Shown: in pieces, positions 1 to 64,000 of the stretch | How the letters are laid out: every line of letters starts with the position of its first letter | How positions within the stretch are numbered: the first letter of the stretch is position 1 | NCBI RefSeq assembly: GCF_021530995.1 | Contig: NZ_JADYTF010000003.1 | Span: 1-64,000, forward strand | DNA length: 64,000 nt | Reading direction: 5' to 3' | From: Bacteroides caecigallinarum | GTDB taxonomy: Bacteria > Bacteroidota > Bacteroidia > Bacteroidales > Bacteroidaceae | Made by a program: the position numbers and the translations under genes | Notes under the pieces: model-generated | Database searches by the model: none | The model's input: the letters and a program-made list of their open reading frames with translations, nothing else | What the model was told of the DNA's origin: nothing

Positions 1-132
1 ATATTTATCCGCAAAAATAAAGTAATTGACAAATTATAAATACCATAAGGTAATAATAAACTTAACCGGAAACAAATGATGTCATACGTTTGTAACTAAA
101 ATGAAAAGAAAACTAAAAGCCAAGTTTAAGAA

Positions 133-177
133 CTATTTAAATACTATTTAAATACCGTTTAAACAGTATTTAAACAG
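133..177 (-). terminator. Palindromic terminator downstream of argD
   Basis: Two 21-base arms (133-153 and 157-177) flank a 3-base loop. The arms pair imperfectly on the plus strand (A-C mismatches), but on the minus-strand RNA the same positions become G-U wobbles, so the hairpin fits the end of the minus-strand argD transcript. It contains the core TTAAATACCGTTTAAA (148-163), shared in reverse complement with elements at 19210 and 61882. Bases 1-132 hold no gene; only a lone TATTTTTG on the minus strand (12-19) could be a promoter reading out of the window. Confidence 0.6.
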
Positions 178-185
178 CTCTTAAT

Positions 186-1334
186 TCAATCATTTCCGCA
201 TTCCATCTTACGCAAACACTTGTTAAACTTATCTATAAAACAATCCACCTCCGATTTTGAGATACACAATGGCGGCAATATCCTCAGAACATTTTTTCCT
301 GAATATCCGGTAAATATATGATAATCATAAAGCAAAGAATTGCGGATATCAGAAACTGAAACCGTAAGCTCAATCCCTATCATCAGTCCACGCCCTCTCA
401 CTTCCTTGATTAACGGAGAATTCAAAGAACGCAATTTACCGATAAAATAGAAACCTACTTCATAGGCATTCTCTATAAGATGCTCATCTTTCATTACCTG
501 AATCACCGACAATGCAGCCGCACATCCCAGATGATTTCCTCCAAACGTGGTTCCAAGCATTCCCTTACACGGCTTGAAAGCATCGCTTATCAATACTCCG
601 GAGAAAGGGAAACCATTTGCTATGCCTTTTGCCACAGTAATGATGTCAGGTTTTATGCCGCACCACTGATGGGCAAAGAACTTTCCCGTTCGTCCGTATC
701 CGGATTGTATCTCATCCAGAATGAGAACGGCATTATACTGTTGGGTAAGCTTTCTTAAAGCCTTGAGGAATTCATCATCAGGAATTCTTATTCCTCCCAC
801 TCCCGATATTCCTTCTATTATCACAGCACATACATCACCTTTACGCAGCACGTCCTCAATCTCGGCAATATTCATATCTGCAAAATAGACATTGTCATTG
901 GAATTAATAGGTGCGGTTATCAGCGGATTGTCTGTCACTTCCACTGCAGCAGACGTACGGCCATGGAAAGAACTCTTGAAAGCTATAACCTTTTTCTTTC
1001 CGGTATGAAACGATGCCAGTTTAAGGGCATTCTCATTGGCTTCTGCTCCAGAATTGACAAAGAACGTACTGTAATCCGGATAACCGGATATTTCCCCTAA
1101 TTCATACGCAAGTTTTTCCTGGAGTTTATTAATCACAGAGTTAGAATAGAACATCAGATTCTGCATCTGCTCATACATACATTTTATCAGATACGGATGA
1201 GAATGCCCTATTGATATTACAGCATGCCCGCCATAGAAATCCATATATGAATTTCCGACCTCATCATATACATAACAGCCTTTTCCACGAACTATATTTA
1301 TGGGAAATACAGAATATACATCAAACAAATTCAT
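186..1334 (-). CDS. argD: Acetylornithine (or succinylornithine) aminotransferase
   Basis: PLP-dependent class III aminotransferase that moves an amino group from glutamate to the N-acylated glutamate semialdehyde in ornithine/arginine synthesis, in the cytoplasm. Seen: VNSGAEANENALKLAS near residue 93, the FHGRT segment near 123, LILDEIQSGYGRTGKF near 204, the PLP-binding lysine in TVAKGIANGFPF (about K236), and GTTFGGNHLGCAAA near 261. At 382 residues it has the usual length. The ATG at 1334 is preferred to an in-frame TTG at 1340. It lies 21 bases downstream of the PNPOx-fold gene and is probably cotranscribed; no other arginine gene is visible. Bacteroidota often use succinylated intermediates, and the sequence alone does not tell which acyl group is used. 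Confidence 0.93.
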   Translation of the reverse strand: MNLFDVYSVFPINIVRGKGCYVYDEVGNSYMDFYGGHAVISIGHSHPYLIKCMYEQMQNLMFYSNSVINKLQEKLAYELGEISGYPDYSTFFVNSGAEANENALKLASFHTGKKKVIAFKSSFHGRTSAAVEVTDNPLITAPINSNDNVYFADMNIAEIEDVLRKGDVCAVIIEGISGVGGIRIPDDEFLKALRKLTQQYNAVLILDEIQSGYGRTGKFFAHQWCGIKPDIITVAKGIANGFPFSGVLISDAFKPCKGMLGTTFGGNHLGCAAALSVIQVMKDEHLIENAYEVGFYFIGKLRSLNSPLIKEVRGRGLMIGIELTVSVSDIRNSLLYDYHIFTGYSGKNVLRILPPLCISKSEVDCFIDKFNKCLRKMECGND

Positions 1335-1355
1335 AAGCAATTCTTTAGTATTTTA

Positions 1356-1871
1356 TTATTCCATCCTGCCATACTTCATCTCATCACCATTCTTATCATA
1401 CTGCTTACGCTTCCCTGTCGGAGGATCCAATAAGATTATCCTGACAACCGCCGTACGATGAAGACTTCTCTCAACCGCTTCTTCGAAAGCATCCATGTGT
1501 TTGGGCAAGAAACGTTGGCTTATCAATCTCAGAGCCAGTACCTTTTCATAATTGTCAGTTACAATTTCAGCCTTTCCGAATGCGATAGCCGAACGATACT
1601 GGAGAGTGAATGTTCCGTCTTTAGGTCCTACAGTAGGCTGGCATTTGGTTACAGCAGAAAGGCATACTTCCGGATTCACAGCAATGGCATCAAGCTTATC
1701 TCCCTCCGGAGCACAATGAAAATACCATACATTATCATCTTTGCTTGCCAGAGAAAGAGGCACACCGTATGCAGTACCGTCCGCTCTGGTAAAACTGACA
1801 GTTATATACGGAGCCTTTCGCATCACCTCCAATGCCCATTGGCTGTCCATTTCACGACTTGTTTTTCTCAT
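1356..1871 (-). CDS. Pyridoxamine 5'-phosphate oxidase-fold (NimA-related) flavoprotein
   Basis: Small split-barrel, probably FMN-binding protein of the family that includes NimA-type nitroimidazole reductases. Family-like segments are TAYGVPLSLA near residue 36, WYFHCAPEGDKLDAI near 50 and YRSAIAFGKAEIV near 93. It is not a close match to the mobile nim resistance genes as I remember them, so no resistance is inferred. An ATG at 1889 would extend it by six residues, but the likely -7 element TATTTTTG (1900-1907) puts the transcription start at about that codon. The ATG at 1871 leaves a normal short leader and begins MRKTSREMD, which resembles family N-termini. Substrate unknown. Confidence 0.8.
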   Translation of the reverse strand: MRKTSREMDSQWALEVMRKAPYITVSFTRADGTAYGVPLSLASKDDNVWYFHCAPEGDKLDAIAVNPEVCLSAVTKCQPTVGPKDGTFTLQYRSAIAFGKAEIVTDNYEKVLALRLISQRFLPKHMDAFEEAVERSLHRTAVVRIILLDPPTGKRKQYDKNGDEMKYGRME

Positions 1872-1899
1872 ATTCCACAAATTAATCATTCAACTGCCA

Positions 1900-1907
1900 C
1901 AAAAATA
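1900..1907 (-). promoter_or_regulatory. -7 promoter element for the PNPOx-fold gene
   Basis: TATTTTTG on the minus strand matches the Bacteroides -7 consensus TAnnTTTG. No TTTG was seen at the usual upstream distance. Its position is used to choose the gene start at 1871. Confidence 0.5.
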
Positions 1908-1991
1908 CTATCATTACATCAATCAGTATGTAAGATTTATGACAGAGACCTGCATTTGGCAATAAATAAAAGACATTAATACGTAAATATA

Positions 1992-2023
1992 TTTGACTAT
2001 TAGAGATTAAACAGATACTTTTG
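1992..2023 (+). promoter_or_regulatory. Canonical Bacteroides promoter of the Crp/Fnr gene
   Basis: TTTG at 1992-1995 and TACTTTTG at 2016-2023 are separated by 20 bases, matching the Bacteroides sigma factor consensus TTTG-N19/20-TAnnTTTG. Transcription should start about 7 bases downstream, leaving a leader of roughly 15 bases before the ATG at 2046. Confidence 0.75.
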
Positions 2024-2045
2024 TATTTGAAACTGTAAAGCAAAG

Positions 2046-2738
2046 ATGAAAACAATAACTTTCGATAATTACTACAAGGAGAAACTGTTGTCAATACCAC
2101 TGTTTTGTGATTTGCCAGACAACATCAAACACGAGATTATCAAAAAGCTTGATATAAAGCTTTATGATATTGATGAAAACACAGTGGTATTGGAACAGGG
2201 TAATGTATGCTGCAATCTGTATGTACTTCTTAAAGGTACATTGGAAGTAAATATCATCGATGCTAACGCCAACGAGATCCTGATAGAATATATAGAATCG
2301 CCAAGAGCATTTGCTACACCTCACCTCTTCAAGAAGGACAACCGTCTGCCCGCTACATTTAAGACTATAGAGAAATCTGTATTACTGACAGCTACCAAAG
2401 ACTCCACATTCGAGCTGATAAGTAAATACCCTGATATATTAAAAAATTTCCTTTGTGTCTCGGGAAATTGCAATGTGTGTACCACTATGAGGCTGGATGT
2501 ACTGTCCAGAAAAACCATCCGCGAAAGAATACTGGTATATCTGATGAAAAGAATTGACAAAAAATCTTCTACAATAAAGCTTACACATACCATCACCCAG
2601 CTGGCAGAATACTTTAATGTCACACGCCCTGCCCTTTCGACGGAATTCAACAAGATGGAAAAGGAAGGTATTATTACCCGTAAGGAGAACAACTATATAG
2701 AACTGAATCTGAAAGCTATAAAGAATTTTGTTCTGTAA
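2046..2738 (+). CDS. Crp/Fnr family transcriptional regulator
   Basis: 230-residue regulator with an N-terminal cyclic-nucleotide-binding-type beta-roll (about 15-130), a dimerisation helix, and a C-terminal Crp-type winged helix (about 155-225; recognition region TQLAEYFNVTRPALSTEFNK). It is convergent with the nrf/ccs cluster, so the likely role is control of anaerobic or nitrosative metabolism, as with the Fnr-like and HcpR-like regulators of Bacteroidales; this is inference. It lacks the N-terminal four-cysteine pattern of E. coli FNR but has an unusual cysteine group, CVSGNCNVC, at the start of the hinge helix plus a CC pair in the beta-roll. Ligand unknown. Confidence 0.88.
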   Translation: MKTITFDNYYKEKLLSIPLFCDLPDNIKHEIIKKLDIKLYDIDENTVVLEQGNVCCNLYVLLKGTLEVNIIDANANEILIEYIESPRAFATPHLFKKDNRLPATFKTIEKSVLLTATKDSTFELISKYPDILKNFLCVSGNCNVCTTMRLDVLSRKTIRERILVYLMKRIDKKSSTIKLTHTITQLAEYFNVTRPALSTEFNKMEKEGIITRKENNYIELNLKAIKNFVL

Positions 2739-2743
2739 AAGAA

Positions 2744-2773
2744 AAAGGCCATCCCGCAAACTGAATGACCTTT
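2744..2773. terminator. Hairpin between convergent Crp/Fnr and porin genes
   Basis: AAAGGCCAT (2744-2752) and ATGACCTTT (2765-2773) form a 9-bp stem with one non-Watson-Crick position that becomes a G-U wobble on the minus strand. It lies in the 49-base gap between two convergent genes and could terminate both. Confidence 0.5.
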
Positions 2774-2787
2774 CATAATCATTTATG

Positions 2788-4074
2788 TCATTTTATAAAA
2801 ATTCTTGGGTTTATATTTAGCGAAACCCATCCCCAGTCTTGCCAACTGCTGTGGTTTCCACCTTTTACAACATCCATTGTTGAGGTTCCGAACATAACGG
2901 AATAACCTAATGACATACTTACATCTTTCATTATTTTCCAGTTCAACTGATAGTCAATCTCAGAACCAAGTGTACGTTTCAGGTTGTCCAGCTTGACCGC
3001 TGTAGCAAAATAATGATAGTTCAGCCCCATAGATACAGCATTTGATACCTTGAAGTCAACTCCCACATGAGTATCCGAAAGGCCCGGATTATAACCGGTC
3101 GCAAAATCTGTGGCATAGAAATAATCCATTCCTCCGTAAAACTTATGATGTGTGCCATATAGAGGATTGAACGCCTTATATTTTCCGTCTGCATCGCTGG
3201 TTCCGCTCAAATAGTCTGTACCTATACCCACAGACCATAATCTGTTTATACTATATGAGAGGTCTATATTTCCCATATAAGCGGAAACTGTGCGTGAAGC
3301 CGTATTTTTACCGGTCTGATAATAGAACGATCCTGAGATGTTCCATGAGTCCGGCATATATTTGATATAAGTACCGAAAGTCTGCATGTATTTGGTATCA
3401 GCCTTCCTTGTCGCGGCATCTCCACCTTCCTGACCAATGTTCATCGCAAGCAATGAAACCTGCAGAGGTGTTGATGCGCAATCATAATGATACCACAACG
3501 TCTGCATATTCTTGTAGAGCTTGGTTTTACTGCTGTCATAGAATGTTCCTCCTATTACGTTCTCGTCATTCTGATTGAAAGCAAATATTCCATGAAGCTG
3601 ATGGCCATTGTTCTTATATCCTATCTTCAACGCGTCATGATAACGTCCGGCAACATTCCAGTCAAGGCTTCCGAGAATTCGTTCATCATCGTACACCAAC
3701 GCCTGCCTACCCAGCTGCACAAACCAATAGTCATTCATATTGAAAGATGCCCATGCCTCATTCAATATGAAACGCCCGTTTTTATCAATAAGGGCATCCT
3801 GTCCCCATACACCTACATGCTGTGCAGAAAACCTTAAAGCCAGTTTCTGACGTTCATAACCGAATGTAAGTCTGGCACGCTCGTTTACGAATCCGGCCGG
3901 AGACTCTCCTTTATCCCGGGGATACAATGCACCATTACGGTATTCTCCCCTTGTACGAATCTGGGCTGACACCCAGAAACTGTCATCCGCTTTTTTGTCA
4001 TCTTGAGCATAAGACAATGATGCATTCCCCATAAGAAGGAATGGAATCAAAAAATGTAAACTTATTTTTCCCAT
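2788..4074 (-). CDS. Outer-membrane beta-barrel protein (alginate-export/porin-like)
   Basis: 428-residue exported protein. The N-terminus MGKISLHFLIPFLLMGNASL followed by SYAQ is a clear signal peptide. The rest is rich in alternating aromatic and polar strands typical of an outer-membrane barrel (VSAQIRTRGEYRNGALYPRD, FVQLGRQALVYDDERILGSL, VSLNINPRIFIK at the end), resembling the alginate-export barrel family. Alginate transport itself is not implied. It is the last gene of the nrfH-nrfA-resB-ccsA direction, 17 bases after ccsA, so a role in passage of a small anion or in respiratory function is plausible but unproven. The ATG at 4074 is chosen over a TTG at 4083 because it places a normal signal peptide first. 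Confidence 0.78.
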   Translation of the reverse strand: MGKISLHFLIPFLLMGNASLSYAQDDKKADDSFWVSAQIRTRGEYRNGALYPRDKGESPAGFVNERARLTFGYERQKLALRFSAQHVGVWGQDALIDKNGRFILNEAWASFNMNDYWFVQLGRQALVYDDERILGSLDWNVAGRYHDALKIGYKNNGHQLHGIFAFNQNDENVIGGTFYDSSKTKLYKNMQTLWYHYDCASTPLQVSLLAMNIGQEGGDAATRKADTKYMQTFGTYIKYMPDSWNISGSFYYQTGKNTASRTVSAYMGNIDLSYSINRLWSVGIGTDYLSGTSDADGKYKAFNPLYGTHHKFYGGMDYFYATDFATGYNPGLSDTHVGVDFKVSNAVSMGLNYHYFATAVKLDNLKRTLGSEIDYQLNWKIMKDVSMSLGYSVMFGTSTMDVVKGGNHSSWQDWGWVSLNINPRIFIK

Positions 4075-4091
4075 AAATTTCAAGGTTTTAA

Positions 4092-4883
4092 TCAGTTCAT
4101 ATTATACGTGTGGATACTGCTGCCCTGGGCAGAAGGAAGGTAGTTTATACCCCACCAGCACATCTGTAGGAATACGAACGACAACAGCAGTATGTACAGC
4201 GAAGTTTTTCTCCTGTCCTGCATCCCTATCCTTATATGGATGTATGTAAGATACGAAAACCATGTCACAGCCGCCCATGTTTCTTTAGGGTCCCACGACC
4301 AGTAGTGTCCCCATGCCTCTTTAGCCCACAAGGCACCGGTCAGCATTCCCAAAGTCATGAATGACAGACCTACATACACCAGATTATCGCATAAAGCCAT
4401 CTCCTTATTGTCACATCCGGTTTTCTTTACAAACAGCAGATAAATGCCCATCAGGGCAGATGCTCCGAGCATAGCGTATGCGAACATATAGATAATGACA
4501 TGAGGGGCAAACCACGGACTCTGCAATGCAGGCATCAGCGCCTTGTTGTGGATTTCAGGTTTAAGTATGTTTACACATATAAATACCACGGACAGCATTG
4601 TACTGAATCCGAGTATCCATTTATATTTCCATCTGATGTAAGTAATCAATCCGGCCAATGGCAAAAAGAAAGAGTACCAGAGGCGAGTCTCTCCCATAGT
4701 GCGCAGTGGAGGACGTTCCAATGATGCCCACAACAGACCTATGAAGGTACCGAACACAAGGAGTCCGGCAATAGTGAAAACACATGCCTTCGACTGTGAC
4801 CCTTTAAAGGCATTCCAAGAACCTGCAGTCCACAATACCACAGACAAAACGGCAAAATATATAAACCAGTCCCAACTCATCAT
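4092..4883 (-). CDS. ccsA: Cytochrome c biogenesis protein CcsA (ResC-like)
   Basis: Integral membrane component of the System II haem lyase that moves haem to the periplasmic side and attaches it to CXXCH motifs. Seen: several hydrophobic segments and the conserved tryptophan-rich WGHYWSWDPKETWAAVTW motif near residue 190, diagnostic of the family. At 263 residues it is a typical short CcsA. Its start overlaps the resB stop by four bases (ATGA), so the two are translationally coupled. Located directly behind nrfH/nrfA, it probably matures the nine haem attachment sites encoded there. Confidence 0.9.
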   Translation of the reverse strand: MMSWDWFIYFAVLSVVLWTAGSWNAFKGSQSKACVFTIAGLLVFGTFIGLLWASLERPPLRTMGETRLWYSFFLPLAGLITYIRWKYKWILGFSTMLSVVFICVNILKPEIHNKALMPALQSPWFAPHVIIYMFAYAMLGASALMGIYLLFVKKTGCDNKEMALCDNLVYVGLSFMTLGMLTGALWAKEAWGHYWSWDPKETWAAVTWFSYLTYIHIRIGMQDRRKTSLYILLLSFVFLQMCWWGINYLPSAQGSSIHTYNMN

Positions 4884-6118
4884 TTTTCAGTTTTTACTTT
4901 ATTGTTCTTCTGTGCTGTCACAAACATACATACAGCTCCCAGCATTATCATTATAATTCCGACATATACAGCAGGTAACCACGGGTCTGAAACCAGTTCA
5001 AAAACACTTATATCGCTCCAGCGTCCTTTACTTTCGTCATAGCTAAGCTGATATATCTTCCAACCTTCTATCTCGGCAGGTCTGTTCACCTCTATTGTCT
5101 CTTCCAGAGTTTTGCCGCTCTCAGTATAAATCATAACATCGGATGAATAACGGCGAGGCTCCCTGTCGGGCATGACAAGGCTACAATCATTGTCAAGACG
5201 CAATGCCTGATAAGGGAAAAGGAAACTTCCGCAACTTACCCATCCGCTGACAGTCTGTTTGCCGTCAGGCGATACAGCTCTAACATTTACGGCATAAGTT
5301 GCTCCGGTGCTAGGCCATTCCACATACTTCACAGTGTCATTCCCCGATACAGAAGCCGCCATCTCTATTCTGTCCGATATCTCAATATTCCATCCTGACA
5401 ACATTCCTGATTTTACCCCTTCCTCCAACAAGATATGTTCCGGGGCATCATAGGGTAGAGCCTTGCCTGTAGCATTATCTATCAGCATAAGCTTGGGAGG
5501 ATATTCATCAATACTGAAGTCTTTCAGTTCTACGGCAAGCGGCAGTTCGTACACATTTCCATCAGCATCAGTGGCACGCCATTCCGCCTGACCTATACGG
5601 GTGTTCATCGTAAGTCTCTTCATATCGGCACTTCCCAAAGTAGCAGAAACCAAGGCTATGAACAGGCCAAGATGATTCAACAGAAACGGTATTCTTCTGA
5701 TGCGAAAATGAAACAGACTCCTTATAGAAACCAGTCCTACGATAGTAGTCATCCAAAGATAGACAAGAATAAAAGGCCAGAATGAAAGCATGCGGTTCAA
5801 GATGAATACATCTTCCGACTGTACCGAAGACGGCACCTGCCTTATCATTCCCATAAGCAATGTGAGGAGAACAACAGCAATCAAAGACGGAACAGCAGCC
5901 TTATACGACATAGCCCAACGTACGAAATACAGCTTCGACCTTAAAAGATAGAGCACTATCAAGGCGGCCACATACAGCACCAAGATATATACATTAAGCG
6001 GACTGGCAAAACTGTTCCAATCAACAGCACCGGTAATAATATGAAGTATAAGACCTATGACGACAAGTCCGCCACAGGTCATTATACCTTCTTTCAGTCC
6101 CCAAGAATTATTCCACAT
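4880..6118 (-). CDS. resB: ResB/Ccs1-like cytochrome c biogenesis protein
   Basis: 412-residue partner of CcsA in System II cytochrome c maturation. There are hydrophobic segments near residues 12-60, 75-95 and 110-130, another at about 145-165, a long extracytoplasmic region (about 165-370) and a final membrane helix (about 378-402: YVGIIMIMLGAVCMFV). This layout fits the ResB-like family. The gene overlaps ccsA by four bases and starts 7 bases after nrfA, which points to one transcript. Bacteroidota frequently encode the two halves separately, as here, rather than as the fused CcsBA. Confidence 0.82.
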   Translation of the reverse strand: MWNNSWGLKEGIMTCGGLVVIGLILHIITGAVDWNSFASPLNVYILVLYVAALIVLYLLRSKLYFVRWAMSYKAAVPSLIAVVLLTLLMGMIRQVPSSVQSEDVFILNRMLSFWPFILVYLWMTTIVGLVSIRSLFHFRIRRIPFLLNHLGLFIALVSATLGSADMKRLTMNTRIGQAEWRATDADGNVYELPLAVELKDFSIDEYPPKLMLIDNATGKALPYDAPEHILLEEGVKSGMLSGWNIEISDRIEMAASVSGNDTVKYVEWPSTGATYAVNVRAVSPDGKQTVSGWVSCGSFLFPYQALRLDNDCSLVMPDREPRRYSSDVMIYTESGKTLEETIEVNRPAEIEGWKIYQLSYDESKGRWSDISVFELVSDPWLPAVYVGIIMIMLGAVCMFVTAQKNNKVKTEK

Positions 6119-6125
6119 ATCAATT

Positions 6126-7601
6126 TTAGATAATACGTCCGTTAGCCTTTGCTTCTTTCAGCCATCCAGGAACAGTATTGTTCATAAAACGTTCTTTGGC
6201 AGCTTTCTCGGCAGGGATATCGAGTCCGATGTATTTCTGAGCCTTTTCCTTTGTAGAAATATCAGGCATAGGAACATTGTCTGTATATCCATGCTTTGCA
6301 AGAACCTTTGATATAGAGAGTCGTGCCTGCAAAGCTCTGTCGAGTCCATGCGAAAGGATCCTCTGTATCTCCTGAGGTGCATGGAATGCAGCTCCGTGTG
6401 AAGCGACTCCAAAATCCCATCTCCACTGCGCTTCGCGAAGAAGCTTCAATACAGGTTTCATCTCAGTTTCAGTAGCACCCTTATCCCATGCGAACTTGGC
6501 TTCTATATGTGCAGACGCAAGTTCCTTTTCAAGACGGTTTCTTATTTCATTAGCCTTACGCTGACGTTCGTAAACATTGTTTCGCAAAGTCTCTTCGCTT
6601 TCACGATGACAAACCTGACATGTACGGTCTATCATGGCAAGCGGGCTCTGGATATGGTGGTCACTGAATTTCAATCCGCCTTCACTCTTATAAGGCATGT
6701 GGCAGTCGGCACATGATACTCCACGCTGTCCGTGTATTCCCATCTGCGAAATCTCATAGTCTGGATGCTGCGCCTTGATAATCGGAGCACGGCTCAATGC
6801 GTGAGTATAATCAGAGAAATTGTTTTCATCGTAATACTGCTCCATAGCCTCAACAGTCATACCTTTATCCCACGGGAAAGTCAGATATTTTCCGTCACCC
6901 TTAAAGTAGTATTCCACATGACACTGCGCACATACCAGTGAGCGCATTTCCTGTGGTGTAGCCTTTGTTATGTCTTTTCCCTGACGGGCAAAAGCTTCAA
7001 TCAGTGCCGGACGGCTGATGTGAAGGTCCATAGTCTCGGAATCATGACAATCCGAACATCCTATTGGGTTTACAATCTCAGAACCGAAAGCTGCCCACTT
7101 GTTGTTATAGAATGAATCAACTCCTATTTCCTGCATCATACGTGGAACGTCCGGACTCTTACAAGTCCAACAGGTCGAAGGTTGTGGTCCGTCGTTTGCA
7201 GTCTGAGGGGCTCCTGTACGTAGAGTTGCACGGATATCCTCTATGGCATGCATGTGTCCTCGTGGTGTAGCATAATCTTTTGAGAAAGCATAGCCAGCCC
7301 ATAGAATTACCATTTCGGGACGCTGCTCGAGTACATCAACCTGGATGTTTCCATTGAACTCACTCTGGAAATCAGTTATGGCAGTTTCTGTCCACGTCTG
7401 ATATTCACGAGGAAAATCACTCTGGAACTTCTCATTCTGTGGAACGATTCCCTTCATAGGGTTCTTCCTGTTGTTGAAGATGCTCACCACCTCTGCCCTA
7501 CGTTCGGACAGAGCAGACACCGCTAATCCCAAACAAAAAACTACGGCCATTGAAACAAAAAACAATAACCATCCATGCCAAGATTTAAAATTATTCATCA
7601 T
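6126..7601 (-). CDS. nrfA: Ammonia-forming cytochrome c nitrite reductase, pentahaem NrfA
   Basis: Periplasmic catalytic subunit that reduces nitrite to ammonium with six electrons. Five haem-binding motifs are visible in order: CWTCK (the lysine-ligated active-site haem, near residue 144), CSDCH, CAQCH, CADCH and CQVCH, as in known NrfA. The N-terminus has a hydrophobic segment (WLLFFVSMAVVFCLGLAVSAL) that serves as signal or anchor. The 491-residue length is normal. It follows nrfH by 20 bases and is followed by resB at 7 bases. The downstream haem-lyase pair suggests that the CXXCK site is matured by this locus's own System II; that link is inference. Confidence 0.97.
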   Translation of the reverse strand: MMNNFKSWHGWLLFFVSMAVVFCLGLAVSALSERRAEVVSIFNNRKNPMKGIVPQNEKFQSDFPREYQTWTETAITDFQSEFNGNIQVDVLEQRPEMVILWAGYAFSKDYATPRGHMHAIEDIRATLRTGAPQTANDGPQPSTCWTCKSPDVPRMMQEIGVDSFYNNKWAAFGSEIVNPIGCSDCHDSETMDLHISRPALIEAFARQGKDITKATPQEMRSLVCAQCHVEYYFKGDGKYLTFPWDKGMTVEAMEQYYDENNFSDYTHALSRAPIIKAQHPDYEISQMGIHGQRGVSCADCHMPYKSEGGLKFSDHHIQSPLAMIDRTCQVCHRESEETLRNNVYERQRKANEIRNRLEKELASAHIEAKFAWDKGATETEMKPVLKLLREAQWRWDFGVASHGAAFHAPQEIQRILSHGLDRALQARLSISKVLAKHGYTDNVPMPDISTKEKAQKYIGLDIPAEKAAKERFMNNTVPGWLKEAKANGRII

Positions 7602-7621
7602 ATACTCTAGATTTAATTATT

Positions 7622-8182
7622 TTACTTCTTCATTTTTCTAAGCCATTCCGGAACAGGAGAGTCTGGCAACGGCACAATAGCCGCAGGAGTGGAAGAAAGA
7701 CTGTTTTTTCCACCATGGGGAACATCTCTGTGGCAGTCCCAGCATGCCTTACCTTTTCCTACTTCGGACATCATATAATCTATGCGTCCCGTTTCCACAA
7801 ATTCCGTATTCAATTGCTGGTGACACCTGATACAATTATTCATTATAACCTGTGAACTTGCGGGATGGGCCTGTATGACCTGAGGTTCGGAACTTGTCAG
7901 AAAAGCCGCAACATGTTTCATTCCGTCCATACCCTTGAAAGTCCATTTCCTGACGAAATTCTCATGCGGTACATGACAGTCATTACACGTTGCATCCCTT
8001 GAATGGGAGCTGTGCATCCACGTTGCATAATAAGGCGACATGATATGGCAGTTCACACAAGCAGAAGGCTCATCCGTGAGATATGTATGCGCCCTCAGCA
8101 AGTAGAGAAAAAACAATCCTCCTCCTACAATTATTCCTGATACAACAGATATAAAAATCTTTTGTCGTTTAGATAGTGTCAT
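7622..8182 (-). CDS. nrfH: Cytochrome c nitrite reductase small subunit, tetrahaem quinol dehydrogenase NrfH
   Basis: Membrane-anchored NapC/NirT-type cytochrome that oxidises menaquinol and feeds electrons to NrfA. An N-terminal transmembrane anchor (about residues 9-28) precedes four haem motifs: CVNCH, CNDCH, CIRCH and CWDCH. Length is 186 residues. It is the first gene of the minus-strand nrf cluster. The 165-base upstream region holds two inverted repeats (8227-8263) that may be operator sites. Confidence 0.95.
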   Translation of the reverse strand: MTLSKRQKIFISVVSGIIVGGGLFFLYLLRAHTYLTDEPSACVNCHIMSPYYATWMHSSHSRDATCNDCHVPHENFVRKWTFKGMDGMKHVAAFLTSSEPQVIQAHPASSQVIMNNCIRCHQQLNTEFVETGRIDYMMSEVGKGKACWDCHRDVPHGGKNSLSSTPAAIVPLPDSPVPEWLRKMKK

Positions 8183-8226
8183 AAATTATACTTTTTTGCA
8201 AATAAAACATTTTTTATGGAAAAATG

Positions 8227-8263
8227 GTGTAATAATTATGACACAGACGATATATTTTATCGT
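8227..8263. promoter_or_regulatory. Two inverted repeats upstream of nrfH, candidate operators
   Basis: An 18-base near-perfect palindrome (GTGT...ATAATTAT...ACAC, 8227-8244) is followed immediately by the perfect inverted repeat ACGATA-TATTT-TATCGT (8247-8263). They lie about 45-80 bases upstream of the nrfH start. Candidate sites for the Crp/Fnr-type regulator or another factor. No good TAnnTTTG element was found here (only TTTATTTG), which would fit an activated promoter. Confidence 0.35.
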
Positions 8264-8347
8264 GCACTATGGCAAAATGAAGAAATTAGGTATTGCGTCA
8301 GCCCATTGCTGTGGTTAATAAAATTATAAAGACATTTACAAAAACTA

Positions 8348-9943
8348 TTAACAAGTTTCCCTATTGTTCAGATTAGAGAAAACTGTTTTCCACTCATTAA
8401 TAGTACCTGTTTCAGAAGAAAAGCTTACACCTATTTTATATACTTTCCTACTATCCGAAGCATATTCGCGCGCATAACCTCTCTCTTCTATTTGCTGAAC
8501 AGCCTCATCAGCTGTACCATCAAGCTTGAACTCGAATATATATACATAATCAGATGTTTCCACGACACAATCCACCCGTCCCTGACTCTGAACTTTTTCC
8601 ACATACACAGTATATACACTAATAAGACGCATTATTAAATAAAAAGTATATTGGAAATACCGTTCTCTCTCCTGTTCGTTATCTTTACGACGCATCGTAT
8701 AAGGAATACTTGCGAAAAAGGATGTAAACAATGTATGAAGAGTCTCCGGTTCACCCGATTCAAATGCGTCAACAGCATCATCAATCCAGTTACTCACGTA
8801 TGTACGAGGTTGAAGATAAGACGAAGCCAATGCAGTCAGTAAACCATCCTTAACCTCATTGTTCGGAAAATCCAGAAGGAACCGGTTTCGGCGCATATCA
8901 TAATCCTTTATAGTCAGATAGCCACTCTGATAAATCATAGGAAGAGGACGCTCTATATCTGCCTTATAATCTATAAATTGTTCCGGACGGTAATATTTTC
9001 CTGTAAGTTCATTCATATTTTCTTTAGAATGCGAAAGAAGGCGAATAAGATATGTAGGTGTACCGGAACTGAACCAAAAATTATTCATACTTACACTATC
9101 AAAAGCATTAAGAAGACTGAAAGGATTGTAAACGTCAGTCATACGGTCACTGAAATGATAACCGTCATATTTCTGTTTTAGCATTTGCTTAATTTCATCC
9201 GTTGTACATCTGTACTCAGATGCCATTGCAGTCATTGGTTCTGCAAAATAATTCTCCAACTCATTCTGAGTGATTCCGCAAAGCGACTCATATCGTCTGT
9301 CCAAACTTATATCCTTGGGTTGATTAAAACCGCTGAACACACTGACCTGAGAAAATTTAGTAACACCTGTAAGAAATACAAACTGTAAATGAGCATCAGC
9401 ACTCTTAAATGCAGAATAGAAAGATTTCAAAACATTACGATGCGTTTCTTCCAATTCATAGTCTATATCGAGTACATCCAGCATTGGTTTGTCATATTCA
9501 TCAATCAAAACAACAGCACGATATCCAGTCTGTTCATGTGCAGCACGAAGAACTTCCACAAACCTATCTCCTATTCCAAGTATATCTGTCCTGTCCGGCA
9601 AATTAAAATTACGCTCCCATTCTGATACATAAAAAATCAGTTTTTTCTCCAGTTCACCAGGATTACTGAAGTTTGTACTATTAAAATCCACATGAAAGAC
9701 CGGATGTATGTTCCATTCATTTTCAAGTTTTTCCATTGCCAATCCCTTGAACAAGTCTTTACGACCCAGATAATAGTTTTCTATAGTTGATACAAGAAGA
9801 CTCTTACCAAAACGGCGTGGACGACTAAGAAAATATATTCCACCATCGTGTGTCAAACTGTATATCAAATCTGTTTTGTCTACATAGACATAACCTTCTT
9901 CTATAATACGATCAAAACTTTGGATTCCAATAGGATACTTCAT
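8348..9943 (-). CDS. AAA-type ATPase with C-terminal PD-(D/E)XK nuclease-like domain
   Basis: 531-residue protein of the AAA-ATPase-like plus PD-DExK_9 architecture that is highly multiplied in Bacteroides genomes. Seen: N-terminal YPIGIQSFDRIIEEGYVYVDKT; Walker A in FLSRPRRFGKSLLVST near residue 40; Walker B AVVLIDEYDKPMLDVL near 148; the family segment FLTGVTKFSQVSVFSGFN near 200; and a C-terminal nuclease-like core with D then EFK (GRVDCVVETSDYVYIFEFKL, near 460). No function is firmly established; proposed roles include nucleic-acid processing or defence. It is monocistronic, between nrfH and the tricorn gene. Confidence 0.85.
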   Translation of the reverse strand: MKYPIGIQSFDRIIEEGYVYVDKTDLIYSLTHDGGIYFLSRPRRFGKSLLVSTIENYYLGRKDLFKGLAMEKLENEWNIHPVFHVDFNSTNFSNPGELEKKLIFYVSEWERNFNLPDRTDILGIGDRFVEVLRAAHEQTGYRAVVLIDEYDKPMLDVLDIDYELEETHRNVLKSFYSAFKSADAHLQFVFLTGVTKFSQVSVFSGFNQPKDISLDRRYESLCGITQNELENYFAEPMTAMASEYRCTTDEIKQMLKQKYDGYHFSDRMTDVYNPFSLLNAFDSVSMNNFWFSSGTPTYLIRLLSHSKENMNELTGKYYRPEQFIDYKADIERPLPMIYQSGYLTIKDYDMRRNRFLLDFPNNEVKDGLLTALASSYLQPRTYVSNWIDDAVDAFESGEPETLHTLFTSFFASIPYTMRRKDNEQERERYFQYTFYLIMRLISVYTVYVEKVQSQGRVDCVVETSDYVYIFEFKLDGTADEAVQQIEERGYAREYASDSRKVYKIGVSFSSETGTINEWKTVFSNLNNRETC

Positions 9944-10137
9944 GCTTATTATTTATTTTACATTGATGCGATAAAGATAATACAAACAAAGTGAAGAACA
10001 AAATGAAAGATAAATTTTCGGTTTGACCAATCAATAATATTAAAATCCGCAACAAAAAAAGAATTTTCTTTTATAACTTCTTCGCCAGCATAAATCGTAT
10101 AAATTCAGGAGTGTTTTCATTCGTTCAGACATCAGAA

Positions 10138-10203
10138 AAAAAACGTGAGCAAATTTGACTTAAAACATGCCCACGTTTTACCTAAAATTTGCCCACGTTT
10201 TTT
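10138..10203 (-). terminator. Terminator downstream of the tricorn-like protease gene
   Basis: A 19-base arm at 10138-10156 pairs with 10185-10203 (one A-C position, G-U on the minus strand), followed on the minus strand by a T run. A second copy of GCCCACGTTTT lies inside (10169-10179), 22 bases from the copy in the right arm (10191-10201), so two alternative hairpins can form. The remainder of the gap 9944-10137 shows nothing recognisable apart from AT-rich sequence. Confidence 0.65.
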
Positions 10204-10220
10204 TTAAGTATTTTTAAGCC

Positions 10221-13200
10221 TTACTTGCCCGAATCGATTTCTTTCAGCAATTCCTCTACAGCAGCCTTCAGCTGAGTATCCTCACCTTTAACAATAGTTT
10301 CAGGAGAGTTCAGGATATAGATATCAGGTTCAAGCTGTGTATTTTCCAAATAGCTTCCGTCAGGCAAACGATAACCTACCACAGGAATACCGAATACAAG
10401 TGTAGGGTCCTGAAGACGCTCCCAGTTGACACTTGTCATAGTTCCTGGAACAGGAGCACCCACCAGTTTGCCTATACCTTTATGCTTATATACCCACGGA
10501 GTTCCATGAGCATTAGAGTAATTAGCCTCACACTGAAGCATAATAGAAGGCTTGTTCCATCTGCGGCTTGGCATATCACAAGCTTCACGACCTCTTACCA
10601 CCTGTGTGAAGTATTTCTTGCCACTAAACAGCACCTCGATATCCTCATGCAGGCGACCTCCACCATTGAAACGTGTATCGATAACAATTCCTTCACAATT
10701 ATTGTACTTACCTAAGATATCAGAATATACTGTACGGAAACTTCCGTCGTCCATAGACTGGACATGAACATAGCCCAGACGTCCACCGGAAAGTTTCTCT
10801 ACCTCCTCGGCACGCTGCTTAACCCAACGTTTATACAAAAGGGAACTCATGGCACCACTTGTAACCGGTTTAACCACTTCATCCCATCTTTCACCGGATT
10901 CTGGATTATAAACAGATACAAGCACCTTCTTACCGGCCTTTCCGTTAAGGAGAGTTGTATAATCTGTATCCTTGTCTATAACACTGCCGTCAATCTTTTC
11001 AATTATATTTCCGGCCTCAACTTTGGAATTCTTTCTGTCAAACGGACCTTTGGCCACAACTTCAGAAATACGAAGTCCCTTACCGGAATATTCCCAGTCG
11101 TACAGTAATCCCAAGTTTGCTGTAGCCTCAGTCTTTGAAGACGGACGATAGCTTGCACCGGTATGCGAAACATTAAGTTCGCCAAGCCACTCACTAAGCA
11201 TCTCTGCAAAGTCATAATTATTTGAGATATGAGGCAAGAAACGGCGATAAGCCGCGGTAAGTCCTTCCCAGTCTACTCCATGCATATTAACCTCATAGAA
11301 ACGTTTTTTCTCCTGTTTATATACATGATTGAACATATATTCACGTTCTGCGGCAAGGTCCATTTTCATTTCAGCCTTATATGTTATAGGCTTCAGAGAC
11401 TCGGACGAAGCATCCATTTTCTGCATATTGCTACCACCAAGAATAAATACAGCCTTACCTTCCTTGTCGGTCTGCATATCTCCCCATCCGGCATCCATCT
11501 TATGCAGGAGCTTGGTTTCTTTTTTTCTCAGGTCCAACTTCCACATATCATATCCACCCTCGAATGAAGACAGATAGTAAAGCTTCTCTCCATCCTCTGA
11601 AATAATAGCAGAAGCTATGCTTGATGAGTTAGGAGTAAGACGTACGATACGGTCTTCTATGCCATCTGTTTCAACTTCTACAGGTTTTACAGATTCTTCG
11701 TCCTTCTTGTCGGCATCATCACCCTTCTTTGATTTTTTATCGTCTTTCTTTGAACTCTTGTCGCCCTTAGAGTTGTTTTCCTTCTTGGAAGCCTTCTCCT
11801 GTTCTTCCTTCAGAGCCTTCTCTATTTCATAATCCTCCTTGCTAAGACGGAATTTATCATATGAGTCCTGATTCATGAAGACTATCATTACATCATCCAG
11901 CGAGCCCCATGAAGCATGATTACGCATACCATATCTCTCGGTAGTGAAAAGAAGAGCATTACCATCCATAACCCAGCGAGGAGAACCGCTTGTGTAACCG
12001 CTTCCTGTAATATTCACAATATCTCCTTTTCCGTCGGCCTTAACAATACCTATGTCAGTGTAAGGATCGTGTTTGTGACCTATAAATTCAAGAGTGAACC
12101 ACTTTCCGTCAGGACTCCATGAATACTCAAATCCTCCGTAAGTATTATACCATGTAGAACCATCGGTGATCTGTCTTACTTTCTTCGATTCGAGGTTCAC
12201 CACCATAAGTTTGTTTCTGTCTTCAATGAAAGCCACTTCCTTACCGTCGGGAGAGAACTTAGGATATCCACGTTCCACCGATGTTGAAGGCAGCAAAGCT
12301 TCTTCCTCTATAAGTGTGGCGTTAGGGAAATTAGGATCATCCTTACGGGCAATCTTAGCCAGATATAGTTCCCAGTTACCTCCTCTTTCGCTTGCATAAA
12401 CCAAAGTGCGGTTGTCTGCCCCGAAAGAAACACCTTTCTCTGCTTCCGGAGTATTGGTTATCCGCTTGGTGGTATTGTATTCTACAGAAGTCACAAAAAC
12501 CTCACCACGCACAATAAATGCCACCTGTTTACCGTCTGGAGATACTACCGCCTCACTTGCGCCACGTGTGAAGCTCATATTTTCAGGCATAGCCTCATCA
12601 TCTCTCACAACAGTAACATTCAGTTTCTTTGGCTTTTCTCCAAGGTTCTGAGTATAAATCTCACCATTATAAGAGTAGCACAATTTATTTCCGTCACCAA
12701 CCGAAAGGAATCTTACGGGATGAACCTTAAAGTCGGAAATCTGACTCACATTCTTTGGGTCCGAAAGTGGGAAAGAATAGACATTAAAAGATCCTCCGTT
12801 TCTTTCACTTAGGAAAAATACGGTCTTCTCATCATCCGAGAATACAGGATTTCTGTCTTCACCTGCACGCTCTGTAAGATTGGTATGCTTTCCGCTTTTT
12901 GTATCATATAACCAGACATCACGTGTTACGGAAGAAGTATGATGCTTTCTCCACTCATCTTCATACCCCTTACAGTCCTGATAAAGGAACAAATCGCCTT
13001 CATTATTAAACTCAACCATTTCGGCAGGAGTGGCAAGAACCTGTAAAGTTTTTCCTCCTTCTGCTGGAACTTTATAAAGTTCAGTCATAGCCGAAGTAGG
13101 GAAAAGAGCACTCTGTGCAGGGTCCTGAATAGATGCGGAAAAATAGACGAACTTGCCGTCGGTACTGAAAGCTGTAGGTATCTCTGACGCAGAATTAAGG

Positions 13201-13514
13201 GTAAGTCTGCGTGCCGGACCACCATCAGCCGACATAATGAACACATCCTGATTACCATAACGGTCGCTTGCAAAAGCTATTTGCTTACCGTCGGGCGACC
13301 ATACCGGGTCCGATTCATACGACTCCTGTGTGGTAAGCTGAACAGCCTGTCCACCGTCGGAACTAACCTTATACACATCCCCCTTATAGCAGAAAACCAC
13401 TGATTTACCATCGGGCGATATGCGTACATCACGCATCCATAAAGGATTAATACTTGCAGCCTGAGCAGTCAAAGCTCCCGCACCAAGTATCAGCATTAGA
13501 ATATTCTTTCTCAT
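10221..13514 (-). CDS. Tricorn-like S41 family protease with WD40/PD40 propeller and PDZ domain
   Basis: 1097-residue exported protein. A signal peptide (MRKNILMLILGAGALTAQAA) precedes a long run of beta-propeller repeats with the signature SPDGKxVVF/FxSDRxGNxDVF (about residues 25-560), then a strongly charged Lys/Asp/Glu linker (about 565-615), a second propeller-like part, a PDZ-type segment (GNIIEKIDGSVIDKDTDY, about 840-900) and a C-terminal tail-specific protease domain. In the latter, EANYSNAHGTPW carries the probable nucleophilic serine near residue 1005. The family degrades peptides and misfolded proteins; cellular substrates are unknown. It starts 37 bases after mfd and is probably cotranscribed. 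Confidence 0.88.
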   Translation of the reverse strand: MRKNILMLILGAGALTAQAASINPLWMRDVRISPDGKSVVFCYKGDVYKVSSDGGQAVQLTTQESYESDPVWSPDGKQIAFASDRYGNQDVFIMSADGGPARRLTLNSASEIPTAFSTDGKFVYFSASIQDPAQSALFPTSAMTELYKVPAEGGKTLQVLATPAEMVEFNNEGDLFLYQDCKGYEDEWRKHHTSSVTRDVWLYDTKSGKHTNLTERAGEDRNPVFSDDEKTVFFLSERNGGSFNVYSFPLSDPKNVSQISDFKVHPVRFLSVGDGNKLCYSYNGEIYTQNLGEKPKKLNVTVVRDDEAMPENMSFTRGASEAVVSPDGKQVAFIVRGEVFVTSVEYNTTKRITNTPEAEKGVSFGADNRTLVYASERGGNWELYLAKIARKDDPNFPNATLIEEEALLPSTSVERGYPKFSPDGKEVAFIEDRNKLMVVNLESKKVRQITDGSTWYNTYGGFEYSWSPDGKWFTLEFIGHKHDPYTDIGIVKADGKGDIVNITGSGYTSGSPRWVMDGNALLFTTERYGMRNHASWGSLDDVMIVFMNQDSYDKFRLSKEDYEIEKALKEEQEKASKKENNSKGDKSSKKDDKKSKKGDDADKKDEESVKPVEVETDGIEDRIVRLTPNSSSIASAIISEDGEKLYYLSSFEGGYDMWKLDLRKKETKLLHKMDAGWGDMQTDKEGKAVFILGGSNMQKMDASSESLKPITYKAEMKMDLAAEREYMFNHVYKQEKKRFYEVNMHGVDWEGLTAAYRRFLPHISNNYDFAEMLSEWLGELNVSHTGASYRPSSKTEATANLGLLYDWEYSGKGLRISEVVAKGPFDRKNSKVEAGNIIEKIDGSVIDKDTDYTTLLNGKAGKKVLVSVYNPESGERWDEVVKPVTSGAMSSLLYKRWVKQRAEEVEKLSGGRLGYVHVQSMDDGSFRTVYSDILGKYNNCEGIVIDTRFNGGGRLHEDIEVLFSGKKYFTQVVRGREACDMPSRRWNKPSIMLQCEANYSNAHGTPWVYKHKGIGKLVGAPVPGTMTSVNWERLQDPTLVFGIPVVGYRLPDGSYLENTQLEPDIYILNSPETIVKGEDTQLKAAVEELLKEIDSGK

Positions 13515-13551
13515 TATTCAAATATTATATTTCAGTTCTATATTATTTTAT

Positions 13552-16500
13552 TTATCCAGCTTGTATGCTCGTTATTTCCTGCAATTCCCTTACAGCCGAC
13601 TGCACATCTTTTATATCCTTGATAATCATGCTGCGTTTTCCGTTCTGTTCCCTGAGATTACATTGGCGCGGATAGCGCGACATATAGCCTATCATCTTGC
13701 CGAAAGCCTCACTCTGATAGTACGGACTGTCAGGATTGCTTACAAAGAAGAGTGTCATACGTCCTGATTTCAGGAATATCTTCTCTATACCAAGACGCTT
13801 GGCGATACGTCTCAACGGAACTATACGTATCAGCTCTTCCCCTTCAGGCGGAATTGCTCCGAAACGGTCTATCAGACGCGCTTTGAAATCTTCTACATCT
13901 TTGTCGAGTTCCAGTTTGTCAAGCTCACGGTAGAGCAACATTCTTTCGCTGCTGCTCGGTATATATTCGTTAGGGAACAAGAGTTCGAGGTCGCTCTCTA
14001 CGGTACATTCATCTACGAAACCTTCGCCGCTCAAAACCTCATCACCAGCTTTCACTTCATCGGCATAAAGTTCGGAGAACTCATCGTTCTTAAGTTCTGT
14101 AACTGCCTCTGCCAATATTTTCTGATATGTTTCATATCCCAAATCGGCAATGAAACCGCTCTGTTCGGCTCCCAGCATGTTTCCAGCTCCACGAATGTCA
14201 AGATCCTGCATTGCGATATGAATACCGCTGCCCAAATCGCTGAAGTTCTCTATTGCCTGCAGACGGCGGCGTGCTTCCGGAGTGAGAGAGCTTAAAGGCG
14301 GTGCAAGCAGATAGCAGAAGGCTTTCTTGTTTCCGCGTCCCACACGTCCGCGCATCTGATGAAGGTCGCTCAGACCGAAGTTCTGCGCCTGATTTATTAT
14401 AATGGTATTGGCGTTCGGAATGTCTATACCGCTTTCTATTATGGTTGTAGCAAGAAGTACGTCGTAATCGTAATTAACGAAATCGAAAATAATCTTCTCC
14501 AGTTCATCGGGCTGCATCTGACCGTGACCTATACACACACGGCAATCTGGTATGTTTCTTTCTATCAGAGCCTTCAGCTCCGCAAGGTTCTGTATGCGGT
14601 TGTTCACAAAGAACACCTGACCGTTGCGGCTCATCTCGAAGTTTATAGCCTCGGTTATTATCTCCTCGTTGAAAGTATGAACCTCGGTCTGTATAGGATA
14701 TCTGTTAGGCGGTGGTGTCTGAATTACAGACAGGTCTCTTGCGCCCATAAGCGAGAACTGGAGGGTGCGCGGAATAGGTGTGGCCGTCATAGTAAGTGTA
14801 TCAACATTCACCTTTATCTGACGTAGTTTTTCTTTCACACTTACCCCGAACTTCTGTTCCTCGTCTATGATAAGCAAGCCCAAATCCTTGAACTTGACAC
14901 TCTTTCCTATTATCTTGTGAGTACCGATAAGGATATTTATCTGACCGTCGGCAAGCTCTTTCAAAATTCTACTGGTATCCTTGGCCGTACGTGCACGGCT
15001 AAGATATTCCACCTTGCAAGGCAATCCCTCAAGTCGTTTCTTGAAAGTCTGGAAATGCTGGTATGCAAGAACAGTTGTAGGGACAAGTACTGCCACCTGT
15101 TTATTGTCTGCCACAGCCTTGAAAGCCGCTCTTACGGCAACTTCCGTCTTTCCGAAACCTACGTCTCCACAGACAAGTCTGTCCATAGGACGGTCGCTCT
15201 CCATATCGGCTTTAACCTCCTGGGTAGCTTTCGACTGGTCCGGAGTATCTTCATACAGGAACGAAGCTTCCAGCTCATGCTGCAAGAAACTGTCCGGACT
15301 GTACTTGAAACCTTTTTCCTGTTTGCGCTGCGAATAAAGTTTTATAAGGTCGCGGGCTATGTCCTTTATCTTGGTCTTGGTGCGTTCCTTGATTTTCTCC
15401 CACGCGCCTGTTCCCAATTTGCTTATTCTTGGCGGCTCGCCTTCCTTGCCCTTATATTTGGAAATCTTATGAAGCGAATGGATTGACACGAACACCACAT
15501 CATCATTCTGATAAATCAACTTGATTACTTCCTGAGTGGTATTCCCGTTAGGTATGCGTACCAGTCCGGCAAAACGGCCTATACCATGGTCTATATGAAC
15601 GACATAGTCTCCAGGTTCAAACTGATTAAGTTCCTTAAGCGAAAGTGCAACTTTACCGCTACGTGCCTTGTCGCTGCGGAGATTGTATTTATGGAAACGG
15701 TCGAATATCTGATGGTCGGTGAATATACACAAACGCATTGTATGATCTACGAAACCTTCATGAAGAGTGCGATCTACCGGTTCAAATACTATATTATCTC
15801 CCCTCTCCTTGAATATATCCTTCAGTCGGTCAGTCTGTTTGGAGCTGTCGGAACATATATATATCTTATACCCTCTCTGGATGAAATCATTCAGAGAAGA
15901 CGAAACCATATCAAAATTCTTATGGAAAATAGGCTGGACAGAAGTCTCAAACTTCAACCTTGCCTGAGGTGTACCGATAGGTTTTGAACCAAAATCAATC
16001 CTTCTGAAATCAAGAGCCTTGTCTGTGAAATCAGTTCCTTGAATAATGGTTTTCTGTATGTCAGGCAGTTCCTCATTGTCACCGTCTTCGGCAGCAGCTA
16101 TAGCCTGCGATGAAAGAACTTCATCATGAATACTCTGTATCCTTTCCCTTACCCATAACAGGTCTTTCACACACAGCAAAGCGTGTGATGGAAGAAAATC
16201 AAGGAATGTCACCGAATCGCCGGTAACTCCTGTCAACTCCGGAACTATATTTACAGCAGTCTTCTTCTCTTTCGATAACTGCGATTCAACCTCAAAAGTT
16301 CGTATACTGTCTATCTCGTCACCAAAGAAGTCTATACGGTAAGGATACTCTGACGCAAAGGAAAACACATCGAGAATACTTCCACGTGTGGCAAACTGCC
16401 CCGGCTCGTAAACATAGTCCACATGATCGAACCCCAACGATATCAATTGTGCAGCTATAGTGTCAGTCTCAACATTCTGACCAACCTTGAGCGAAACGGT

Positions 16501-16923
16501 CTTGTCCGTCAGAAGCTTCTTCGACACCACTTTTTCCGCCAAAGCTTCAGGATAAGTAACCACCGCCAGATTATCCCTCTTTTCCAGACGGCTCAACACT
16601 TCGGTGCGAAGAATCTCGTTTGCAGCATCTTTCTGCCCATACTTGATGGCACGCCTGTACGACGAAGGGAAAAACAGGATATCCGCATCACCATTGGCCT
16701 GAACCATATCGTGATAGAAATATCCGGCCTCCTCACTGTCATTAAGCACAAACACATATACTGATGGATTATTCTTTATAAATGCCGAAAAGAACAATGA
16801 TACACACGAAGCATGCACACCGCCCACATAAACAGTCTTTATGCCACCATCCTTAAGAATCGAAGCCAAACCTTTGGTGTTAGGATGAGCGGCATATACG
16901 TTTTGCAATTCTGTAATAGTCAT
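13552..16923 (-). CDS. mfd: Transcription-repair coupling factor
   Basis: 1123-residue DNA translocase that displaces stalled RNA polymerase and recruits UvrA/B. Visible: UvrB-like N-terminal part, the RNA-polymerase-interacting segment beginning FEPGDYVVHIDHGIGRFAGL (about 470), superfamily-2 helicase motifs MDRLVCGDVGFGKTEVAVRA (Walker A, about 595), LLIIDEEQKFGV (about 690), TMTATPIPRTLQ, QMRGRVGRG, and the C-terminal TRCF domain. The ORF can be extended to a TTG at 16947, but the ATG at 16923 (MTITELQ) follows a likely -7 element (TAAATTTG, 16945-16952), so the extension is not coding. Divergent from the TPR gene. Confidence 0.96.
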   Translation of the reverse strand: MTITELQNVYAAHPNTKGLASILKDGGIKTVYVGGVHASCVSLFFSAFIKNNPSVYVFVLNDSEEAGYFYHDMVQANGDADILFFPSSYRRAIKYGQKDAANEILRTEVLSRLEKRDNLAVVTYPEALAEKVVSKKLLTDKTVSLKVGQNVETDTIAAQLISLGFDHVDYVYEPGQFATRGSILDVFSFASEYPYRIDFFGDEIDSIRTFEVESQLSKEKKTAVNIVPELTGVTGDSVTFLDFLPSHALLCVKDLLWVRERIQSIHDEVLSSQAIAAAEDGDNEELPDIQKTIIQGTDFTDKALDFRRIDFGSKPIGTPQARLKFETSVQPIFHKNFDMVSSSLNDFIQRGYKIYICSDSSKQTDRLKDIFKERGDNIVFEPVDRTLHEGFVDHTMRLCIFTDHQIFDRFHKYNLRSDKARSGKVALSLKELNQFEPGDYVVHIDHGIGRFAGLVRIPNGNTTQEVIKLIYQNDDVVFVSIHSLHKISKYKGKEGEPPRISKLGTGAWEKIKERTKTKIKDIARDLIKLYSQRKQEKGFKYSPDSFLQHELEASFLYEDTPDQSKATQEVKADMESDRPMDRLVCGDVGFGKTEVAVRAAFKAVADNKQVAVLVPTTVLAYQHFQTFKKRLEGLPCKVEYLSRARTAKDTSRILKELADGQINILIGTHKIIGKSVKFKDLGLLIIDEEQKFGVSVKEKLRQIKVNVDTLTMTATPIPRTLQFSLMGARDLSVIQTPPPNRYPIQTEVHTFNEEIITEAINFEMSRNGQVFFVNNRIQNLAELKALIERNIPDCRVCIGHGQMQPDELEKIIFDFVNYDYDVLLATTIIESGIDIPNANTIIINQAQNFGLSDLHQMRGRVGRGNKKAFCYLLAPPLSSLTPEARRRLQAIENFSDLGSGIHIAMQDLDIRGAGNMLGAEQSGFIADLGYETYQKILAEAVTELKNDEFSELYADEVKAGDEVLSGEGFVDECTVESDLELLFPNEYIPSSSERMLLYRELDKLELDKDVEDFKARLIDRFGAIPPEGEELIRIVPLRRIAKRLGIEKIFLKSGRMTLFFVSNPDSPYYQSEAFGKMIGYMSRYPRQCNLREQNGKRSMIIKDIKDVQSAVRELQEITSIQAG

Positions 16924-16944
16924 CGTTATGAAAAATAGTTCGTG

Positions 16945-16952
16945 CAAATTTA
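16945..16952 (-). promoter_or_regulatory. -7 element for mfd
   Basis: TAAATTTG on the minus strand matches TAnnTTTG. It lies 22 bases before the mfd ATG and overlaps the alternative upstream TTG start, arguing against that start. No TTTG was seen at the expected -33 position. Confidence 0.5.
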
Positions 16953-16964
16953 CGAAAAAGTTAT

Positions 16965-16972
16965 TATTTTTG
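16965..16972 (+). promoter_or_regulatory. -7 element for the TPR-protein gene
   Basis: TATTTTTG matches TAnnTTTG. Transcription would start near 16979, downstream of an artefactual TTG start close by and upstream of the ATG at 17005. Confidence 0.5.
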
Positions 16973-17004
16973 CAGCAATAGTATAAATATTGAAATTACC
17001 GTAT

Positions 17005-19191
17005 ATGTACAACGAGATAAAAAATTTGATTTATAGCCACAAACTGAAAGAAGCTCTCGAAAAACTTCATGAATACGCATCTTCTACAGACAACTGGCAG
17101 ATAAAATCGGACATTGAAAGTCTGAAAACCACATACGGCTTAATGCTGCAATACACCAGCCAAGGTATGAACGATCCGGAAAGGAAAGAAATGTATACCC
17201 AATTATTAAGAAAAGCATTTATTCTTAATGAAAGAGTAAAAATTCAGAATATGCTGGAAAATGACAGTTCATACGTTTCACAAACATACAGAGAGGAAAA
17301 ACATAGCCCTTCGAAAGGATACGCTGAAATACTGCAGAAACTGGAAGAAAGACAAAAAGACATCAGAATCTCCGACATGTATGAAGAACCATACCGGACA
17401 GAACTTACAGAAACTCAAATTAAAATAAGACAATCAATACTTGAAGAGTTATTCAACAAGACCTGGCGGCCTGTAGTATGGAACGAGGAGGATTATAACG
17501 GAGCACTTTCGATAATAGAATCAGAAAAAATATCCGACAATGACAAAGCATTATTCACATCGGCTTTATGTCTGAGCCTCATATACATGCTTGATATATA
17601 TAAGTTCAGGACGCTTTTGCATATCTATCTGAAATGCAAAAGCCCTGTAATCACACAACGTGCTTTAGTGGGTATAATGATAGCGATACACCTTCAAAGT
17701 GAAACAATCGACTATTCATACCCTTATCTTCTGGACGAAATAAATCTGATGAAAGATAATCCATATTTCCTGGATGATTTCTATACTGTAATCATACAAA
17801 TGGTTTTATCACTTGACACAGAGAACATAAACAAGAAGATGAGAGACGAGATAATACCTTCGATAATGCAATCTACGGAGCTGACATCACCTATCGATGA
17901 TATGTCAGACATGAATATTGAAGAGTTTATTGAAGATATTATAGAAGAGAATCCTGAGTGGAAAGAGAACATAGAGAAAATCAAAGATCAGATAAAAGAA
18001 CTGGACATGCTGCGTCAGGAAGGAGCGGACACAAACATGTGCACATTCTCAAATCTGAAAAGCTATCCTTTCTTCTACGAACCGTCACACTGGTTCTACA
18101 TCTTCAGTCCGGAAGTGCCGGTAATACATGAAATGATGGCGGACAAAAAAAACAATTATAAGCCATTCATCGAAACCCTGATGAAAGCTACAGACATGTG
18201 TAATTCCGACAGATTTTCTTTATGTCTGACTTTCAAGACTATGCCTAACCTGCCTTTGGATGCGATGAATACAGGACTTACTGCACAGAACAAAATGAAT
18301 GAAGAATTAGAAGGTATAGCTACTGAAAAGAAAAAACGACAGACCGAAAGCAGACTTTTCATACAGGACTTATACCGTTTCTGCAAACTTTGGAGAAAGT
18401 ATAATGAGAAATTAGATATATTCTCGGATAAAATTGCCTTGTGGCAAAACATATCAATACGAAAAATAGTAAAAGAAAGCGGCAAACTAAAACAACTGGC
18501 AGACTATCTGTTCGCCAAAGGACATGTGGATGACGCTGTATTTGCCTATATGGACATCATCGATGACAATCCTAATGATTACGAAGCTTTGCAGAAAATA
18601 GCGTATGTGAATATTTTAAATAAGAGTTACGACAAAGCACTGGAACTGCTTAAGCAAGCCGATATCCTTTCTCCGGGGAATATATGGACACTTAAAAACA
18701 TAGCACTTTGCTATAAAAAGAAAAAACGCTATGACCTTGTACACGAATATCTGAAAGAAGCCGAGCAGATAAACCCGGATGACCTGAGCATCTGCACCCA
18801 GATAGGGCAGGCACTCATCACTGAAGGTATATACGATGAAGCCCTGAGATATATGTTCAAGGTGGAATACATGACTAAAGGCAAGACTTCGGCTCAAAGG
18901 GCAATCGCATGGTGTTATTTCATGATGGACAGATATGACGATGCGATAGACATGTACACCAAAATACTGGAAAAGAAAGATGCCATAGCGGAAGACTGGA
19001 TGAATATAGGGCATGTATATCTGGTGAACAACGATATAAAAAGCGCTATCTCATTCTATAAAAAAGCAATTGAACTGCAAGACAAGAAATCTTCATTCTA
19101 TGAGATATTCTCATCTGATATAAAGACCCTAAAGAGTAAGGGGGTTGATGAGGTTCTGCTCAATATGATTCCGGATATGACAATATCATAA
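17005..19191 (+). CDS. Tetratricopeptide-repeat protein, function unknown
   Basis: 728-residue, mostly helical, probably cytoplasmic protein without a signal peptide or membrane segment. The C-terminal third (about 490-710) has recognisable TPR units, for example AYMDIIDDNPNDYEALQKIA, LSPGNIWTLKNIALCYKKKK and AIAWCYFMMDRYDDAIDMYT. The N-terminal 480 residues are helical, acidic in places (DMNIEEFIEDIIEENPEWKE), and not recognised. TPRs normally bind protein partners; none is indicated. The ATG at 17005 is chosen over an upstream TTG at 16990 because of the promoter position. It ends at a long palindromic terminator facing the DMT gene. Confidence 0.85.
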   Translation: MYNEIKNLIYSHKLKEALEKLHEYASSTDNWQIKSDIESLKTTYGLMLQYTSQGMNDPERKEMYTQLLRKAFILNERVKIQNMLENDSSYVSQTYREEKHSPSKGYAEILQKLEERQKDIRISDMYEEPYRTELTETQIKIRQSILEELFNKTWRPVVWNEEDYNGALSIIESEKISDNDKALFTSALCLSLIYMLDIYKFRTLLHIYLKCKSPVITQRALVGIMIAIHLQSETIDYSYPYLLDEINLMKDNPYFLDDFYTVIIQMVLSLDTENINKKMRDEIIPSIMQSTELTSPIDDMSDMNIEEFIEDIIEENPEWKENIEKIKDQIKELDMLRQEGADTNMCTFSNLKSYPFFYEPSHWFYIFSPEVPVIHEMMADKKNNYKPFIETLMKATDMCNSDRFSLCLTFKTMPNLPLDAMNTGLTAQNKMNEELEGIATEKKKRQTESRLFIQDLYRFCKLWRKYNEKLDIFSDKIALWQNISIRKIVKESGKLKQLADYLFAKGHVDDAVFAYMDIIDDNPNDYEALQKIAYVNILNKSYDKALELLKQADILSPGNIWTLKNIALCYKKKKRYDLVHEYLKEAEQINPDDLSICTQIGQALITEGIYDEALRYMFKVEYMTKGKTSAQRAIAWCYFMMDRYDDAIDMYTKILEKKDAIAEDWMNIGHVYLVNNDIKSAISFYKKAIELQDKKSSFYEIFSSDIKTLKSKGVDEVLLNMIPDMTIS

Positions 19192-19198
19192 ACATAAA

Positions 19199-19248
19199 TT
19201 TAGCTCCTGTTTAAACGGTATTTAAATACTGTTTAAACAGGAGCTAAA
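19199..19248. terminator. 18-bp palindromic bidirectional terminator
   Basis: Perfect arms TTTAGCTCCTGTTTAAAC (19199-19216) and its complement (19231-19248) enclose a 14-base loop that is itself largely palindromic. It lies between the convergent TPR and DMT genes. It carries the core TTTAAACGGTATTTAA (19210-19225), shared with elements at 148 and 61882. Confidence 0.75.
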
Positions 19249-19275
19249 CATTTTCCATATTTCAAGATCTAATTA

Positions 19276-20181
19276 CTATCCCAACACGTTTCCCAAATAC
19301 AGGAACAACATACTTATCAACACCAGAAGCAAATCCACGGCCTTGCTCTTGAGATTCTTCTCACGGAATACCATTGCTCCGAACAGGAAGGAAACAACAA
19401 CACTGCTTCGTCTTACCATTGAAACAATTGAAATCATCGAATCTTCCATCGACAAGGCATAGAAATACACAAAATCGGCAGCAGAAAGAAATATCGAAAT
19501 CAGAATAATACACCAGTCCCAACGGAAAGGAGTTCCATGCTTACGCCTTGGCCACCAAAGGAAAAGTATCACACCTCCCATAAGGAACAGCTGGTAGATA
19601 TTATACCATGCCTGCACCACCATGTTATTGAACTGCCCCATAAGATACTTGTCGTAAAGTCCGCTTATAGCTCCCAAAACAGCCGCCAGTACAACAAACC
19701 ATACCCAACGGTCGTGCTTAAAGTCAATCCCTTCTTTTTTACCTGAACGGCTTAAAAGGAAAAAAGATATAATGGCAAGCAACACTCCAATCCACTGATA
19801 CAGATTCAGTCGTTCGCCAAATATAAGAAGTGCGCCTACGAGTGTCATCACAGGTCGTGTCGCATTGATAGGTCCTACTATAGTAAGAGGCAGATGCTTC
19901 ATACCGAAATAACCGAACACCCATGAGCCAAGCACTATAAACGACTTTAGGATAATGAATTTGTGCACTTCCCAGCCTGCATCGGGAACATAAAACAAAG
20001 AGCCGTCAAGCACTTCAGGACTGAAATGCGAAATCAGTATAAAAGGAATAAATATAAGACTGGAAAACAATGTATTCAGTCCGAGCACAGGAAGAACAGC
20101 ATTATTTGCCAACGATTTCTTCTTGAACACATCATAAAAGCCCAGCAATGCCGCTGAGCAGAATGCTAAAAGTAACCACAT
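19276..20181 (-). CDS. DMT superfamily (EamA-type) transporter
   Basis: 301-residue inner-membrane protein with about ten hydrophobic helices and the internal duplication typical of EamA transporters: MWLLLAFCSAALLGFYDVFKKKSL at the start and VWFVVLAAVLGAISGLYDKYLMG at the middle begin the two halves. Each half ends with a family-like segment (LTIVGPINATRPVMTLVGALLIFGE; SMVRRSSVVVSFLFGAMVFRE). Substrate unknown; relatives export amino acids, sugars or metabolites. It starts 27 bases after truA, so it is probably the third gene of a DUF5715-truA-DMT operon. Confidence 0.85.
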   Translation of the reverse strand: MWLLLAFCSAALLGFYDVFKKKSLANNAVLPVLGLNTLFSSLIFIPFILISHFSPEVLDGSLFYVPDAGWEVHKFIILKSFIVLGSWVFGYFGMKHLPLTIVGPINATRPVMTLVGALLIFGERLNLYQWIGVLLAIISFFLLSRSGKKEGIDFKHDRWVWFVVLAAVLGAISGLYDKYLMGQFNNMVVQAWYNIYQLFLMGGVILFLWWPRRKHGTPFRWDWCIILISIFLSAADFVYFYALSMEDSMISIVSMVRRSSVVVSFLFGAMVFREKNLKSKAVDLLLVLISMLFLYLGNVLG

Positions 20182-20208
20182 ATATTTAGTTTTTAAGTTC
20201 TTGAGTTT

Positions 20209-20961
20209 TTATAAAAACAAATCCTCAGGATAACCTATATCAACAAGGAACAGGGCATGAGCCGGAACAGAGGTTCCTGCACTGCAACGGTTCTTGTCTT
20301 CAATAACCTTACGGAAACCGTCGACAGAGAGTTTTCCGCGTCCCACTTCTACCAGTGTACCTACCACAGCACGCACCATGTTGCGCAAAAATCTGTCTGC
20401 CTGAATGGTAAATACCCATTCATCCTCTCCACACTGAGTCCACTCGGCATGCATTATCTTGCAATTATTGGTTTTAACGTCAGTATGGAGTTTACTGAAA
20501 CTTGTGAAATCTATGTAATCAAAAAGAACGGCAGCTGCCTCATTCATCTTTTCAATATCAAGTTTCTGGAATAACCTCCAGGAATAATGACGCGCAAACG
20601 GATCTTTGCGCGTAGTAATGTAATATTTATATGTACGATATGTGGCATCAAAACGCGCATGAGCTTCCTCACGTACACGTTTCACATTATAAACCGATAT
20701 GTCCTGAGGCAGCAAACGGTTCAACTTATCTGTTACCTGCGCACAGTCCAGCTCGCGATCGATATCAAAATGGGCAACCATCAATCGGGCGTGTACACCG
20801 GCATCCGTGCGTCCGGCTCCAACTACTTCTATATTTTCATCCCTCAGGAATGTAGCCAAAGCCCTGTTCAGAGTTTCCTGAACACTGTCACCGTTTGGCT
20901 GGATCTGCCATCCGTGATAGTTCGTACCGTCATAAGCCAGGTAAATAAAATATCTGTTCAT
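20209..20961 (-). CDS. truA: tRNA pseudouridine(38-40) synthase
   Basis: Converts uridines 38-40 of the tRNA anticodon arm to pseudouridine. Seen: N-terminal [20 protein letters not shown], the catalytic-aspartate motif [13 protein letters not shown] (about residue 52), [13 protein letters not shown], and the C-terminal [20 protein letters not shown]. Length of 250 residues is normal. It begins 4 bases after the stop of the upstream lipoprotein-like gene. Confidence 0.96.
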
Positions 20962-20965
20962 TCCG

Positions 20966-21628
20966 TTATTTTCTTGCTGTGATATGGAAACATCCCTGTT
21001 TCAGTTCATATTTGACATAACATCTTTCTTCTTTCTTCAAATCGCGAAGCACCTCCGACAGAACCAGCTTAAGTGTATCAGCGCGTACATCCTGCATTGG
21101 TCGTCCGTCAGGATCTTCCACCTTGGTAAATCTCTTCCAGCTAATATCGAATGTTGTGCCGTAAAAGTGACATGAGTTCATTGAAGCGTTAACGTTTGTA
21201 CGTCTAAGTCGTTTAACGTCTTCTTTAGTACGTGTAACAGAAGTTACGATAATCTTATTAGGATTAAGTCCCTTGCTTTCGAGCGAATCAAGAAAATTCT
21301 CGCCTATAGATTCAAGCAATGCACTGGCTGTAGGAACAAGATAAGGAATGGAATGTGTAAGCGAATCCATGTCATAATACTCGCATGGTTCTATTTTTAC
21401 CAATTTTTTCTTCAGATGTTCAGCTTCTTCGCGCGATGCCACAGGGGTTATACCTATAGCCTTTGCTGTCTTGAGCTGTACGGCATTCAAATCGCCAAAA
21501 GAACGTTTGTAACTCACCACTCCTTTTATATTACGTGGATTATTCATCTTCATACTCTTGTCTCCGCACGATGAGAATGCCATTACAACTATAGCAAATG
21601 CGCAGAGAGCACCAAATAAATTCTTCAT
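20966..21628 (-). CDS. DUF5715-like lipoprotein with an M15-peptidase-type metal-site pattern
   Basis: 220-residue protein with a lipoprotein signal ([21 protein letters not shown]; lipobox cysteine about 21). The mature part contains [17 protein letters not shown] (about 154-170) and a late [11 protein letters not shown]. The His-x6-Asp plus later His arrangement resembles the zinc site of M15 D-Ala-D-Ala or L,D-carboxypeptidases, so a periplasmic peptidoglycan-directed role is plausible. The DUF5715 label is from memory. First gene of the operon with truA. Confidence 0.72.
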
Positions 21629-21653
21629 TCCGTTATATTTATATTTTCGGACG

Positions 21654-21661
21654 CAAAATTA
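21654..21661 (-). promoter_or_regulatory. -7 element for the DUF5715-truA-DMT operon
   Basis: TAATTTTG on the minus strand matches TAnnTTTG and lies 25 bases before the first ATG. Upstream -33 match is poor. Confidence 0.45.
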
Positions 21662-21775
21662 ACAATAATGCTTGACATAATAAAAGTACACCACTGTAAT
21701 TATTCGGTATTTTAGCTATTACCAAAAGTTATAAGCTATAAAATAAGATGAAAAACAAAGTATTGGCAAAAGCAT

Positions 21776-21783
21776 TATCTTTG
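21776..21783 (+). promoter_or_regulatory. -7 element for the YeiH-type transporter gene
   Basis: TATCTTTG, a perfect TAnnTTTG, 40 bases before the ATG at 21824. No TTTG at the usual upstream spacing. Confidence 0.5.
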
Positions 21784-21823
21784 CAGCCGAAAATAAGAAA
21801 CTATAATATTAAACAAGAACAAT

Positions 21824-22900
21824 ATGTTTACAAAAGAAAATCGCGCCAATACCATACACGGTATTCTGCTTATCGCACTATTCTCTTTCTCCGCATTCTA
21901 CATCGCAGAAATTCCATTCGTAAAAAGTTTGTCATTCAGTCCGCTGATTGTAGGTATCTTCCTTGGTATGCTATATGCCAACAGTCTGAGAAACAAACTG
22001 CCTGAGACATGGGTACCTGGAATTAAGTTCTGCACCAAACAGATACTTCGTGCAGGTATAGTGCTCTATGGTTTCCGCCTTACACTTACACAAGTAGCAG
22101 CTGTAGGAATACCGGCAGTGGTTATAGACACAATAATAGTAGCCGGTACAATCTTCCTGGGAATATGGCTTGGCAAGCTACTGAAAATGGATGCAGATAC
22201 ATCGCTGATGACTGCTACAGGTAGTGCCATCTGTGGTGCAGCTGCTGTATTAGGAGCCGAACCGGTAGTGAAATGCGAAGGTCATAAAACAGCTATCGCA
22301 GTATCTACAGTGGTTATTTTCGGAACTATATCAATGTTCCTCTACCCTATCATGTACCGTTCAGGAATGCTTGATGCGCTGGGAGATACCGGCGTGGCAA
22401 TATATACAGGAAGTACCCTTCACGAAGTGGCTCACGTGGCAGGAGCCGGAAATGCCATGGACCCTACAGACTCATTGGGAATAGCCGGTACAGCCACTAT
22501 CACAAAAATGATACGCGTAATGATGCTTGCTCCGGTACTTGTTATAATGGGTATCGCCCTTTCAGGACGTAAGACCAAGGACGAAAACGGTAAAACACAG
22601 AAAAGTAAAATCACAATTCCTTGGTTTGCATTCGGTTTCATCGGTATAATCTGTCTCAACTCACTTCTTCAGTATCTTCTTGGTGTAGACAGCGTAAAAG
22701 AAATACCTCTGAATGGCGCTATTGAATATATTGACACATTCATGCTCACAATGGCTATGACAGCACTGGGAACAGACACAAGCATTGACAAGTTCAAACA
22801 GGCAGGCGCAAAACCATTCGTTCTTGCCGGACTGCTTTATATCTGGCTCGTAGGCGGAGGATACCTGATTACAAAATATCTTGTTCCTATATTGGGATAA
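21824..22900 (+). CDS. YeiH family putative sulfate/anion exporter (UPF0324)
   Basis: 358-residue polytopic inner-membrane protein with about ten helices. Family segments include FSPLIVGIFLGMLYANSLRNKLP (about 45), TGSAICGAAAVLGAEPVV (about 130), GSTLHEVAHVAGAGNAM (about 195) and a C-terminal glycine-rich helix. The family is annotated as putative sulfate or related anion exporters; direct functional proof is scarce. Monocistronic. Confidence 0.88.
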   Translation: MFTKENRANTIHGILLIALFSFSAFYIAEIPFVKSLSFSPLIVGIFLGMLYANSLRNKLPETWVPGIKFCTKQILRAGIVLYGFRLTLTQVAAVGIPAVVIDTIIVAGTIFLGIWLGKLLKMDADTSLMTATGSAICGAAAVLGAEPVVKCEGHKTAIAVSTVVIFGTISMFLYPIMYRSGMLDALGDTGVAIYTGSTLHEVAHVAGAGNAMDPTDSLGIAGTATITKMIRVMMLAPVLVIMGIALSGRKTKDENGKTQKSKITIPWFAFGFIGIICLNSLLQYLLGVDSVKEIPLNGAIEYIDTFMLTMAMTALGTDTSIDKFKQAGAKPFVLAGLLYIWLVGGGYLITKYLVPILG

Positions 22901-23041
22901 TAACATGACAAAAAAATATTATACAGACAATATTACATGACAAAAATGTCAGCTATAATACTTTTATTTGATTTACATCAATAAAAAGCTATAAAAATTG
23001 AAAAACATGTCGCATAACATATTTTGTGAAAAAAAAGGCCT

Positions 23042-23049
23042 TATCTTTG
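23042..23049 (+). promoter_or_regulatory. -7 element driving the short structured transcript
   Basis: TATCTTTG followed by CAG, a perfect -7 element. A TTTG is present at 23023-23026, but the 15-base spacing is shorter than the usual 19-20. Nothing recognisable was seen in 22901-23022 apart from AT-rich sequence. Confidence 0.55.
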
Positions 23050-23120
23050 CAGTGTAATTAAAGACCGACAGGTCCTAAACTTAACTAAACACATAAATAA
23101 TTTTAAGGTAAATAGGTAAA

Positions 23121-23153
23121 ATGATTAAGGTAAAAATCGAAGGCCAGCCGTGA
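23121..23153 (+). CDS. Possible 10-residue leader peptide
   Basis: ATG-initiated frame encoding MIKVKIEGQP and then TGA. It sits upstream of the 32-residue frame; its stop codon lies in the loop of the AGCC-GTGA-GGTT hairpin. The preceding AGGTAAATAGGTAAA is purine-rich. May be a leader peptide coupled to folding, or chance. Confidence 0.25.
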   Translation: MIKVKIEGQP

Positions 23154-23210
23154 GGTTCGCCCGAGAGAAAAGAAAAGTTATTATTAACTTAAAGAAGAAA
23201 GGATAACATT

Positions 23211-23309
23211 ATGAAAAAGGTAAAAAGTATTTTTAACAAGATTGCCAATGCAGACCCAATGATTTGGGGTTATGTAATGTTGAACGACAACATGGCAAAC
23301 AGAAAGTAA
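23211..23309 (+). CDS. Putative 32-residue small protein
   Basis: Starts ATG-AAA-AAG after a purine-rich stretch ending AAAGGATAACATT, a better ribosome-binding site than most genes here have. The product begins MKKVKSIFNKIANADP, a basic amphipathic stretch, and continues through a hydrophobic segment MIWGYVML to an Asn-rich basic end. It is too short for confident gene calling, but the promoter, ribosome-binding site and terminator around it argue for expression. Family not recognised; a membrane-associated role would suit the composition but is a guess. Confidence 0.55.
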   Translation: MKKVKSIFNKIANADPMIWGYVMLNDNMANRK

Positions 23310-23373
23310 AAAGTTTCGGGTCACAACGACCCTAGTAATTTGAAAATTATGACCGTGAGGTCTGGAAATAAAG

Positions 23374-23407
23374 AAAAGCGTCTGTATTAATTTACAGGCG
23401 CTTTTTT
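23374..23407 (+). terminator. Strong intrinsic terminator of the short transcript
   Basis: AAAAGCGTCTGTA (23374-23386) pairs with TACAGGCGCTTTT (23393-23405) with one U-G wobble; the loop is TTAATT and a T run follows. This is a textbook intrinsic terminator for plus-strand transcription. Bases 23408-23511 hold only AT-rich sequence with a weak TATATTCG before the helicase gene. Confidence 0.85.
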
Positions 23408-23511
23408 ACATATCAATAAATGACACAACCAATTATTATCACAACTTTAAAATTTAATTACTATATTCGCATTCAGAACAAGAAAATATAAAGAAACTTA
23501 CCGTCCCCAAA

Positions 23512-25509
23512 ATGACTACATCAGGTATAGACACAAGCAACGAAGAGTTCCAAAATGCATTAAAGCTAATCCAATATACCCATCAGTCCGTTTTTCTCAC
23601 AGGAAAAGCCGGAACAGGAAAATCTACTTTCCTGAAATATATCTGCCAGAATACAAAGAAGAAATATGTAGTCCTGGCACCTACAGGCATTGCTGCCATT
23701 AATGCAGGAGGAAGTACAATGCACAGTTTTTTCAAACTCCCGTTTCATCCTTTGCTTCCTGATGACCCAAAATTCAAAGGTGGCAGACTTCATGAGTCGT
23801 TGAAATATACTTCCAATCACAGAAAACTCCTGAAAAGTCTGGAACTTATCATAATAGACGAAATTTCAATGGTCAGGGCGGATATCATCGATTTCATTGA
23901 CAAGATTCTAAGAGTATATTCCGGTAACATGCGCGAACCTTTCGGAGGAAAACAGCTATTGCTCGTTGGAGATGTCTTTCAGCTGGAACCTGTTGTGAAA
24001 AGTGATGAAAAAGAGATACTCAGCAAGTTCTATCCTAACCCATATTTCTTCTCGGCAAATGTATTCCGCCAGATGGAGTTGGTATCAATAGAACTGAAAA
24101 AAGTGTACCGACAAACAGACAAGGCGTTTGTAGGTATACTGGACCATATACGCAACAATACAGCACGTGCAGCCGACCTGCAACTCCTTAATACCCGTTT
24201 CAACGCCCCCATATCAAAAAACGAAAACGATATGTACATCACTCTTGCTACCAGAAGGGACAGCGTAGATTACATAAACGAAAGAAAACTTGACGAGATA
24301 GACAGTCCCCCAGTTGTTTTAAAAGGCGAGATAAAAGGCGAATTTCCGGAAAGCAGCCTTCCTACCAACATGGAACTGACCGTAAAAAAAGGAGCTCAGA
24401 TAATTTTCATAAAGAACGATATGGAAAAACGCTGGGTAAATGGCACATTGGGTACAATTACAGGATTCGTAGCCGACGGAAGCATTAGCATCACAACCGA
24501 AGAAGGAAGGGAATTCTATGTAGAGCAGGAAAGCTGGAGCAACATACGATACCACTACAACGAACAGGAAAAGAAAATAGAAGAAGAGGAACTCGGGACA
24601 TTCAAGCAGTTTCCCATCAAACTGGCATGGGCTATTACTGTACATAAAAGTCAGGGACTTACATTCAACCGCGTAATTATAGATTTCACCGTAGGAGTAT
24701 TCGCCGGCGGACAAACATACGTAGCTCTAAGCCGGTGTACATCGCTCGAAGGAATCCAGTTGAAAAAGGAAATAGCCCGTACAGACATATTCGTAAAGCC
24801 TGAGATAACAGAATTTGCCCAAAGGTTCAACGACAGCATGTCTATAGACAGAGCGATGAAAAAAGCACAGGCAGACATTGAATACGAAAATGCGGTTAAA
24901 GAATTCGACAAAGGTCATTTTGCGGAATTCCTTGACAGCTTTTTCAAAGCCATACATAGCCGATACGACATAGAGAAACCTCTTATACAGAGATTTATAC
25001 GAAAGAAGCTTGGCATAATAAACAAACTGAAGGAAGAAAACAAGTCGCTCAAAGAAGAACTCCGCAAACAAAAGGAGAACCTGAAGAAATATGCCCACGA
25101 ATACTATCTGATGGGAAATGAATGTATCACGAAAGCTAAAGATACCAGAGCCGCACACGCCAATTTCGACAAGGCCATAGAGCTGTACCCTGAATTTGTG
25201 GACGCATGGGTAAGAAAAGGAGTAACATATTTCGACGAGGACAACATAGAAGAAGCAGAAAGATGCCTCAACCATGCACTACAGATACAGCCAAACAATT
25301 TCAAAGCCATCTACAACCGTGGCAAGCTCAGACTATTCACCGGCAGGACAGAGGAAGCAATCTCCGATCTGGACAGAGCCACAAGCCTGAAACCGGAGAA
25401 TGCGGGAGCACATCAGTTCTTCGGCGAAGCACTTGAGGCTGCCGGCATGGAATACGAAGCAGAAATACAATACAGGATAGCAGAAGAATTAAGAAAGAAA
25501 CACAAATAA
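23512..25509 (+). CDS. PIF1/RecD-like helicase with C-terminal TPR repeats
   Basis: 665-residue superfamily-1B helicase. Seen: Walker A VFLTGKAGTGKSTFLKYI (about residue 31), KYVVLAPTGIAAINAGG, Walker B LELIIIDEISMVRADIIDF (about 115), LLVGDVFQLEPVV (about 150), the UvrD_C-type motif LAWAITVHKSQGLTFNRVII (about 370) and YVALSRCTSLEGI. After the helicase core comes a coiled coil (KLKEENKSLKEELRKQKENL, about 505-525), then two to three TPRs (about 530-660). The TPR tail probably binds a partner protein. No strong terminator separates it from tsaC downstream, but tsaC has its own -7 element. Confidence 0.87.
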   Translation: MTTSGIDTSNEEFQNALKLIQYTHQSVFLTGKAGTGKSTFLKYICQNTKKKYVVLAPTGIAAINAGGSTMHSFFKLPFHPLLPDDPKFKGGRLHESLKYTSNHRKLLKSLELIIIDEISMVRADIIDFIDKILRVYSGNMREPFGGKQLLLVGDVFQLEPVVKSDEKEILSKFYPNPYFFSANVFRQMELVSIELKKVYRQTDKAFVGILDHIRNNTARAADLQLLNTRFNAPISKNENDMYITLATRRDSVDYINERKLDEIDSPPVVLKGEIKGEFPESSLPTNMELTVKKGAQIIFIKNDMEKRWVNGTLGTITGFVADGSISITTEEGREFYVEQESWSNIRYHYNEQEKKIEEEELGTFKQFPIKLAWAITVHKSQGLTFNRVIIDFTVGVFAGGQTYVALSRCTSLEGIQLKKEIARTDIFVKPEITEFAQRFNDSMSIDRAMKKAQADIEYENAVKEFDKGHFAEFLDSFFKAIHSRYDIEKPLIQRFIRKKLGIINKLKEENKSLKEELRKQKENLKKYAHEYYLMGNECITKAKDTRAAHANFDKAIELYPEFVDAWVRKGVTYFDEDNIEEAERCLNHALQIQPNNFKAIYNRGKLRLFTGRTEEAISDLDRATSLKPENAGAHQFFGEALEAAGMEYEAEIQYRIAEELRKKHK

Positions 25510-25532
25510 TAATATTTCTCAATATTTTTTAT

Positions 25533-25540
25533 TATTTTTG
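25533..25540 (+). promoter_or_regulatory. -7 element for the TsaC/YciO-like gene
   Basis: TATTTTTG matches TAnnTTTG, 28 bases before the ATG at 25568. Confidence 0.5.
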
Positions 25541-25567
25541 CAAATATTCAGATTTTAAAGAAACATT

Positions 25568-26185
25568 ATGGGGACATTAATAAAGCTGTACAGTAAAAAC
25601 AACAGCATTGACACTCTGCAGACTATAGCAGACACGCTTAACGATGGAGGAATAATAATCTATCCCACCGATACGATGTATGCCATAGGCTGTCATGCAC
25701 TGAAAGAACGTCCGATAGAACGCATCTGCAAACTAAAAAAAATAGATTCTCGTAAACATCATCTGTCAATTATTTGTTATGACTTAAGTAACATAAGCGA
25801 ATATGCCAAAGTCAGCAACACGACTTTCAAGCTTATGAAGCGGAATCTGCCCGGTCCCTTCACATTTATTTTGAAGGCCGACAGCCGTCTGCCGAAAATA
25901 TTCAGAAACAGAAAGGAAGTAGGTATACGTGTACCTGACAACGATATAATCAGGGAAATATGCCGTATGATAGACGCCCCAATCCTGTCTACCACACTTC
26001 CGCTGGAAGAAAATGAAGATCCAGAATATGTTACCGACCCGGAACTGATATTCGAAAAATTCGGCAACGATACTGACATCGTTATAGATGGAGGTATAGG
26101 AGGTCTGGATCCATCCACTGTTATAAACTGCATTGAAGATGAGCCGGAAATAATACGCCAAGGGAAAGGTATATTGGACGAATAA
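25568..26185 (+). CDS. TsaC/Sua5/YciO family protein (threonylcarbamoyl-AMP synthase-like)
   Basis: 205-residue single-domain YrdC-fold protein. Seen: GGIIIYPTDTMYAIGCHAL (about residue 28), the KLKKIDSRKHHLSIIC nucleotide-site segment (about 55), NLPGPFTFILKADSRLPK (about 95), and GIRVPDNDIIREICRMIDAPILSTTLP. The family makes threonylcarbamoyl-AMP for the tRNA t6A modification. The KKIDSRKHHL variant and the length look more like YciO-type paralogues than bona fide TsaC, so the essential t6A role is uncertain. It is followed after 25 bases by the MscS gene. Confidence 0.83.
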   Translation: MGTLIKLYSKNNSIDTLQTIADTLNDGGIIIYPTDTMYAIGCHALKERPIERICKLKKIDSRKHHLSIICYDLSNISEYAKVSNTTFKLMKRNLPGPFTFILKADSRLPKIFRNRKEVGIRVPDNDIIREICRMIDAPILSTTLPLEENEDPEYVTDPELIFEKFGNDTDIVIDGGIGGLDPSTVINCIEDEPEIIRQGKGILDE

Positions 26186-26210
26186 TTTTTAAACAAATAA
26201 ATAATTAATT

Positions 26211-27068
26211 ATGCTACTTACATTATTAAACATTGCATCAAACGTTACATCGAAAATTAACCTTGAGGCTGTATTGGACAAACTTGTCGGCTGGGGAATT
26301 GAAACAGGTAAAAACATTATCGGAGCAATACTGATATATGTCATCGGACGTTTCCTGATTAAACAAATAGGAAAACTGCTGACTAAATTCCTTGAGAAAC
26401 GCAAATTGGAGGTGAGTGTAAAGACTTTCTTAAAGAGTCTTCTCAGTATCACTCTTAACCTTATTCTTGCTTTTGCTGTTATAGCCCGTCTTGGCGTTGA
26501 AACCACAAGCTTCGCTGCAATTCTTGCCTCTGCCGGTGTTGCCATCGGTATGGCACTTTCAGGCAACCTTTCAAACTTTGCAGGCGGACTTATCATTCTG
26601 GTGTTCAAGCCATTTAAGGTTGGCGATTTCATCGACGGTCCGGAAGCAAGCGGTACAGTAAAGGAAATACAGATATTCCACACTATTTTGGCTACAGTTG
26701 ACAACAAAATAATTTATGTTCCAAACGGCTCAATGAGCAGCAACGTAGTAGTAAACTACAGCAAGCAGGACACACGCCGTGCCGAATGGGTTATTGGAGT
26801 TGAATATGGTGAGGACTACGAAAAGGTAAAAGCTGTAATAGAACGTATAATCAATGAAGATGATAGAATACTTAAAGACCCTGCTCCATTCATCGGTCTT
26901 GGTTCTCTTTCAGCAAGCAGTGTTGATATAAAGGTACGCGCATGGGCATCTACAGCCAACTATTGGGATGTATACTTCGACTTCAACAAGAAAGTTTACG
27001 AAACATTCAACAAAGAAGGAATCGGTTTCCCATTCCCACAACTCACTGTACATCAGGCTAAAGACTAA
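26211..27068 (+). CDS. mscS: Small-conductance mechanosensitive channel, MscS family
   Basis: 285-residue channel opening under membrane tension to release solutes during hypo-osmotic shock. Three membrane helices (about 20-45, 62-85, 90-112) include the pore-lining TM3 GVAIGMALSGNLSNFAGGLIIL, rich in Gly/Ala as in the family. It is followed by the beta domain (KVGDFIDGPEASGTVKEIQIFHTIL; YVPNGSMSSNVVVNYS) and the C-terminal alpha/beta domain. It is close in length to E. coli MscS. Likely cotranscribed with the TsaC-like gene; it ends at a hairpin terminator. Confidence 0.93.
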   Translation: MLLTLLNIASNVTSKINLEAVLDKLVGWGIETGKNIIGAILIYVIGRFLIKQIGKLLTKFLEKRKLEVSVKTFLKSLLSITLNLILAFAVIARLGVETTSFAAILASAGVAIGMALSGNLSNFAGGLIILVFKPFKVGDFIDGPEASGTVKEIQIFHTILATVDNKIIYVPNGSMSSNVVVNYSKQDTRRAEWVIGVEYGEDYEKVKAVIERIINEDDRILKDPAPFIGLGSLSASSVDIKVRAWASTANYWDVYFDFNKKVYETFNKEGIGFPFPQLTVHQAKD

Positions 27069-27090
27069 TAACATTAATCTTATAAAAACT

Positions 27091-27133
27091 AATAGCCCGG
27101 GAATACGTTGTAAATGCGTATTTCCGGGTTATT
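27091..27133 (+). terminator. Terminator downstream of mscS
   Basis: Arms AATAGCCCGGGAATACG (27091-27107) and CGTATTTCCGGGTTATT (27117-27133) give a 17-bp stem with two G-U wobbles and a 9-base loop, followed by an AT-rich tail. Confidence 0.75.
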
Positions 27134-27151
27134 TTATATATAAATTTCCTT

Positions 27152-27181
27152 CACATCCTGCACAATATCCACATCCTGCAC
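27152..27181 (+). repeat. Direct repeat CACATCCTGCAC, two copies
   Basis: CACATCCTGCAC occurs at 27152-27163 and 27170-27181, 18 bases apart, just upstream of the promoter of the 93-residue gene. It could be a regulator-binding pair; no match to a known site. Confidence 0.4.
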
Positions 27182-27197
27182 GAAATGTACACATAAA

Positions 27198-27229
27198 TTA
27201 GGCTAAAACCGTAATTTACATTATCTTTG
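27198..27229 (+). promoter_or_regulatory. Promoter of the 93-residue orphan gene
   Basis: TTAG (27198-27201, one mismatch to TTTG), 20 bases, then TATCTTTG (27222-27229). This fits the Bacteroides promoter consensus; the ATG follows at 27253. Confidence 0.55.
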
Positions 27230-27252
27230 CAATACCCAACTAATTGATAATC

Positions 27253-27534
27253 ATGTACAAATACACCGAAATAGAAAATATCAGACTATCCAACGGAAAG
27301 ACCATCAAAGAAGTAAACGAAGAAGTACGTAAAGAAGTTGAGCGCATTTACTTGGAAGGATGGGCTAAAGGTATTTCCATACCGTTTAAAGACGAGAAAG
27401 GAAACATTTATTTAGCCAATCCAGATGGAAGCGAAGACTTGGTAGAGTTTAATCGTAATGAAAGAAGCTACAAAATAATATCACGTGTCGCACAAGCAGG
27501 ACATGGAAAATACGCTTACCTTCTAAACAGATAG
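27253..27534 (+). CDS. Hypothetical protein, 93 residues
   Basis: Family not recognised. Begins MYKYTEIENIRLSNGKTIKEV; a charged helical stretch (EVNEEVRKEVERIYLEGWAK) is followed by short beta-type segments (GNIYLANPDGSEDLVEF) and a basic end (SRVAQAGHGKYAYLLNR). No signal peptide or membrane segment. The ATG at 27253 is used; an in-frame TTG at 27244 is not needed. It has its own promoter and is convergent with the Fic gene 19 bases away, so it is not a classical cotranscribed Fic antitoxin, though an antagonistic pairing is conceivable. At the edge of the restriction-modification region. Confidence 0.6.
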   Translation: MYKYTEIENIRLSNGKTIKEVNEEVRKEVERIYLEGWAKGISIPFKDEKGNIYLANPDGSEDLVEFNRNERSYKIISRVAQAGHGKYAYLLNR

Positions 27535-27553
27535 ATTAATAATTCTCTACCTT

Positions 27554-28375
27554 TTATTTTTTAGACTCAGAAACAAAACGGAAACCGTCTATAAAATTAT
27601 CCGTAAGATTCTTCTTCTCTGATATTTCATGCTGAAGCCTGTTAATAGAAGTTTTAAAGAAGAAATCAATAAGAAATTCATCAGTACGTTCCTTCTTAAT
27701 ATATTTTAAAGCTGCAATATATTCTTCTCTATGACTGTTAGGTATTATCAGCAATGGCTGTCCCATTTTGAGAAGAATAAAATTTGACATAAGCCTTCCC
27801 AAACGTCCGTTACCATCGCGGAACGGATGAAGATACTCATAAAAACCATGGAACTTTGCGGCTATAACCATAGGATGCACCTCACCGCTATCTATAGCAC
27901 TCTGCGTGCTTTCAAGAAGACGTGGAACCTGCCTTATCAGTTTTTCATGTTCACCGAATATTGTATCACCGGCACACATATCGACAGTGGTATATTCTCC
28001 TGGCTTACTCGGAACTTCATCATTCCTTGTTTTATACTCTAAAGTATGCTCCGTCAACAGTCTGTGAGTCTCTTTCAGCAGTTTCTCGGTAAGCGGTTTA
28101 TCCAAATTATTCAACAAATATTCGTATGCCTGGAAATGGTCGAGAATCTCAAAAGCTTCGAAAAGAGTCTTTCCATGAGGAATCATACCCAATCCTTTCT
28201 CCTTCAAAGTACGGGTTTCATCTACAGAGAAACTATTGCCCTCTATGGCACAACTATGTGCTGAAAACAGGATTTCATTATATTCCATGAAATCGGATTT
28301 ACTGAATCCATCGGCAACTATTTCTTTATATTCTGCTACCAATGAATCATATCGTGGAATCAATTCTTCGTACAT
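27554..28375 (-). CDS. Fic family protein with self-inhibitory motif
   Basis: 273-residue Fic-domain protein, predicted to transfer AMP (or another phosphate-containing group) to protein side chains. The active-site loop HPFRDGNGRLGRL (about residue 177) matches HxFxDGNGRxxR exactly. Upstream, SCAIEGNSFSVDET (about residue 37) matches the inhibitory helix (S/T)xxxE(G/N), making it a self-inhibited Fic with the inhibitory helix N-terminal to the Fic core. A C-terminal helical extension ends the protein. Target unknown. It has its own canonical promoter. Downstream of, and separated by a hairpin from, the type III operon. Confidence 0.93.
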   Translation of the reverse strand: MYEELIPRYDSLVAEYKEIVADGFSKSDFMEYNEILFSAHSCAIEGNSFSVDETRTLKEKGLGMIPHGKTLFEAFEILDHFQAYEYLLNNLDKPLTEKLLKETHRLLTEHTLEYKTRNDEVPSKPGEYTTVDMCAGDTIFGEHEKLIRQVPRLLESTQSAIDSGEVHPMVIAAKFHGFYEYLHPFRDGNGRLGRLMSNFILLKMGQPLLIIPNSHREEYIAALKYIKKERTDEFLIDFFFKTSINRLQHEISEKKNLTDNFIDGFRFVSESKK

Positions 28376-28423
28376 AGGAAATTGCGGGTTATGAATTTAT
28401 ACAAATCAAGTTTCATATTTCCA

Positions 28424-28454
28424 CAAAGATAGTGCAAAGCGAATGAAGTACAAA
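28424..28454 (-). promoter_or_regulatory. Canonical Bacteroides promoter of the Fic gene
   Basis: On the minus strand, TTTG (28451-28454), 19 bases, then TATCTTTG (28424-28431): an exact match to TTTG-N19-TAnnTTTG. It lies 49 bases before the Fic ATG. Confidence 0.75.
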
Positions 28455-28481
28455 GCGAAAACATTGTTTTAAACCAATAGA

Positions 28482-28516
28482 GCAAATTAATTGCAAATGC
28501 TTTGCAATTAATTTGC
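28482..28516. terminator. 16-bp palindrome after the type III operon
   Basis: GCAAATTAATTGCAAA (28482-28497), loop TGC, perfect complement (28501-28516). It lies 11 bases beyond the stop of the DUF3843-type gene. It probably ends the mod-res-DUF3843 transcript, although the T run is on the plus side (CTTTTT) rather than the minus side. Confidence 0.55.
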
Positions 28517-28526
28517 AAGTCTTTTT

Positions 28527-30047
28527 CTATGACAAATCCTTCTCCCTGCACTTATAGAAGAAATAATCCAGTATGAATCGAGCATTCTTCCTTACCAGCT
28601 CTTTACCGTGTTCCAGTCCTTGGGTGCTATTCAAGGCTGCATCCTTCAAGTATCCTCTATCAAGAAGTTCGCATGCTGTTTCGTATGGTATCAATCGGCT
28701 ATTCGTCAGGAAATTAAATGCATTCTTTTCTGCTTTTTCCTTATTATAATAAGGATTATCTGGAGAAGCGATACAGTCACAATAGTTACGCACAACAGAT
28801 ATTCCCTGTTTAGGTGTAATACACAGCATCAATACGTCATTTCCCGTATCAGGAATTTTCAGTCCTTGAGCTATTTTATATTTCATCTTATTTGAAATGA
28901 AATCGTTCACCTCTTCTTTTCCTTTCAGGAATACAAAATGTTTTCCTTTAGTTGCCGCAACGAAGTCATCGTATGCCGCCTTTTTGTTAGTATCCGATAA
29001 ATCATTCTTAATGTCATCAAGTTTCGGAATATCTTTAGTGCTATAAATATTCATAGCTCCATTGTGTTGCCAATACTTTCCAAACTTGAACAGAGTTGTT
29101 GTAACTACCGTATCACCCGGTATTAACTTTGGAGCGTTCAGTTCAATAGAATCTTTTGTTACTTTATACGTTTCCTCCTTGTCAGAAAATTCCTTGAACA
29201 CATAATAATCATCAGTGTCGTCCGTCACCAGATATAATGCTTCCAACCTGCTGTCAACGTCCATATATGGAGCATCAACAGGATTCACAGCCTGTTCCTC
29301 AAAAAGAAGTTTCAGATAATCAGGGGCGGTAATGGAAAGAAGAGGTGTCCTGCCCGACAATATGGCGTTCATCTTAAAGGAATATATCATCAAATCCATC
29401 GTACGGTCATCAAGTTCCTTACGCTTCCCCAATTCCTCCATCTGCTCGGACAGGCTATCCAAATAACATTCATAACAGCCCATGTTGATATATGAATTAA
29501 AATAGAACCACTCCACTTTACTTCTGTATTCAAGGAAATCATCCTCTGTCAAATAAGAGAAATCAAAGAAATCCTGAAGTCTTTCATTTACCGGAGCTGT
29601 CTCGAATTCCTCGTCGAAGATATCGTATATTTCATTTGCCAATGCCAGAATACCGGTATTCTCAGGATTATAGATTTTCTCCCCTATTTTATCTTTCTGA
29701 AAGCAATGCCACAGAATGAAGCGTACGTCTTCCACATTTATTTCGTCGGGATAATAATCTTCGCCCGTTTCATAGAAAGGCAATCGGCTGCCATACCGTT
29801 TTTCGCACTGCGAAGTGAATACCTGCCAGACACCGGTCTGCGAAATAATGTCTTCAAACCATCCGACAAGAAATATCGCCGTGTCTTCGTAAACCTCGTC
29901 TTCCGGCTCTGTTTCTCCCTCCATTATGTCATAATCATATAGAACTTCAATTATTCTGTTTACCAATTTACAGTAATAATTGTCTGTTGCATCGGTTTTT
30001 GTATATGGATGCATAGACACCCATTCTCTAGGATAAATTTTTCTCAT
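28527..30047 (-). CDS. DUF3843-type protein encoded in the type III restriction-modification operon
   Basis: 506-residue cytoplasmic protein with no signal peptide or membrane helix. The start MRKIYPREWVSMHPYTKTD resembles what I remember of DUF3843, a Bacteroidota family of unknown function; this label is unverified. The sequence is acidic and helical, with aromatic-rich segments (VEWFYFNSYINMGCYECYLD) and no recognised catalytic motif. Start choice: the ATG at 30047 leaves 32 bases after res; an alternative GTG at 30083 would overlap the res stop by four bases (GTGA), which would be translational coupling and add 12 residues. Third gene of mod-res; an accessory role in restriction is inferred from position only. 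Confidence 0.7.
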   Translation of the reverse strand: MRKIYPREWVSMHPYTKTDATDNYYCKLVNRIIEVLYDYDIMEGETEPEDEVYEDTAIFLVGWFEDIISQTGVWQVFTSQCEKRYGSRLPFYETGEDYYPDEINVEDVRFILWHCFQKDKIGEKIYNPENTGILALANEIYDIFDEEFETAPVNERLQDFFDFSYLTEDDFLEYRSKVEWFYFNSYINMGCYECYLDSLSEQMEELGKRKELDDRTMDLMIYSFKMNAILSGRTPLLSITAPDYLKLLFEEQAVNPVDAPYMDVDSRLEALYLVTDDTDDYYVFKEFSDKEETYKVTKDSIELNAPKLIPGDTVVTTTLFKFGKYWQHNGAMNIYSTKDIPKLDDIKNDLSDTNKKAAYDDFVAATKGKHFVFLKGKEEVNDFISNKMKYKIAQGLKIPDTGNDVLMLCITPKQGISVVRNYCDCIASPDNPYYNKEKAEKNAFNFLTNSRLIPYETACELLDRGYLKDAALNSTQGLEHGKELVRKNARFILDYFFYKCREKDLS

Positions 30048-30079
30048 TATTACCAGTTTTTGATTATATTCAATAAATA

Positions 30080-33055
30080 TCACGCCAATACCTCATTCAC
30101 AATCTGCAACATCTTTTTGTTGTTAACCTGTGTTCTGAAATGTACAGTATAACCTTGCGAAGAAAGATTGTCGAAAAACACCTTGGCGCATTCAATCTTA
30201 AGATTTTCCAATCCACGGGTTCCGGTCATATTGTCAACATCTTTAGACTCCACTACTATGTTCAGTTCCTTTTCACCATTTTTCTTTTTTACCACATACA
30301 TAAAGTCTGGGCTATAAGTACCTCCTGCCACGGTAGGAATAGCTATACTGTTTCGCGGAATCTTGCCATAGACAACAACCTCGGCTATGTCGGCATTTAT
30401 ATTTTCCAGTTCCAACGGAGAATCAAACGCTTTAGTGTCATACAGATATTTTGCCATAGGCTCTCCTTCTACTACCTTCGTGCCTATCCTGCCTTGAGCA
30501 ATTTCATTTCTTACTGTGCCATCACTGTAAGTCAATGCCGTCGCTCCGATATTTCCGCCAGTCTTTTTATATTTGAAATGCCCCATCAGATTTTCCGCCT
30601 TCCATTCGGCAAATTTATTGATTATAATCCCTGCCGACTGCTCGTTAAAGAAAGAGTTCTTCAGTCTGCCGTGCTTTTCAACATAATTGTTTATTGCACT
30701 GTGCAACACAGGTATAGGAATATTTGTAGCCAATGAAATACGTTTCAGGAATATACCGTATGGCAGTGAGTTCTTTATCGTATATTGTACTCCTCCATCC
30801 ATAAGGAGAGACATCTGTTCGCCGTCACTCTTCACCACGTCCCTGTGACTCGTGATGACCTGCTCGGAGAAAACACATTCCGACTCTAAAATATATGTCA
30901 GAGCATCCCGGATTTTAGAATTTAGTTCTTCTTCATACCAGATGGTATATCGCCTGTTCAGAATACTCCACAATTCGCTGATTTCCTCAAAACGAGCTTT
31001 TCGTATTCCCACAGGCTTGTTTTTCAACTTATTATTATCCTTAATCTTGTCAGATACAACTCCCGAACGGAACAACGGATATTCATCAAAGAATTTTACC
31101 CTGTTTTCAGGAACAATGGAAAGCATATCCGAATCATCGGGATCCAAATATCTTTTTGTCAGAAGTTCTGCTATAAGGTCTCTCTTGTCCACTCCCATTT
31201 TTGCGGCTATCGTACCAATATGTCTGAATGAGATAAATACAGTTTCAGGAACCTCGCTGTTAATTTGCTCTACTAATTTGTCGGCAAAATCAGCTTCAGT
31301 GAAATCCACAATATAATTAAGCATGAAATCCTCATTTGAGATTCTGTTGCCACACTCATCAACCGGGAGACGCAATCCACGGCCTACCTCCTGAAGCTTT
31401 GAGTTGTCACTTCCGCTGGAACGTAGTTTGGCTATGGTGAATACGTTGGGATTGTCCCACCCTTCCTTTAGCGTCCATTTGGAAAAGAGAAATCTTCGCA
31501 ATATATAATTACCGTCTTTATCCCTGAAAGAAAGAAGCTGTTTCTTACCGTTAAGGATATCGTCCACCTCGCGTGCTATATCCTCGTCCGAAGAGCTGTT
31601 GTCCTGCGCAAAATACCCTGCATGACAGGCTTTTATATCACTAAGGCTTGCTTCCAGATAATCCCTATATTCTTGTTCGCTGTCGCTCAGTACGGCTATA
31701 GTTTCTTCAAGCTTTTCTTTCAGCAACCGTTCGAAAGTTTGCAGCAGATAAGGTTTCTTGCCATCGGAACTTTCTCTATACGAAGTTATATCGTCAATAA
31801 AAAACAGGGCCAAAGTCTTGATTTTGAACTTCCTTCCGCTAAAATTTGAACGTTCGGTTTCAAAATGCCTTTCCAGTGCAAGACGGAGCATCTGCTCCTG
31901 ATATGAATTCATGTATATGTCCACATCTATCTCCTCTCCCACATTCTTCGTCAATCCATTGGAGAGTTCTATACAGTTTCTGTCTATGGTTTCTATCATG
32001 ATGCCGCTGAACTCTTCCGCCATTACGGACAGCGAATCACCGACATGCAGATGAAACGTACGTGTAGGCTTGTCAGCACTCCTATAATGGAAGGTAGCCA
32101 CATCATTTTTCACTGCGGACAACAGTTTCACCTTTTCATTCTTCTTTGAGACAGGCTCGAAATGCTCCTTTGCAACCCCCTTTATCAGTCCCTGATTGAA
32201 TGCCTGGCAGGCGTTAAGGTCATAAAGCAGGTTTTTATATTCCTGAATAGCCCTCTTGGTCTTACCTTTACCAATAGTAATTTCCGGGAAAGTGGCACCA
32301 AAACGTATTATACACTGTGGTGCAAGCTCATCCATTATCACACCGAAGGCTTTCTGTTCGCGCGAAAACTTGTGCGGTTCGTCTATTATGACAAACGGCC
32401 TTGTGGCACGCAGAGCATTAAAAGGACGATAAAAGCCCTCTACAACCGTTCCGTAATCATCACGGCTAAGCATATAACCTTTAGCCACTTTCAGCAGCTG
32501 CATATTAACCAGAAGAACATATATCTTGTTGGAATTGCGGCTTGAGCCTTTCACAAACTCGCTTACAGCCGTAGGGAAATACTGCCTTCCCTTTTTCTTG
32601 CTCTTCGCAGGTTCCAGTGTGAGCAATTCTATTTCAGCGTCATATCCGCAAACATCGCGAAAATGACGTTTCACTGCATAATCTCCCATAAACTGCCTTG
32701 CTCCTGCCTTTATGGGAAGTGTAGGCACAGCCACTATGAATTTGTTGATACCGTAACGTTTGTGCAGTTCGTACATGGCATGGGTATATACATACGTCTT
32801 TCCCGTACCTGTCTCCATTTTTATATCCAGATTCAGACACTTACTGTCATAGCTGTATCCCTTGTATTCCACAGACAACCCATTGGCATCCTGAATATTC
32901 TTTATATTTGCTCCTACACCATCTATATATGTAGTTATCTGCGGATTGGCATAATATACTGATGGCGGCTCTATAGTGGTCTTATGAAATACATCGGCTA
33001 TAGCGTCCACGGCTTTCTGCTGATGTGGCAACGATGGTTGAAGTATAAGTTCCAT
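30080..33055 (-). CDS. res: Type III restriction endonuclease, Res subunit
   Basis: 991-residue DNA-translocating restriction subunit. An N-terminal superfamily-2 helicase carries Walker A KMETGTGKTYVYTHAM (about residue 80), VPTLPIKAGARQFM, the DEAD-box-like FVIIDEPHKFSREQ (about 220), RFGATFPE, and later RFLFSKWTLKEGWDNPNVFTI and LQEVGRGLRLPVDE. The C-terminal nuclease is a PD-(D/E)xK site: GGTYSPDFMYVV and then NIVVESKDVDN (about 925-955). Acts with Mod to cleave DNA at a distance from unmethylated head-to-head sites. It starts 11 bases after mod. Confidence 0.95.
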   Translation of the reverse strand: MELILQPSLPHQQKAVDAIADVFHKTTIEPPSVYYANPQITTYIDGVGANIKNIQDANGLSVEYKGYSYDSKCLNLDIKMETGTGKTYVYTHAMYELHKRYGINKFIVAVPTLPIKAGARQFMGDYAVKRHFRDVCGYDAEIELLTLEPAKSKKKGRQYFPTAVSEFVKGSSRNSNKIYVLLVNMQLLKVAKGYMLSRDDYGTVVEGFYRPFNALRATRPFVIIDEPHKFSREQKAFGVIMDELAPQCIIRFGATFPEITIGKGKTKRAIQEYKNLLYDLNACQAFNQGLIKGVAKEHFEPVSKKNEKVKLLSAVKNDVATFHYRSADKPTRTFHLHVGDSLSVMAEEFSGIMIETIDRNCIELSNGLTKNVGEEIDVDIYMNSYQEQMLRLALERHFETERSNFSGRKFKIKTLALFFIDDITSYRESSDGKKPYLLQTFERLLKEKLEETIAVLSDSEQEYRDYLEASLSDIKACHAGYFAQDNSSSDEDIAREVDDILNGKKQLLSFRDKDGNYILRRFLFSKWTLKEGWDNPNVFTIAKLRSSGSDNSKLQEVGRGLRLPVDECGNRISNEDFMLNYIVDFTEADFADKLVEQINSEVPETVFISFRHIGTIAAKMGVDKRDLIAELLTKRYLDPDDSDMLSIVPENRVKFFDEYPLFRSGVVSDKIKDNNKLKNKPVGIRKARFEEISELWSILNRRYTIWYEEELNSKIRDALTYILESECVFSEQVITSHRDVVKSDGEQMSLLMDGGVQYTIKNSLPYGIFLKRISLATNIPIPVLHSAINNYVEKHGRLKNSFFNEQSAGIIINKFAEWKAENLMGHFKYKKTGGNIGATALTYSDGTVRNEIAQGRIGTKVVEGEPMAKYLYDTKAFDSPLELENINADIAEVVVYGKIPRNSIAIPTVAGGTYSPDFMYVVKKKNGEKELNIVVESKDVDNMTGTRGLENLKIECAKVFFDNLSSQGYTVHFRTQVNNKKMLQIVNEVLA

Positions 33056-33066
33056 ATATATTTATG

Positions 33067-35061
33067 TCAATAACGGATATCAAAATTAATACGCATATTC
33101 TTTTCCCCAGCCTGAACTGTCTGCATATTGTCTTTCAGTCCCTGCTGCTCGTTCCAGGTCAGAGCATAGCCATATACCACTATATTCTGCGGATTGAATT
33201 CAGCTTCTGTCTGATATTTATCAAGCAGTCCTCCTACGGCCCCGTTCGTAAGTCCGGGATTGATGATATACAGGTGGTTAGGCATACGGTAAACCTCATA
33301 CCCGTCGAAATCGAGTGTTTCTATCTCCGGAGTAAGTCCGTAACCGTCCCTTACGAGCCATGTGGCAAGAATAGCAGGTACACCGAACTCATCAACAAGC
33401 GTTTTGTCGCCAAATATATATTTCGGGTCATAGTTTTCTATTTTTTCCACTGCTATGTCAGATGGCTCTTGCAGAGTATAATGCTTGAATCCCAAATCGC
33501 CGTGGAACAGAGGATTTTCCTGTTTTATCTTGTTGGCGGCACGCTTGATGCGCTCAAAACCTACATAATCATAAGTTGTAGGATATCCTAATTCTTGTAA
33601 CCAATTTATTGTTTCCTGAATTTGCCTTTTCTTCCCTGCATCACAATTTCTTAAACGTTCATTGAGTTCAAAAGGTAATTGAACAACTATAAAATGACAG
33701 TTATTCCCTTGTGAGTTTATATTGAAAACAGCCTCTGCCGTTGTTGCACTTCCACCAAAAAAATCTAAGACAAAGCAATCATCAACATTTGCAAAATCCA
33801 GAATCATTTTAATATACTCAACAGGCTTAGGATAATCAGCAAAATTGCCATCCAGAAGTGCATTAACTTCTTGAGTACCATTTTGATTATTTATTGTTCT
33901 TTCAAGCCAAATTGTTTTACGTTTTCTTGAACGTTCGACTCCATCATTTTCGAGAAAATCTTTAACATCAATATCAAATTCTCCTCTCCTTGATACATAT
34001 CTAGGTACAAGACGTTCTAATTCATTTCTACACTTATCAAGCCCCCACATCCAACGTCCATCTCTACCATCTGATTTCTTAGGTAAAACACATTCCCATC
34101 CATCTTTTTTATCTAAAGAAACTTGTAAAGTTTTTGGCTCAACATAAATAGGGAAATACATATCTGGACGATCAGTTCTTAATGACGCTACTCCGCGTTG
34201 CCTTAATCCTAACAATCTATATTTCCTACCATCTATTTCCCTAAATGAATACTCTTTACGTTGTTCTTCAGTAAGTTCCGCACCTTTTAATTTTGCTTTT
34301 AAAAAATTTCTAGAATAACACAGCAAATAGTCATGTACAGTTGCAACAAAAGTATCCGACTGTCTTCCACGAGGATTAGACTGAACACAAATTTGTGCCA
34401 CCATATTCTCTTCCCCAAACACATCATCACACAACAACTTCAGATTACTCTGTTCATTATCATCTATGGATATAAAAATCACACCGTCGTCAGAGAGCAA
34501 GTCTCTGGCAAGCACAAGGCGAGGAAGCATGAACATCAGCCATGCAGAATGAGTGGCCGAGCCACGACGTGTCAAATCAAGAATTCTAATCGCCTGTTCC
34601 TCAGAAATACTAAGTTTGGAAGACAGTTCTTCGGGAGTAAACTTGAAAGAATCGTTATATACAAAACCGTCGGAACCGGTGTTGTACGGAGGGTCTATGT
34701 AAATGCACTTTATGCGTCCGGCATAAGATTTCAGCAGGTGCTTCAACGCATCTATATTGTCACCGCTGATATATACGTTTTTGCTGTCCTTGTTCTCGGG
34801 CATGCTGTTATGTTCCTCATCCGGTACAACAACAGTTGTAGTATCAAGCGAAGCCAACAGTCTGGCATAATTTTTACCCAAGAAACGAAGTTCATACCCC
34901 TCATCCGTCACATTTATCTTGTCTTTCAGATATTCTTTAAAACGTTCTATATCGAAAGAACCGTCGGCATGGAAGCATGCTGGAAAATTTTCCCTCAGCA
35001 CTTCCACTTCTTTAGCTCCGAGGGTGACATTATTATTCTTTTCAGTTATATCCTTTATCAT
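33067..35061 (-). CDS. mod: Type III DNA methyltransferase, Mod subunit
   Basis: 664-residue N6-adenine methyltransferase of the beta group: catalytic DPPYNTGSDGFVYNDSF (about residue 123) precedes the target-recognition domain, and the AdoMet-binding FVLDFFGGSATTAEAVFN motif comes later (about 432). Together with Res it forms the type III complex; Mod alone protects the host. Central sequence (about 33590-34430) is clearly AT-richer than the two conserved flanks, as expected if the recognition domain was exchanged by recombination. No long simple-sequence tract suggesting phase variation was noticed. Intact. Confidence 0.95.
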   Translation of the reverse strand: MIKDITEKNNNVTLGAKEVEVLRENFPACFHADGSFDIERFKEYLKDKINVTDEGYELRFLGKNYARLLASLDTTTVVVPDEEHNSMPENKDSKNVYISGDNIDALKHLLKSYAGRIKCIYIDPPYNTGSDGFVYNDSFKFTPEELSSKLSISEEQAIRILDLTRRGSATHSAWLMFMLPRLVLARDLLSDDGVIFISIDDNEQSNLKLLCDDVFGEENMVAQICVQSNPRGRQSDTFVATVHDYLLCYSRNFLKAKLKGAELTEEQRKEYSFREIDGRKYRLLGLRQRGVASLRTDRPDMYFPIYVEPKTLQVSLDKKDGWECVLPKKSDGRDGRWMWGLDKCRNELERLVPRYVSRRGEFDIDVKDFLENDGVERSRKRKTIWLERTINNQNGTQEVNALLDGNFADYPKPVEYIKMILDFANVDDCFVLDFFGGSATTAEAVFNINSQGNNCHFIVVQLPFELNERLRNCDAGKKRQIQETINWLQELGYPTTYDYVGFERIKRAANKIKQENPLFHGDLGFKHYTLQEPSDIAVEKIENYDPKYIFGDKTLVDEFGVPAILATWLVRDGYGLTPEIETLDFDGYEVYRMPNHLYIINPGLTNGAVGGLLDKYQTEAEFNPQNIVVYGYALTWNEQQGLKDNMQTVQAGEKNMRINFDIRY

Positions 35062-35084
35062 TATTCATTTGAGTTATTATGCGA

Positions 35085-35092
35085 CAAAATTA
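35085..35092 (-). promoter_or_regulatory. -7 element for the mod-res operon
   Basis: TAATTTTG on the minus strand, 23 bases before the mod ATG, matches TAnnTTTG. No TTTG at the usual upstream distance. Confidence 0.45.
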
Positions 35093-35136
35093 ATATTTTT
35101 TTCACATATCTGTCCACCATATAACTTAACCTAGCA

Positions 35137-35499
35137 TCAATCCTCATTAAGTTCCTCAAAGAAACCTTCCAATCCGCCTTCTATCTGCTTACCCCAATCC
35201 TCTATCTGTTTTGAAAAATCTTTCAAGGCGTTTTTGGTCATTTTTGCATAAATCCTGCCTTTCAGCTTTCCTATCTCCTTCAGTTCGTCATCGGTAAACT
35301 CGTATTTCGACATTTCCTCTTCAATCTTCTCATACTCAGAAGCTATCTTTTCCCAATCTTCTTCCGTAAATTCATCATATCTGTCTTCCACCTCTTCAAC
35401 CAATGATTCCAGATGTTCTATCGGAGTTTTTGAGGTCTCGCATGACGAGAAACACAACGAAAAAGCTATTGCAGCTAAAAATACATTTAATTTGTTCAT
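35137..35499 (-). CDS. Small helical lipoprotein (DUF6565-like)
   Basis: 120-residue protein with a lipoprotein signal (MNKLNVFLAAIAFSLCFSSC; lipobox cysteine at 20). The mature part is very acidic and helical (LVEEVEDRYDEFTEEDWEKI, EKIEEEMSKYEFTDDELKEI) and ends with IEGGLEGFFEELNED. It resembles small Bacteroidales lipoproteins labelled DUF6565, by memory. Function unknown; periplasmic or surface-attached. It starts 14 bases after the HU-related gene and is probably in the same transcript. Confidence 0.72.
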   Translation of the reverse strand: MNKLNVFLAAIAFSLCFSSCETSKTPIEHLESLVEEVEDRYDEFTEEDWEKIASEYEKIEEEMSKYEFTDDELKEIGKLKGRIYAKMTKNALKDFSKQIEDWGKQIEGGLEGFFEELNED

Positions 35500-35513
35500 A
35501 GTTATCGTTTTAT

Positions 35514-36107
35514 TTAGTTCTTAATATACATAGGCATATTCACTGTTCCTGCATTCTTCAGCACTCCGTCTTTCACGAGTTCTTTAAGAGTACGCAAGGC
35601 TTTAGACTTGTTGAAACCTGTAAGTTTTTCAAAATCTATACGGCGCAGAAACTGGTTATCGGCAAAATATCTGTCCAGCGCAACCATTATTTCCGACTGT
35701 TCCATGTTCTTGGAATGGCGAGAATCGTCTATGTCATGTTCAAAATGCACACATTCCAGTTTATCAAGCAGTTCTTTCTCTGGAACAAATCTGATACCTT
35801 TTACACTAATATCGTTTGAAGATACATATTTAGGAGATACATTGGGATCGCATTTAAGACTGAGACTGAAATGACCGAGACCTTCAAGATGAACGGAATA
35901 TCCATCTTTAAAAGCATCATACAGCTCGTCTCTTAAAGCCGTCAGCACAGCCCACACATCCGATTCTGTAAGGGTACATTTCCTGTTTATGCTCTGACTT
36001 ATGTTTCTTGTATTTATAACTCCTCGTGTAATTACCTTAGCATGTATCCCGGAAGAGGTAACTCCTTCATTTTCAGGATTGTTATACAAATCAAATTTTA
36101 TTGGCAT
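35514..36107 (-). CDS. HU-related DNA-binding protein with C-terminal winged-helix-like region
   Basis: 197-residue protein. Residues 1-125 resemble the Bacteroidota HU-related family (MPIKFDLYNNPENEGV, ALRDELYDAFKDGYSVHLEG, GHFSLSLKCDPNVSPKYVSS, ISVKGIRFVPEKELLDKL). The C-terminal 60 residues (VALDRYFADNQFLRRIDFEK, NKSKALRTLKELVKDGVLKN) look like a winged helix, so this may be a sequence-specific regulator rather than only a nucleoid protein. The frame stays open to 36335, but the promoter at 36156 and the conserved start MPIKF place the ATG at 36107. Its upstream region carries a palindrome and 22-base iterons, candidate self-binding sites. Confidence 0.8.
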   Translation of the reverse strand: MPIKFDLYNNPENEGVTSSGIHAKVITRGVINTRNISQSINRKCTLTESDVWAVLTALRDELYDAFKDGYSVHLEGLGHFSLSLKCDPNVSPKYVSSNDISVKGIRFVPEKELLDKLECVHFEHDIDDSRHSKNMEQSEIMVALDRYFADNQFLRRIDFEKLTGFNKSKALRTLKELVKDGVLKNAGTVNMPMYIKN

Positions 36108-36155
36108 ACTTATATTCTTTTTAAAATTAATATTATTCAAACATAAATTTCCCAT

Positions 36156-36163
36156 CAAAGATA
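36156..36163 (-). promoter_or_regulatory. -7 element of the HU-related gene
   Basis: TATCTTTG on the minus strand, a perfect -7 element, 49 bases before the ATG at 36107. There is no TTTG at the -33 position; the spacer is instead filled by a palindrome, suggesting regulated initiation. Confidence 0.65.
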
Positions 36164-36164
36164 T

Positions 36165-36184
36165 CGTTACACGTAGGTGTAACG
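36165..36184. promoter_or_regulatory. Perfect palindrome in the promoter spacer, candidate operator
   Basis: CGTTACAC-GTAG-GTGTAACG: 8-bp arms around a 4-base centre, one base upstream of the -7 element of the HU-related gene. A protein bound here would directly affect RNA polymerase. Another GTGTAACG, complementary to the left arm, recurs at 36243-36250 at the far end of the iteron array. Confidence 0.6.
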
Positions 36185-36189
36185 CGTGT

Positions 36190-36255
36190 AACACGAACGT
36201 GCAACACTCGGAACACGAACGAATCACACGCGGAACACGAACGTGTAACGGTAAA
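36190..36255. repeat. Three 22-base iterons upstream of the HU-related gene
   Basis: The 10-mer AACACGAACG occurs at 36190, 36212 and 36234, exactly 22 bases apart, each followed by a partly conserved 12-base tail. The preceding 22 bases (36168-36189) are a degenerate fourth unit that merges with the palindrome. A 22-base period keeps copies on nearly the same face of the helix, as in cooperative protein-binding arrays. The rest of the 286-base gap (to 36393) shows only AT-rich sequence and the promoter of the next gene. Confidence 0.65.
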
Positions 36256-36355
36256 TATGGCAAGAAATCCTGACATAAAAAAGGAATCAGAAAATAAAAA
36301 TTTATCCACATAGGATAATTAACAATTAATAACAAGAGAGGGAGGAATTTTTCAT

Positions 36356-36363
36356 TACCTTTG
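36356..36363 (+). promoter_or_regulatory. -7 element for the polyprenol-phosphate glycosyltransferase gene
   Basis: TACCTTTG matches TAnnTTTG. It overlaps an in-frame TTG that would otherwise extend the gene, and supports the ATG at 36394. Confidence 0.5.
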
Positions 36364-36393
36364 TTCTTAAGTCTAAACTATACATTTTTTCTT

Positions 36394-37143
36394 ATGCAAA
36401 ACAGTGACAGCATCATCATAATTCCTACTTACAACGAGAAGGAAAACATCGAGAATATAATCCGTGCCGTGTTCGGACTGGAGAAGTTCTTCCATATCCT
36501 TATTATCGAAGACAACTCGCCGGACGGAACAGCAGACATAGTGAGAAGACTGCAGAAAGAATTTCCGGAAAGGCTTTTCATGATTGAAAGAAAAGGCAAA
36601 CTGGGTCTTGGAACTGCATATATAACCGGTTTCAAATGGGCCATAGAGAAGAAGTACGACTATATTTTCGAGATGGATGCTGACTTCAGTCATAACCCTA
36701 ACGACTTGCCAAGACTATATAAGGCTTGTCACGAGGATGGCGGAGATGTTTCTATCGGTTCAAGATACATCAGCGGAGTGAATGTAGTGAACTGGCCTAT
36801 GGGCAGAGTATTGATGTCGTACTTCGCATCGAAATATGTGAGATTTATCACCGGAATACCTGTTCACGACACAACTGCCGGATTCAAGTGCTACAGACGT
36901 GAAGTACTTGAAACCATCGATCTGGATAAAATCCGGTTCAAGGGTTATGCGTTCCAGATTGAAATGAAGTTCACTGCCTACAAATGCGGATTCAAGATTA
37001 TAGAAGTGCCGGTGATATTCATCAACCGCGAACTGGGAACTTCGAAGATGAACAGCAGCATATTCGGCGAGGCTGTATTCGGAGTTATCAAACTGAAACT
37101 GGACAGTTGGTTCAAGAAATATCCTAAGAGAAAAGGTTGTTAG
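36394..37143 (+). CDS. Polyprenol monophosphomannose synthase-like glycosyltransferase, family 2
   Basis: 249-residue GT-A fold enzyme. Seen: SIIIIPTYNEKENIENIIRA (residue 7), FHILIIEDNSPDGTADIV (about 35), KLGLGTAYITGFKWAI (about 70), YIFEMDADFSHNPNDLPRL (about 92; DAD metal site), DVSIGSRYISGVNVVNWP, and the terminal EVPVIFINRELGTSKM. The pattern fits dolichol- or polyprenyl-phosphate mannosyltransferases, which load a lipid carrier with a sugar from GDP-mannose or a similar donor. No C-terminal membrane domain, so it is a soluble or peripheral enzyme. It is followed after 27 bases by dihydroorotase; this pairing is often seen in Bacteroides as I recall. Confidence 0.88.
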   Translation: MQNSDSIIIIPTYNEKENIENIIRAVFGLEKFFHILIIEDNSPDGTADIVRRLQKEFPERLFMIERKGKLGLGTAYITGFKWAIEKKYDYIFEMDADFSHNPNDLPRLYKACHEDGGDVSIGSRYISGVNVVNWPMGRVLMSYFASKYVRFITGIPVHDTTAGFKCYRREVLETIDLDKIRFKGYAFQIEMKFTAYKCGFKIIEVPVIFINRELGTSKMNSSIFGEAVFGVIKLKLDSWFKKYPKRKGC

Positions 37144-37164
37144 TTTTTAGTTATTAGTTTTTAG
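37140..37164 (+). repeat. TTAGTTTTTAG intergenic micro-repeat
   Basis: Two TTAGTTTTTAG units joined by TTA fill the short gap between the glycosyltransferase and pyrC genes. The same motif recurs at 38520, 39537 and, shortened, 57779. Confidence 0.5.
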
Positions 37165-37170
37165 AATAAG

Positions 37171-38511
37171 ATGAAAAGAATTTGGATAAAGAATGCTGTC
37201 ATCGTGAACGAAGGCAGACAGTTTAAAGGCTCGGTTGTGACTGAGGATGAAACAATATACAGAATTATCGAAGGCGATGCTGCGCCTGAATGTGATATAA
37301 ACGAGACTATTGATGCGGAAGGTTGCTTCCTGCTGCCGGGAGTGATAGACGACCATGTGCATTTCCGCGATCCGGGACTTACTCACAAGGCTGATATGGC
37401 TACAGAAACCGCTGCGGCTACTGCCGGCGGTGTGACTTCGTTCATGGATATGCCTAACTGCAATCCGCAGACCACTACCATCGAGGCTCTGGAAAACAAG
37501 TTTGCCGATGCCGCTACCAAGTGCGTGGTGAACTATTCTTTCTATTTCGGGGCAACGAACAATAATGCCGACCAGCTTAAAAATCTTGACAAGACTCACG
37601 TTTGCGGCGTGAAACTGTTTATGGGCGCAAGTACAGGCAACATGCTTGTGGACCGCATGGAAGCTCTGAAGAAAATATTCTCCGAAGCAGGAATGCTGAT
37701 TGCCACTCACTGTGAGGATCAGACCGTAATTAGCCGCAACACAGCCGAAGTAAAAGAAAAGTATGGCGAAGATGCTGACATTTCTCTTCATCCGATAATC
37801 CGCAGCGAGGAAGCTTGTTATAACTCATCATCGCTTGCAGTGAAATTGGCTAAGGAAACTGGAGCACGTCTTCATATCCTTCATGTAAGTACAGCCAAGG
37901 AACTGGAACTTTTCGAAGACAAACCTCTTTCTGAAAAGAAAATCACTTCGGAGGCTTGTGTCTCTCACCTTATGTTCTGCGATGAGGACTACAAGACTCT
38001 TGGCGGACGCATAAAATGTAATCCGAGCATCAAGACACGTGCTGATCGTGACGCTCTGAGAAAAGCACTAAGCAGTAATCTGATTGATGTGATAGGCACC
38101 GACCACGCCCCTCACCTTCTCTCTGAAAAACAGGGCGGTGCACTGAAGGCTGTATCGGGTATGCCTAGCCTGCAATTCTCATTGGTAAGTATTTACGAGC
38201 TTGTCAAGGAAGGCGTGCTGTCAGTGGAACAGCTTGTACAGAAAATGTGTCATGCTCCTGCCAAACTGTATCAGATTAAGGAAAGAGGATTTATCCGCGA
38301 AGGATATAAAGCAGATTTGGTGATACTAAATCCTAATCATGAATGGACTGTCACAACTGACTGTATAAAGAGCCGCTGCGGATGGAGCCCTATGGAGGGA
38401 AGAAACTTCCATGCCAAGGTTGAGAAAACTCTGGTAAACGGAACTGTGGTTTACGAAAATGATACCGTAAATACTGCCCACAGAGGTCAGGCACTGGTAT
38501 TCGACAGATGA
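37171..38511 (+). CDS. pyrC: Dihydroorotase
   Basis: 446-residue zinc amidohydrolase of pyrimidine synthesis, closing carbamoyl-aspartate to dihydroorotate. Seen: metal-binding DDHVHFRDPGLTHKADM (about residue 60), MATETAAATAGGVTSFMDMPN, VKLFMGASTGNML (about 145), LIATHCEDQ (about 175), LHILHVSTAKELELF (about 230) and IGTDHAPHLLSEKQGG (about 310), the expected metal ligands and substrate residues of class I DHOase. Normal length; cytoplasmic. Confidence 0.94.
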   Translation: MKRIWIKNAVIVNEGRQFKGSVVTEDETIYRIIEGDAAPECDINETIDAEGCFLLPGVIDDHVHFRDPGLTHKADMATETAAATAGGVTSFMDMPNCNPQTTTIEALENKFADAATKCVVNYSFYFGATNNNADQLKNLDKTHVCGVKLFMGASTGNMLVDRMEALKKIFSEAGMLIATHCEDQTVISRNTAEVKEKYGEDADISLHPIIRSEEACYNSSSLAVKLAKETGARLHILHVSTAKELELFEDKPLSEKKITSEACVSHLMFCDEDYKTLGGRIKCNPSIKTRADRDALRKALSSNLIDVIGTDHAPHLLSEKQGGALKAVSGMPSLQFSLVSIYELVKEGVLSVEQLVQKMCHAPAKLYQIKERGFIREGYKADLVILNPNHEWTVTTDCIKSRCGWSPMEGRNFHAKVEKTLVNGTVVYENDTVNTAHRGQALVFDR

Positions 38512-38519
38512 TTGTAAAA

Positions 38520-38571
38520 TTAGTTTTTAGTTCTTAGTTGTTAGTTCCATCCGAATGGCTCTAACAACTAA
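38520..38571 (+). repeat. TTAGTTTTTAG repeat forming a hairpin
   Basis: The micro-repeat (38520-38544) ends in TTAGTTGTTAG, which pairs with CTAACAACTAA (38561-38571); an inner CCAT/ATGG stem caps it. It may act as the pyrC terminator. AT-rich TTAATTTTTAATTATTAATT follows before the next gene. Confidence 0.5.
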
Positions 38572-38625
38572 AAACTAATATCTAATAACTTATTAACTAT
38601 TAATTTTTAATTATTAATTTCCCAA

Positions 38626-39528
38626 ATGCATACAGACATCACCGTAAAAGAATACGACATACACGAACTGGCTGATTACATAAACTGGATTTACTTTTTC
38701 CACGCATGGGGATTTCAACCAAAATATTCGTCAATAGCCGATATTCATGGCTGTGACGGCTGCCGTGCAATGTGGCTTGTATCTTTCAAGGAAGATGAAA
38801 GGCCAAAGGCTTCCGAGGCGATGCAACTGCACAAGGAAGCGCAGAGAATGCTCAACAGCCTGGACGGACGCTTCAAGGTTTATGCCATGTACCGCCTGAT
38901 GTACGCCAATTCGGACGGCGACAATCTGATAATGGAAGGAACAAGATTCCCGCTGTTAAGACAACAATCGAGGGTCAATGACTCTGACCCGTTTCTGTGT
39001 CTGAGCGATTTTGTAAGACCTGCCTCATCAGGAGTGACAGACACAGTGGGATGCTTTGCCACCACCATTGACCCGGAAATGGAAAAGGAATTTGAAGGCG
39101 ATGACTATAAACTCATGCTATGCAAGACTTTGGCTGAAAGACTGGCCGAAGCGGCAGCAGAAAAGATTCATGAAACAATCAGAAAATCGGTCTGGGGGTA
39201 TGCTCCTGACGAAAATCTGAGCATAAAGGAATTGCTTGACGAAAAGTATTGCGGAATACGTCCTGCCGTTGGCTATCCGTCACTTCCCGACATTTCGGTG
39301 AACTTTCTGCTTGATGATTTGTTGGATATGAAGCGTATCGGAATAACTCTGACTGAAAACGGTATGATGCACCCCCATGCTTCGGTGAGCGGACTGATGT
39401 TCGCGCATCCGCAGTCAAGATACTTCAGTGTTGGAAAAATAGATGAAGCGCAGCTTGCCGACTATGCTGAAAGGCGTGGTAAGACTGCCGACGAGATGAG
39501 AAAGTATCTGAGGGCGAATGTTGGGTAA
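38626..39528 (+). CDS. Stand-alone B12-dependent methionine synthase activation domain protein
   Basis: 300-residue protein matching the C-terminal reactivation domain of MetH, which binds AdoMet and helps re-methylate oxidised cobalamin. Seen: the HGCDGCRAMW-type segment (about 40), SLAERLAEAAAEKIHE-like KTLAERLAEAAAEKIHETIR (about 166) and the AdoMet-site motif GIRPAVGYPSLPDIS (about 211), close to the RxxxGYP pattern. In E. coli this domain is fused to MetH; here it is separate, so the partner MetH should be encoded elsewhere as a shorter protein. Confidence 0.85.
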   Translation: MHTDITVKEYDIHELADYINWIYFFHAWGFQPKYSSIADIHGCDGCRAMWLVSFKEDERPKASEAMQLHKEAQRMLNSLDGRFKVYAMYRLMYANSDGDNLIMEGTRFPLLRQQSRVNDSDPFLCLSDFVRPASSGVTDTVGCFATTIDPEMEKEFEGDDYKLMLCKTLAERLAEAAAEKIHETIRKSVWGYAPDENLSIKELLDEKYCGIRPAVGYPSLPDISVNFLLDDLLDMKRIGITLTENGMMHPHASVSGLMFAHPQSRYFSVGKIDEAQLADYAERRGKTADEMRKYLRANVG

Positions 39529-39536
39529 TCAGATAT

Positions 39537-39598
39537 TAGTTTTTAGTTGTTGGTTTTCAGTTGTTAGCTGTTAGTTATTAATTTTTAATTATTAATTC
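39537..39598 (+). repeat. TTAGTTTTTAG repeat block
   Basis: A 62-base run of TTAGTTTTTAG, GTTGTTAG and TTAATTTTTAATTATTAATT units filling the gap between two plus-strand genes. Related to the blocks at 37140, 38520 and 57775. Confidence 0.5.
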
Positions 39599-39601
39599 TT
39601 A

Positions 39602-40753
39602 ATGATCTTACTTAGAGTTGCAATATTTTTTCTGCTGATGTTGTTGCTGCCGGACTGGTACATACACCGTATATATATAAGGTGTAAGAAAAGTAAGCTT
39701 TACAACAGGCTTCTATGGTGGCCAACTATAGGTCTGCTTCTGATGCTGGCTCTCTTCATAGCATTACACGACAGTCTGCACGACTATTTCGGCATATTCC
39801 TTATCGTAACTTTATGTTTCTGTATTCCCAAACTGACATTTGTCTTATTCAGCCTTGTGCTGAGGGGCATCAATAAAGTAGCAGGACTGAAAATACCTCA
39901 TGCGGCAATATCTGCCCTGCCCGCTCTGGCTATGCTGGGATATATTCTTTTCGGAGCGATAAAGGGAAAAGAGAATTTCAAGGTAAGGGAGGTGACATTC
40001 ACATCGGCAAACCTGCCTGAAGAATTCGACGGCTACAGGGTTCTGCAACTCTCGGACATACATTCCGGAAGCTGGAAAGGCAATCCTGAAGCGTTGAAAA
40101 GAGCTATAGATATATGCAACAGTCAGAATGCGGATCTGGCATTGTTCACCGGCGATCTGGTTAACAGCCGTTCCGACGAGCTTATAGAATTTATGAATAT
40201 CTTCTCTGAATTGAAAGCGAAGGATGGTGTTTATTCCGTATTGGGAAACCACGACTACGGGACATACGTCAAATGGAATTCAGAAGCAGACAGGATTACA
40301 AATATAGACTCTCTAATATCCCGCGAAAACAGAATGGGCTGGAAAATGCTGAACAACAGTCATACTATAATCAGAAAAGGTAATGACTCTATAGCAGTGA
40401 TAGGAGTAGAGAACAGCGGACGTCCTCCTTTTCCTGACTATGCCCGTCTGAAAGAAGCCTCAGCAGGCACCGAAGGCATGTTCCAGATACTAATGAGCCA
40501 TGACCCTACCCACTGGCGCAGGGAGGTTCTGCCTAAATCGGATATAGAACTCACACTGTCGGGACATACACACGACATGCAGATAACATTCTTCGGACTG
40601 TCCGTTTCATCGTTCATTTATCCTGAACATAACGGCATGTATATGGAAGGAGACAGAGGACTTTACGTAAACATAGGACTGGGACATGTATTGTTCCCGA
40701 TGCGCCTTGGAGCATGGCCTGAGATAACGGTTATCACACTAAAGAAAAAATAA
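39602..40753 (+). CDS. Membrane-anchored metallophosphoesterase
   Basis: 383-residue protein. Three to four N-terminal hydrophobic segments (about 1-20, 35-75, 100-122) precede a calcineurin-type phosphoesterase domain with all metal motifs: YRVLQLSDIHSGSWKG (about 150), LALFTGDLVNSRSDE (about 180), YSVLGNHDYGTYVKW (about 215), ILMSHDPTHWRRE (about 295) and LTLSGHTHDMQITFF (about 318). It resembles YkuE/YaeI-type enzymes that hydrolyse UDP-diacylglucosamine or related lipid-linked phosphates; the substrate here is unknown. 40 bases upstream of plsC, consistent with a lipid-related role. Confidence 0.88.
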   Translation: MILLRVAIFFLLMLLLPDWYIHRIYIRCKKSKLYNRLLWWPTIGLLLMLALFIALHDSLHDYFGIFLIVTLCFCIPKLTFVLFSLVLRGINKVAGLKIPHAAISALPALAMLGYILFGAIKGKENFKVREVTFTSANLPEEFDGYRVLQLSDIHSGSWKGNPEALKRAIDICNSQNADLALFTGDLVNSRSDELIEFMNIFSELKAKDGVYSVLGNHDYGTYVKWNSEADRITNIDSLISRENRMGWKMLNNSHTIIRKGNDSIAVIGVENSGRPPFPDYARLKEASAGTEGMFQILMSHDPTHWRREVLPKSDIELTLSGHTHDMQITFFGLSVSSFIYPEHNGMYMEGDRGLYVNIGLGHVLFPMRLGAWPEITVITLKKK

Positions 40754-40793
40754 ATAAAAAATTATACAGCAACTGGTTAATAATTAAAAACTT

Positions 40794-41546
40794 ATGAAAT
40801 TTCTATTCATTATCTATCAAATTTGTATTTGGTTGCCGATTTTCCTTGTCACAACAATTCTTACGGCACTGACAACCATGATTGGATGCCATCTTGGCAA
40901 CGGGCATTTCTGGGGATACTATCCCGGAAAGATATGGTCGCAGATAACATGCTACACTTTGCTTCTTCCGATAAAGGTAACAGGACGTGAAAACATAGAC
41001 CAGAAACAGTCATACGTATTCATAGCCAACCATCAGGGTTCGTTCGACATCTTCCTGATTTACGGTTTCCTGGGAAGAAACTTCAAGTGGATGATGAAGA
41101 AAAGCTTGAGAAAAATCCCGTTCGTAGGAAAGGCATGCGAATCGGCAGGATTTATCTTTGTTGACAAGTCGGGTCCCAGAAAGATACATGAAACCATCGA
41201 ACAGGCATTCCATGTACTGAAAGACGGAACTTCGCTGGTGGTTTTCCCTGAAGGAGCAAGAACATTCACCGGACACATGGGAATTTTCAAAAAAGGAGCA
41301 TTCCAGCTGGCAGACGAACTTCAGCTTCCTGTTGTTCCGCTGACTATTGACGGCTCGTTCAATATACTTCCGCGTACCGGCAAACTGTTGTCCTGGCATC
41401 CTATGAAGCTTACCATCCACAAGCCTATATTCCCGAAGTGCAAAGGTCCTGAAAACATCAAGGAACTCATGGAAGAATCGTACAAGGTGATAGAAAGTGC
41501 GTTGCCTGACGAATATAAAGGGAAGGTTGAAAATCCGGACCAATAA
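40794..41546 (+). CDS. plsC: 1-acyl-sn-glycerol-3-phosphate acyltransferase
   Basis: 250-residue membrane enzyme making phosphatidic acid. N-terminal hydrophobic segment (about 1-35), then the acyltransferase motifs FIANHQGSFDIFLIYG (NHxxxxD, about residue 78), the FKWMMKKSLRKIPFVGKA segment, VVFPEGARTFTGHMG (about 152) and LPVVPLTIDGSFNILPRTGK. The motif order and length are typical. It probably shares a transcript with the phosphoesterase and ends at a strong bidirectional terminator. Confidence 0.93.
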   Translation: MKFLFIIYQICIWLPIFLVTTILTALTTMIGCHLGNGHFWGYYPGKIWSQITCYTLLLPIKVTGRENIDQKQSYVFIANHQGSFDIFLIYGFLGRNFKWMMKKSLRKIPFVGKACESAGFIFVDKSGPRKIHETIEQAFHVLKDGTSLVVFPEGARTFTGHMGIFKKGAFQLADELQLPVVPLTIDGSFNILPRTGKLLSWHPMKLTIHKPIFPKCKGPENIKELMEESYKVIESALPDEYKGKVENPDQ

Positions 41547-41558
41547 ATACGCAAACAT

Positions 41559-41614
41559 AAAAAAACAGCTCCGGCATATTGGAATTTGTTTCCTTATGCC
41601 GGAGCTGTTTTTTT
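41559..41614. terminator. 20-bp bidirectional intrinsic terminator
   Basis: A perfect 20-bp stem (41559-41578 with 41595-41614), GC-rich in the centre (CAGCTCCGGCATA), is flanked by A and T runs so that it works on both strands. It sits between the convergent plsC and ThrE-type genes. Confidence 0.95.
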
Positions 41615-41639
41615 ATTGTATTATATAAATCTGCACTGA

Positions 41640-43019
41640 TTACCATTCAACGAACTTGCCGCGTGCTCTGCGGTCTGCAAGAATTTCTTTCAGGCGTTTG
41701 TTCTTTTCCTTAGCGATGAATTTACGTCCGAAGATATTAGGAATGGCAACTCCCAGGGAGATACACAATATCACCATACCCGAAGTGATACCGCTCTGGA
41801 TAGCCTTCATCAAGACTGAAATCTGCTCAGGCGATTCCACATTCATATTGATGATACCGAAAAGCATACGGTACATAAGAACTCCCGGAATCATAGGAAT
41901 GACAGAAGGGATGGTCAATACGTGGTTTGGACAGTGGAACCAGTGTACAGCCTTGATAGCTATAAGGCTCACCAATACAGAACCTGCAAACGATCCCATC
42001 ACCAGTCCCATGTCAAGACCGATATTGTCTGTACTCGGACCGAGATTTACGAAGTTACGTGTACAAACAGCTATAATACCTCCTATGGCAACAACCCACA
42101 ACAGACGGCGCGGTATATTGAATATCATAGAGAATCCCATTGCAGAAATAGCAGCAGCTATGGCATATTCAATATACGAATGATGAGGAACCATACTGAT
42201 AGTCGGGAAGAAGTTTTCTATGTGACAAATCTTAACGGCAAACGCTATACCGAAAGCCATGGCAGAAACCATAAGCAGAGTATTTACAGCTCTGACAACA
42301 CCTACCTGAATATAATTGTCGAGCATATCATCGACAAAGTTTATCAAAGGAACACCCGGCACGATAAACAGCGCGCATGCCAACAGAGGATGCCAAGGTG
42401 TTGATGTCCATGAAGCGGGCAATAGAGTTGAAGCCCATGCTATCATAGTAGATATAAAAGCAGCAATAGCAATACCCATGTAATGATTTAGACCTGACTC
42501 ATTACATTTGGCACGTACTCTCATACCGATGATGGCCGCTATTGAAGCATAGAGAAACGCAACCCAGTCGCAACCGAACTGAATACAGAAACCGCCGCAG
42601 GCAAAACCGGCACCGATGGCAACCTGCCAAGGAGTATAGTTACGTTTGCGCTTGCGAATTTCTTCCAGTTCTGCCTCGTATTGGTCGAGTGTGTAATCGT
42701 TCTCTATTGCACGCCAAGACAATTTACTTACAGCGGAAATAGCTGTCATATTCACTCCATGACCTTCTATTCTTTGGAATTTAGTAAATGAGTAATCACC
42801 ATCACTCACATTTACCATAAGCATTGTGAAGCTGACATTGATGTGAAGTTTTTCTTCCGGAATACCCAGGAAAGCGGCAGTACGCTTCATGTTTCTTACA
42901 ACGCGGTTGGTGTCGGCAAGACTCTCAACCAGAAGTTTTCCGGTGCGTAGAAGTAAATCTACTCTTCGATGAAGCAACAGCTCATCGTGTACTTTTTCAG
43001 TCGTCTGAAGATGTTCCAT
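41640..43019 (-). CDS. ThrE-type threonine/serine exporter family protein
   Basis: 459-residue inner-membrane protein joining both halves of the family: an N-terminal ThrE (YjjP-like) part with a cytoplasmic region (VDLLLRTGKLLVESLADTNR, about 25; INVSFTMLMVNVSDG, about 65) followed by several membrane helices, and a C-terminal ThrE_2 (YjjB-like) set of helices, with VPLINFVDDMLDNYIQVGVVR between. Related proteins export threonine, serine or dicarboxylates. The ORF extends to a TTG at 43046, but that codon is part of the -7 element TACCTTTG; the ATG at 43019 is the start. Confidence 0.88.
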   Translation of the reverse strand: MEHLQTTEKVHDELLLHRRVDLLLRTGKLLVESLADTNRVVRNMKRTAAFLGIPEEKLHINVSFTMLMVNVSDGDYSFTKFQRIEGHGVNMTAISAVSKLSWRAIENDYTLDQYEAELEEIRKRKRNYTPWQVAIGAGFACGGFCIQFGCDWVAFLYASIAAIIGMRVRAKCNESGLNHYMGIAIAAFISTMIAWASTLLPASWTSTPWHPLLACALFIVPGVPLINFVDDMLDNYIQVGVVRAVNTLLMVSAMAFGIAFAVKICHIENFFPTISMVPHHSYIEYAIAAAISAMGFSMIFNIPRRLLWVVAIGGIIAVCTRNFVNLGPSTDNIGLDMGLVMGSFAGSVLVSLIAIKAVHWFHCPNHVLTIPSVIPMIPGVLMYRMLFGIINMNVESPEQISVLMKAIQSGITSGMVILCISLGVAIPNIFGRKFIAKEKNKRLKEILADRRARGKFVEW

Positions 43020-43043
43020 ATAGTCAAGTTTTGTTTTCGGCTG

Positions 43044-43051
43044 CAAAGGTA
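43044..43051 (-). promoter_or_regulatory. -7 element for the ThrE-type gene
   Basis: TACCTTTG on the minus strand, 24 bases before the ATG. It excludes the upstream TTG start. Confidence 0.55.
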
Positions 43052-43073
43052 TTAATTATTCCTATTTTATGTG

Positions 43074-43081
43074 TATCTTTG
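43074..43081 (+). promoter_or_regulatory. -7 element upstream of the RND efflux operon
   Basis: TATCTTTG, a perfect -7 match, divergent from the ThrE promoter. If used for the efflux operon it gives a leader of more than 200 bases. Confidence 0.45.
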
Positions 43082-43143
43082 TAGCGCAATATTATACAAA
43101 AAAAATATCCGGATTTGGTAAGAAACAGAAAAATCACATATCG

Positions 43144-43268
43144 TTTCCACAGTTTTGTGGAAAAATTACACACCTTTTAATAATAAAAACTACTTGACAA
43201 TACATTTTAAACAGTTTATTTTCAGTAAATTAGATTCTCCGTCTCAATTATGGCATATGGATTGCCAT
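43144..43268. promoter_or_regulatory. Inverted repeats in the RND operon leader
   Basis: TTTCCACA-GTTT-TGTGGAAA (43144-43163) and ATGGCA-TATGGAT-TGCCAT (43250-43268) are perfect inverted repeats in the 286-base intergenic region before the efflux genes. They are candidate operators or RNA hairpins. No efflux regulator gene lies adjacent. Confidence 0.4.
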
Positions 43269-43305
43269 TAATTTAACGGCATCTAAAATATTAACAGATT
43301 TGTAT

Positions 43306-44520
43306 ATGAAACGATTTTTAACAAAGAGAGACTTGAAGTTCAAGAAGAAACAAGCCATTTACGCATGCATCTGCATTATCTTAGTAGTAGGTCTTTATTT
43401 TATCTTCAACAGGAAAGAAAAACCTGTCGTCGAAAGACCTATAGTATGTGTGCAACCTGTCGTACAGGAGAATGTTGAAATCTATGGCGACTATGTAGGA
43501 CGAATCAGAGCGCAACTTTTTGTTGAAGTCAGAGCCAGAGTGGAAGGCTTCCTGGAAAGAATGCACTTTGAAGAAGGTAGTTACGTTAAAAAAGATCAGG
43601 TACTTTTTGTCATCAATCAGGACCAATACCGCGCAAAAGCAGACAAGGCCAGAGCACAATTGAAGAAAGACGAGGCTACGGCTCTGAAAGCCAAACGTGA
43701 TTTGGACCGTATCCGCCCACTTTATGAGCAGAACGCTGCCAGCCAGCTGGATCTGGACAATGCCATTGCAGCGTACGAAACGGCAGAGGCTAGTGTAGGT
43801 ATGAGCAAGGCTGACCTTGAACAGGCCGAACAGGAACTGGGATATACCATCGTACGCTCCCCTATTTCAGGACATATAAGTGAAAGACTTGTTGACCCGG
43901 GAACACTGGTAGGAACAGGAGGCAAATCACTGCTTGCCACAATTGTAAAAAGTGACACCGTAAACGTGGATTTCAGCATGACAGCCCTTGACTATCTTAA
44001 AAGCAAGGAAAGAAACGTTACATTCGGTCAGAAAGATACTACACGTACATGGAAACAAACTGTAACGGTTACACTGCCGGACAATACCGTATATGAGCAT
44101 AAAGGTCTGGTGGATTTCGCGGCTCCGCAGGTTAATCCAAAGACAGGTACATTCCAGGTAAGAGCTGAACTTCCAAATCCCGAACATGTACTTCTTCCGG
44201 GACAGTTTACAAGCGTAAAAGTACTTCTCGACGTAAGAGAGAATGCTACAGTTATTCCAAAGAAATCACTTATCATCGAAAAAGGCGGATCATACGTATT
44301 CGTGATGCGACGCGACTCCGTAGCAGAAAGACGCTTCATCGAGATAGGTCCGGAATTCAAGAATGATGTTGTAGTGGAAAGAGGTCTGGCACCGGGAGAA
44401 ATGATTGTGACAGAAGGTTACCACAAGCTAACACCGGGAGTGAAAGTACAGGTTGCTCCTGAAGATATAAGCCAGGAGGAAAACAAGGCTGACAATGACA
44501 GCAGCACTACAAGCAAGTGA
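43306..44520 (+). CDS. RND efflux periplasmic adaptor (membrane fusion protein)
   Basis: 404-residue HlyD/AcrA-type adaptor linking the inner-membrane pump to the outer-membrane channel. One N-terminal helix (AIYACICIILVVGLYFIF, about 17-34) anchors it. Then come the barrel-sandwich half-motifs (VRARVEGFLERMHFEEGSYV, about 77; YTIVRSPISGHISERLVDPG, about 180), an alpha-hairpin between them, and a beta-barrel part (LPGQFTSVKVLLDV). The ATG at 43306 is chosen over a TTG six bases upstream. First gene of a three-gene operon. Confidence 0.94.
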   Translation: MKRFLTKRDLKFKKKQAIYACICIILVVGLYFIFNRKEKPVVERPIVCVQPVVQENVEIYGDYVGRIRAQLFVEVRARVEGFLERMHFEEGSYVKKDQVLFVINQDQYRAKADKARAQLKKDEATALKAKRDLDRIRPLYEQNAASQLDLDNAIAAYETAEASVGMSKADLEQAEQELGYTIVRSPISGHISERLVDPGTLVGTGGKSLLATIVKSDTVNVDFSMTALDYLKSKERNVTFGQKDTTRTWKQTVTVTLPDNTVYEHKGLVDFAAPQVNPKTGTFQVRAELPNPEHVLLPGQFTSVKVLLDVRENATVIPKKSLIIEKGGSYVFVMRRDSVAERRFIEIGPEFKNDVVVERGLAPGEMIVTEGYHKLTPGVKVQVAPEDISQEENKADNDSSTTSK

Positions 44521-44556
44521 AATTAACACAGAGGTAAACTAACCAAGCTACAATTT

Positions 44557-47500
44557 ATGAAAGTAAGTTTCTTTATAGACAGGCCGGTATTCTCGGCTGT
44601 CATCTCAATACTTATTGTCATAGTAGGTATCATAGGATTGATGATGCTTCCTATCGACCAATACCCACAGATTACTCCGCCTGTGGTTAAAATCAGTGCC
44701 TCATATCCGGGTGCGAGTGCCGTAACCGTTTCTCAGGCGGTGGCAACTCCTATCGAGCAAGAACTCAACGGTACTCCCGGTATGCTTTATATGGAATCAA
44801 ACAGTTCGAATACAGGTAGTTTCTCGGCTACGGTAACTTTCGATATATCTGCCGATCCTGATATGGCATCCGTTGAAATACAGAACCGTGTGAAACTGGC
44901 TGAATCAAGACTTCCGGCGGAAGTTGTTCAGAACGGTATCGAAGTGGAGAAACAGGCTGCCAGCCAGCTTATGACCCTTACATTAGTATCTGACGACCCT
45001 AAGTTTGACGAAATCTATCTTAGTAACTTTGCCACACTTTATGTTCTCGACCTTCTGCGCCGTATTCCTGGGGTGGGTCGCGTATCGAACATCGGTAGCC
45101 GTTATTACGCAATGCAGATTTGGGTTGACCCTGCCAAGCTTGCCAATTACGGACTGACAGTAAAGGATTTGCAGAGTGCATTGAAAGACCAGAACCGTGA
45201 GTCGGCAGCCGGAGTATTGGGACAGCAGCCTATGTCGAACGGAATAGATATTACCATACCTATCACAGCCCAGGGACGTCTTTCTTCTGCATCCCAGTTT
45301 GAAGAAATAGTGCTTAGAGCAAATCCCGACGGTTCACTTATCAGAATGAAGGATGTGGCAAGAGTTTCGCTCGAGGCATCATCATACAGTACCGAGAGTG
45401 GAATCAACGGTGGTAACGCAGCTGTGCTTGGCATATACATGCTCCCGGGAGCCAACGCAATGGAAGTGGCACAAAGAGTGAAAGATACAATGGAGGAAAT
45501 CAGCCAGACATTCCCGGAAGGTCTGGAATACAATTTCCCGTTCGATATGACAAACTACATCTCGCAGTCTATCCATGAGGTGTATAAGACTTTGTTCGAA
45601 GCCCTGTTCCTGGTGATTGTGGTGGTGTTCCTGTCTCTTCAGAGCTGGAGAGCAACACTCATACCTGTGGTTGCAGTACCTATATCGCTTATCGGTACAT
45701 TCGGATTCATGCTGATATTCGGGTTCTCACTCAATATGCTTACACTGTTGGGACTTGTTCTTGCCATCGGTATCGTGGTGGACGATGCCATTGTGGTAGT
45801 GGAAAATGTGGAACGAATAATGGAGGAAGAAAAACTCAGTCCTTACGAGGCCACAAAGAAAGCTATGGAAGGTCTTGCCGGAGCCGTAATCGCAACATCA
45901 CTGGTGCTGGCTGCGGTGTTCGTTCCTGTAAGTTTCCTTTCCGGTATCACAGGACAGTTGTACCGTCAGTTTACAGTGACAATCGTTGTGTCAGTACTTC
46001 TTTCCACTGTTGTGGCATTGACATTAAGTCCGGTGATGTGTTCTCTGATATTGAAACCTACAGATCCGGACAAGCCTAAAAACAGAGTGTTCAACTGGAT
46101 AAACAAATGGCTGGGGATCGGTAATAACCAGTACGTGAAATATATAAAACGTATAATCAAGAATCCGCGCCGCGTAATGGCAGGTTTCGGTATGGCACTC
46201 ATATTTATATATGTGTTCCACAGATTGGTTCCTACCAGCTTCCTTCCGGTTGAGGACCAGGGATATTTCACTGTAGAGCTTGAATTGCCTGAGACTGCCA
46301 CACTCGAACGTACGCGTAAGGTTACTGACAGGGCTATTGACTTCATAATGAAAGACCCTGCTGTGGAATATGTGCAGAACGTTACAGGTACCAGTCCACG
46401 TGTGGGAACAAGCCAGGCAAGAAGCCAGCTCACAGTCATCCTGAAAGAGTGGAAAGAACGTGACAATACTACGATAGACGAGGTAATGGACAGAGTTCAG
46501 AAAGAGCTTTCTACATATCCCGAAAGCAAGGTTTATCTTTCTACACCACCGGTAATTCCAGGACTCGGTACTGCCGGAGGTTTCGAAATGCAGCTTGAAG
46601 CCAGAGGTGAGGCTACATACGATGACCTGGTACGCGCTACAGACACTCTGATGCATTATGCTTCAATGCGTAAAGAGATTGCAGGTCTGTCATCATCACT
46701 GCAGGCTGAAATTCCTCAGTTGTATTTCGATGTTGACCGCGACAAGGTGAAACTCTCAGGAGTACCAATGGCAGATGTATTCTCCACAATGAAGACTTAC
46801 ACAGGTTCGGTTTATGTGAACGACTTCAACATGTTCAACCGTATCTACCGTGTATATATCCAGGCCGAAGCTCCTTATCGCCAGCAACGCGAGAATATAG
46901 GTCTGTTCTTCGTAAAAGGTTCGTCAGGCGACATGATTCCGCTTACAGCACTTGGAACAACAGACTACACTACAGGACCAGGTAGTATCAAACGTTTCAA
47001 TATGTTCAATACATCTGTTATACGTGGTACAACTGCCAACGGTGCCAGTTCAGGACAAGTAATGGAAATTCTGGAACAAATAGCACGCGAGAAACTTCCT
47101 GACAACATAGGTGTGGAATGGAGCGGTCTGTCATATCAGGAAAAACAGGCAGGCGGACAGACAGGTATTATATTGTCACTGGTATTCCTGTTTGTATTCC
47201 TCTTCCTTGCAGCACTTTATGAAAGCTGGACTGTACCTATCGCTGTATTGATTTCACTTCCGGTTGCAGTGCTCGGAGCATACGCCGGAGTAACATTGTG
47301 CGGACTTGAGAACGATACCTACTTCCAGATTGGTCTTGTAATGCTTATCGGTCTTGCTGCAAAAAATGCCATCCTTATCGTGGAATTCGCAAAAGACGAG
47401 GTAGATAAAGGCAGAGATGTGATAGAATCTGCCATACATGCGGCACAATTACGTTTCCGCCCTATCCTTATGACATCATTGGCATTTATCCTAGGTATGC

Positions 47501-47682
47501 TTCCAATGGTATTGGCTACAGGTCCGGGCTCTGCGAGCCGACAGGCTATCGGCACCGGAGTATTCTTCGGAATGATAATAGCCGTTACAGTAGGTATAGT
47601 GCTTGTGCCATTCTTCTTCGTAATGATATATAAGGCTACAGGCAAAATGAAACAGAAACGTATCAACATAAAGAAAGCATAA
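44557..47682 (+). CDS. RND efflux permease, HAE1/AcrB type
   Basis: 1041-residue inner-membrane proton antiporter that exports drugs or hydrophobic compounds. Seen: N-terminal FFIDRPVFSAVISILIVIVG, porter-domain sequences, the TM4 motif GLVLAIGIVVDDAIVVVENV with the paired aspartates of the proton relay (about residue 402), SFLSGITGQLYRQFTVTIV, and the second-half counterparts LVMLIGLAAKNAILIVEFAK and RFRPILMTSLAFILGMLPMV. Full length. Separated from the adaptor by 36 bases and from the outer-membrane factor by three. Confidence 0.97.
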   Translation: MKVSFFIDRPVFSAVISILIVIVGIIGLMMLPIDQYPQITPPVVKISASYPGASAVTVSQAVATPIEQELNGTPGMLYMESNSSNTGSFSATVTFDISADPDMASVEIQNRVKLAESRLPAEVVQNGIEVEKQAASQLMTLTLVSDDPKFDEIYLSNFATLYVLDLLRRIPGVGRVSNIGSRYYAMQIWVDPAKLANYGLTVKDLQSALKDQNRESAAGVLGQQPMSNGIDITIPITAQGRLSSASQFEEIVLRANPDGSLIRMKDVARVSLEASSYSTESGINGGNAAVLGIYMLPGANAMEVAQRVKDTMEEISQTFPEGLEYNFPFDMTNYISQSIHEVYKTLFEALFLVIVVVFLSLQSWRATLIPVVAVPISLIGTFGFMLIFGFSLNMLTLLGLVLAIGIVVDDAIVVVENVERIMEEEKLSPYEATKKAMEGLAGAVIATSLVLAAVFVPVSFLSGITGQLYRQFTVTIVVSVLLSTVVALTLSPVMCSLILKPTDPDKPKNRVFNWINKWLGIGNNQYVKYIKRIIKNPRRVMAGFGMALIFIYVFHRLVPTSFLPVEDQGYFTVELELPETATLERTRKVTDRAIDFIMKDPAVEYVQNVTGTSPRVGTSQARSQLTVILKEWKERDNTTIDEVMDRVQKELSTYPESKVYLSTPPVIPGLGTAGGFEMQLEARGEATYDDLVRATDTLMHYASMRKEIAGLSSSLQAEIPQLYFDVDRDKVKLSGVPMADVFSTMKTYTGSVYVNDFNMFNRIYRVYIQAEAPYRQQRENIGLFFVKGSSGDMIPLTALGTTDYTTGPGSIKRFNMFNTSVIRGTTANGASSGQVMEILEQIAREKLPDNIGVEWSGLSYQEKQAGGQTGIILSLVFLFVFLFLAALYESWTVPIAVLISLPVAVLGAYAGVTLCGLENDTYFQIGLVMLIGLAAKNAILIVEFAKDEVDKGRDVIESAIHAAQLRFRPILMTSLAFILGMLPMVLATGPGSASRQAIGTGVFFGMIIAVTVGIVLVPFFFVMIYKATGKMKQKRINIKKA

Positions 47683-47685
47683 TTT

Positions 47686-49080
47686 ATGAAACATATAGCA
47701 TCTATATTAAGACTGACAATCTTCTTCCTTATGGCTTCCACTATCGGTGGTTGCCAGTTAGGAAAGCACTATACACGTCCTCAGATTGAGATGCCTGAAG
47801 TGCTTGACAGCTTGAGCATGGACAGCACGTCAATGGGTGATTTCCCTTGGGAAGAACTTTACACGGACACCACACTGCAGGCTCTGATAAGAAAAACACT
47901 TGAATACAACAAGGATATGCTTATAGCCGGCGCACGTATCAAAGAACTGGCTGCCATGAAACGTATCGACTGGGCCAACATGTTTCCGGCTATAACCAAC
48001 AGGATTTACGCCGAAGAGGAAGTGGAAAATTATGGTGGAAACAACCGTAAACCGGACGACCAGTTTGATATCAAATTCGGAGTTTCATGGGAACTTGATT
48101 TATGGGGCAACCTACGTTGGGCACGTGATAAGAGTATGGCCGATTTTATGGGATCCATAGAAAATCAGCGTGCTCTGAAAATGAGCCTCATTGCACAAAT
48201 GGCACAATCATATTTCGAACTGGTGGCATTAGACAATGAGTTGGCCATAGTTAGAAAGACTGTTGATGCGAGACGTGAAAGTCTGTATCTTGCCAGAATC
48301 AGATATGAAGGTGGATTGACAAACGAAACAGCGTTCAGACAGGCCCAGGTGGAATTGGCCAGAACAGCAACTCTTATTCCTGATCTTGAAAAGAAAATAT
48401 CATTGAAAGAGAATGAAATAGCTTTCCTGACAGGCGAATATCCACATCATATAAACCGCTCAGTGCTGCCTGAAGATGTATTGCTACCGGCTACCCTACC
48501 TGTTGGTTTGCCATCAAGCCTTTTGGAAAGACGTCCCGACGTAAGACAGGCTGAACAGTCGCTTATCGCCGCAAATGCAGCAGTTGGAGTGGCATTCACA
48601 AATATGTTTCCACGCCTGACTCTGACAGCATCGTACGGAGCAGAAAGTGAGGAGTTGAAAGATATATTCAAATCTCCACATCACCTTATTACCGGTTCGC
48701 TCATTACCCCGATATTCAATTTTGGAAAGAATCGTGCGGCACTAAAAGCAAAGAAAGCCGCATACGAGCAGGCCACATACGCTTACGAAAAAGCTGTACT
48801 AAACGCATTCAAGGATGCAAGAAACGCAATCGTGGAATTCAACAAAACACGCGATATATACGAAACCAGATTGAGACTGGAACAGGCTTCGAAAAGTGCT
48901 CTTGACCTTGCCGAACTGCAATATATCAACGGTGTCATCGGATATATCGACTTGCTGGATGCACAGCGTGGTTATCTGGATGCACAGATAGGATTGAGCA
49001 ATGCAATACGCGACAAGCAGATTACTCTGGTAAATCTCTACAAGGCTCTTGGAGGCGGATGGTCGCAGGATACAAAATAA
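47686..49080 (+). CDS. Outer-membrane efflux lipoprotein, OprM/NodT family
   Basis: 464-residue TolC-type channel. Lipoprotein signal with cysteine in MASTIGGCQLG (about residue 23), then two homologous halves of long helices: ALIRKTLEYNKDMLIAGARI and FELVALDNELAIVRKTVDAR in the first, the family hallmark SSLLERRPDVRQAEQSLIAA (about 280) opening the second. It completes the tripartite pump with the two upstream genes. Substrate spectrum cannot be read from sequence. Confidence 0.95.
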   Translation: MKHIASILRLTIFFLMASTIGGCQLGKHYTRPQIEMPEVLDSLSMDSTSMGDFPWEELYTDTTLQALIRKTLEYNKDMLIAGARIKELAAMKRIDWANMFPAITNRIYAEEEVENYGGNNRKPDDQFDIKFGVSWELDLWGNLRWARDKSMADFMGSIENQRALKMSLIAQMAQSYFELVALDNELAIVRKTVDARRESLYLARIRYEGGLTNETAFRQAQVELARTATLIPDLEKKISLKENEIAFLTGEYPHHINRSVLPEDVLLPATLPVGLPSSLLERRPDVRQAEQSLIAANAAVGVAFTNMFPRLTLTASYGAESEELKDIFKSPHHLITGSLITPIFNFGKNRAALKAKKAAYEQATYAYEKAVLNAFKDARNAIVEFNKTRDIYETRLRLEQASKSALDLAELQYINGVIGYIDLLDAQRGYLDAQIGLSNAIRDKQITLVNLYKALGGGWSQDTK

Positions 49081-49098
49081 AGACATAATTTACAATAC

Positions 49099-49178
49099 GT
49101 TTAGAAACTGTTTAGGCAGTGTTTGATCTTCTCGTTTGGTTAAACGGAAATCAAACACTGCCTAAATGTTTTCTAAAC
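49099..49178. terminator. Long interrupted palindrome between efflux operon and lipase gene
   Basis: Nested arms GTTTAGAAA (49099-49107)/TTTCTAAAC (49170-49178), TTTAGGCAGTGTTTGAT (49111-49127)/its complement (49150-49166) and CGTTT/AAACG around a GGTT loop form a hairpin of about 80 bases with small internal loops. It sits between convergent genes, so it probably terminates both. Confidence 0.75.
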
Positions 49179-49193
49179 ATAAGATTAATGCTG

Positions 49194-50447
49194 TCAATTC
49201 ATTCCGAGCATAGGACCGACTACTTCCCACAATCCCATATAGCGTAACATAAATTCTATACCGCCCAATACATGACCTGGCATTGACAAGTCTGTAAGAG
49301 TGGATGAAGTCCACATTTTATGAGCGTTCACGGCATTGGAATATGGAACGAAATCATCCAGTGGCGAATGATACATATATATTGGAGCTTCCGGCTGGAC
49401 AGATGAATTGACTAATGAGTTCTTACGTAGCGCATCAATAACGGCTATCACATCGGCATTCCCATTGAAAGTAGGCGTATCAAAGAAATCAGGATGTATC
49501 ACTTCCGTGATATCTGTACCCAGTGCCTCGTGCCACTCTGAAAGCGGTCTTGTGGAGAACATCTTGTTCAAGCCTTTTTCAATTACTATCGGAGCATAGA
49601 GATTTTCATCACTGACCTGCAAGTTTTCTCCATATACCATACCACGAATCAGATATGGTAAATATCCTGTACGCGCATAAGGTAACGGATTATCCTTATA
49701 TGATAGAAAAGTCTGGAGAATACTTTCCAGATCATAAGGACCACCACCCGCATATACAGCCCTTACACTTCCTGCCTGACCTCTCCTTTCAAGTTCGAAC
49801 AAGGTAGCCATGGAAGCCTGACCTCCTTGTGAGTATCCCACCAGTTCAATATCATCATCTGTTTCAGTCACCAATTTCTGCTTCAGATATTCTTTTGCAG
49901 CCCCAATCATATCAGCACATGCAGTACCAGTCAGTAGATTATGCTGGTACGGATGCTGACGGTCGGGAGTTTGGCTTGAGCCATATCCCAGATAGTCCGC
50001 CATAACGATAACGTGTCCGCTTATAACAGGTAACATCTCGTAATAGAAAAGCTGCTTCGAAGGCGCTTCTTCCATATCGAGTGTCCCATGCTGAATACTT
50101 ACCAGGTGGTCGTAGGATGATGTTCCGCTTGGCATGGCAATAACTCCAGACGCGACAACAGGATTTCCGTCTACCCCGGTTGTAGTATATTCAATCGCGG
50201 CAACATCAACATCACGCATCAACATAGAAACAAAATCTGCAGATAAGTTTATACCCTGGCCGGCCACATAGTCCACCACCATCGCTGCAAGTTCCTCCTT
50301 ATTGAAGCTGGTTTCTTTTATAACTTTTGTTAGATAAACATTCTCTGTAGAAGGTTCATCCACAGAAAGAGGTTCATCATTGTTACAGGCTACAAGAAAA
50401 AGCAGCATCAATAACGTCAACAGTTTACTCGTAAAATGCTTATTCAT
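49194..50447 (-). CDS. Secreted lipase/alpha-beta hydrolase lipoprotein
   Basis: 417-residue exported hydrolase. Lipoprotein signal MNKHFTSKLLTLLMLLFLVA with a following cysteine (about 21). The catalytic core has the nucleophile motif VGYSQGGQASM (about 202-212), an acid candidate in YHSPLDDFVPYSNA (about 365) and a histidine in MPGHVLGG (about 400). The layout resembles the secretory-lipase (LIP) family that cleaves acylglycerols or other esters. Likely periplasmic or surface-exposed. 103 bases downstream of the TonB receptor gene; it may or may not share its transcript. Confidence 0.82.
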   Translation of the reverse strand: MNKHFTSKLLTLLMLLFLVACNNDEPLSVDEPSTENVYLTKVIKETSFNKEELAAMVVDYVAGQGINLSADFVSMLMRDVDVAAIEYTTTGVDGNPVVASGVIAMPSGTSSYDHLVSIQHGTLDMEEAPSKQLFYYEMLPVISGHVIVMADYLGYGSSQTPDRQHPYQHNLLTGTACADMIGAAKEYLKQKLVTETDDDIELVGYSQGGQASMATLFELERRGQAGSVRAVYAGGGPYDLESILQTFLSYKDNPLPYARTGYLPYLIRGMVYGENLQVSDENLYAPIVIEKGLNKMFSTRPLSEWHEALGTDITEVIHPDFFDTPTFNGNADVIAVIDALRKNSLVNSSVQPEAPIYMYHSPLDDFVPYSNAVNAHKMWTSSTLTDLSMPGHVLGGIEFMLRYMGLWEVVGPMLGMN

Positions 50448-50478
50448 TCTTCTATGTATTTATCAGTTAGTTAAATTG

Positions 50479-50500
50479 CTGTAAATATAATCATTTACAG
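50479..50500. other. Small palindrome between TonB receptor and lipase genes
   Basis: CTGTAAAT (50479-50486) and ATTTACAG (50493-50500) form a perfect 8-bp inverted repeat about 30-50 bases upstream of the lipase ATG. Either a weak terminator for the receptor gene or an operator for the lipase gene. Confidence 0.35.
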
Positions 50501-50550
50501 TAAAAACAAAGAAATCTTTGCCATATTTATACTGATAAATACACACTAAT

Positions 50551-52872
50551 TTAATTGAAGAACTTTATACCGATGAATATAGTTCTAGGCTGTGTAGGAC
50601 CGTAGAAATATTTTGAATCACGTCCTATACCTTTATCCAAGTCTTTCTGGAAAGCATTGAATATATTGTTCACACCACCGTTCAACTGTAGTTTCAGATG
50701 ATCGTTCAATACAAAAGTGTAGTTCAGTTTCAAGTTCAGTTCCATGAAGTCCGGAGTCTTTTCAAGAACATCTTTCTCTATATAACCGGCAAAGTGAGGT
50801 ACAAGCATACGTCCTGTATATACACCCGACAATGAGAAATCAAAATTCTTGTTTTTGAACGGAGCCGAAGTAAACGTAAAGTAACCGTAAAGGTCAGGAG
50901 TACGTGTCATCTTCTTCGTTGGTGCCACATCGGTATCCTCACTCCAGTAAACAGCCTCTGTGTATCTGCTCTGCTGTGCGGTAAAACCTAACTGCAACTG
51001 GGCATCCCTGCCATGAGCAATCTTATAGTCGATATTCGCTCCATATACTCTCGCACCACGTCCGTTGCAACGCTCCTGTATGGTAGTTCCCGGCTGATCG
51101 CCCTCACCTATATTTTTAAGATAGAATACATCGTTAAGCATTGTGTAGAAACCTTCCACCAAAAGGTTTGACTGGAAATGGCCGAAAGAAGCACTCCAAT
51201 CTACAGAACCGCTGAAACTGTTTGAGCGTTCAGGTTTGAGCCCTTCCGCCAGACGGATAATCATAGCTTCACCACCTACTGCAGCTACGTGCAAGTCCTC
51301 ATCATATGCCTGTGGAGCACGGAAACCTGTAGACCATGTCAGACGTCCCTGCACCTTATCCGACGGTTTCCACAAGGCATTCACGCGCGGACTGAATATC
51401 ACATTGTCCACAAGGTTATGCTTGTCAAGACGGAATCCCGCCAACAAAGTGAACTTATCCATCTTCCATTCGTTCTGGGCGTATGCGCTGGCTACTTTCA
51501 CATCCTGTTTCAAATCGCGGTTATATCCAGCCATGATGTCATGCAAGGCATTGTACTGATACTCCAGACCACCGGTAAAAGTAGCCGGAGAGAAGAGACA
51601 CTTGTCCATATTGCCCACATACATTGCTCCACCTACGGCTGTCAAATCGTCCGTAGTTCCGTATGCCTTTCCCGGATCATCAAGTTCCTGCGTACCATAG
51701 TAGCTGTTGCGGTCTGTATGCTGAACAGAACCGTAGACAGAGAGTTTATGACGATATTCATTGAAGAAAACATCATATGTCAGACCTCCACTGTTTATAA
51801 TATGCTTTGTCTGCTCACATATATCTGCTTCATGAGGCTGCAGATTGAAATTGCTTCCTCCACGTCTGAATTCATTTGTAGTATGATATTCCAGGCTGAT
51901 ACGGCTGAAATGAGTCGGGCGGTAATAAGCTCTGAGTCCGAATGTATTCATATTCAGCTTTCCCAGTTCCGAGAAACCGTCGCCATCAGCGTCATACGGA
52001 TTTCTGTTTCTATACGACTGATACAATGCTATACCGTATGTATTGTCAGAAGATACGAGAGAGGCATTCGCTCCCATATACTGTTCCCAAGATTTTCCTC
52101 CAAGATTGGACATATTGGTAGAAACCTGAAATGAATTGTTTATCGGATCTTTGGTTATGATATTGATAGTACCACCTACAGCATTTGCACCGAAAAGAGC
52201 CGATCCACCGCCACGCACTACCTCTACCCTCTCTATCATATTCACAGGAATCTGCTCTAGACCATACACTCCAGACAATGCGCTCATCACCGGACGGCTA
52301 TTGATAAGAATCTGCGAGTACGGACCTTCAAGACCATTTATACGCACCTGTGGGAAACCACAATTCTGACAGTTATTCTCAACACGCAATCCTGACTGAT
52401 AGTTAAGCGACTTAGCCAAATCAGTAGAATTTACCATTTCGAACAGCTTGTTGTTCATCACGTTCACCACCACAGGAGCAAGCTTTCTGCTTGTCTCATT
52501 TCTGTTGGCAGAAACCACCACTTCGTCTGTCATGATAGTTTCCTCAGAAAGGACAAAATGCACATCTACAGTATATTCATCGCTCACGTTCACCTCCTTG
52601 GTTTGCTGTGCATAACCCACAGAATTCACTTTCAATGTGTATTTTCCCGCTGGAACTTTCTTCAGTTTGAAATATCCGTCTGTATCAGTCACTGTTCCCT
52701 CGCCAGTTTCCACTATAATGACCGTAGCGTACGGAAGACTGTTTTCTGTACCTTTTTCTATTACATGACCTGTTATTACGTTACCCTCTTTCACTGGGCT
52801 GTTATCGACTCCTGTCGCCATACTGACTATAGCGCACAAAAGAGCCGAAATGAATATTGATAATTTCTTCAT
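50551..52872 (-). CDS. TonB-dependent outer-membrane receptor with carboxypeptidase-like N-domain
   Basis: 773-residue receptor. Signal peptide (MKKLSIFISALLCAIVSMA), a carboxypeptidase regulatory-like domain (about 33-115: ITGHVIEKGTENSLPYATVI through KKVPAGKYTLKVNSVGYAQQ), plug domain (about 120-235, with VRVNGLEGPYSQILIN-like sequence and IERVEVVRGGGSALFGANAVGG), and a barrel ending RTIFIGIKFFN. It is of BtuB/FepA size, not SusC size, and has no SusD partner, so the cargo is more likely a metal complex, siderophore, haem or cobamide than a glycan. The preceding His-rich gene favours a metal. Confidence 0.92.
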   Translation of the reverse strand: MKKLSIFISALLCAIVSMATGVDNSPVKEGNVITGHVIEKGTENSLPYATVIIVETGEGTVTDTDGYFKLKKVPAGKYTLKVNSVGYAQQTKEVNVSDEYTVDVHFVLSEETIMTDEVVVSANRNETSRKLAPVVVNVMNNKLFEMVNSTDLAKSLNYQSGLRVENNCQNCGFPQVRINGLEGPYSQILINSRPVMSALSGVYGLEQIPVNMIERVEVVRGGGSALFGANAVGGTINIITKDPINNSFQVSTNMSNLGGKSWEQYMGANASLVSSDNTYGIALYQSYRNRNPYDADGDGFSELGKLNMNTFGLRAYYRPTHFSRISLEYHTTNEFRRGGSNFNLQPHEADICEQTKHIINSGGLTYDVFFNEYRHKLSVYGSVQHTDRNSYYGTQELDDPGKAYGTTDDLTAVGGAMYVGNMDKCLFSPATFTGGLEYQYNALHDIMAGYNRDLKQDVKVASAYAQNEWKMDKFTLLAGFRLDKHNLVDNVIFSPRVNALWKPSDKVQGRLTWSTGFRAPQAYDEDLHVAAVGGEAMIIRLAEGLKPERSNSFSGSVDWSASFGHFQSNLLVEGFYTMLNDVFYLKNIGEGDQPGTTIQERCNGRGARVYGANIDYKIAHGRDAQLQLGFTAQQSRYTEAVYWSEDTDVAPTKKMTRTPDLYGYFTFTSAPFKNKNFDFSLSGVYTGRMLVPHFAGYIEKDVLEKTPDFMELNLKLNYTFVLNDHLKLQLNGGVNNIFNAFQKDLDKGIGRDSKYFYGPTQPRTIFIGIKFFN

Positions 52873-52974
52873 TTCTTTATTTTTTTAAGTTTGATAAAAT
52901 GTTACGACGTATTTATCCCATACCTATACAGAAATACAGGCACGAAAAGACAGGACACCATACATGGCGCCTTA

Positions 52975-53334
52975 CTACACAAATAGAAATGAAGAATAAG
53001 GAGGTGCACGCAGACCTATACCGGAATCGAATTCCGGCAACAGACATGTAGGGACATGTTCTGTATAGTCAATAAGGAATATAGGTTGAAACGGAGTATC
53101 GACAATCAAAGGTTCCGAAGCTTCCAAAGAATGGAAATCCGTAAGAAAATGCATAACCAGAGTCTGTCCGGCGCTATGTGAATGCTGGTCCGAGAATGGA
53201 TGCGAATGCACAACCATTACGCCGTTCACCACGTGTACATGGGCGTATGCAGAGATTATGGCATAATATACCACAAACACATTAAGAAACAGCGAAGCTG
53301 TCATTCTGATCCATGTCCTAGTGTTTTTTGTCAT
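52975..53334 (-). CDS. His-rich exported protein upstream of the TonB receptor
   Basis: 119-residue protein of unrecognised family. N-terminal hydrophobic signal or anchor (RMTASLFLNVFVVYYAIISAYA, about 8-29) is followed directly by a histidine-rich stretch, HVHVVNGVMVVHSHPFSDQH and then SHS, with at least seven His in about 30 residues, then a segment ending LRAPPYSSFLFV. The His cluster at the mature N-terminus suggests binding of zinc, copper, nickel or haem in the periplasm. The ATG at 53334 is used; a longer frame to 53385 would run through the promoter. 102 bases upstream of the TonB receptor gene, presumably cotranscribed. Confidence 0.7.
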   Translation of the reverse strand: MTKNTRTWIRMTASLFLNVFVVYYAIISAYAHVHVVNGVMVVHSHPFSDQHSHSAGQTLVMHFLTDFHSLEASEPLIVDTPFQPIFLIDYTEHVPTCLLPEFDSGIGLRAPPYSSFLFV

Positions 53335-53371
53335 AATCTTCTGATATTTCTGCCTATTAAAATTACGGGCG

Positions 53372-53403
53372 CAAAGATACATCAAAATACTACTGACAGC
53401 AAG
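53372..53403 (-). promoter_or_regulatory. Promoter of the His-rich/TonB receptor genes
   Basis: On the minus strand CTTG (53400-53403, one mismatch to TTTG), 20 bases, then TATCTTTG (53372-53379). Good match to the Bacteroides consensus. It sets the gene start at 53334. Confidence 0.6.
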
Positions 53404-53475
53404 TTTATCACAATTTTATCTACTTATCAGATAGCAAAATACCTTTTTTTTAGGTAGTTTATTAAAGAATTTCAT

Positions 53476-53483
53476 TATATTTG
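53476..53483 (+). promoter_or_regulatory. -7 element for the GNAT/yqgE genes
   Basis: TATATTTG, perfect TAnnTTTG match, 25 bases before the ATG at 53508. Confidence 0.5.
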
Positions 53484-53507
53484 TTATAAAATTCAAAAAC
53501 AAATCCA

Positions 53508-53993
53508 ATGATAACAGAAGTAACAACAAAAGACGCTACCGAAATAACCGCCATATATAATCACTATATACGTGAAAGTGTAGCCACTTTCGATACCGAA
53601 GAATGGAGCGTAGAGAAAATGTCGGAACGCATACAGACTCTTTCGTCCGCTTATCCATATATAGTTTTCAGAATGCCTGAAGGAAAGATAGGAGGTTTCT
53701 GCTATGCACATCCATGGAAAGAAAAAGACGCTTACAGCCGTACACTTGAGACTACAGTCTATGTATCACCGGAATATACAGGTCGCGGCATAGGGAAACA
53801 ACTTATGAATGAGCTTATCAGGATATGCCGCGAAAGGAATTTCCTTACTCTCATAGCCTGCATAACAGAAGGAAATGAAAGCAGTTTCAGACTTCACGAG
53901 AAATTAGGTTTCGAGCGTGTTTCACATTTTAAGAAAGTAGGTATGAAATTCGGGAAATACCTCGATGTGATAGACTACGAGCTGATACTATAA
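53508..53993 (+). CDS. GNAT N-acetyltransferase (phosphinothricin acetyltransferase-like)
   Basis: 161-residue single-domain acetyltransferase. Seen: the N-terminal ATEITAIYNHYIRESVATFD, typical of the PAT/MnaT subgroup, the acetyl-CoA pyrophosphate loop VSPEYTGRGIGKQLMNELIR (about 88-107) and FRLHEKLGFERVSHFKKVG near the end. Relatives acetylate methionine sulfone, phosphinothricin or similar amino compounds; the native substrate is unknown. 25 bases upstream of yqgE. Confidence 0.87.
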   Translation: MITEVTTKDATEITAIYNHYIRESVATFDTEEWSVEKMSERIQTLSSAYPYIVFRMPEGKIGGFCYAHPWKEKDAYSRTLETTVYVSPEYTGRGIGKQLMNELIRICRERNFLTLIACITEGNESSFRLHEKLGFERVSHFKKVGMKFGKYLDVIDYELIL

Positions 53994-54018
53994 CCTCAAA
54001 AAAAACACTGAATAACAA

Positions 54019-54609
54019 ATGTTCGAAGACATATTTCAAGTAAAATCAAATAATATCACTCCAAAGAAAGGCAGAATATTACTTGCCTCTCCATTGCTCA
54101 ACGATTACCATTTCGCACGTACGGTAGTACTTATGGTGAGTCATGGAGACAACGGCGACATGGGTGTTGTCTTGAATAAAGACTTCAGATATCATGTTTC
54201 ATTGAACGACCTGGTAAAAGAACTGGAAGATGTACCTGCAATACCGGTATACAAAGGAGGGCCCGTGGGACGCGACACGATGTTCTTCATACACGATATT
54301 GAAGAAATAAATGACTCGCTTCCTCTAAGAAACGGTCTGTTCATGAATGGAGATTTCAATCAGATGATAGACTATATCAAATCCGGCAATCCAATTTCAG
54401 AGAGAGCACGTTTCTATCTCGGTTATGCCGGATGGGAAGAAGGACAGTTGCAGTCCGAAATGGAAGAAGACACATGGATTGTGAGCGAACTTACGAAAGA
54501 CAGACTTTTCAAGGAGAATTACAGGTCATTATGGATGAACTGCATGAATGACATGGGAGAGCCATACAGCACATGGGCAAAATATCCTACATTTCCAACA
54601 ATGAACTGA
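54019..54609 (+). CDS. yqgE: YqgE/AlgH family protein
   Basis: 196-residue cytoplasmic protein. Seen: KKGRILLASPLLNDYHFART (about 12), VVLMVSHGDNGDMGVVLNKD (about 35), the PVYKGGPVGRDTMFFIHD segment (about 75) and RFYLGYAGWEEGQLQSEMEE (about 133), all typical of the family. Biochemical function is not established despite wide conservation. Probably cotranscribed with the acetyltransferase; it ends 15 bases from the convergent GNAT gene. Confidence 0.92.
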   Translation: MFEDIFQVKSNNITPKKGRILLASPLLNDYHFARTVVLMVSHGDNGDMGVVLNKDFRYHVSLNDLVKELEDVPAIPVYKGGPVGRDTMFFIHDIEEINDSLPLRNGLFMNGDFNQMIDYIKSGNPISERARFYLGYAGWEEGQLQSEMEEDTWIVSELTKDRLFKENYRSLWMNCMNDMGEPYSTWAKYPTFPTMN

Positions 54610-54624
54610 CAGCCCGGCATAACA

Positions 54625-55140
54625 CTATCGGTTGGCTATCTTCTGATACATACAAACATCATAATACTGCTGTCCCCGACGTATCCACGACTTGAGGACG
54701 GCAGTTTCTGTAAATCCGCAAGAAAGGAAAGTTTCACGTCCAGCCTCATTATCGCATCTGACATACGCATACAACTGATTCATACTTAAAAATCTGAAAC
54801 AGTGTTCCTCCATCATGCGGAGAGCATTTCGCCCAATACCCTTTCCTCTGAATTCGGACAAAACTACAATTCCAACCTCAGCCCTGTTATTGCGCACATC
54901 AAAATCGAACACATCCACTATTCCCGCCACCTTTCCGTCAGGCAATACAATCATCAGCCTCAACTGTTTGTCAGTAAATATATCGTTAGTGTTGGCAGCA
55001 ATATACTGTTTCATCTGATAACGTGAATAAGGTCCGGTGTTACCGCCATTATGTATCCACAAATCAGAATCGTTTTCTATATCCAGCATGATGCCAAGAT
55101 CTTCCGGCTCTGGGGCACGAAGTATTATATCCATACTCAT
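54625..55140 (-). CDS. GNAT N-acetyltransferase (RimJ/SpeG-like)
   Basis: 171-residue acetyltransferase starting MSMDIILRAPEPEDLGIMLD, with the acetyl-CoA loop LSEFRGKGIGRNALRMMEEH (about 93-112) and CDNEAGRETFLSCGFTE near the C-terminus. The layout resembles ribosomal-protein, spermidine or amino-sugar acetyltransferases; the substrate is unknown. The start overlaps the stop of the upstream membrane-protein gene by four bases (ATGA), so they are translationally coupled. Confidence 0.86.
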   Translation of the reverse strand: MSMDIILRAPEPEDLGIMLDIENDSDLWIHNGGNTGPYSRYQMKQYIAANTNDIFTDKQLRLMIVLPDGKVAGIVDVFDFDVRNNRAEVGIVVLSEFRGKGIGRNALRMMEEHCFRFLSMNQLYAYVRCDNEAGRETFLSCGFTETAVLKSWIRRGQQYYDVCMYQKIANR

Positions 55141-55601
55141 GACTCCTCCTCTTCCTTAAGCAAGTCAAGTTCCGAAAGCAGCCTTTTCTTGCCCGGTACA
55201 CAGAACATCGAGGCAAGTACTGCCATTGCACCGCAGAGCAGGCCCGTTGTATCCATGGTCCAGTAATACAGAGATATATTGAATACAGCCACCACCAAAA
55301 GCAGTATAATCCTTACCTCACTCCAACGGCGGTAACTCTTCAAAGCGCTATCAATATCAAGGTTCCGAATATACTTTGTCAGAGACAGATTGAATATACG
55401 CAACGACATAGGGATAAGGCATATTGCAAGTAACACGCCGGTCAACTGGGCAATATATACAGCTCTGGAATTACCAATCAGAGTACCTTCCTCCAAGATA
55501 CCGTTTTCATATCCAGCTATCAGGCATATAATAACAACCCATGTAACAGCAAACTCTATTTTAAGCAGTCTAATCAATCTGTCTATTTTCTTTTCCATCA
55601 T
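55137..55601 (-). CDS. Hypothetical integral membrane protein
   Basis: 154-residue protein, family not recognised. Four hydrophobic segments are visible (about 15-30, 47-68, 95-113, 118-135), separated by charged loops (SLTKYIRNLDIDSALKSYRR), with an acidic cytoplasmic-type tail (LLSELDLLKEEEES). It lies 15 bases after recR and overlaps the GNAT gene by four bases, forming a recR-membrane protein-GNAT operon. Function unknown. Confidence 0.75.
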   Translation of the reverse strand: MMEKKIDRLIRLLKIEFAVTWVVIICLIAGYENGILEEGTLIGNSRAVYIAQLTGVLLAICLIPMSLRIFNLSLTKYIRNLDIDSALKSYRRWSEVRIILLLVVAVFNISLYYWTMDTTGLLCGAMAVLASMFCVPGKKRLLSELDLLKEEEES

Positions 55602-55616
55602 TCAATTTTCGTTTTA

Positions 55617-56234
55617 TCACATTTTACCTGTAAACTCAATCCTGTTCACTATAGAACGTCCCAAAGTAACCTCATCAGTGTATTGCAGTTCGTCGCCTAT
55701 CGAAATACCGCGCGAAATGACAGATACCTTCACATCAAGTCCGTTCAGTTTGCGGAAGATATAGAAGTTCGTACTGTCACCCTCCATAGTAGAGCTCAAT
55801 GCAAGAATTATCTCTTTCACTCCACCTGCCTTTACACGGTCCACAAGGCTGTCTATCTGCAAATCGTTCGGTCCCACACCATCCATAGGTGAAATCACAC
55901 CGCCCAGCACATGATATAATCCGTTAAACTGTTGGGTATTCTCCACAGCCATCACGTCGCGGATATTCTCGACCACACACACAATTGATGAATCGCGCGA
56001 AGGAGTGGAACATATACGGCAGACATCCGTATCCGAAATGTTATGGCATACCTTGCAGTATTTCACTTCATGTTTTAGTGTTACTATCGCATTGCCGAAC
56101 GCCTCTACAGATTCCGTGTCCTGACGCAAAAGATGCAGTACAAGACGCATGGCAGTCTTTCTTCCTATACCCGGCAATCGTGAAAACTCGTCAACGGCCT
56201 TTTCCAGAAGTACCGATGGATATTGTTGGTTCAT
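55617..56234 (-). CDS. recR: Recombination mediator protein
   Basis: 205-residue RecF-pathway protein that helps load RecA on SSB-coated DNA. Seen: N-terminal helix-hairpin-helix [20 protein letters not shown] (about 14-33), the four-cysteine zinc finger [17 protein letters not shown] (about 55-71) and a Toprim domain ([36 protein letters not shown]). Length is normal. Confidence 0.96.
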
Positions 56235-56272
56235 TGTGTCTTTTTTTGAGTTTGTTAGTTTACTTCAAGCCG

Positions 56273-56280
56273 CAAAAATA
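56273..56280 (-). promoter_or_regulatory. -7 element for the recR operon
   Basis: TATTTTTG on the minus strand, 38 bases before the recR ATG; divergent from the symporter promoter. Confidence 0.5.
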
Positions 56281-56293
56281 CAAAAAATCTGAT

Positions 56294-56301
56294 TATCTTT
56301 G
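56294..56301 (+). promoter_or_regulatory. -7 element for the sodium:solute symporter gene
   Basis: TATCTTTG, perfect TAnnTTTG match, 20 bases before the ATG at 56322. Confidence 0.5.
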
Positions 56302-56321
56302 TGCTTTAATTTGCTAATAAC

Positions 56322-57782
56322 ATGAACGGAATATTTATCCTTATCACCATAATAATCTATTTCGGGATATTGCTGTGCATATCGCGAATCACAGCCCGCA
56401 GCCACTCGGACAACGACGCATTCTTCCGGGGCAACCGCCAGTCACCATGGTATATAGTGTCATTCGGAATGATAGGCGCATCACTCTCAGGAGTAACATT
56501 CGTTTCTGTGCCGGGAATGGTGAAAAACATAGATATGACCTACATGCAGACATGCATGGGTTTCTTTGTAGGCTATCTGATAATAGCTCACGTACTCCTC
56601 CCCTTATACTATAAGCTGAACCTTACGTCAATCTATACATATCTGGGGCAAAGGATAGGCAGATATTCATACAAGACGGGGGCTTCATTCTTCCTCATAT
56701 CCAAAATGCTGGGAGCGGCTGCCAGACTATATCTGGTATGCATCATTCTGCAACACTACGTGTTCGACGCCTACGACATACCGTTTGCCGTGACAGCCAT
56801 AGGAACCGTATTGCTGATATGGCTATATACACACAAGAGCGGCATACGCACGATAGTATGGACAGACAGCCTGCAGACACTGTGTCTGCTTCTGGCCTTG
56901 GGGCTTATATTGTATAATGTGGCAGACAAGCTGAACCTGGACATTGGCGGAGTGATAGACACCATAAAGAACAGCAGCGAAAGCCGCATCTTCGTTTTCG
57001 ACGACTGGCAGTCAAAACAGAACTTCTTCAAACAGTTCTTCAGCGGGATATTCATAACCATAGTAATGACAGGACTTGATCAGGACATGATGCAGAAGAA
57101 CCTCTCCTGCCGTAATCTGAAGGAAGCACAAAAAAACATGTACTGCTACGGAATATCTTTCGTGCCGGTAAACCTGCTTTTCCTTTCATTGGGTATCCTC
57201 CTAATGGTAGCTGCCACACAGATGAACATAGCCATTCCGGCTAAAGGCGACGACCTCCTTCCGATGTTTGCGGCTGGAGGTCATCTGGGATATGCGGTAC
57301 TGGTGTTCTTCACCATAGGAATAATAGCGGCAGCATTCTCCAGTGCCGACTCCGCTCTAGCCGCCCTGACAACAAGCTTCTGTATAGACATTCTGAATAC
57401 GGACAGATATAGTGAAAAGAAAGCCGAGAGAGTAAGAAAAATCACTCATCTTGGTATAAGCATAGTGTTCGTGGCATGCATCCTGGCATTCGAGGCTATA
57501 GACAGCCAAAACGTGATAGACACTATATATACACTTGCATCATATACCTACGGTCCTCTGCTGGGACTTTTCTGCTTCGGACTTTTCACCAAATTAAGGC
57601 CACGCGACAAATATGTGCCTTATATAGCAATTTTATCACCTGCAATATGCTACATAATAGACATTCTCACATTCAATGCCACAGGATACAAGTTCGGTTA
57701 CGAAATGCTGATGTTCAACGGTTTTCTCACATTCATGGGACTTGCCGCATTGAGTTTGGGAAAGAAAAGGGTAAGTTGTTAG
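56322..57782 (+). CDS. Sodium:solute symporter (SSS family)
   Basis: 486-residue polytopic inner-membrane carrier with about 13 helices. Seen: DAFFRGNRQSPWYIVSFGMI (about 32) near TM1, SLSGVTFVSVPGMVKN (about 55), GLDQDMMQKNLSCRNLKEAQ (about 252), and the sodium-site helix FFTIGIIAAAFSSADSALAALTTS split as IIAAAFSSADSALAALTTSF (about 340). These are hallmarks of the SSS/SLC5 family. Substrate is not determined by the sequence. Followed after 36 bases by engB. Confidence 0.92.
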   Translation: MNGIFILITIIIYFGILLCISRITARSHSDNDAFFRGNRQSPWYIVSFGMIGASLSGVTFVSVPGMVKNIDMTYMQTCMGFFVGYLIIAHVLLPLYYKLNLTSIYTYLGQRIGRYSYKTGASFFLISKMLGAAARLYLVCIILQHYVFDAYDIPFAVTAIGTVLLIWLYTHKSGIRTIVWTDSLQTLCLLLALGLILYNVADKLNLDIGGVIDTIKNSSESRIFVFDDWQSKQNFFKQFFSGIFITIVMTGLDQDMMQKNLSCRNLKEAQKNMYCYGISFVPVNLLFLSLGILLMVAATQMNIAIPAKGDDLLPMFAAGGHLGYAVLVFFTIGIIAAAFSSADSALAALTTSFCIDILNTDRYSEKKAERVRKITHLGISIVFVACILAFEAIDSQNVIDTIYTLASYTYGPLLGLFCFGLFTKLRPRDKYVPYIAILSPAICYIIDILTFNATGYKFGYEMLMFNGFLTFMGLAALSLGKKRVSC

Positions 57783-57796
57783 TTTTTAATTGTTAG
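57775..57796 (+). repeat. TTAGTTTTTA-type intergenic micro-repeat
   Basis: GTTGTTAGTTTTTAATTGTT overlapping the end of the symporter gene and the gap before engB; same motif family as the blocks at 37140, 38520 and 39537. Confidence 0.4.
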
Positions 57797-57818
57797 AAAA
57801 TTTATAAAAGACATATAT

Positions 57819-58424
57819 ATGGAAATAAAAAGTGCAGAATTCACAATAAGCAGCTCAAGAGCTGATATGTGTCCAAAATCGGATATACCGGAATATGCTT
57901 TCATAGGCCGTTCCAACGTTGGAAAATCCAGCCTTATCAATATGTTGACAAAGAAGCCGAAGCTTGCCATGACTTCATCCACTCCGGGTAAGACTCTGCT
58001 TATCAATCATTTCCTCATCAACAAGGAATGGTTCTTGGTTGACCTACCAGGATATGGATTTGCCCTGAGAGGAAAGAAGATGATGGAAAAAATCAAGAAC
58101 CTCATAGAATACTACGTTCTTGAGCGCGAACAGCTTACCTGCCTTTTTGTACTAATCGACAGTCGTCATGAACCTCAGAAAATCGACCTTGAATTCATTG
58201 AATGGCTTGGCGAAAACGGTGTTCCGTTTGCAATTATCTTTACAAAAGCCGACAAACAGACTGTAGGCAAGACAAGACAGAACGTAAACAACTACCTGAA
58301 CAAGCTGAAAGAGCAGTGGGAAGAACTTCCTCCTCATTTCATTTCTTCATCTGAAAACGGTACTGGCAGACAGGAGATACTTGACTATATAGACGGCATC
58401 AACAAATCACCGAAAGAACAATAA
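57819..58424 (+). CDS. engB: Ribosome biogenesis GTP-binding protein
   Basis: 201-residue YihA/YsxC GTPase needed for large ribosomal subunit assembly. Seen: G1 [16 protein letters not shown] (about residue 28), G2 region [14 protein letters not shown] (about 50), G3 [11 protein letters not shown] (about 70), G4 FTKADKQT (about 145). Length normal. Ends at a strong terminator. Confidence 0.96.
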
Positions 58425-58479
58425 AAAAATTAATCCGCTATATACTCCTTTGATAGATGTATAAAGCGGATTAATTTTT
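58425..58479. terminator. 15-bp hairpin terminator between engB and a convergent gene
   Basis: AAAAATTAATCCGCT (58425-58439) pairs perfectly with AGCGGATTAATTTTT (58465-58479), with A and T runs on the outside, so it can act on both strands. Confidence 0.85.
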
Positions 58480-58515
58480 ATAATCGTTTTCTGAGCAAGA
58501 GATACAAAACATTAC

Positions 58516-59055
58516 CTACACAAAACGTACATCTTTCAATATCTTCTTCATCACATTACGTCTGGCCGTCTTCAATCCTGAAGATAAAGACTCAGCAGAT
58601 ATTATTTCAAGACAATTACTTAATTCAGACAGAAGTTCCGGAAAGAACCTGCACTGCTCGTATGCCAGCTTCATACACAAAGCACGATTAGAACACGATT
58701 CGTGAGACGATTGTATAGTTTCAAAACAGAAATCGATAAAATCGGTACTCAAAGTATCACATTCAAACGGCTGCCTCAACAGAAGAGTGAGAAGCAAACG
58801 TTTCTTTCCATCATGCTTTTCAGCTATAGCCTTATCAATCAGTTCGTCATGCTTTGCATACAGCCATTTATTATTCGACAAGTCAAAATGGGCGAACACC
58901 CACAAGGCATTATACGAAACCCTGACATCCTCATCAGATATCAGGGTATATAGTTCTTCTTTCAGACTGTCATTGTCCGGTCCTTGAGTGAGAAAACACA
59001 TCTCGTGTATGTCGTCCTGACTCAAACGCTGAAGGAATCTCTTACGAAAATCCAT
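58516..59055 (-). CDS. Hypothetical helical (HEAT-like) protein
   Basis: 179-residue cytoplasmic protein of unrecognised family. Almost entirely helical; segments such as YTLISDEDVRVSYNALWVFA, KHDGKKRLLLTLLLRQPFEC and CSNRALCMKLAYEQCRFFPE have the spacing of HEAT-type repeats. No catalytic motif. It starts 3 bases after the ABC-F gene, so it is probably the last gene of a DUF3805-like/ABC-F/HEAT-like operon. Function unknown. Confidence 0.72.
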   Translation of the reverse strand: MDFRKRFLQRLSQDDIHEMCFLTQGPDNDSLKEELYTLISDEDVRVSYNALWVFAHFDLSNNKWLYAKHDELIDKAIAEKHDGKKRLLLTLLLRQPFECDTLSTDFIDFCFETIQSSHESCSNRALCMKLAYEQCRFFPELLSELSNCLEIISAESLSSGLKTARRNVMKKILKDVRFV

Positions 59056-59058
59056 ATC

Positions 59059-60924
59059 CTATCCCTCAATTTCGCTTAGTTCCATCCAACGCATGGTCTT
59101 CTCGTCTATCTCGTCAGAAAGAACCGGCAGACGCTTCGACTTTTCAGTAAGTTCGTCCACACTCAGTGTACCGCTGCAAAGAGCATCTTCTATAGCTTTC
59201 TTCTCGGCTTCCAGTTCGGCTATTTCCTTTTCAAGCTGTTCAAACTCCTTCTTTTCCTTGAAGGTCATGCGGCGTTTGTCGTTCAGGCGCACCTTCTGGG
59301 TTTTCTCCTCCTTTGGTTTGGCGGCTTCCTTTTCATGGTCCTGCTTTGCAAGTTTCCAGTCGCGATAATCAGAATAATTGCCCGGGAAGTCACGGATATC
59401 CCCCTGACCGTTGAACACAAGGATATGATCTACCACCTTATCCATGAAGTACCGGTCGTGGCTCACCACAATCACACATCCCTTGAAGTTCTGAAGATAT
59501 TCCTCCAGTACCTGCAATGTTACGATGTCGAGGTCGTTTGTAGGCTCGTCCAGAACAAGGAAGTTAGGATTACGCATCAATACAGTACAGAGATACAGGC
59601 GTCGTCTTTCACCACCACTCAACTTATATACATAACTGTGCTGAGTCTCAGGAGTGAAAAGGAAATGCTGCAGGAACTGTGATGCCGTAAGTCTCTTGCC
59701 GTTACCCAGCTCTATCACTTCGGCAATATCAGTGATAACATCTATCACCTTCATCTGCTCGTCAAACTGCAATCCTTCCTGCGAATAGTAACCGAAACGC
59801 ACTGTCTCACCTATATCCAGGCGCCCGCTGTCAGGCTGCTGCAATCCCATAAGGATTTTTATGAAGGTTGACTTACCAGTACCGTTGTTTCCCACGATAC
59901 CCATCTTTTCATATCGCGCAAAGATGTATGAAAAATCGTCAAGAATCTTCAGGTCGCCGAAACTCTTATAGAGATGATCGGCTTCGAATATCTTAGAGCC
60001 GATGTATGAAGCCTTTACGTCAAGCTTCACGTTCGAATCGTTCATTCGTCTTTTAGCCACCTTTTCCAGCTCATAGAAAGCCTCCTCCCTATATCTCGCC
60101 TTGTGTCCGCGGGCCTGCGGCATACGGCGCATCCATTCCAGTTCGGTACGATAGAGGTTGTTGGCCCTTGCTATTTCCGCATTGGCGGCATCTATCCTCT
60201 CCTGGCGTTTCTGGAGATAGTAACTGTAGTTTCCTGTATATGAATAAACCTGCTTGTTGTCAAGTTCGATAATCTCAGAGCATACACGGTCGAGGAAATA
60301 TCTGTCGTGAGTAACCATCAGCAAGCTCAGAGTACCACGCTTGAGATATTCCTCCAACCATTCTGTCATATCTAGGTCCAGATGGTTAGTTGGCTCATCA
60401 AGTATAATCAGATCCGGCTCTGTGATAAGCACATTGGCAAGAGCCACACGCTTGAGCTGACCTCCGGAGAGTTCTTTTATTTTCTGATTGAAATCCCTGA
60501 TTTTCAACTGCGAGAGAATCTGTTTTGCTTTTCTTTCATAGTCCCATGCCTTTTCGTGCTCCATGCGTGCCAGCAAGTCCTCTAGTCCGGGATTTCCTTC
60601 GGTCTCCATACATTTCTCATATTCCTTTATGAGCTGTACAACAGGAGTTCCATGATAGAAACATGCCTCGAGCACTGTTATATCGTCTGGATACTGAGGA
60701 CTCTGTTCAAGATAGCCTACACGGAGGTCGCGACGGAAAGTAATCTTTCCATCATCATAGCCTTCCTTTCCGGCAAGAATGTTAAGCAAAGTTGTTTTTC
60801 CGGAGCCGTTTTTCGCTATCAGACCGATGCGCTGTCCCTCGGCCACTCCGAAAGATATTGAATTGAATAGAACCAAATCGCCGAAGGATTTGGTAAGATT
60901 TTCTACCTGTAAATATGGAGTCAT
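59059..60924 (-). CDS. ABC-F family ATP-binding protein (Uup-like)
   Basis: 621-residue protein with two ABC domains and no membrane part: Walker A GLIAKNGSGKTTLLNIL (about 34) and GIVGNNGTGKSTFIKIL (about 345), signatures ELSGGQLKRVALANVL and KLSGGERRRLYLCTVL, Walker B LIILDEPTNHLDLDMTEWLE and LVLDEPTNDLDIVTL. The linker between domains and a C-terminal coiled coil (KEKKEFEQLEKEIAELEAEK, about 555-615) fit the Uup subgroup, which acts on ribosomes or DNA structures. Not obviously an antibiotic-resistance ABC-F. 15 bases after the DUF3805-like gene. Confidence 0.93.
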   Translation of the reverse strand: MTPYLQVENLTKSFGDLVLFNSISFGVAEGQRIGLIAKNGSGKTTLLNILAGKEGYDDGKITFRRDLRVGYLEQSPQYPDDITVLEACFYHGTPVVQLIKEYEKCMETEGNPGLEDLLARMEHEKAWDYERKAKQILSQLKIRDFNQKIKELSGGQLKRVALANVLITEPDLIILDEPTNHLDLDMTEWLEEYLKRGTLSLLMVTHDRYFLDRVCSEIIELDNKQVYSYTGNYSYYLQKRQERIDAANAEIARANNLYRTELEWMRRMPQARGHKARYREEAFYELEKVAKRRMNDSNVKLDVKASYIGSKIFEADHLYKSFGDLKILDDFSYIFARYEKMGIVGNNGTGKSTFIKILMGLQQPDSGRLDIGETVRFGYYSQEGLQFDEQMKVIDVITDIAEVIELGNGKRLTASQFLQHFLFTPETQHSYVYKLSGGERRRLYLCTVLMRNPNFLVLDEPTNDLDIVTLQVLEEYLQNFKGCVIVVSHDRYFMDKVVDHILVFNGQGDIRDFPGNYSDYRDWKLAKQDHEKEAAKPKEEKTQKVRLNDKRRMTFKEKKEFEQLEKEIAELEAEKKAIEDALCSGTLSVDELTEKSKRLPVLSDEIDEKTMRWMELSEIEG

Positions 60925-60939
60925 TTGAGTTTTTAATTA

Positions 60940-61764
60940 TTAATTATTTATCGCCTTTTCAACCTCAGCCTTGATTTTATCGAATTCGGCTTTCAGGCTA
61001 CATGACTTACCGTTCTTAACCCTACTCCATACCAACTGCTGCGGATACACCATAACATCAGTTTCGGCAAACTTCAGTGCAGGATACTCTTTCTGTCCGT
61101 CAACCACAGTCACCCATTCCATACCGTCCATCTCATTGACAAGTATTGCGCCGAAAGCCATACCGAAAGACTCCCATGCCTGACGCTGGCTGTTGTTGAA
61201 CTTGCCGCTGTCCATCACCTTCTGAATGCTTGCAATGTCAGCTTCTGATGAAGTAAAATCTTTTGTAAGCTGTTTCTTGATAGTCATCACAGCCCAGTCG
61301 AAACTCTCGTTGATGGAATTGATTTCGAGTACACGCACAGGAATGACCTCTTTCCAAGGTTTCTCTCCCTCACATCTCACCTTCAACGAAGTTATAATAT
61401 TCTCAGCAGGTTTCATGCTTTCTCCTTTGGCTACAGTGAAAGAACATTCCACAGAGATGTCACCCCTACCTGTAATCCACAGATGCGAAGTGTACCAGTT
61501 TCCGTTTTCCTGGAAATTCTCAGTTGAATAGACACACGACCATTCTCCCACCTTCACCAGTCGTGAAGTACGGTTGTTCTTCAATTCATAGTCCATACAC
61601 TCTTCGGCATACTTCTTGTCCTGCCCTTTGAAAGCAGAGATTCTGAAATTGCCGTTCCACTTTTCAGGATTATAAAAAAGGAAGCTGTCTTCTGTATCTT
61701 CAAACTCGTTCCATCCTGCCGGATATTCCAGCGAGAACCATGAACCGGGAGAAATATATTTCAT
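60940..61764 (-). CDS. DUF3805/DUF3806-like protein
   Basis: 274-residue protein without a signal peptide. N-terminal half (about 1-130, YISPGSWFSLEYPAGWNEFE onward) and C-terminal half (about 150-274, with QRQAWESFGMAFGAILVNEM and YPQQLVWSRVKNGKSCSLKA) match, from memory, the DUF3805 and DUF3806 domains found together in Bacteroidota. The N-terminal part resembles a PsbP/Mog1-like fold by its YPAGWxxFExxxxFxFY pattern. Function unknown. First gene of the operon with ABC-F. Confidence 0.75.
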   Translation of the reverse strand: MKYISPGSWFSLEYPAGWNEFEDTEDSFLFYNPEKWNGNFRISAFKGQDKKYAEECMDYELKNNRTSRLVKVGEWSCVYSTENFQENGNWYTSHLWITGRGDISVECSFTVAKGESMKPAENIITSLKVRCEGEKPWKEVIPVRVLEINSINESFDWAVMTIKKQLTKDFTSSEADIASIQKVMDSGKFNNSQRQAWESFGMAFGAILVNEMDGMEWVTVVDGQKEYPALKFAETDVMVYPQQLVWSRVKNGKSCSLKAEFDKIKAEVEKAINN

Positions 61765-61803
61765 ATAAGAGATAGTTTAGATGTTAATACTTAATTCTGT
61801 ATG

Positions 61804-61811
61804 CAAATATA
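61804..61811 (-). promoter_or_regulatory. -7 element for the DUF3805/ABC-F operon
   Basis: TATATTTG on the minus strand, perfect TAnnTTTG match, 39 bases before the ATG. Confidence 0.5.
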
Positions 61812-61872
61812 ATGCTTTATAGGATAAGATAAAAAACTTTTCCCCCGTCAATATGAGTTTTCGGGCTGATAT

Positions 61873-61918
61873 TAAACAGCATTTAAACGGTATTTAAGCA
61901 CCGTTTAAATGCTGTTTA
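61873..61918. terminator. 19-bp palindrome downstream of the MBL hydrolase gene
   Basis: Perfect arms TAAACAGCATTTAAACGGT (61873-61891) and its complement (61900-61918) with an 8-base loop. It lies in the 223-base gap downstream of the minus-strand murB/MBL genes. It contains TTTAAACGGTATTTAA (61882-61897), the core shared with elements at 148 and 19210. Confidence 0.7.
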
Positions 61919-61972
61919 GATTAAAATTATATTTGCAAGCCTTTTGCAAAACATTTGCAAAGCCATATTATA

Positions 61973-62749
61973 TCAATACTCTATCACCATTCCGTCGTAA
62001 GTCTGATGCATGTGCGCCGGTAGCATTTTCTCCACATCTGCATGTAGACCGATATGATGGCTGGCATGTATGAAATATGTTTCCTTAGCGGAAATATTTT
62101 TTGCGCGCTCAATAGCCTCCGGAAGACTCTGGTGTGTCCAGTGAGGTTCAAGACGAAGTGCGTTCATTATGAGACAATCCAGATTTTCCAGAAAGACATT
62201 GCTTTCCTTAGGCATCTCTGTCATATCAGTAACCCATGCCATATCTCCTATTCTAAAAGCAAGGATAGGCATCTTGCCGTGCATGACTCTGAAGGGAGTG
62301 ATTTCCACTGTATTGCCATGCATACCTGTTACAGAAAACGGTTTGCCCAGTTTTATTCTCTGCAAAGGTATCCTGGGAACACCTGGATACGGATGTTCGA
62401 CAAAACAATATGGTATGCGCTGCTGCAAGCGTTCGGCTGTATAATCTTCGGCATAGACAGGCACATCCTTGAACTGGCAGAAAGGACGAAGGTCGTCAAG
62501 TCCGCCCACATGGTCGTAATGTTCGTGTGTGATAAGCACGGCATCGATAGGTCCGAAATCTTCCAGACGCAACATCTGCTCACGAAAATCAGGACCACAG
62601 TCAATCAAAATCCTTACTCCGTCAACTTCAACCAGTCCTGAACACCTGAGACGTCTGTCGCGAGGGTCGGTACTGGTACATACCGGACATGTACACCCCA
62701 CTTGAGGCACTCCGGTAGATGTTCCGCTTCCCAATATTGTTATCTTCAT
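61973..62749 (-). CDS. MBL-fold metallo-hydrolase (PhnP-like)
   Basis: 258-residue metallo-beta-lactamase-fold phosphodiesterase-like protein. Seen: MKITILGSGTSTGVPQVGCT at the start, VRILIDCGPDFREQMLR (about 44), the metal motif VLITHEHYDHVGGLDDLRPF (about 68), PVYAEDYTAERLQ, MAWVTDMTEMP and a late FIHASHHIG. This resembles PhnP and related cyclic-phosphate phosphodiesterases. The frame continues to a TTG at 62785 overlapping the murB stop, but the ATG at 62749 begins the conserved domain. Probably cotranscribed with murB. Confidence 0.88.
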   Translation of the reverse strand: MKITILGSGTSTGVPQVGCTCPVCTSTDPRDRRLRCSGLVEVDGVRILIDCGPDFREQMLRLEDFGPIDAVLITHEHYDHVGGLDDLRPFCQFKDVPVYAEDYTAERLQQRIPYCFVEHPYPGVPRIPLQRIKLGKPFSVTGMHGNTVEITPFRVMHGKMPILAFRIGDMAWVTDMTEMPKESNVFLENLDCLIMNALRLEPHWTHQSLPEAIERAKNISAKETYFIHASHHIGLHADVEKMLPAHMHQTYDGMVIEY

Positions 62750-62781
62750 AATAGTCGTACTTAGTTTATTTTGTATTATTG

Positions 62782-63795
62782 TCAATAAATATAATTTACC
62801 TCCGGATGTATATCCACTCCGAACTTATCCTTTACTGACTTTATTATTTCATTTGCCAGATGTGAAATCTCATTTCCTGTAGCACCACCGAGGTTCACCA
62901 AAACAAGGGCCTGTTTCTGATAGACTCCCGCACGTCCTATGTTGCGTCCCTTCCATCCGCAACGGTCTATCATCCATCCGGCTGGTACTTTTACTGTATT
63001 TTCATCTACAGGATAATGCGGCATGTCAGGATATTCTTCCTGCAACTGTCTGAACTTCTGCACTGAAACCATAGGGTTCATAAAGAAACTTCCAGCATTA
63101 CCAAGCTCTGACGGTTCCGGCAGTTTGGAACGGCGCACATCTATTATTACGTTTCGTACATTTTCCAGCGACGGTTCAAGACCTCTTCTTTCGAGTTCGG
63201 CACTGATATTTCCGTACGAGAGATGATATCCGGCTTTCTTGCTGAGACGGTATGTGACGTGCGTCACTATGTATTTTCCTTTTAGTTCTTCCTTAAAGAT
63301 GCTGTTACGGTAAGAATAACGGCATTCTTCGTTCGTGAAGACGCGTTCGGAAACATCGGAGACACTGACCGTGTGGACTTTCAGGATTATATCTTTTGCC
63401 TCCACCCCGTATGCACCTATATTCTGTACGGCAGACGCTCCTACTTCACCGGGTATGATTGAAAGATTTTCTGCTCCATACCAACCTTCGGATACGGTAT
63501 ATGCCACAAAATCATCCCATACCTCGCCCGCTCCGGCCTTTATATCTATCCACTCGTCAGACTCACCTTCTACGCAGAAGCCTTTTATTGCAGAATGTAA
63601 TATTGTACCCTTAAAATCGGAAATGAACAGGAGATTACTTCCACCGCCAATATGCAGCAAAGGCAAAGTGACGTCATTCGACGCAAGAAATGATTTTAGC
63701 TCGTCTACAGATGTATATTCCACAAAACGGGATGTCTTTACATCCATTCCGAACGTATTGTATTCAAGTATAGGATAATCTGTATATTCTTTCAT
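62782..63795 (-). CDS. murB: UDP-N-acetylenolpyruvoylglucosamine reductase
   Basis: 337-residue flavoenzyme that makes UDP-N-acetylmuramate for peptidoglycan. Seen: LEYNTFGMDVKTSRFVEY (about 9), PLLHIGGGSNLLFISDFKG (about 45), YGAENLSIIPGEVGASAVQN (about 107), the substrate segment CRYSYRNSIFK (about 158), LPEPSELGNAGSFFMNPMVS (about 226) and a terminal VDIHPEVNYI. Type I MurB with normal length. Confidence 0.96.
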   Translation of the reverse strand: MKEYTDYPILEYNTFGMDVKTSRFVEYTSVDELKSFLASNDVTLPLLHIGGGSNLLFISDFKGTILHSAIKGFCVEGESDEWIDIKAGAGEVWDDFVAYTVSEGWYGAENLSIIPGEVGASAVQNIGAYGVEAKDIILKVHTVSVSDVSERVFTNEECRYSYRNSIFKEELKGKYIVTHVTYRLSKKAGYHLSYGNISAELERRGLEPSLENVRNVIIDVRRSKLPEPSELGNAGSFFMNPMVSVQKFRQLQEEYPDMPHYPVDENTVKVPAGWMIDRCGWKGRNIGRAGVYQKQALVLVNLGGATGNEISHLANEIIKSVKDKFGVDIHPEVNYIY

Positions 63796-63815
63796 TATTT
63801 CTTCGGTTATATTTA

Positions 63816-64000
63816 TCAGTCGCCCAAATCTTCAAATTTATAGAGTTTCCACTTTCCGTGAATTCTCCTGAAATAAAGAGTGTTACTCAGTCCGTTTCCC
63901 AAGCCTTTGAATTCTACGATTTTAGTATTAGACTCCTCTGTTTCCTTCTGTCCGTAACGGATATTTGTAAATTTTTCGGTTGGCATTGGAGGACGGAAAG
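63816..64000 (-). CDS. 3' end of a hypothetical protein gene (truncated by window edge)
   Basis: The last 60 codons of a minus-strand frame that enters from beyond the window. The visible product includes PPMPTEKFTNIRYGQKETEE and ends YFRRIHGKWKLYKFEDLGD. The ending, which looks like a small beta-sheet domain closing with a W-K-L-Y-K strand, may belong to a DUF4348-type family, from memory only. It stops 20 bases upstream of the murB start, so it is likely cotranscribed with murB. Confidence 0.65.
   Translation of the reverse strand, partial: FRPPMPTEKFTNIRYGQKETEESNTKIVEFKGLGNGLSNTLYFRRIHGKWKLYKFEDLGD

Follow-up and report, generated by a model that had tools for sequence, protein, structure and literature searches.

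The interval 23042-23407 of the window, by which we mean the whole analysed stretch of 64,000 nucleotides, forms one transcription unit between a membrane protein gene and a helicase-TPR gene, and on the evidence of sequence comparison the 32-codon frame within it is a real gene under purifying selection. We consider it reasonably probable (about 0.6) that the unit is transcribed into a ~350-nt monocistronic mRNA, induced by starvation or redox signals, which encodes an amphipathic, membrane-peripheral small protein and carries a regulatory hairpin in its leader. Comparison of homologues supports the selection on the frame, the P2 hairpin and two promoter palindromes at fixed positions. The elements follow each other in the order -7 box, P1, P2, ribosome-binding region, 32-codon frame, P3, P4 and terminator (Table 1), and a check of the sequence recovered every feature named in an initial annotation of this DNA where it had been placed.

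Table 1 Features of the small-protein locus, with positions in the window.
Feature	Position	Strand	Basis or remark
Upstream neighbour, gene for a 358-residue membrane protein	end 22900		name read from sequence
FNR-type 14-bp palindrome TTGATTTACATCAA, centred about -80	22968..22981	+	TTGA-N6-TCAA in homologues
Cur/BT4338-like site AAACATGTCGCATAACATATTT, centred about -41	23003..23024	+	match to published consensus
-7 promoter box TATCTTTG, Bacteroidota TAnnTTTG type	23042..23049	+	sequence and homologues
Hairpin P1, GACC-GACA-GGTC, near transcript start	23063..23074	+	weakly supported as conserved
Hairpin P2, GGCCAGCC-GTGA-GGTTCGCC, in 5' UTR	23142..23161	+	covariation
Ribosome-binding region AAGAAAGGATAACATT	23195..23210	+	near-identical among homologues
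32-residue small protein MKKVKSIFNKIANADPMIWGYVMLNDNMANRK	23211..23309	+	genus-wide presence, dN/dS, predicted helices
Hairpin P3, GGGTC-ACAAC-GACCC, in 3' UTR	23318..23332	+	stem kept, letters differ in relatives
Hairpin P4, GACC-GTGA-GGTC, in 3' UTR	23351..23362	+	3' UTR fold; TGGTC-GAAA-GACCA in homologue L003
Intrinsic terminator	23375..23407	+	15-bp stem and T run
Downstream neighbour, helicase-TPR gene	start 23512		name read from sequence

Using a protein profile, we detected the small-protein gene in 30 of 37 good Phocaeicola genomes and in 40 of the 61 genomes of the genus overall. Since some members of the genus do without it, the gene is dispensable. Searched at the DNA level, 24 of 40 relatives matched, namely the window's own genome, 22 others of the same genus (for a few of these the match was incomplete or fell on a sister gene or NqrC) and a single one outside the genus, the latter at chance level. 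Scanning named genomes yielded 44 loci. Almost without exception, these come from genomes that bear the label Phocaeicola or Bacteroides, including P. vulgatus ATCC 8482, P. plebeius, P. coprocola, P. coprophilus and P. barnesiae, with the nearest loci coming from 'Bacteroides caecigallinarum' strains. Most genomes carry one monocistronic copy, and a search of the window's own genome returned just one family member.

The frame evolves with a dN/dS of 0.093 over 24 homologue pairs, in which the L065/L066 pair is nearly double-counted, and third codon positions account for 114 of the 162 changes. Together with its presence across the genus, this value bears out the 32-codon frame with a ribosome-binding site that had been pointed out initially. 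The 10-codon frame noted alongside it turned out to be incidental, as the MIKVK frame recurs in 4 of 49 homologues and differs in length among them. Residues M1, K2, K3, D15, P16, W19, G20, V22, M23 and L24 are invariant in both alignments of the small protein. An AlphaFold2 model predicts helices at residues 2-14 and 16-31 with a mean pLDDT of 80, the former being cationic and amphipathic (moment 0.65, shuffle p 0.013).

The promoter, leader and untranslated regions were analysed in a set of 49 homologues, all of which contain a TAnnTTTG box 143-221 nt before the start codon. This -7 box had been recognised in the initial annotation, which missed the FNR-type and Cur-like boxes upstream, the most informative part of the locus for function. 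TTGA-N6-TCAA lies 72-75 bp upstream of the -7 box in 49/49 homologues, compared with an occurrence anywhere in 1.5% of shuffled stretches. The Cur-like site matches 11 of 14 core positions in the window and 12-13 in most relatives; 46 of 49 homologues score 11-13 at one fixed position, a score of at least 11 being reached in 1.3% of shuffles. It is absent from the copies L065_4000 and L066_3771 among the 49 scored. A palindrome of the ATG...AACAT type is found 34-36 bp upstream of the -7 box in 37 of the homologues. When eight genomes were searched with the combined promoter pattern, it matched the small-protein gene alone (2 matches).

Assuming, as we infer, a start site ~12 nt past the beginning of the -7 box, the two boxes would be centred near -80 and -41, the usual class I and class II spacing of CRP/FNR activators. 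BT4338/Cur regulates genes under carbon limitation in B. thetaiotaomicron and has the consensus wwwTATGTTnTAnAACATAwww (PMC6989115), and its B. vulgatus orthologue BVU_3580 functions under carbon limitation as well (PMC10294740). The Cur regulon of Bacteroides includes fusA2 and the sRNA MasB (PMC6989115, PMC10994844). Like its members, the locus has a box that fits the published consensus at a putative activator position; unlike them, it has an extra FNR-type box, and Cur control is here a prediction. Judged from these boxes, starvation- and redox-type regulators probably switch the gene on. The window's genome encodes four CRP/FNR-family proteins, one of which, a regulator of 231 residues encoded at 2046-2741 (+) of the window, is a candidate for the -80 box. 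HcpR2 was rejected for this role, as its motif GTAACnnnnGTTAC (PMC1274295) does not fit the box. Of note, a similar FNR-type plus Cur-like promoter precedes a ~118-residue signal-peptide protein (MKRFGLTLVAA...) in two Bacteroides-like genomes, at a distance of ~130 bases past the Cur-like box.

By the covariation of its stem, P2 is a real RNA element. In its stem, a 1x1 mismatch separates 3 bp from 4 bp, the latter capped by a GNGA tetraloop; 29 of 38 distinct rows have C.C as the mismatch, and four rows have a five-base loop instead. Its covariation score is 0.496 versus 0.225 in shuffles, with 6/7 pairs changed on both sides. Over 34 distinct rows, 90% of the cells are paired as compared to 76% in shuffles, and 36 cells versus 12 are changed on both sides; the signal collapses in slid versions. 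In another comparison, 240 cells were paired, against a maximum of 220 over 5000 arm shuffles. In the eight genomes searched, the P2 pattern occurs at most once per genome and always at the small-protein locus. P2 ends ~50 nt before the start codon in the window and farther away in many relatives, and thus itself leaves the ribosome-binding site uncovered.

The fold of the whole transcript is more stable than its own shuffles (z -4.4), to which the terminator contributes part. Without P2, the 5' part has a mean z of -0.6 among the homologues and shows no clear excess folding, which renders P1 doubtful, although in the closest relatives the letters of its stem change on either side. Upstream of the terminator, the 3' UTR reaches a mean z of -2.2 (46 sequences, 85% below -1), and the 3' hairpin stems keep their position across homologues with different letters. 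Since the coding region, too, is somewhat more stable than its shuffles (mean z -1.6), the flanks cannot be singled out by the shuffle test alone. The structured hairpins proposed at the outset are thus retained in the case of the covarying P2 and the 3' hairpins held in place, and are weak in the case of P1. Their description as four instances of one repeated motif did not survive: P2 alone is a specific covarying element, and P3 and P4 are separate 3' hairpins. Identical stem letters in P1 and P4 are peculiar to the window's genome, and a P1-P4 pairing predicted in the fold of the window was rejected for this reason.

In other Bacteroidaceae, the profile search revealed operons of two or three proteins of 24-32 residues with WGY-like tails, beginning with proteins such as MKKLRKLFRRFGEADKNIWGYVML and continuing with further tiny frames such as MKKKIMNSFRRILAEVGRNEMLMMGYTIKK. 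P. vulgatus possesses an additional, separate three-gene operon of 28-residue sisters. Both the FNR-type and the Cur-like box are present in most of the promoters of these relatives, where the start site often holds another Cur-like copy; no P2 was seen there. Shared MKK starts and WGY-like tails suggest that the first peptide type descends from the same ancestor as the sister types. When 393 evenly sampled genomes of the order were searched, no other genus gave a match at E 0.001.

In the mechanism that we favour for the small-protein mRNA, the CRP/FNR-family activators Cur, under carbon limitation, and an FNR-type regulator would together induce transcription from the class I plus class II arrangement. 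The leader hairpin may be bound by a protein or ligand and thereby tune translation or stability. The amphipathicity of the cationic N-terminal helix suggests that it could anchor the small protein at the inner face of the membrane, and the invariant DP..WG.VML part would contact a partner, probably a complex of the membrane or of energy metabolism that is adjusted during starvation. A possible parallel is offered by small bacterial accessory proteins associated with the membrane, such as CydX and AcrZ, which are likewise ~30-50 residues long with a conserved core; in contrast to these, the small protein has an amphipathic helix in place of a transmembrane segment, and its partner is putative. 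On a wider reading, which we offer tentatively and with the odds somewhat against it, Bacteroidaceae as a whole would use tiny proteins of 24-32 residues, with a cationic amphipathic helix and a WGY-like tail, that are under starvation and redox control and jointly act on the membrane or its energy enzymes. In Phocaeicola a structured mRNA would encode one such protein alone, in Bacteroides an operon two or three, and a new protein- or ligand-binding hairpin in the Phocaeicola leader would control one of them.

The human gut harbours Phocaeicola and Bacteroides among its most abundant bacteria, and the way in which they respond to starvation influences gut colonisation. If the favoured reading is true, a nearly genus-wide gene outside the tested family libraries belongs to this response, and the regulator (cur orthologue BVU_3580), the RNA element and the peptide are all accessible in P. 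vulgatus ATCC 8482. The locus also illustrates that small-protein genes can look like small-RNA loci in these genera.

Initially, a small RNA, a small-protein mRNA with structured flanks, or both had been envisaged. The frame constraint, the P2 covariation and the fold of the 3' UTR speak for the mRNA, and no support was found for a base-pairing sRNA. We regard it as unlikely that the transcript is a dual-function or mainly regulatory RNA which base-pairs like the Cur-activated MasB of B. thetaiotaomicron and in which the frame is secondary. Cur-activated sRNAs such as MasB do exist (PMC10994844), and the locus resembles it in giving a short, intergenic transcript, here structured and with 3' hairpins that hold position. 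Unlike MasB, however, it encodes a conserved protein and spans ~350 nt versus ~100 nt; in place of the lack of a selected coding frame that marks a MasB-type RNA, we found strong protein constraint (dN/dS 0.09). The letters of P1, P3 and P4 moreover vary freely by species, a conserved single-stranded seed was not seen in the transcript, and Bacteroides operons make the same protein type without the Phocaeicola leader. Leaderless multi-peptide bacteriocins such as aureocin A70, or modulin-like amphipathic peptides leaving the cell, would fit the amphipathic N-terminus and the tandem arrangement, in Bacteroides and P. vulgatus, of two or three related cationic peptides of 24-32 residues, which like aureocin A70 have no leader. 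This is quite unlikely to apply here, given that no consistently linked transporter or immunity gene emerged when the neighbours in 26 neighbourhoods were clustered and read, that the sequence is near-invariant over a genus without diversification, and that the gene is a single monocistronic copy in most genomes, the window's own among them.

Two further explanations concern particular neighbours or look-alikes. The tail IWGYVMLND could copy the IWGYVALND segment of NqrC, a subunit of the Na+-translocating NADH:quinone reductase, and interfere with that complex; a frame of NqrC size is the profile's usual weak best match outside the family in Bacteroidaceae genomes (E 0.01-0.05), and the match in L022/L023 (about 1480-1530) reads as NqrC and carries IWGYVALND. 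We judge such mimicry very unlikely, since these E-values are weak and extend over 12 columns, and since the small protein is helical there in the predicted structure, whereas the NqrC segment is a strand. That the frame is a leader peptide or attenuator of the helicase-TPR gene is the most improbable proposal of all: this gene does lie downstream at about half of the loci (cluster c0, 14/26), but a strong terminator separates it from the small-protein unit, other copies adjoin unrelated genes, and the unit is duplicated in tandem in L037 and L065.

The description of the locus as uncatalogued holds for Rfam, Pfam and NCBIfam, no model of which covers it. Rfam gave no match in the window above gathering score, and relaxed thresholds added chance-level matches only, far below threshold; Pfam and NCBIfam returned 0 families for three members and ten sister peptides. 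No relatives of the small protein were found in viral contigs, and plasmids gave no match, so that these searches do not point to an origin on a mobile element. Strings of the peptide, among them IWGYVML and ADPMIWG, were not found in the literature searched, and the main text of a structured-RNA survey (PMC8040213) names neither Bacteroides nor Phocaeicola. It is possible that the small protein or RNA is listed, without a name, in published survey tables. The RbpB/FopS sRNA family was discarded as a candidate, no connection being apparent in PMC11697453.

Three genomes contain, besides intact copies elsewhere, a decayed copy of the gene that is interrupted by in-frame stop codons (G007:C1:1398453, G073:C124:5688 and G055:C2:144126). 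In L037 and L065, the whole transcription unit is present twice in tandem, with diverged leaders and unchanged architecture. Probably as a result of mis-binning, the contig CALXVY010000043.1 (L066) is assigned to an alphaproteobacterial MAG; its tandem copies are of the Phocaeicola type and almost identical to those of L065.
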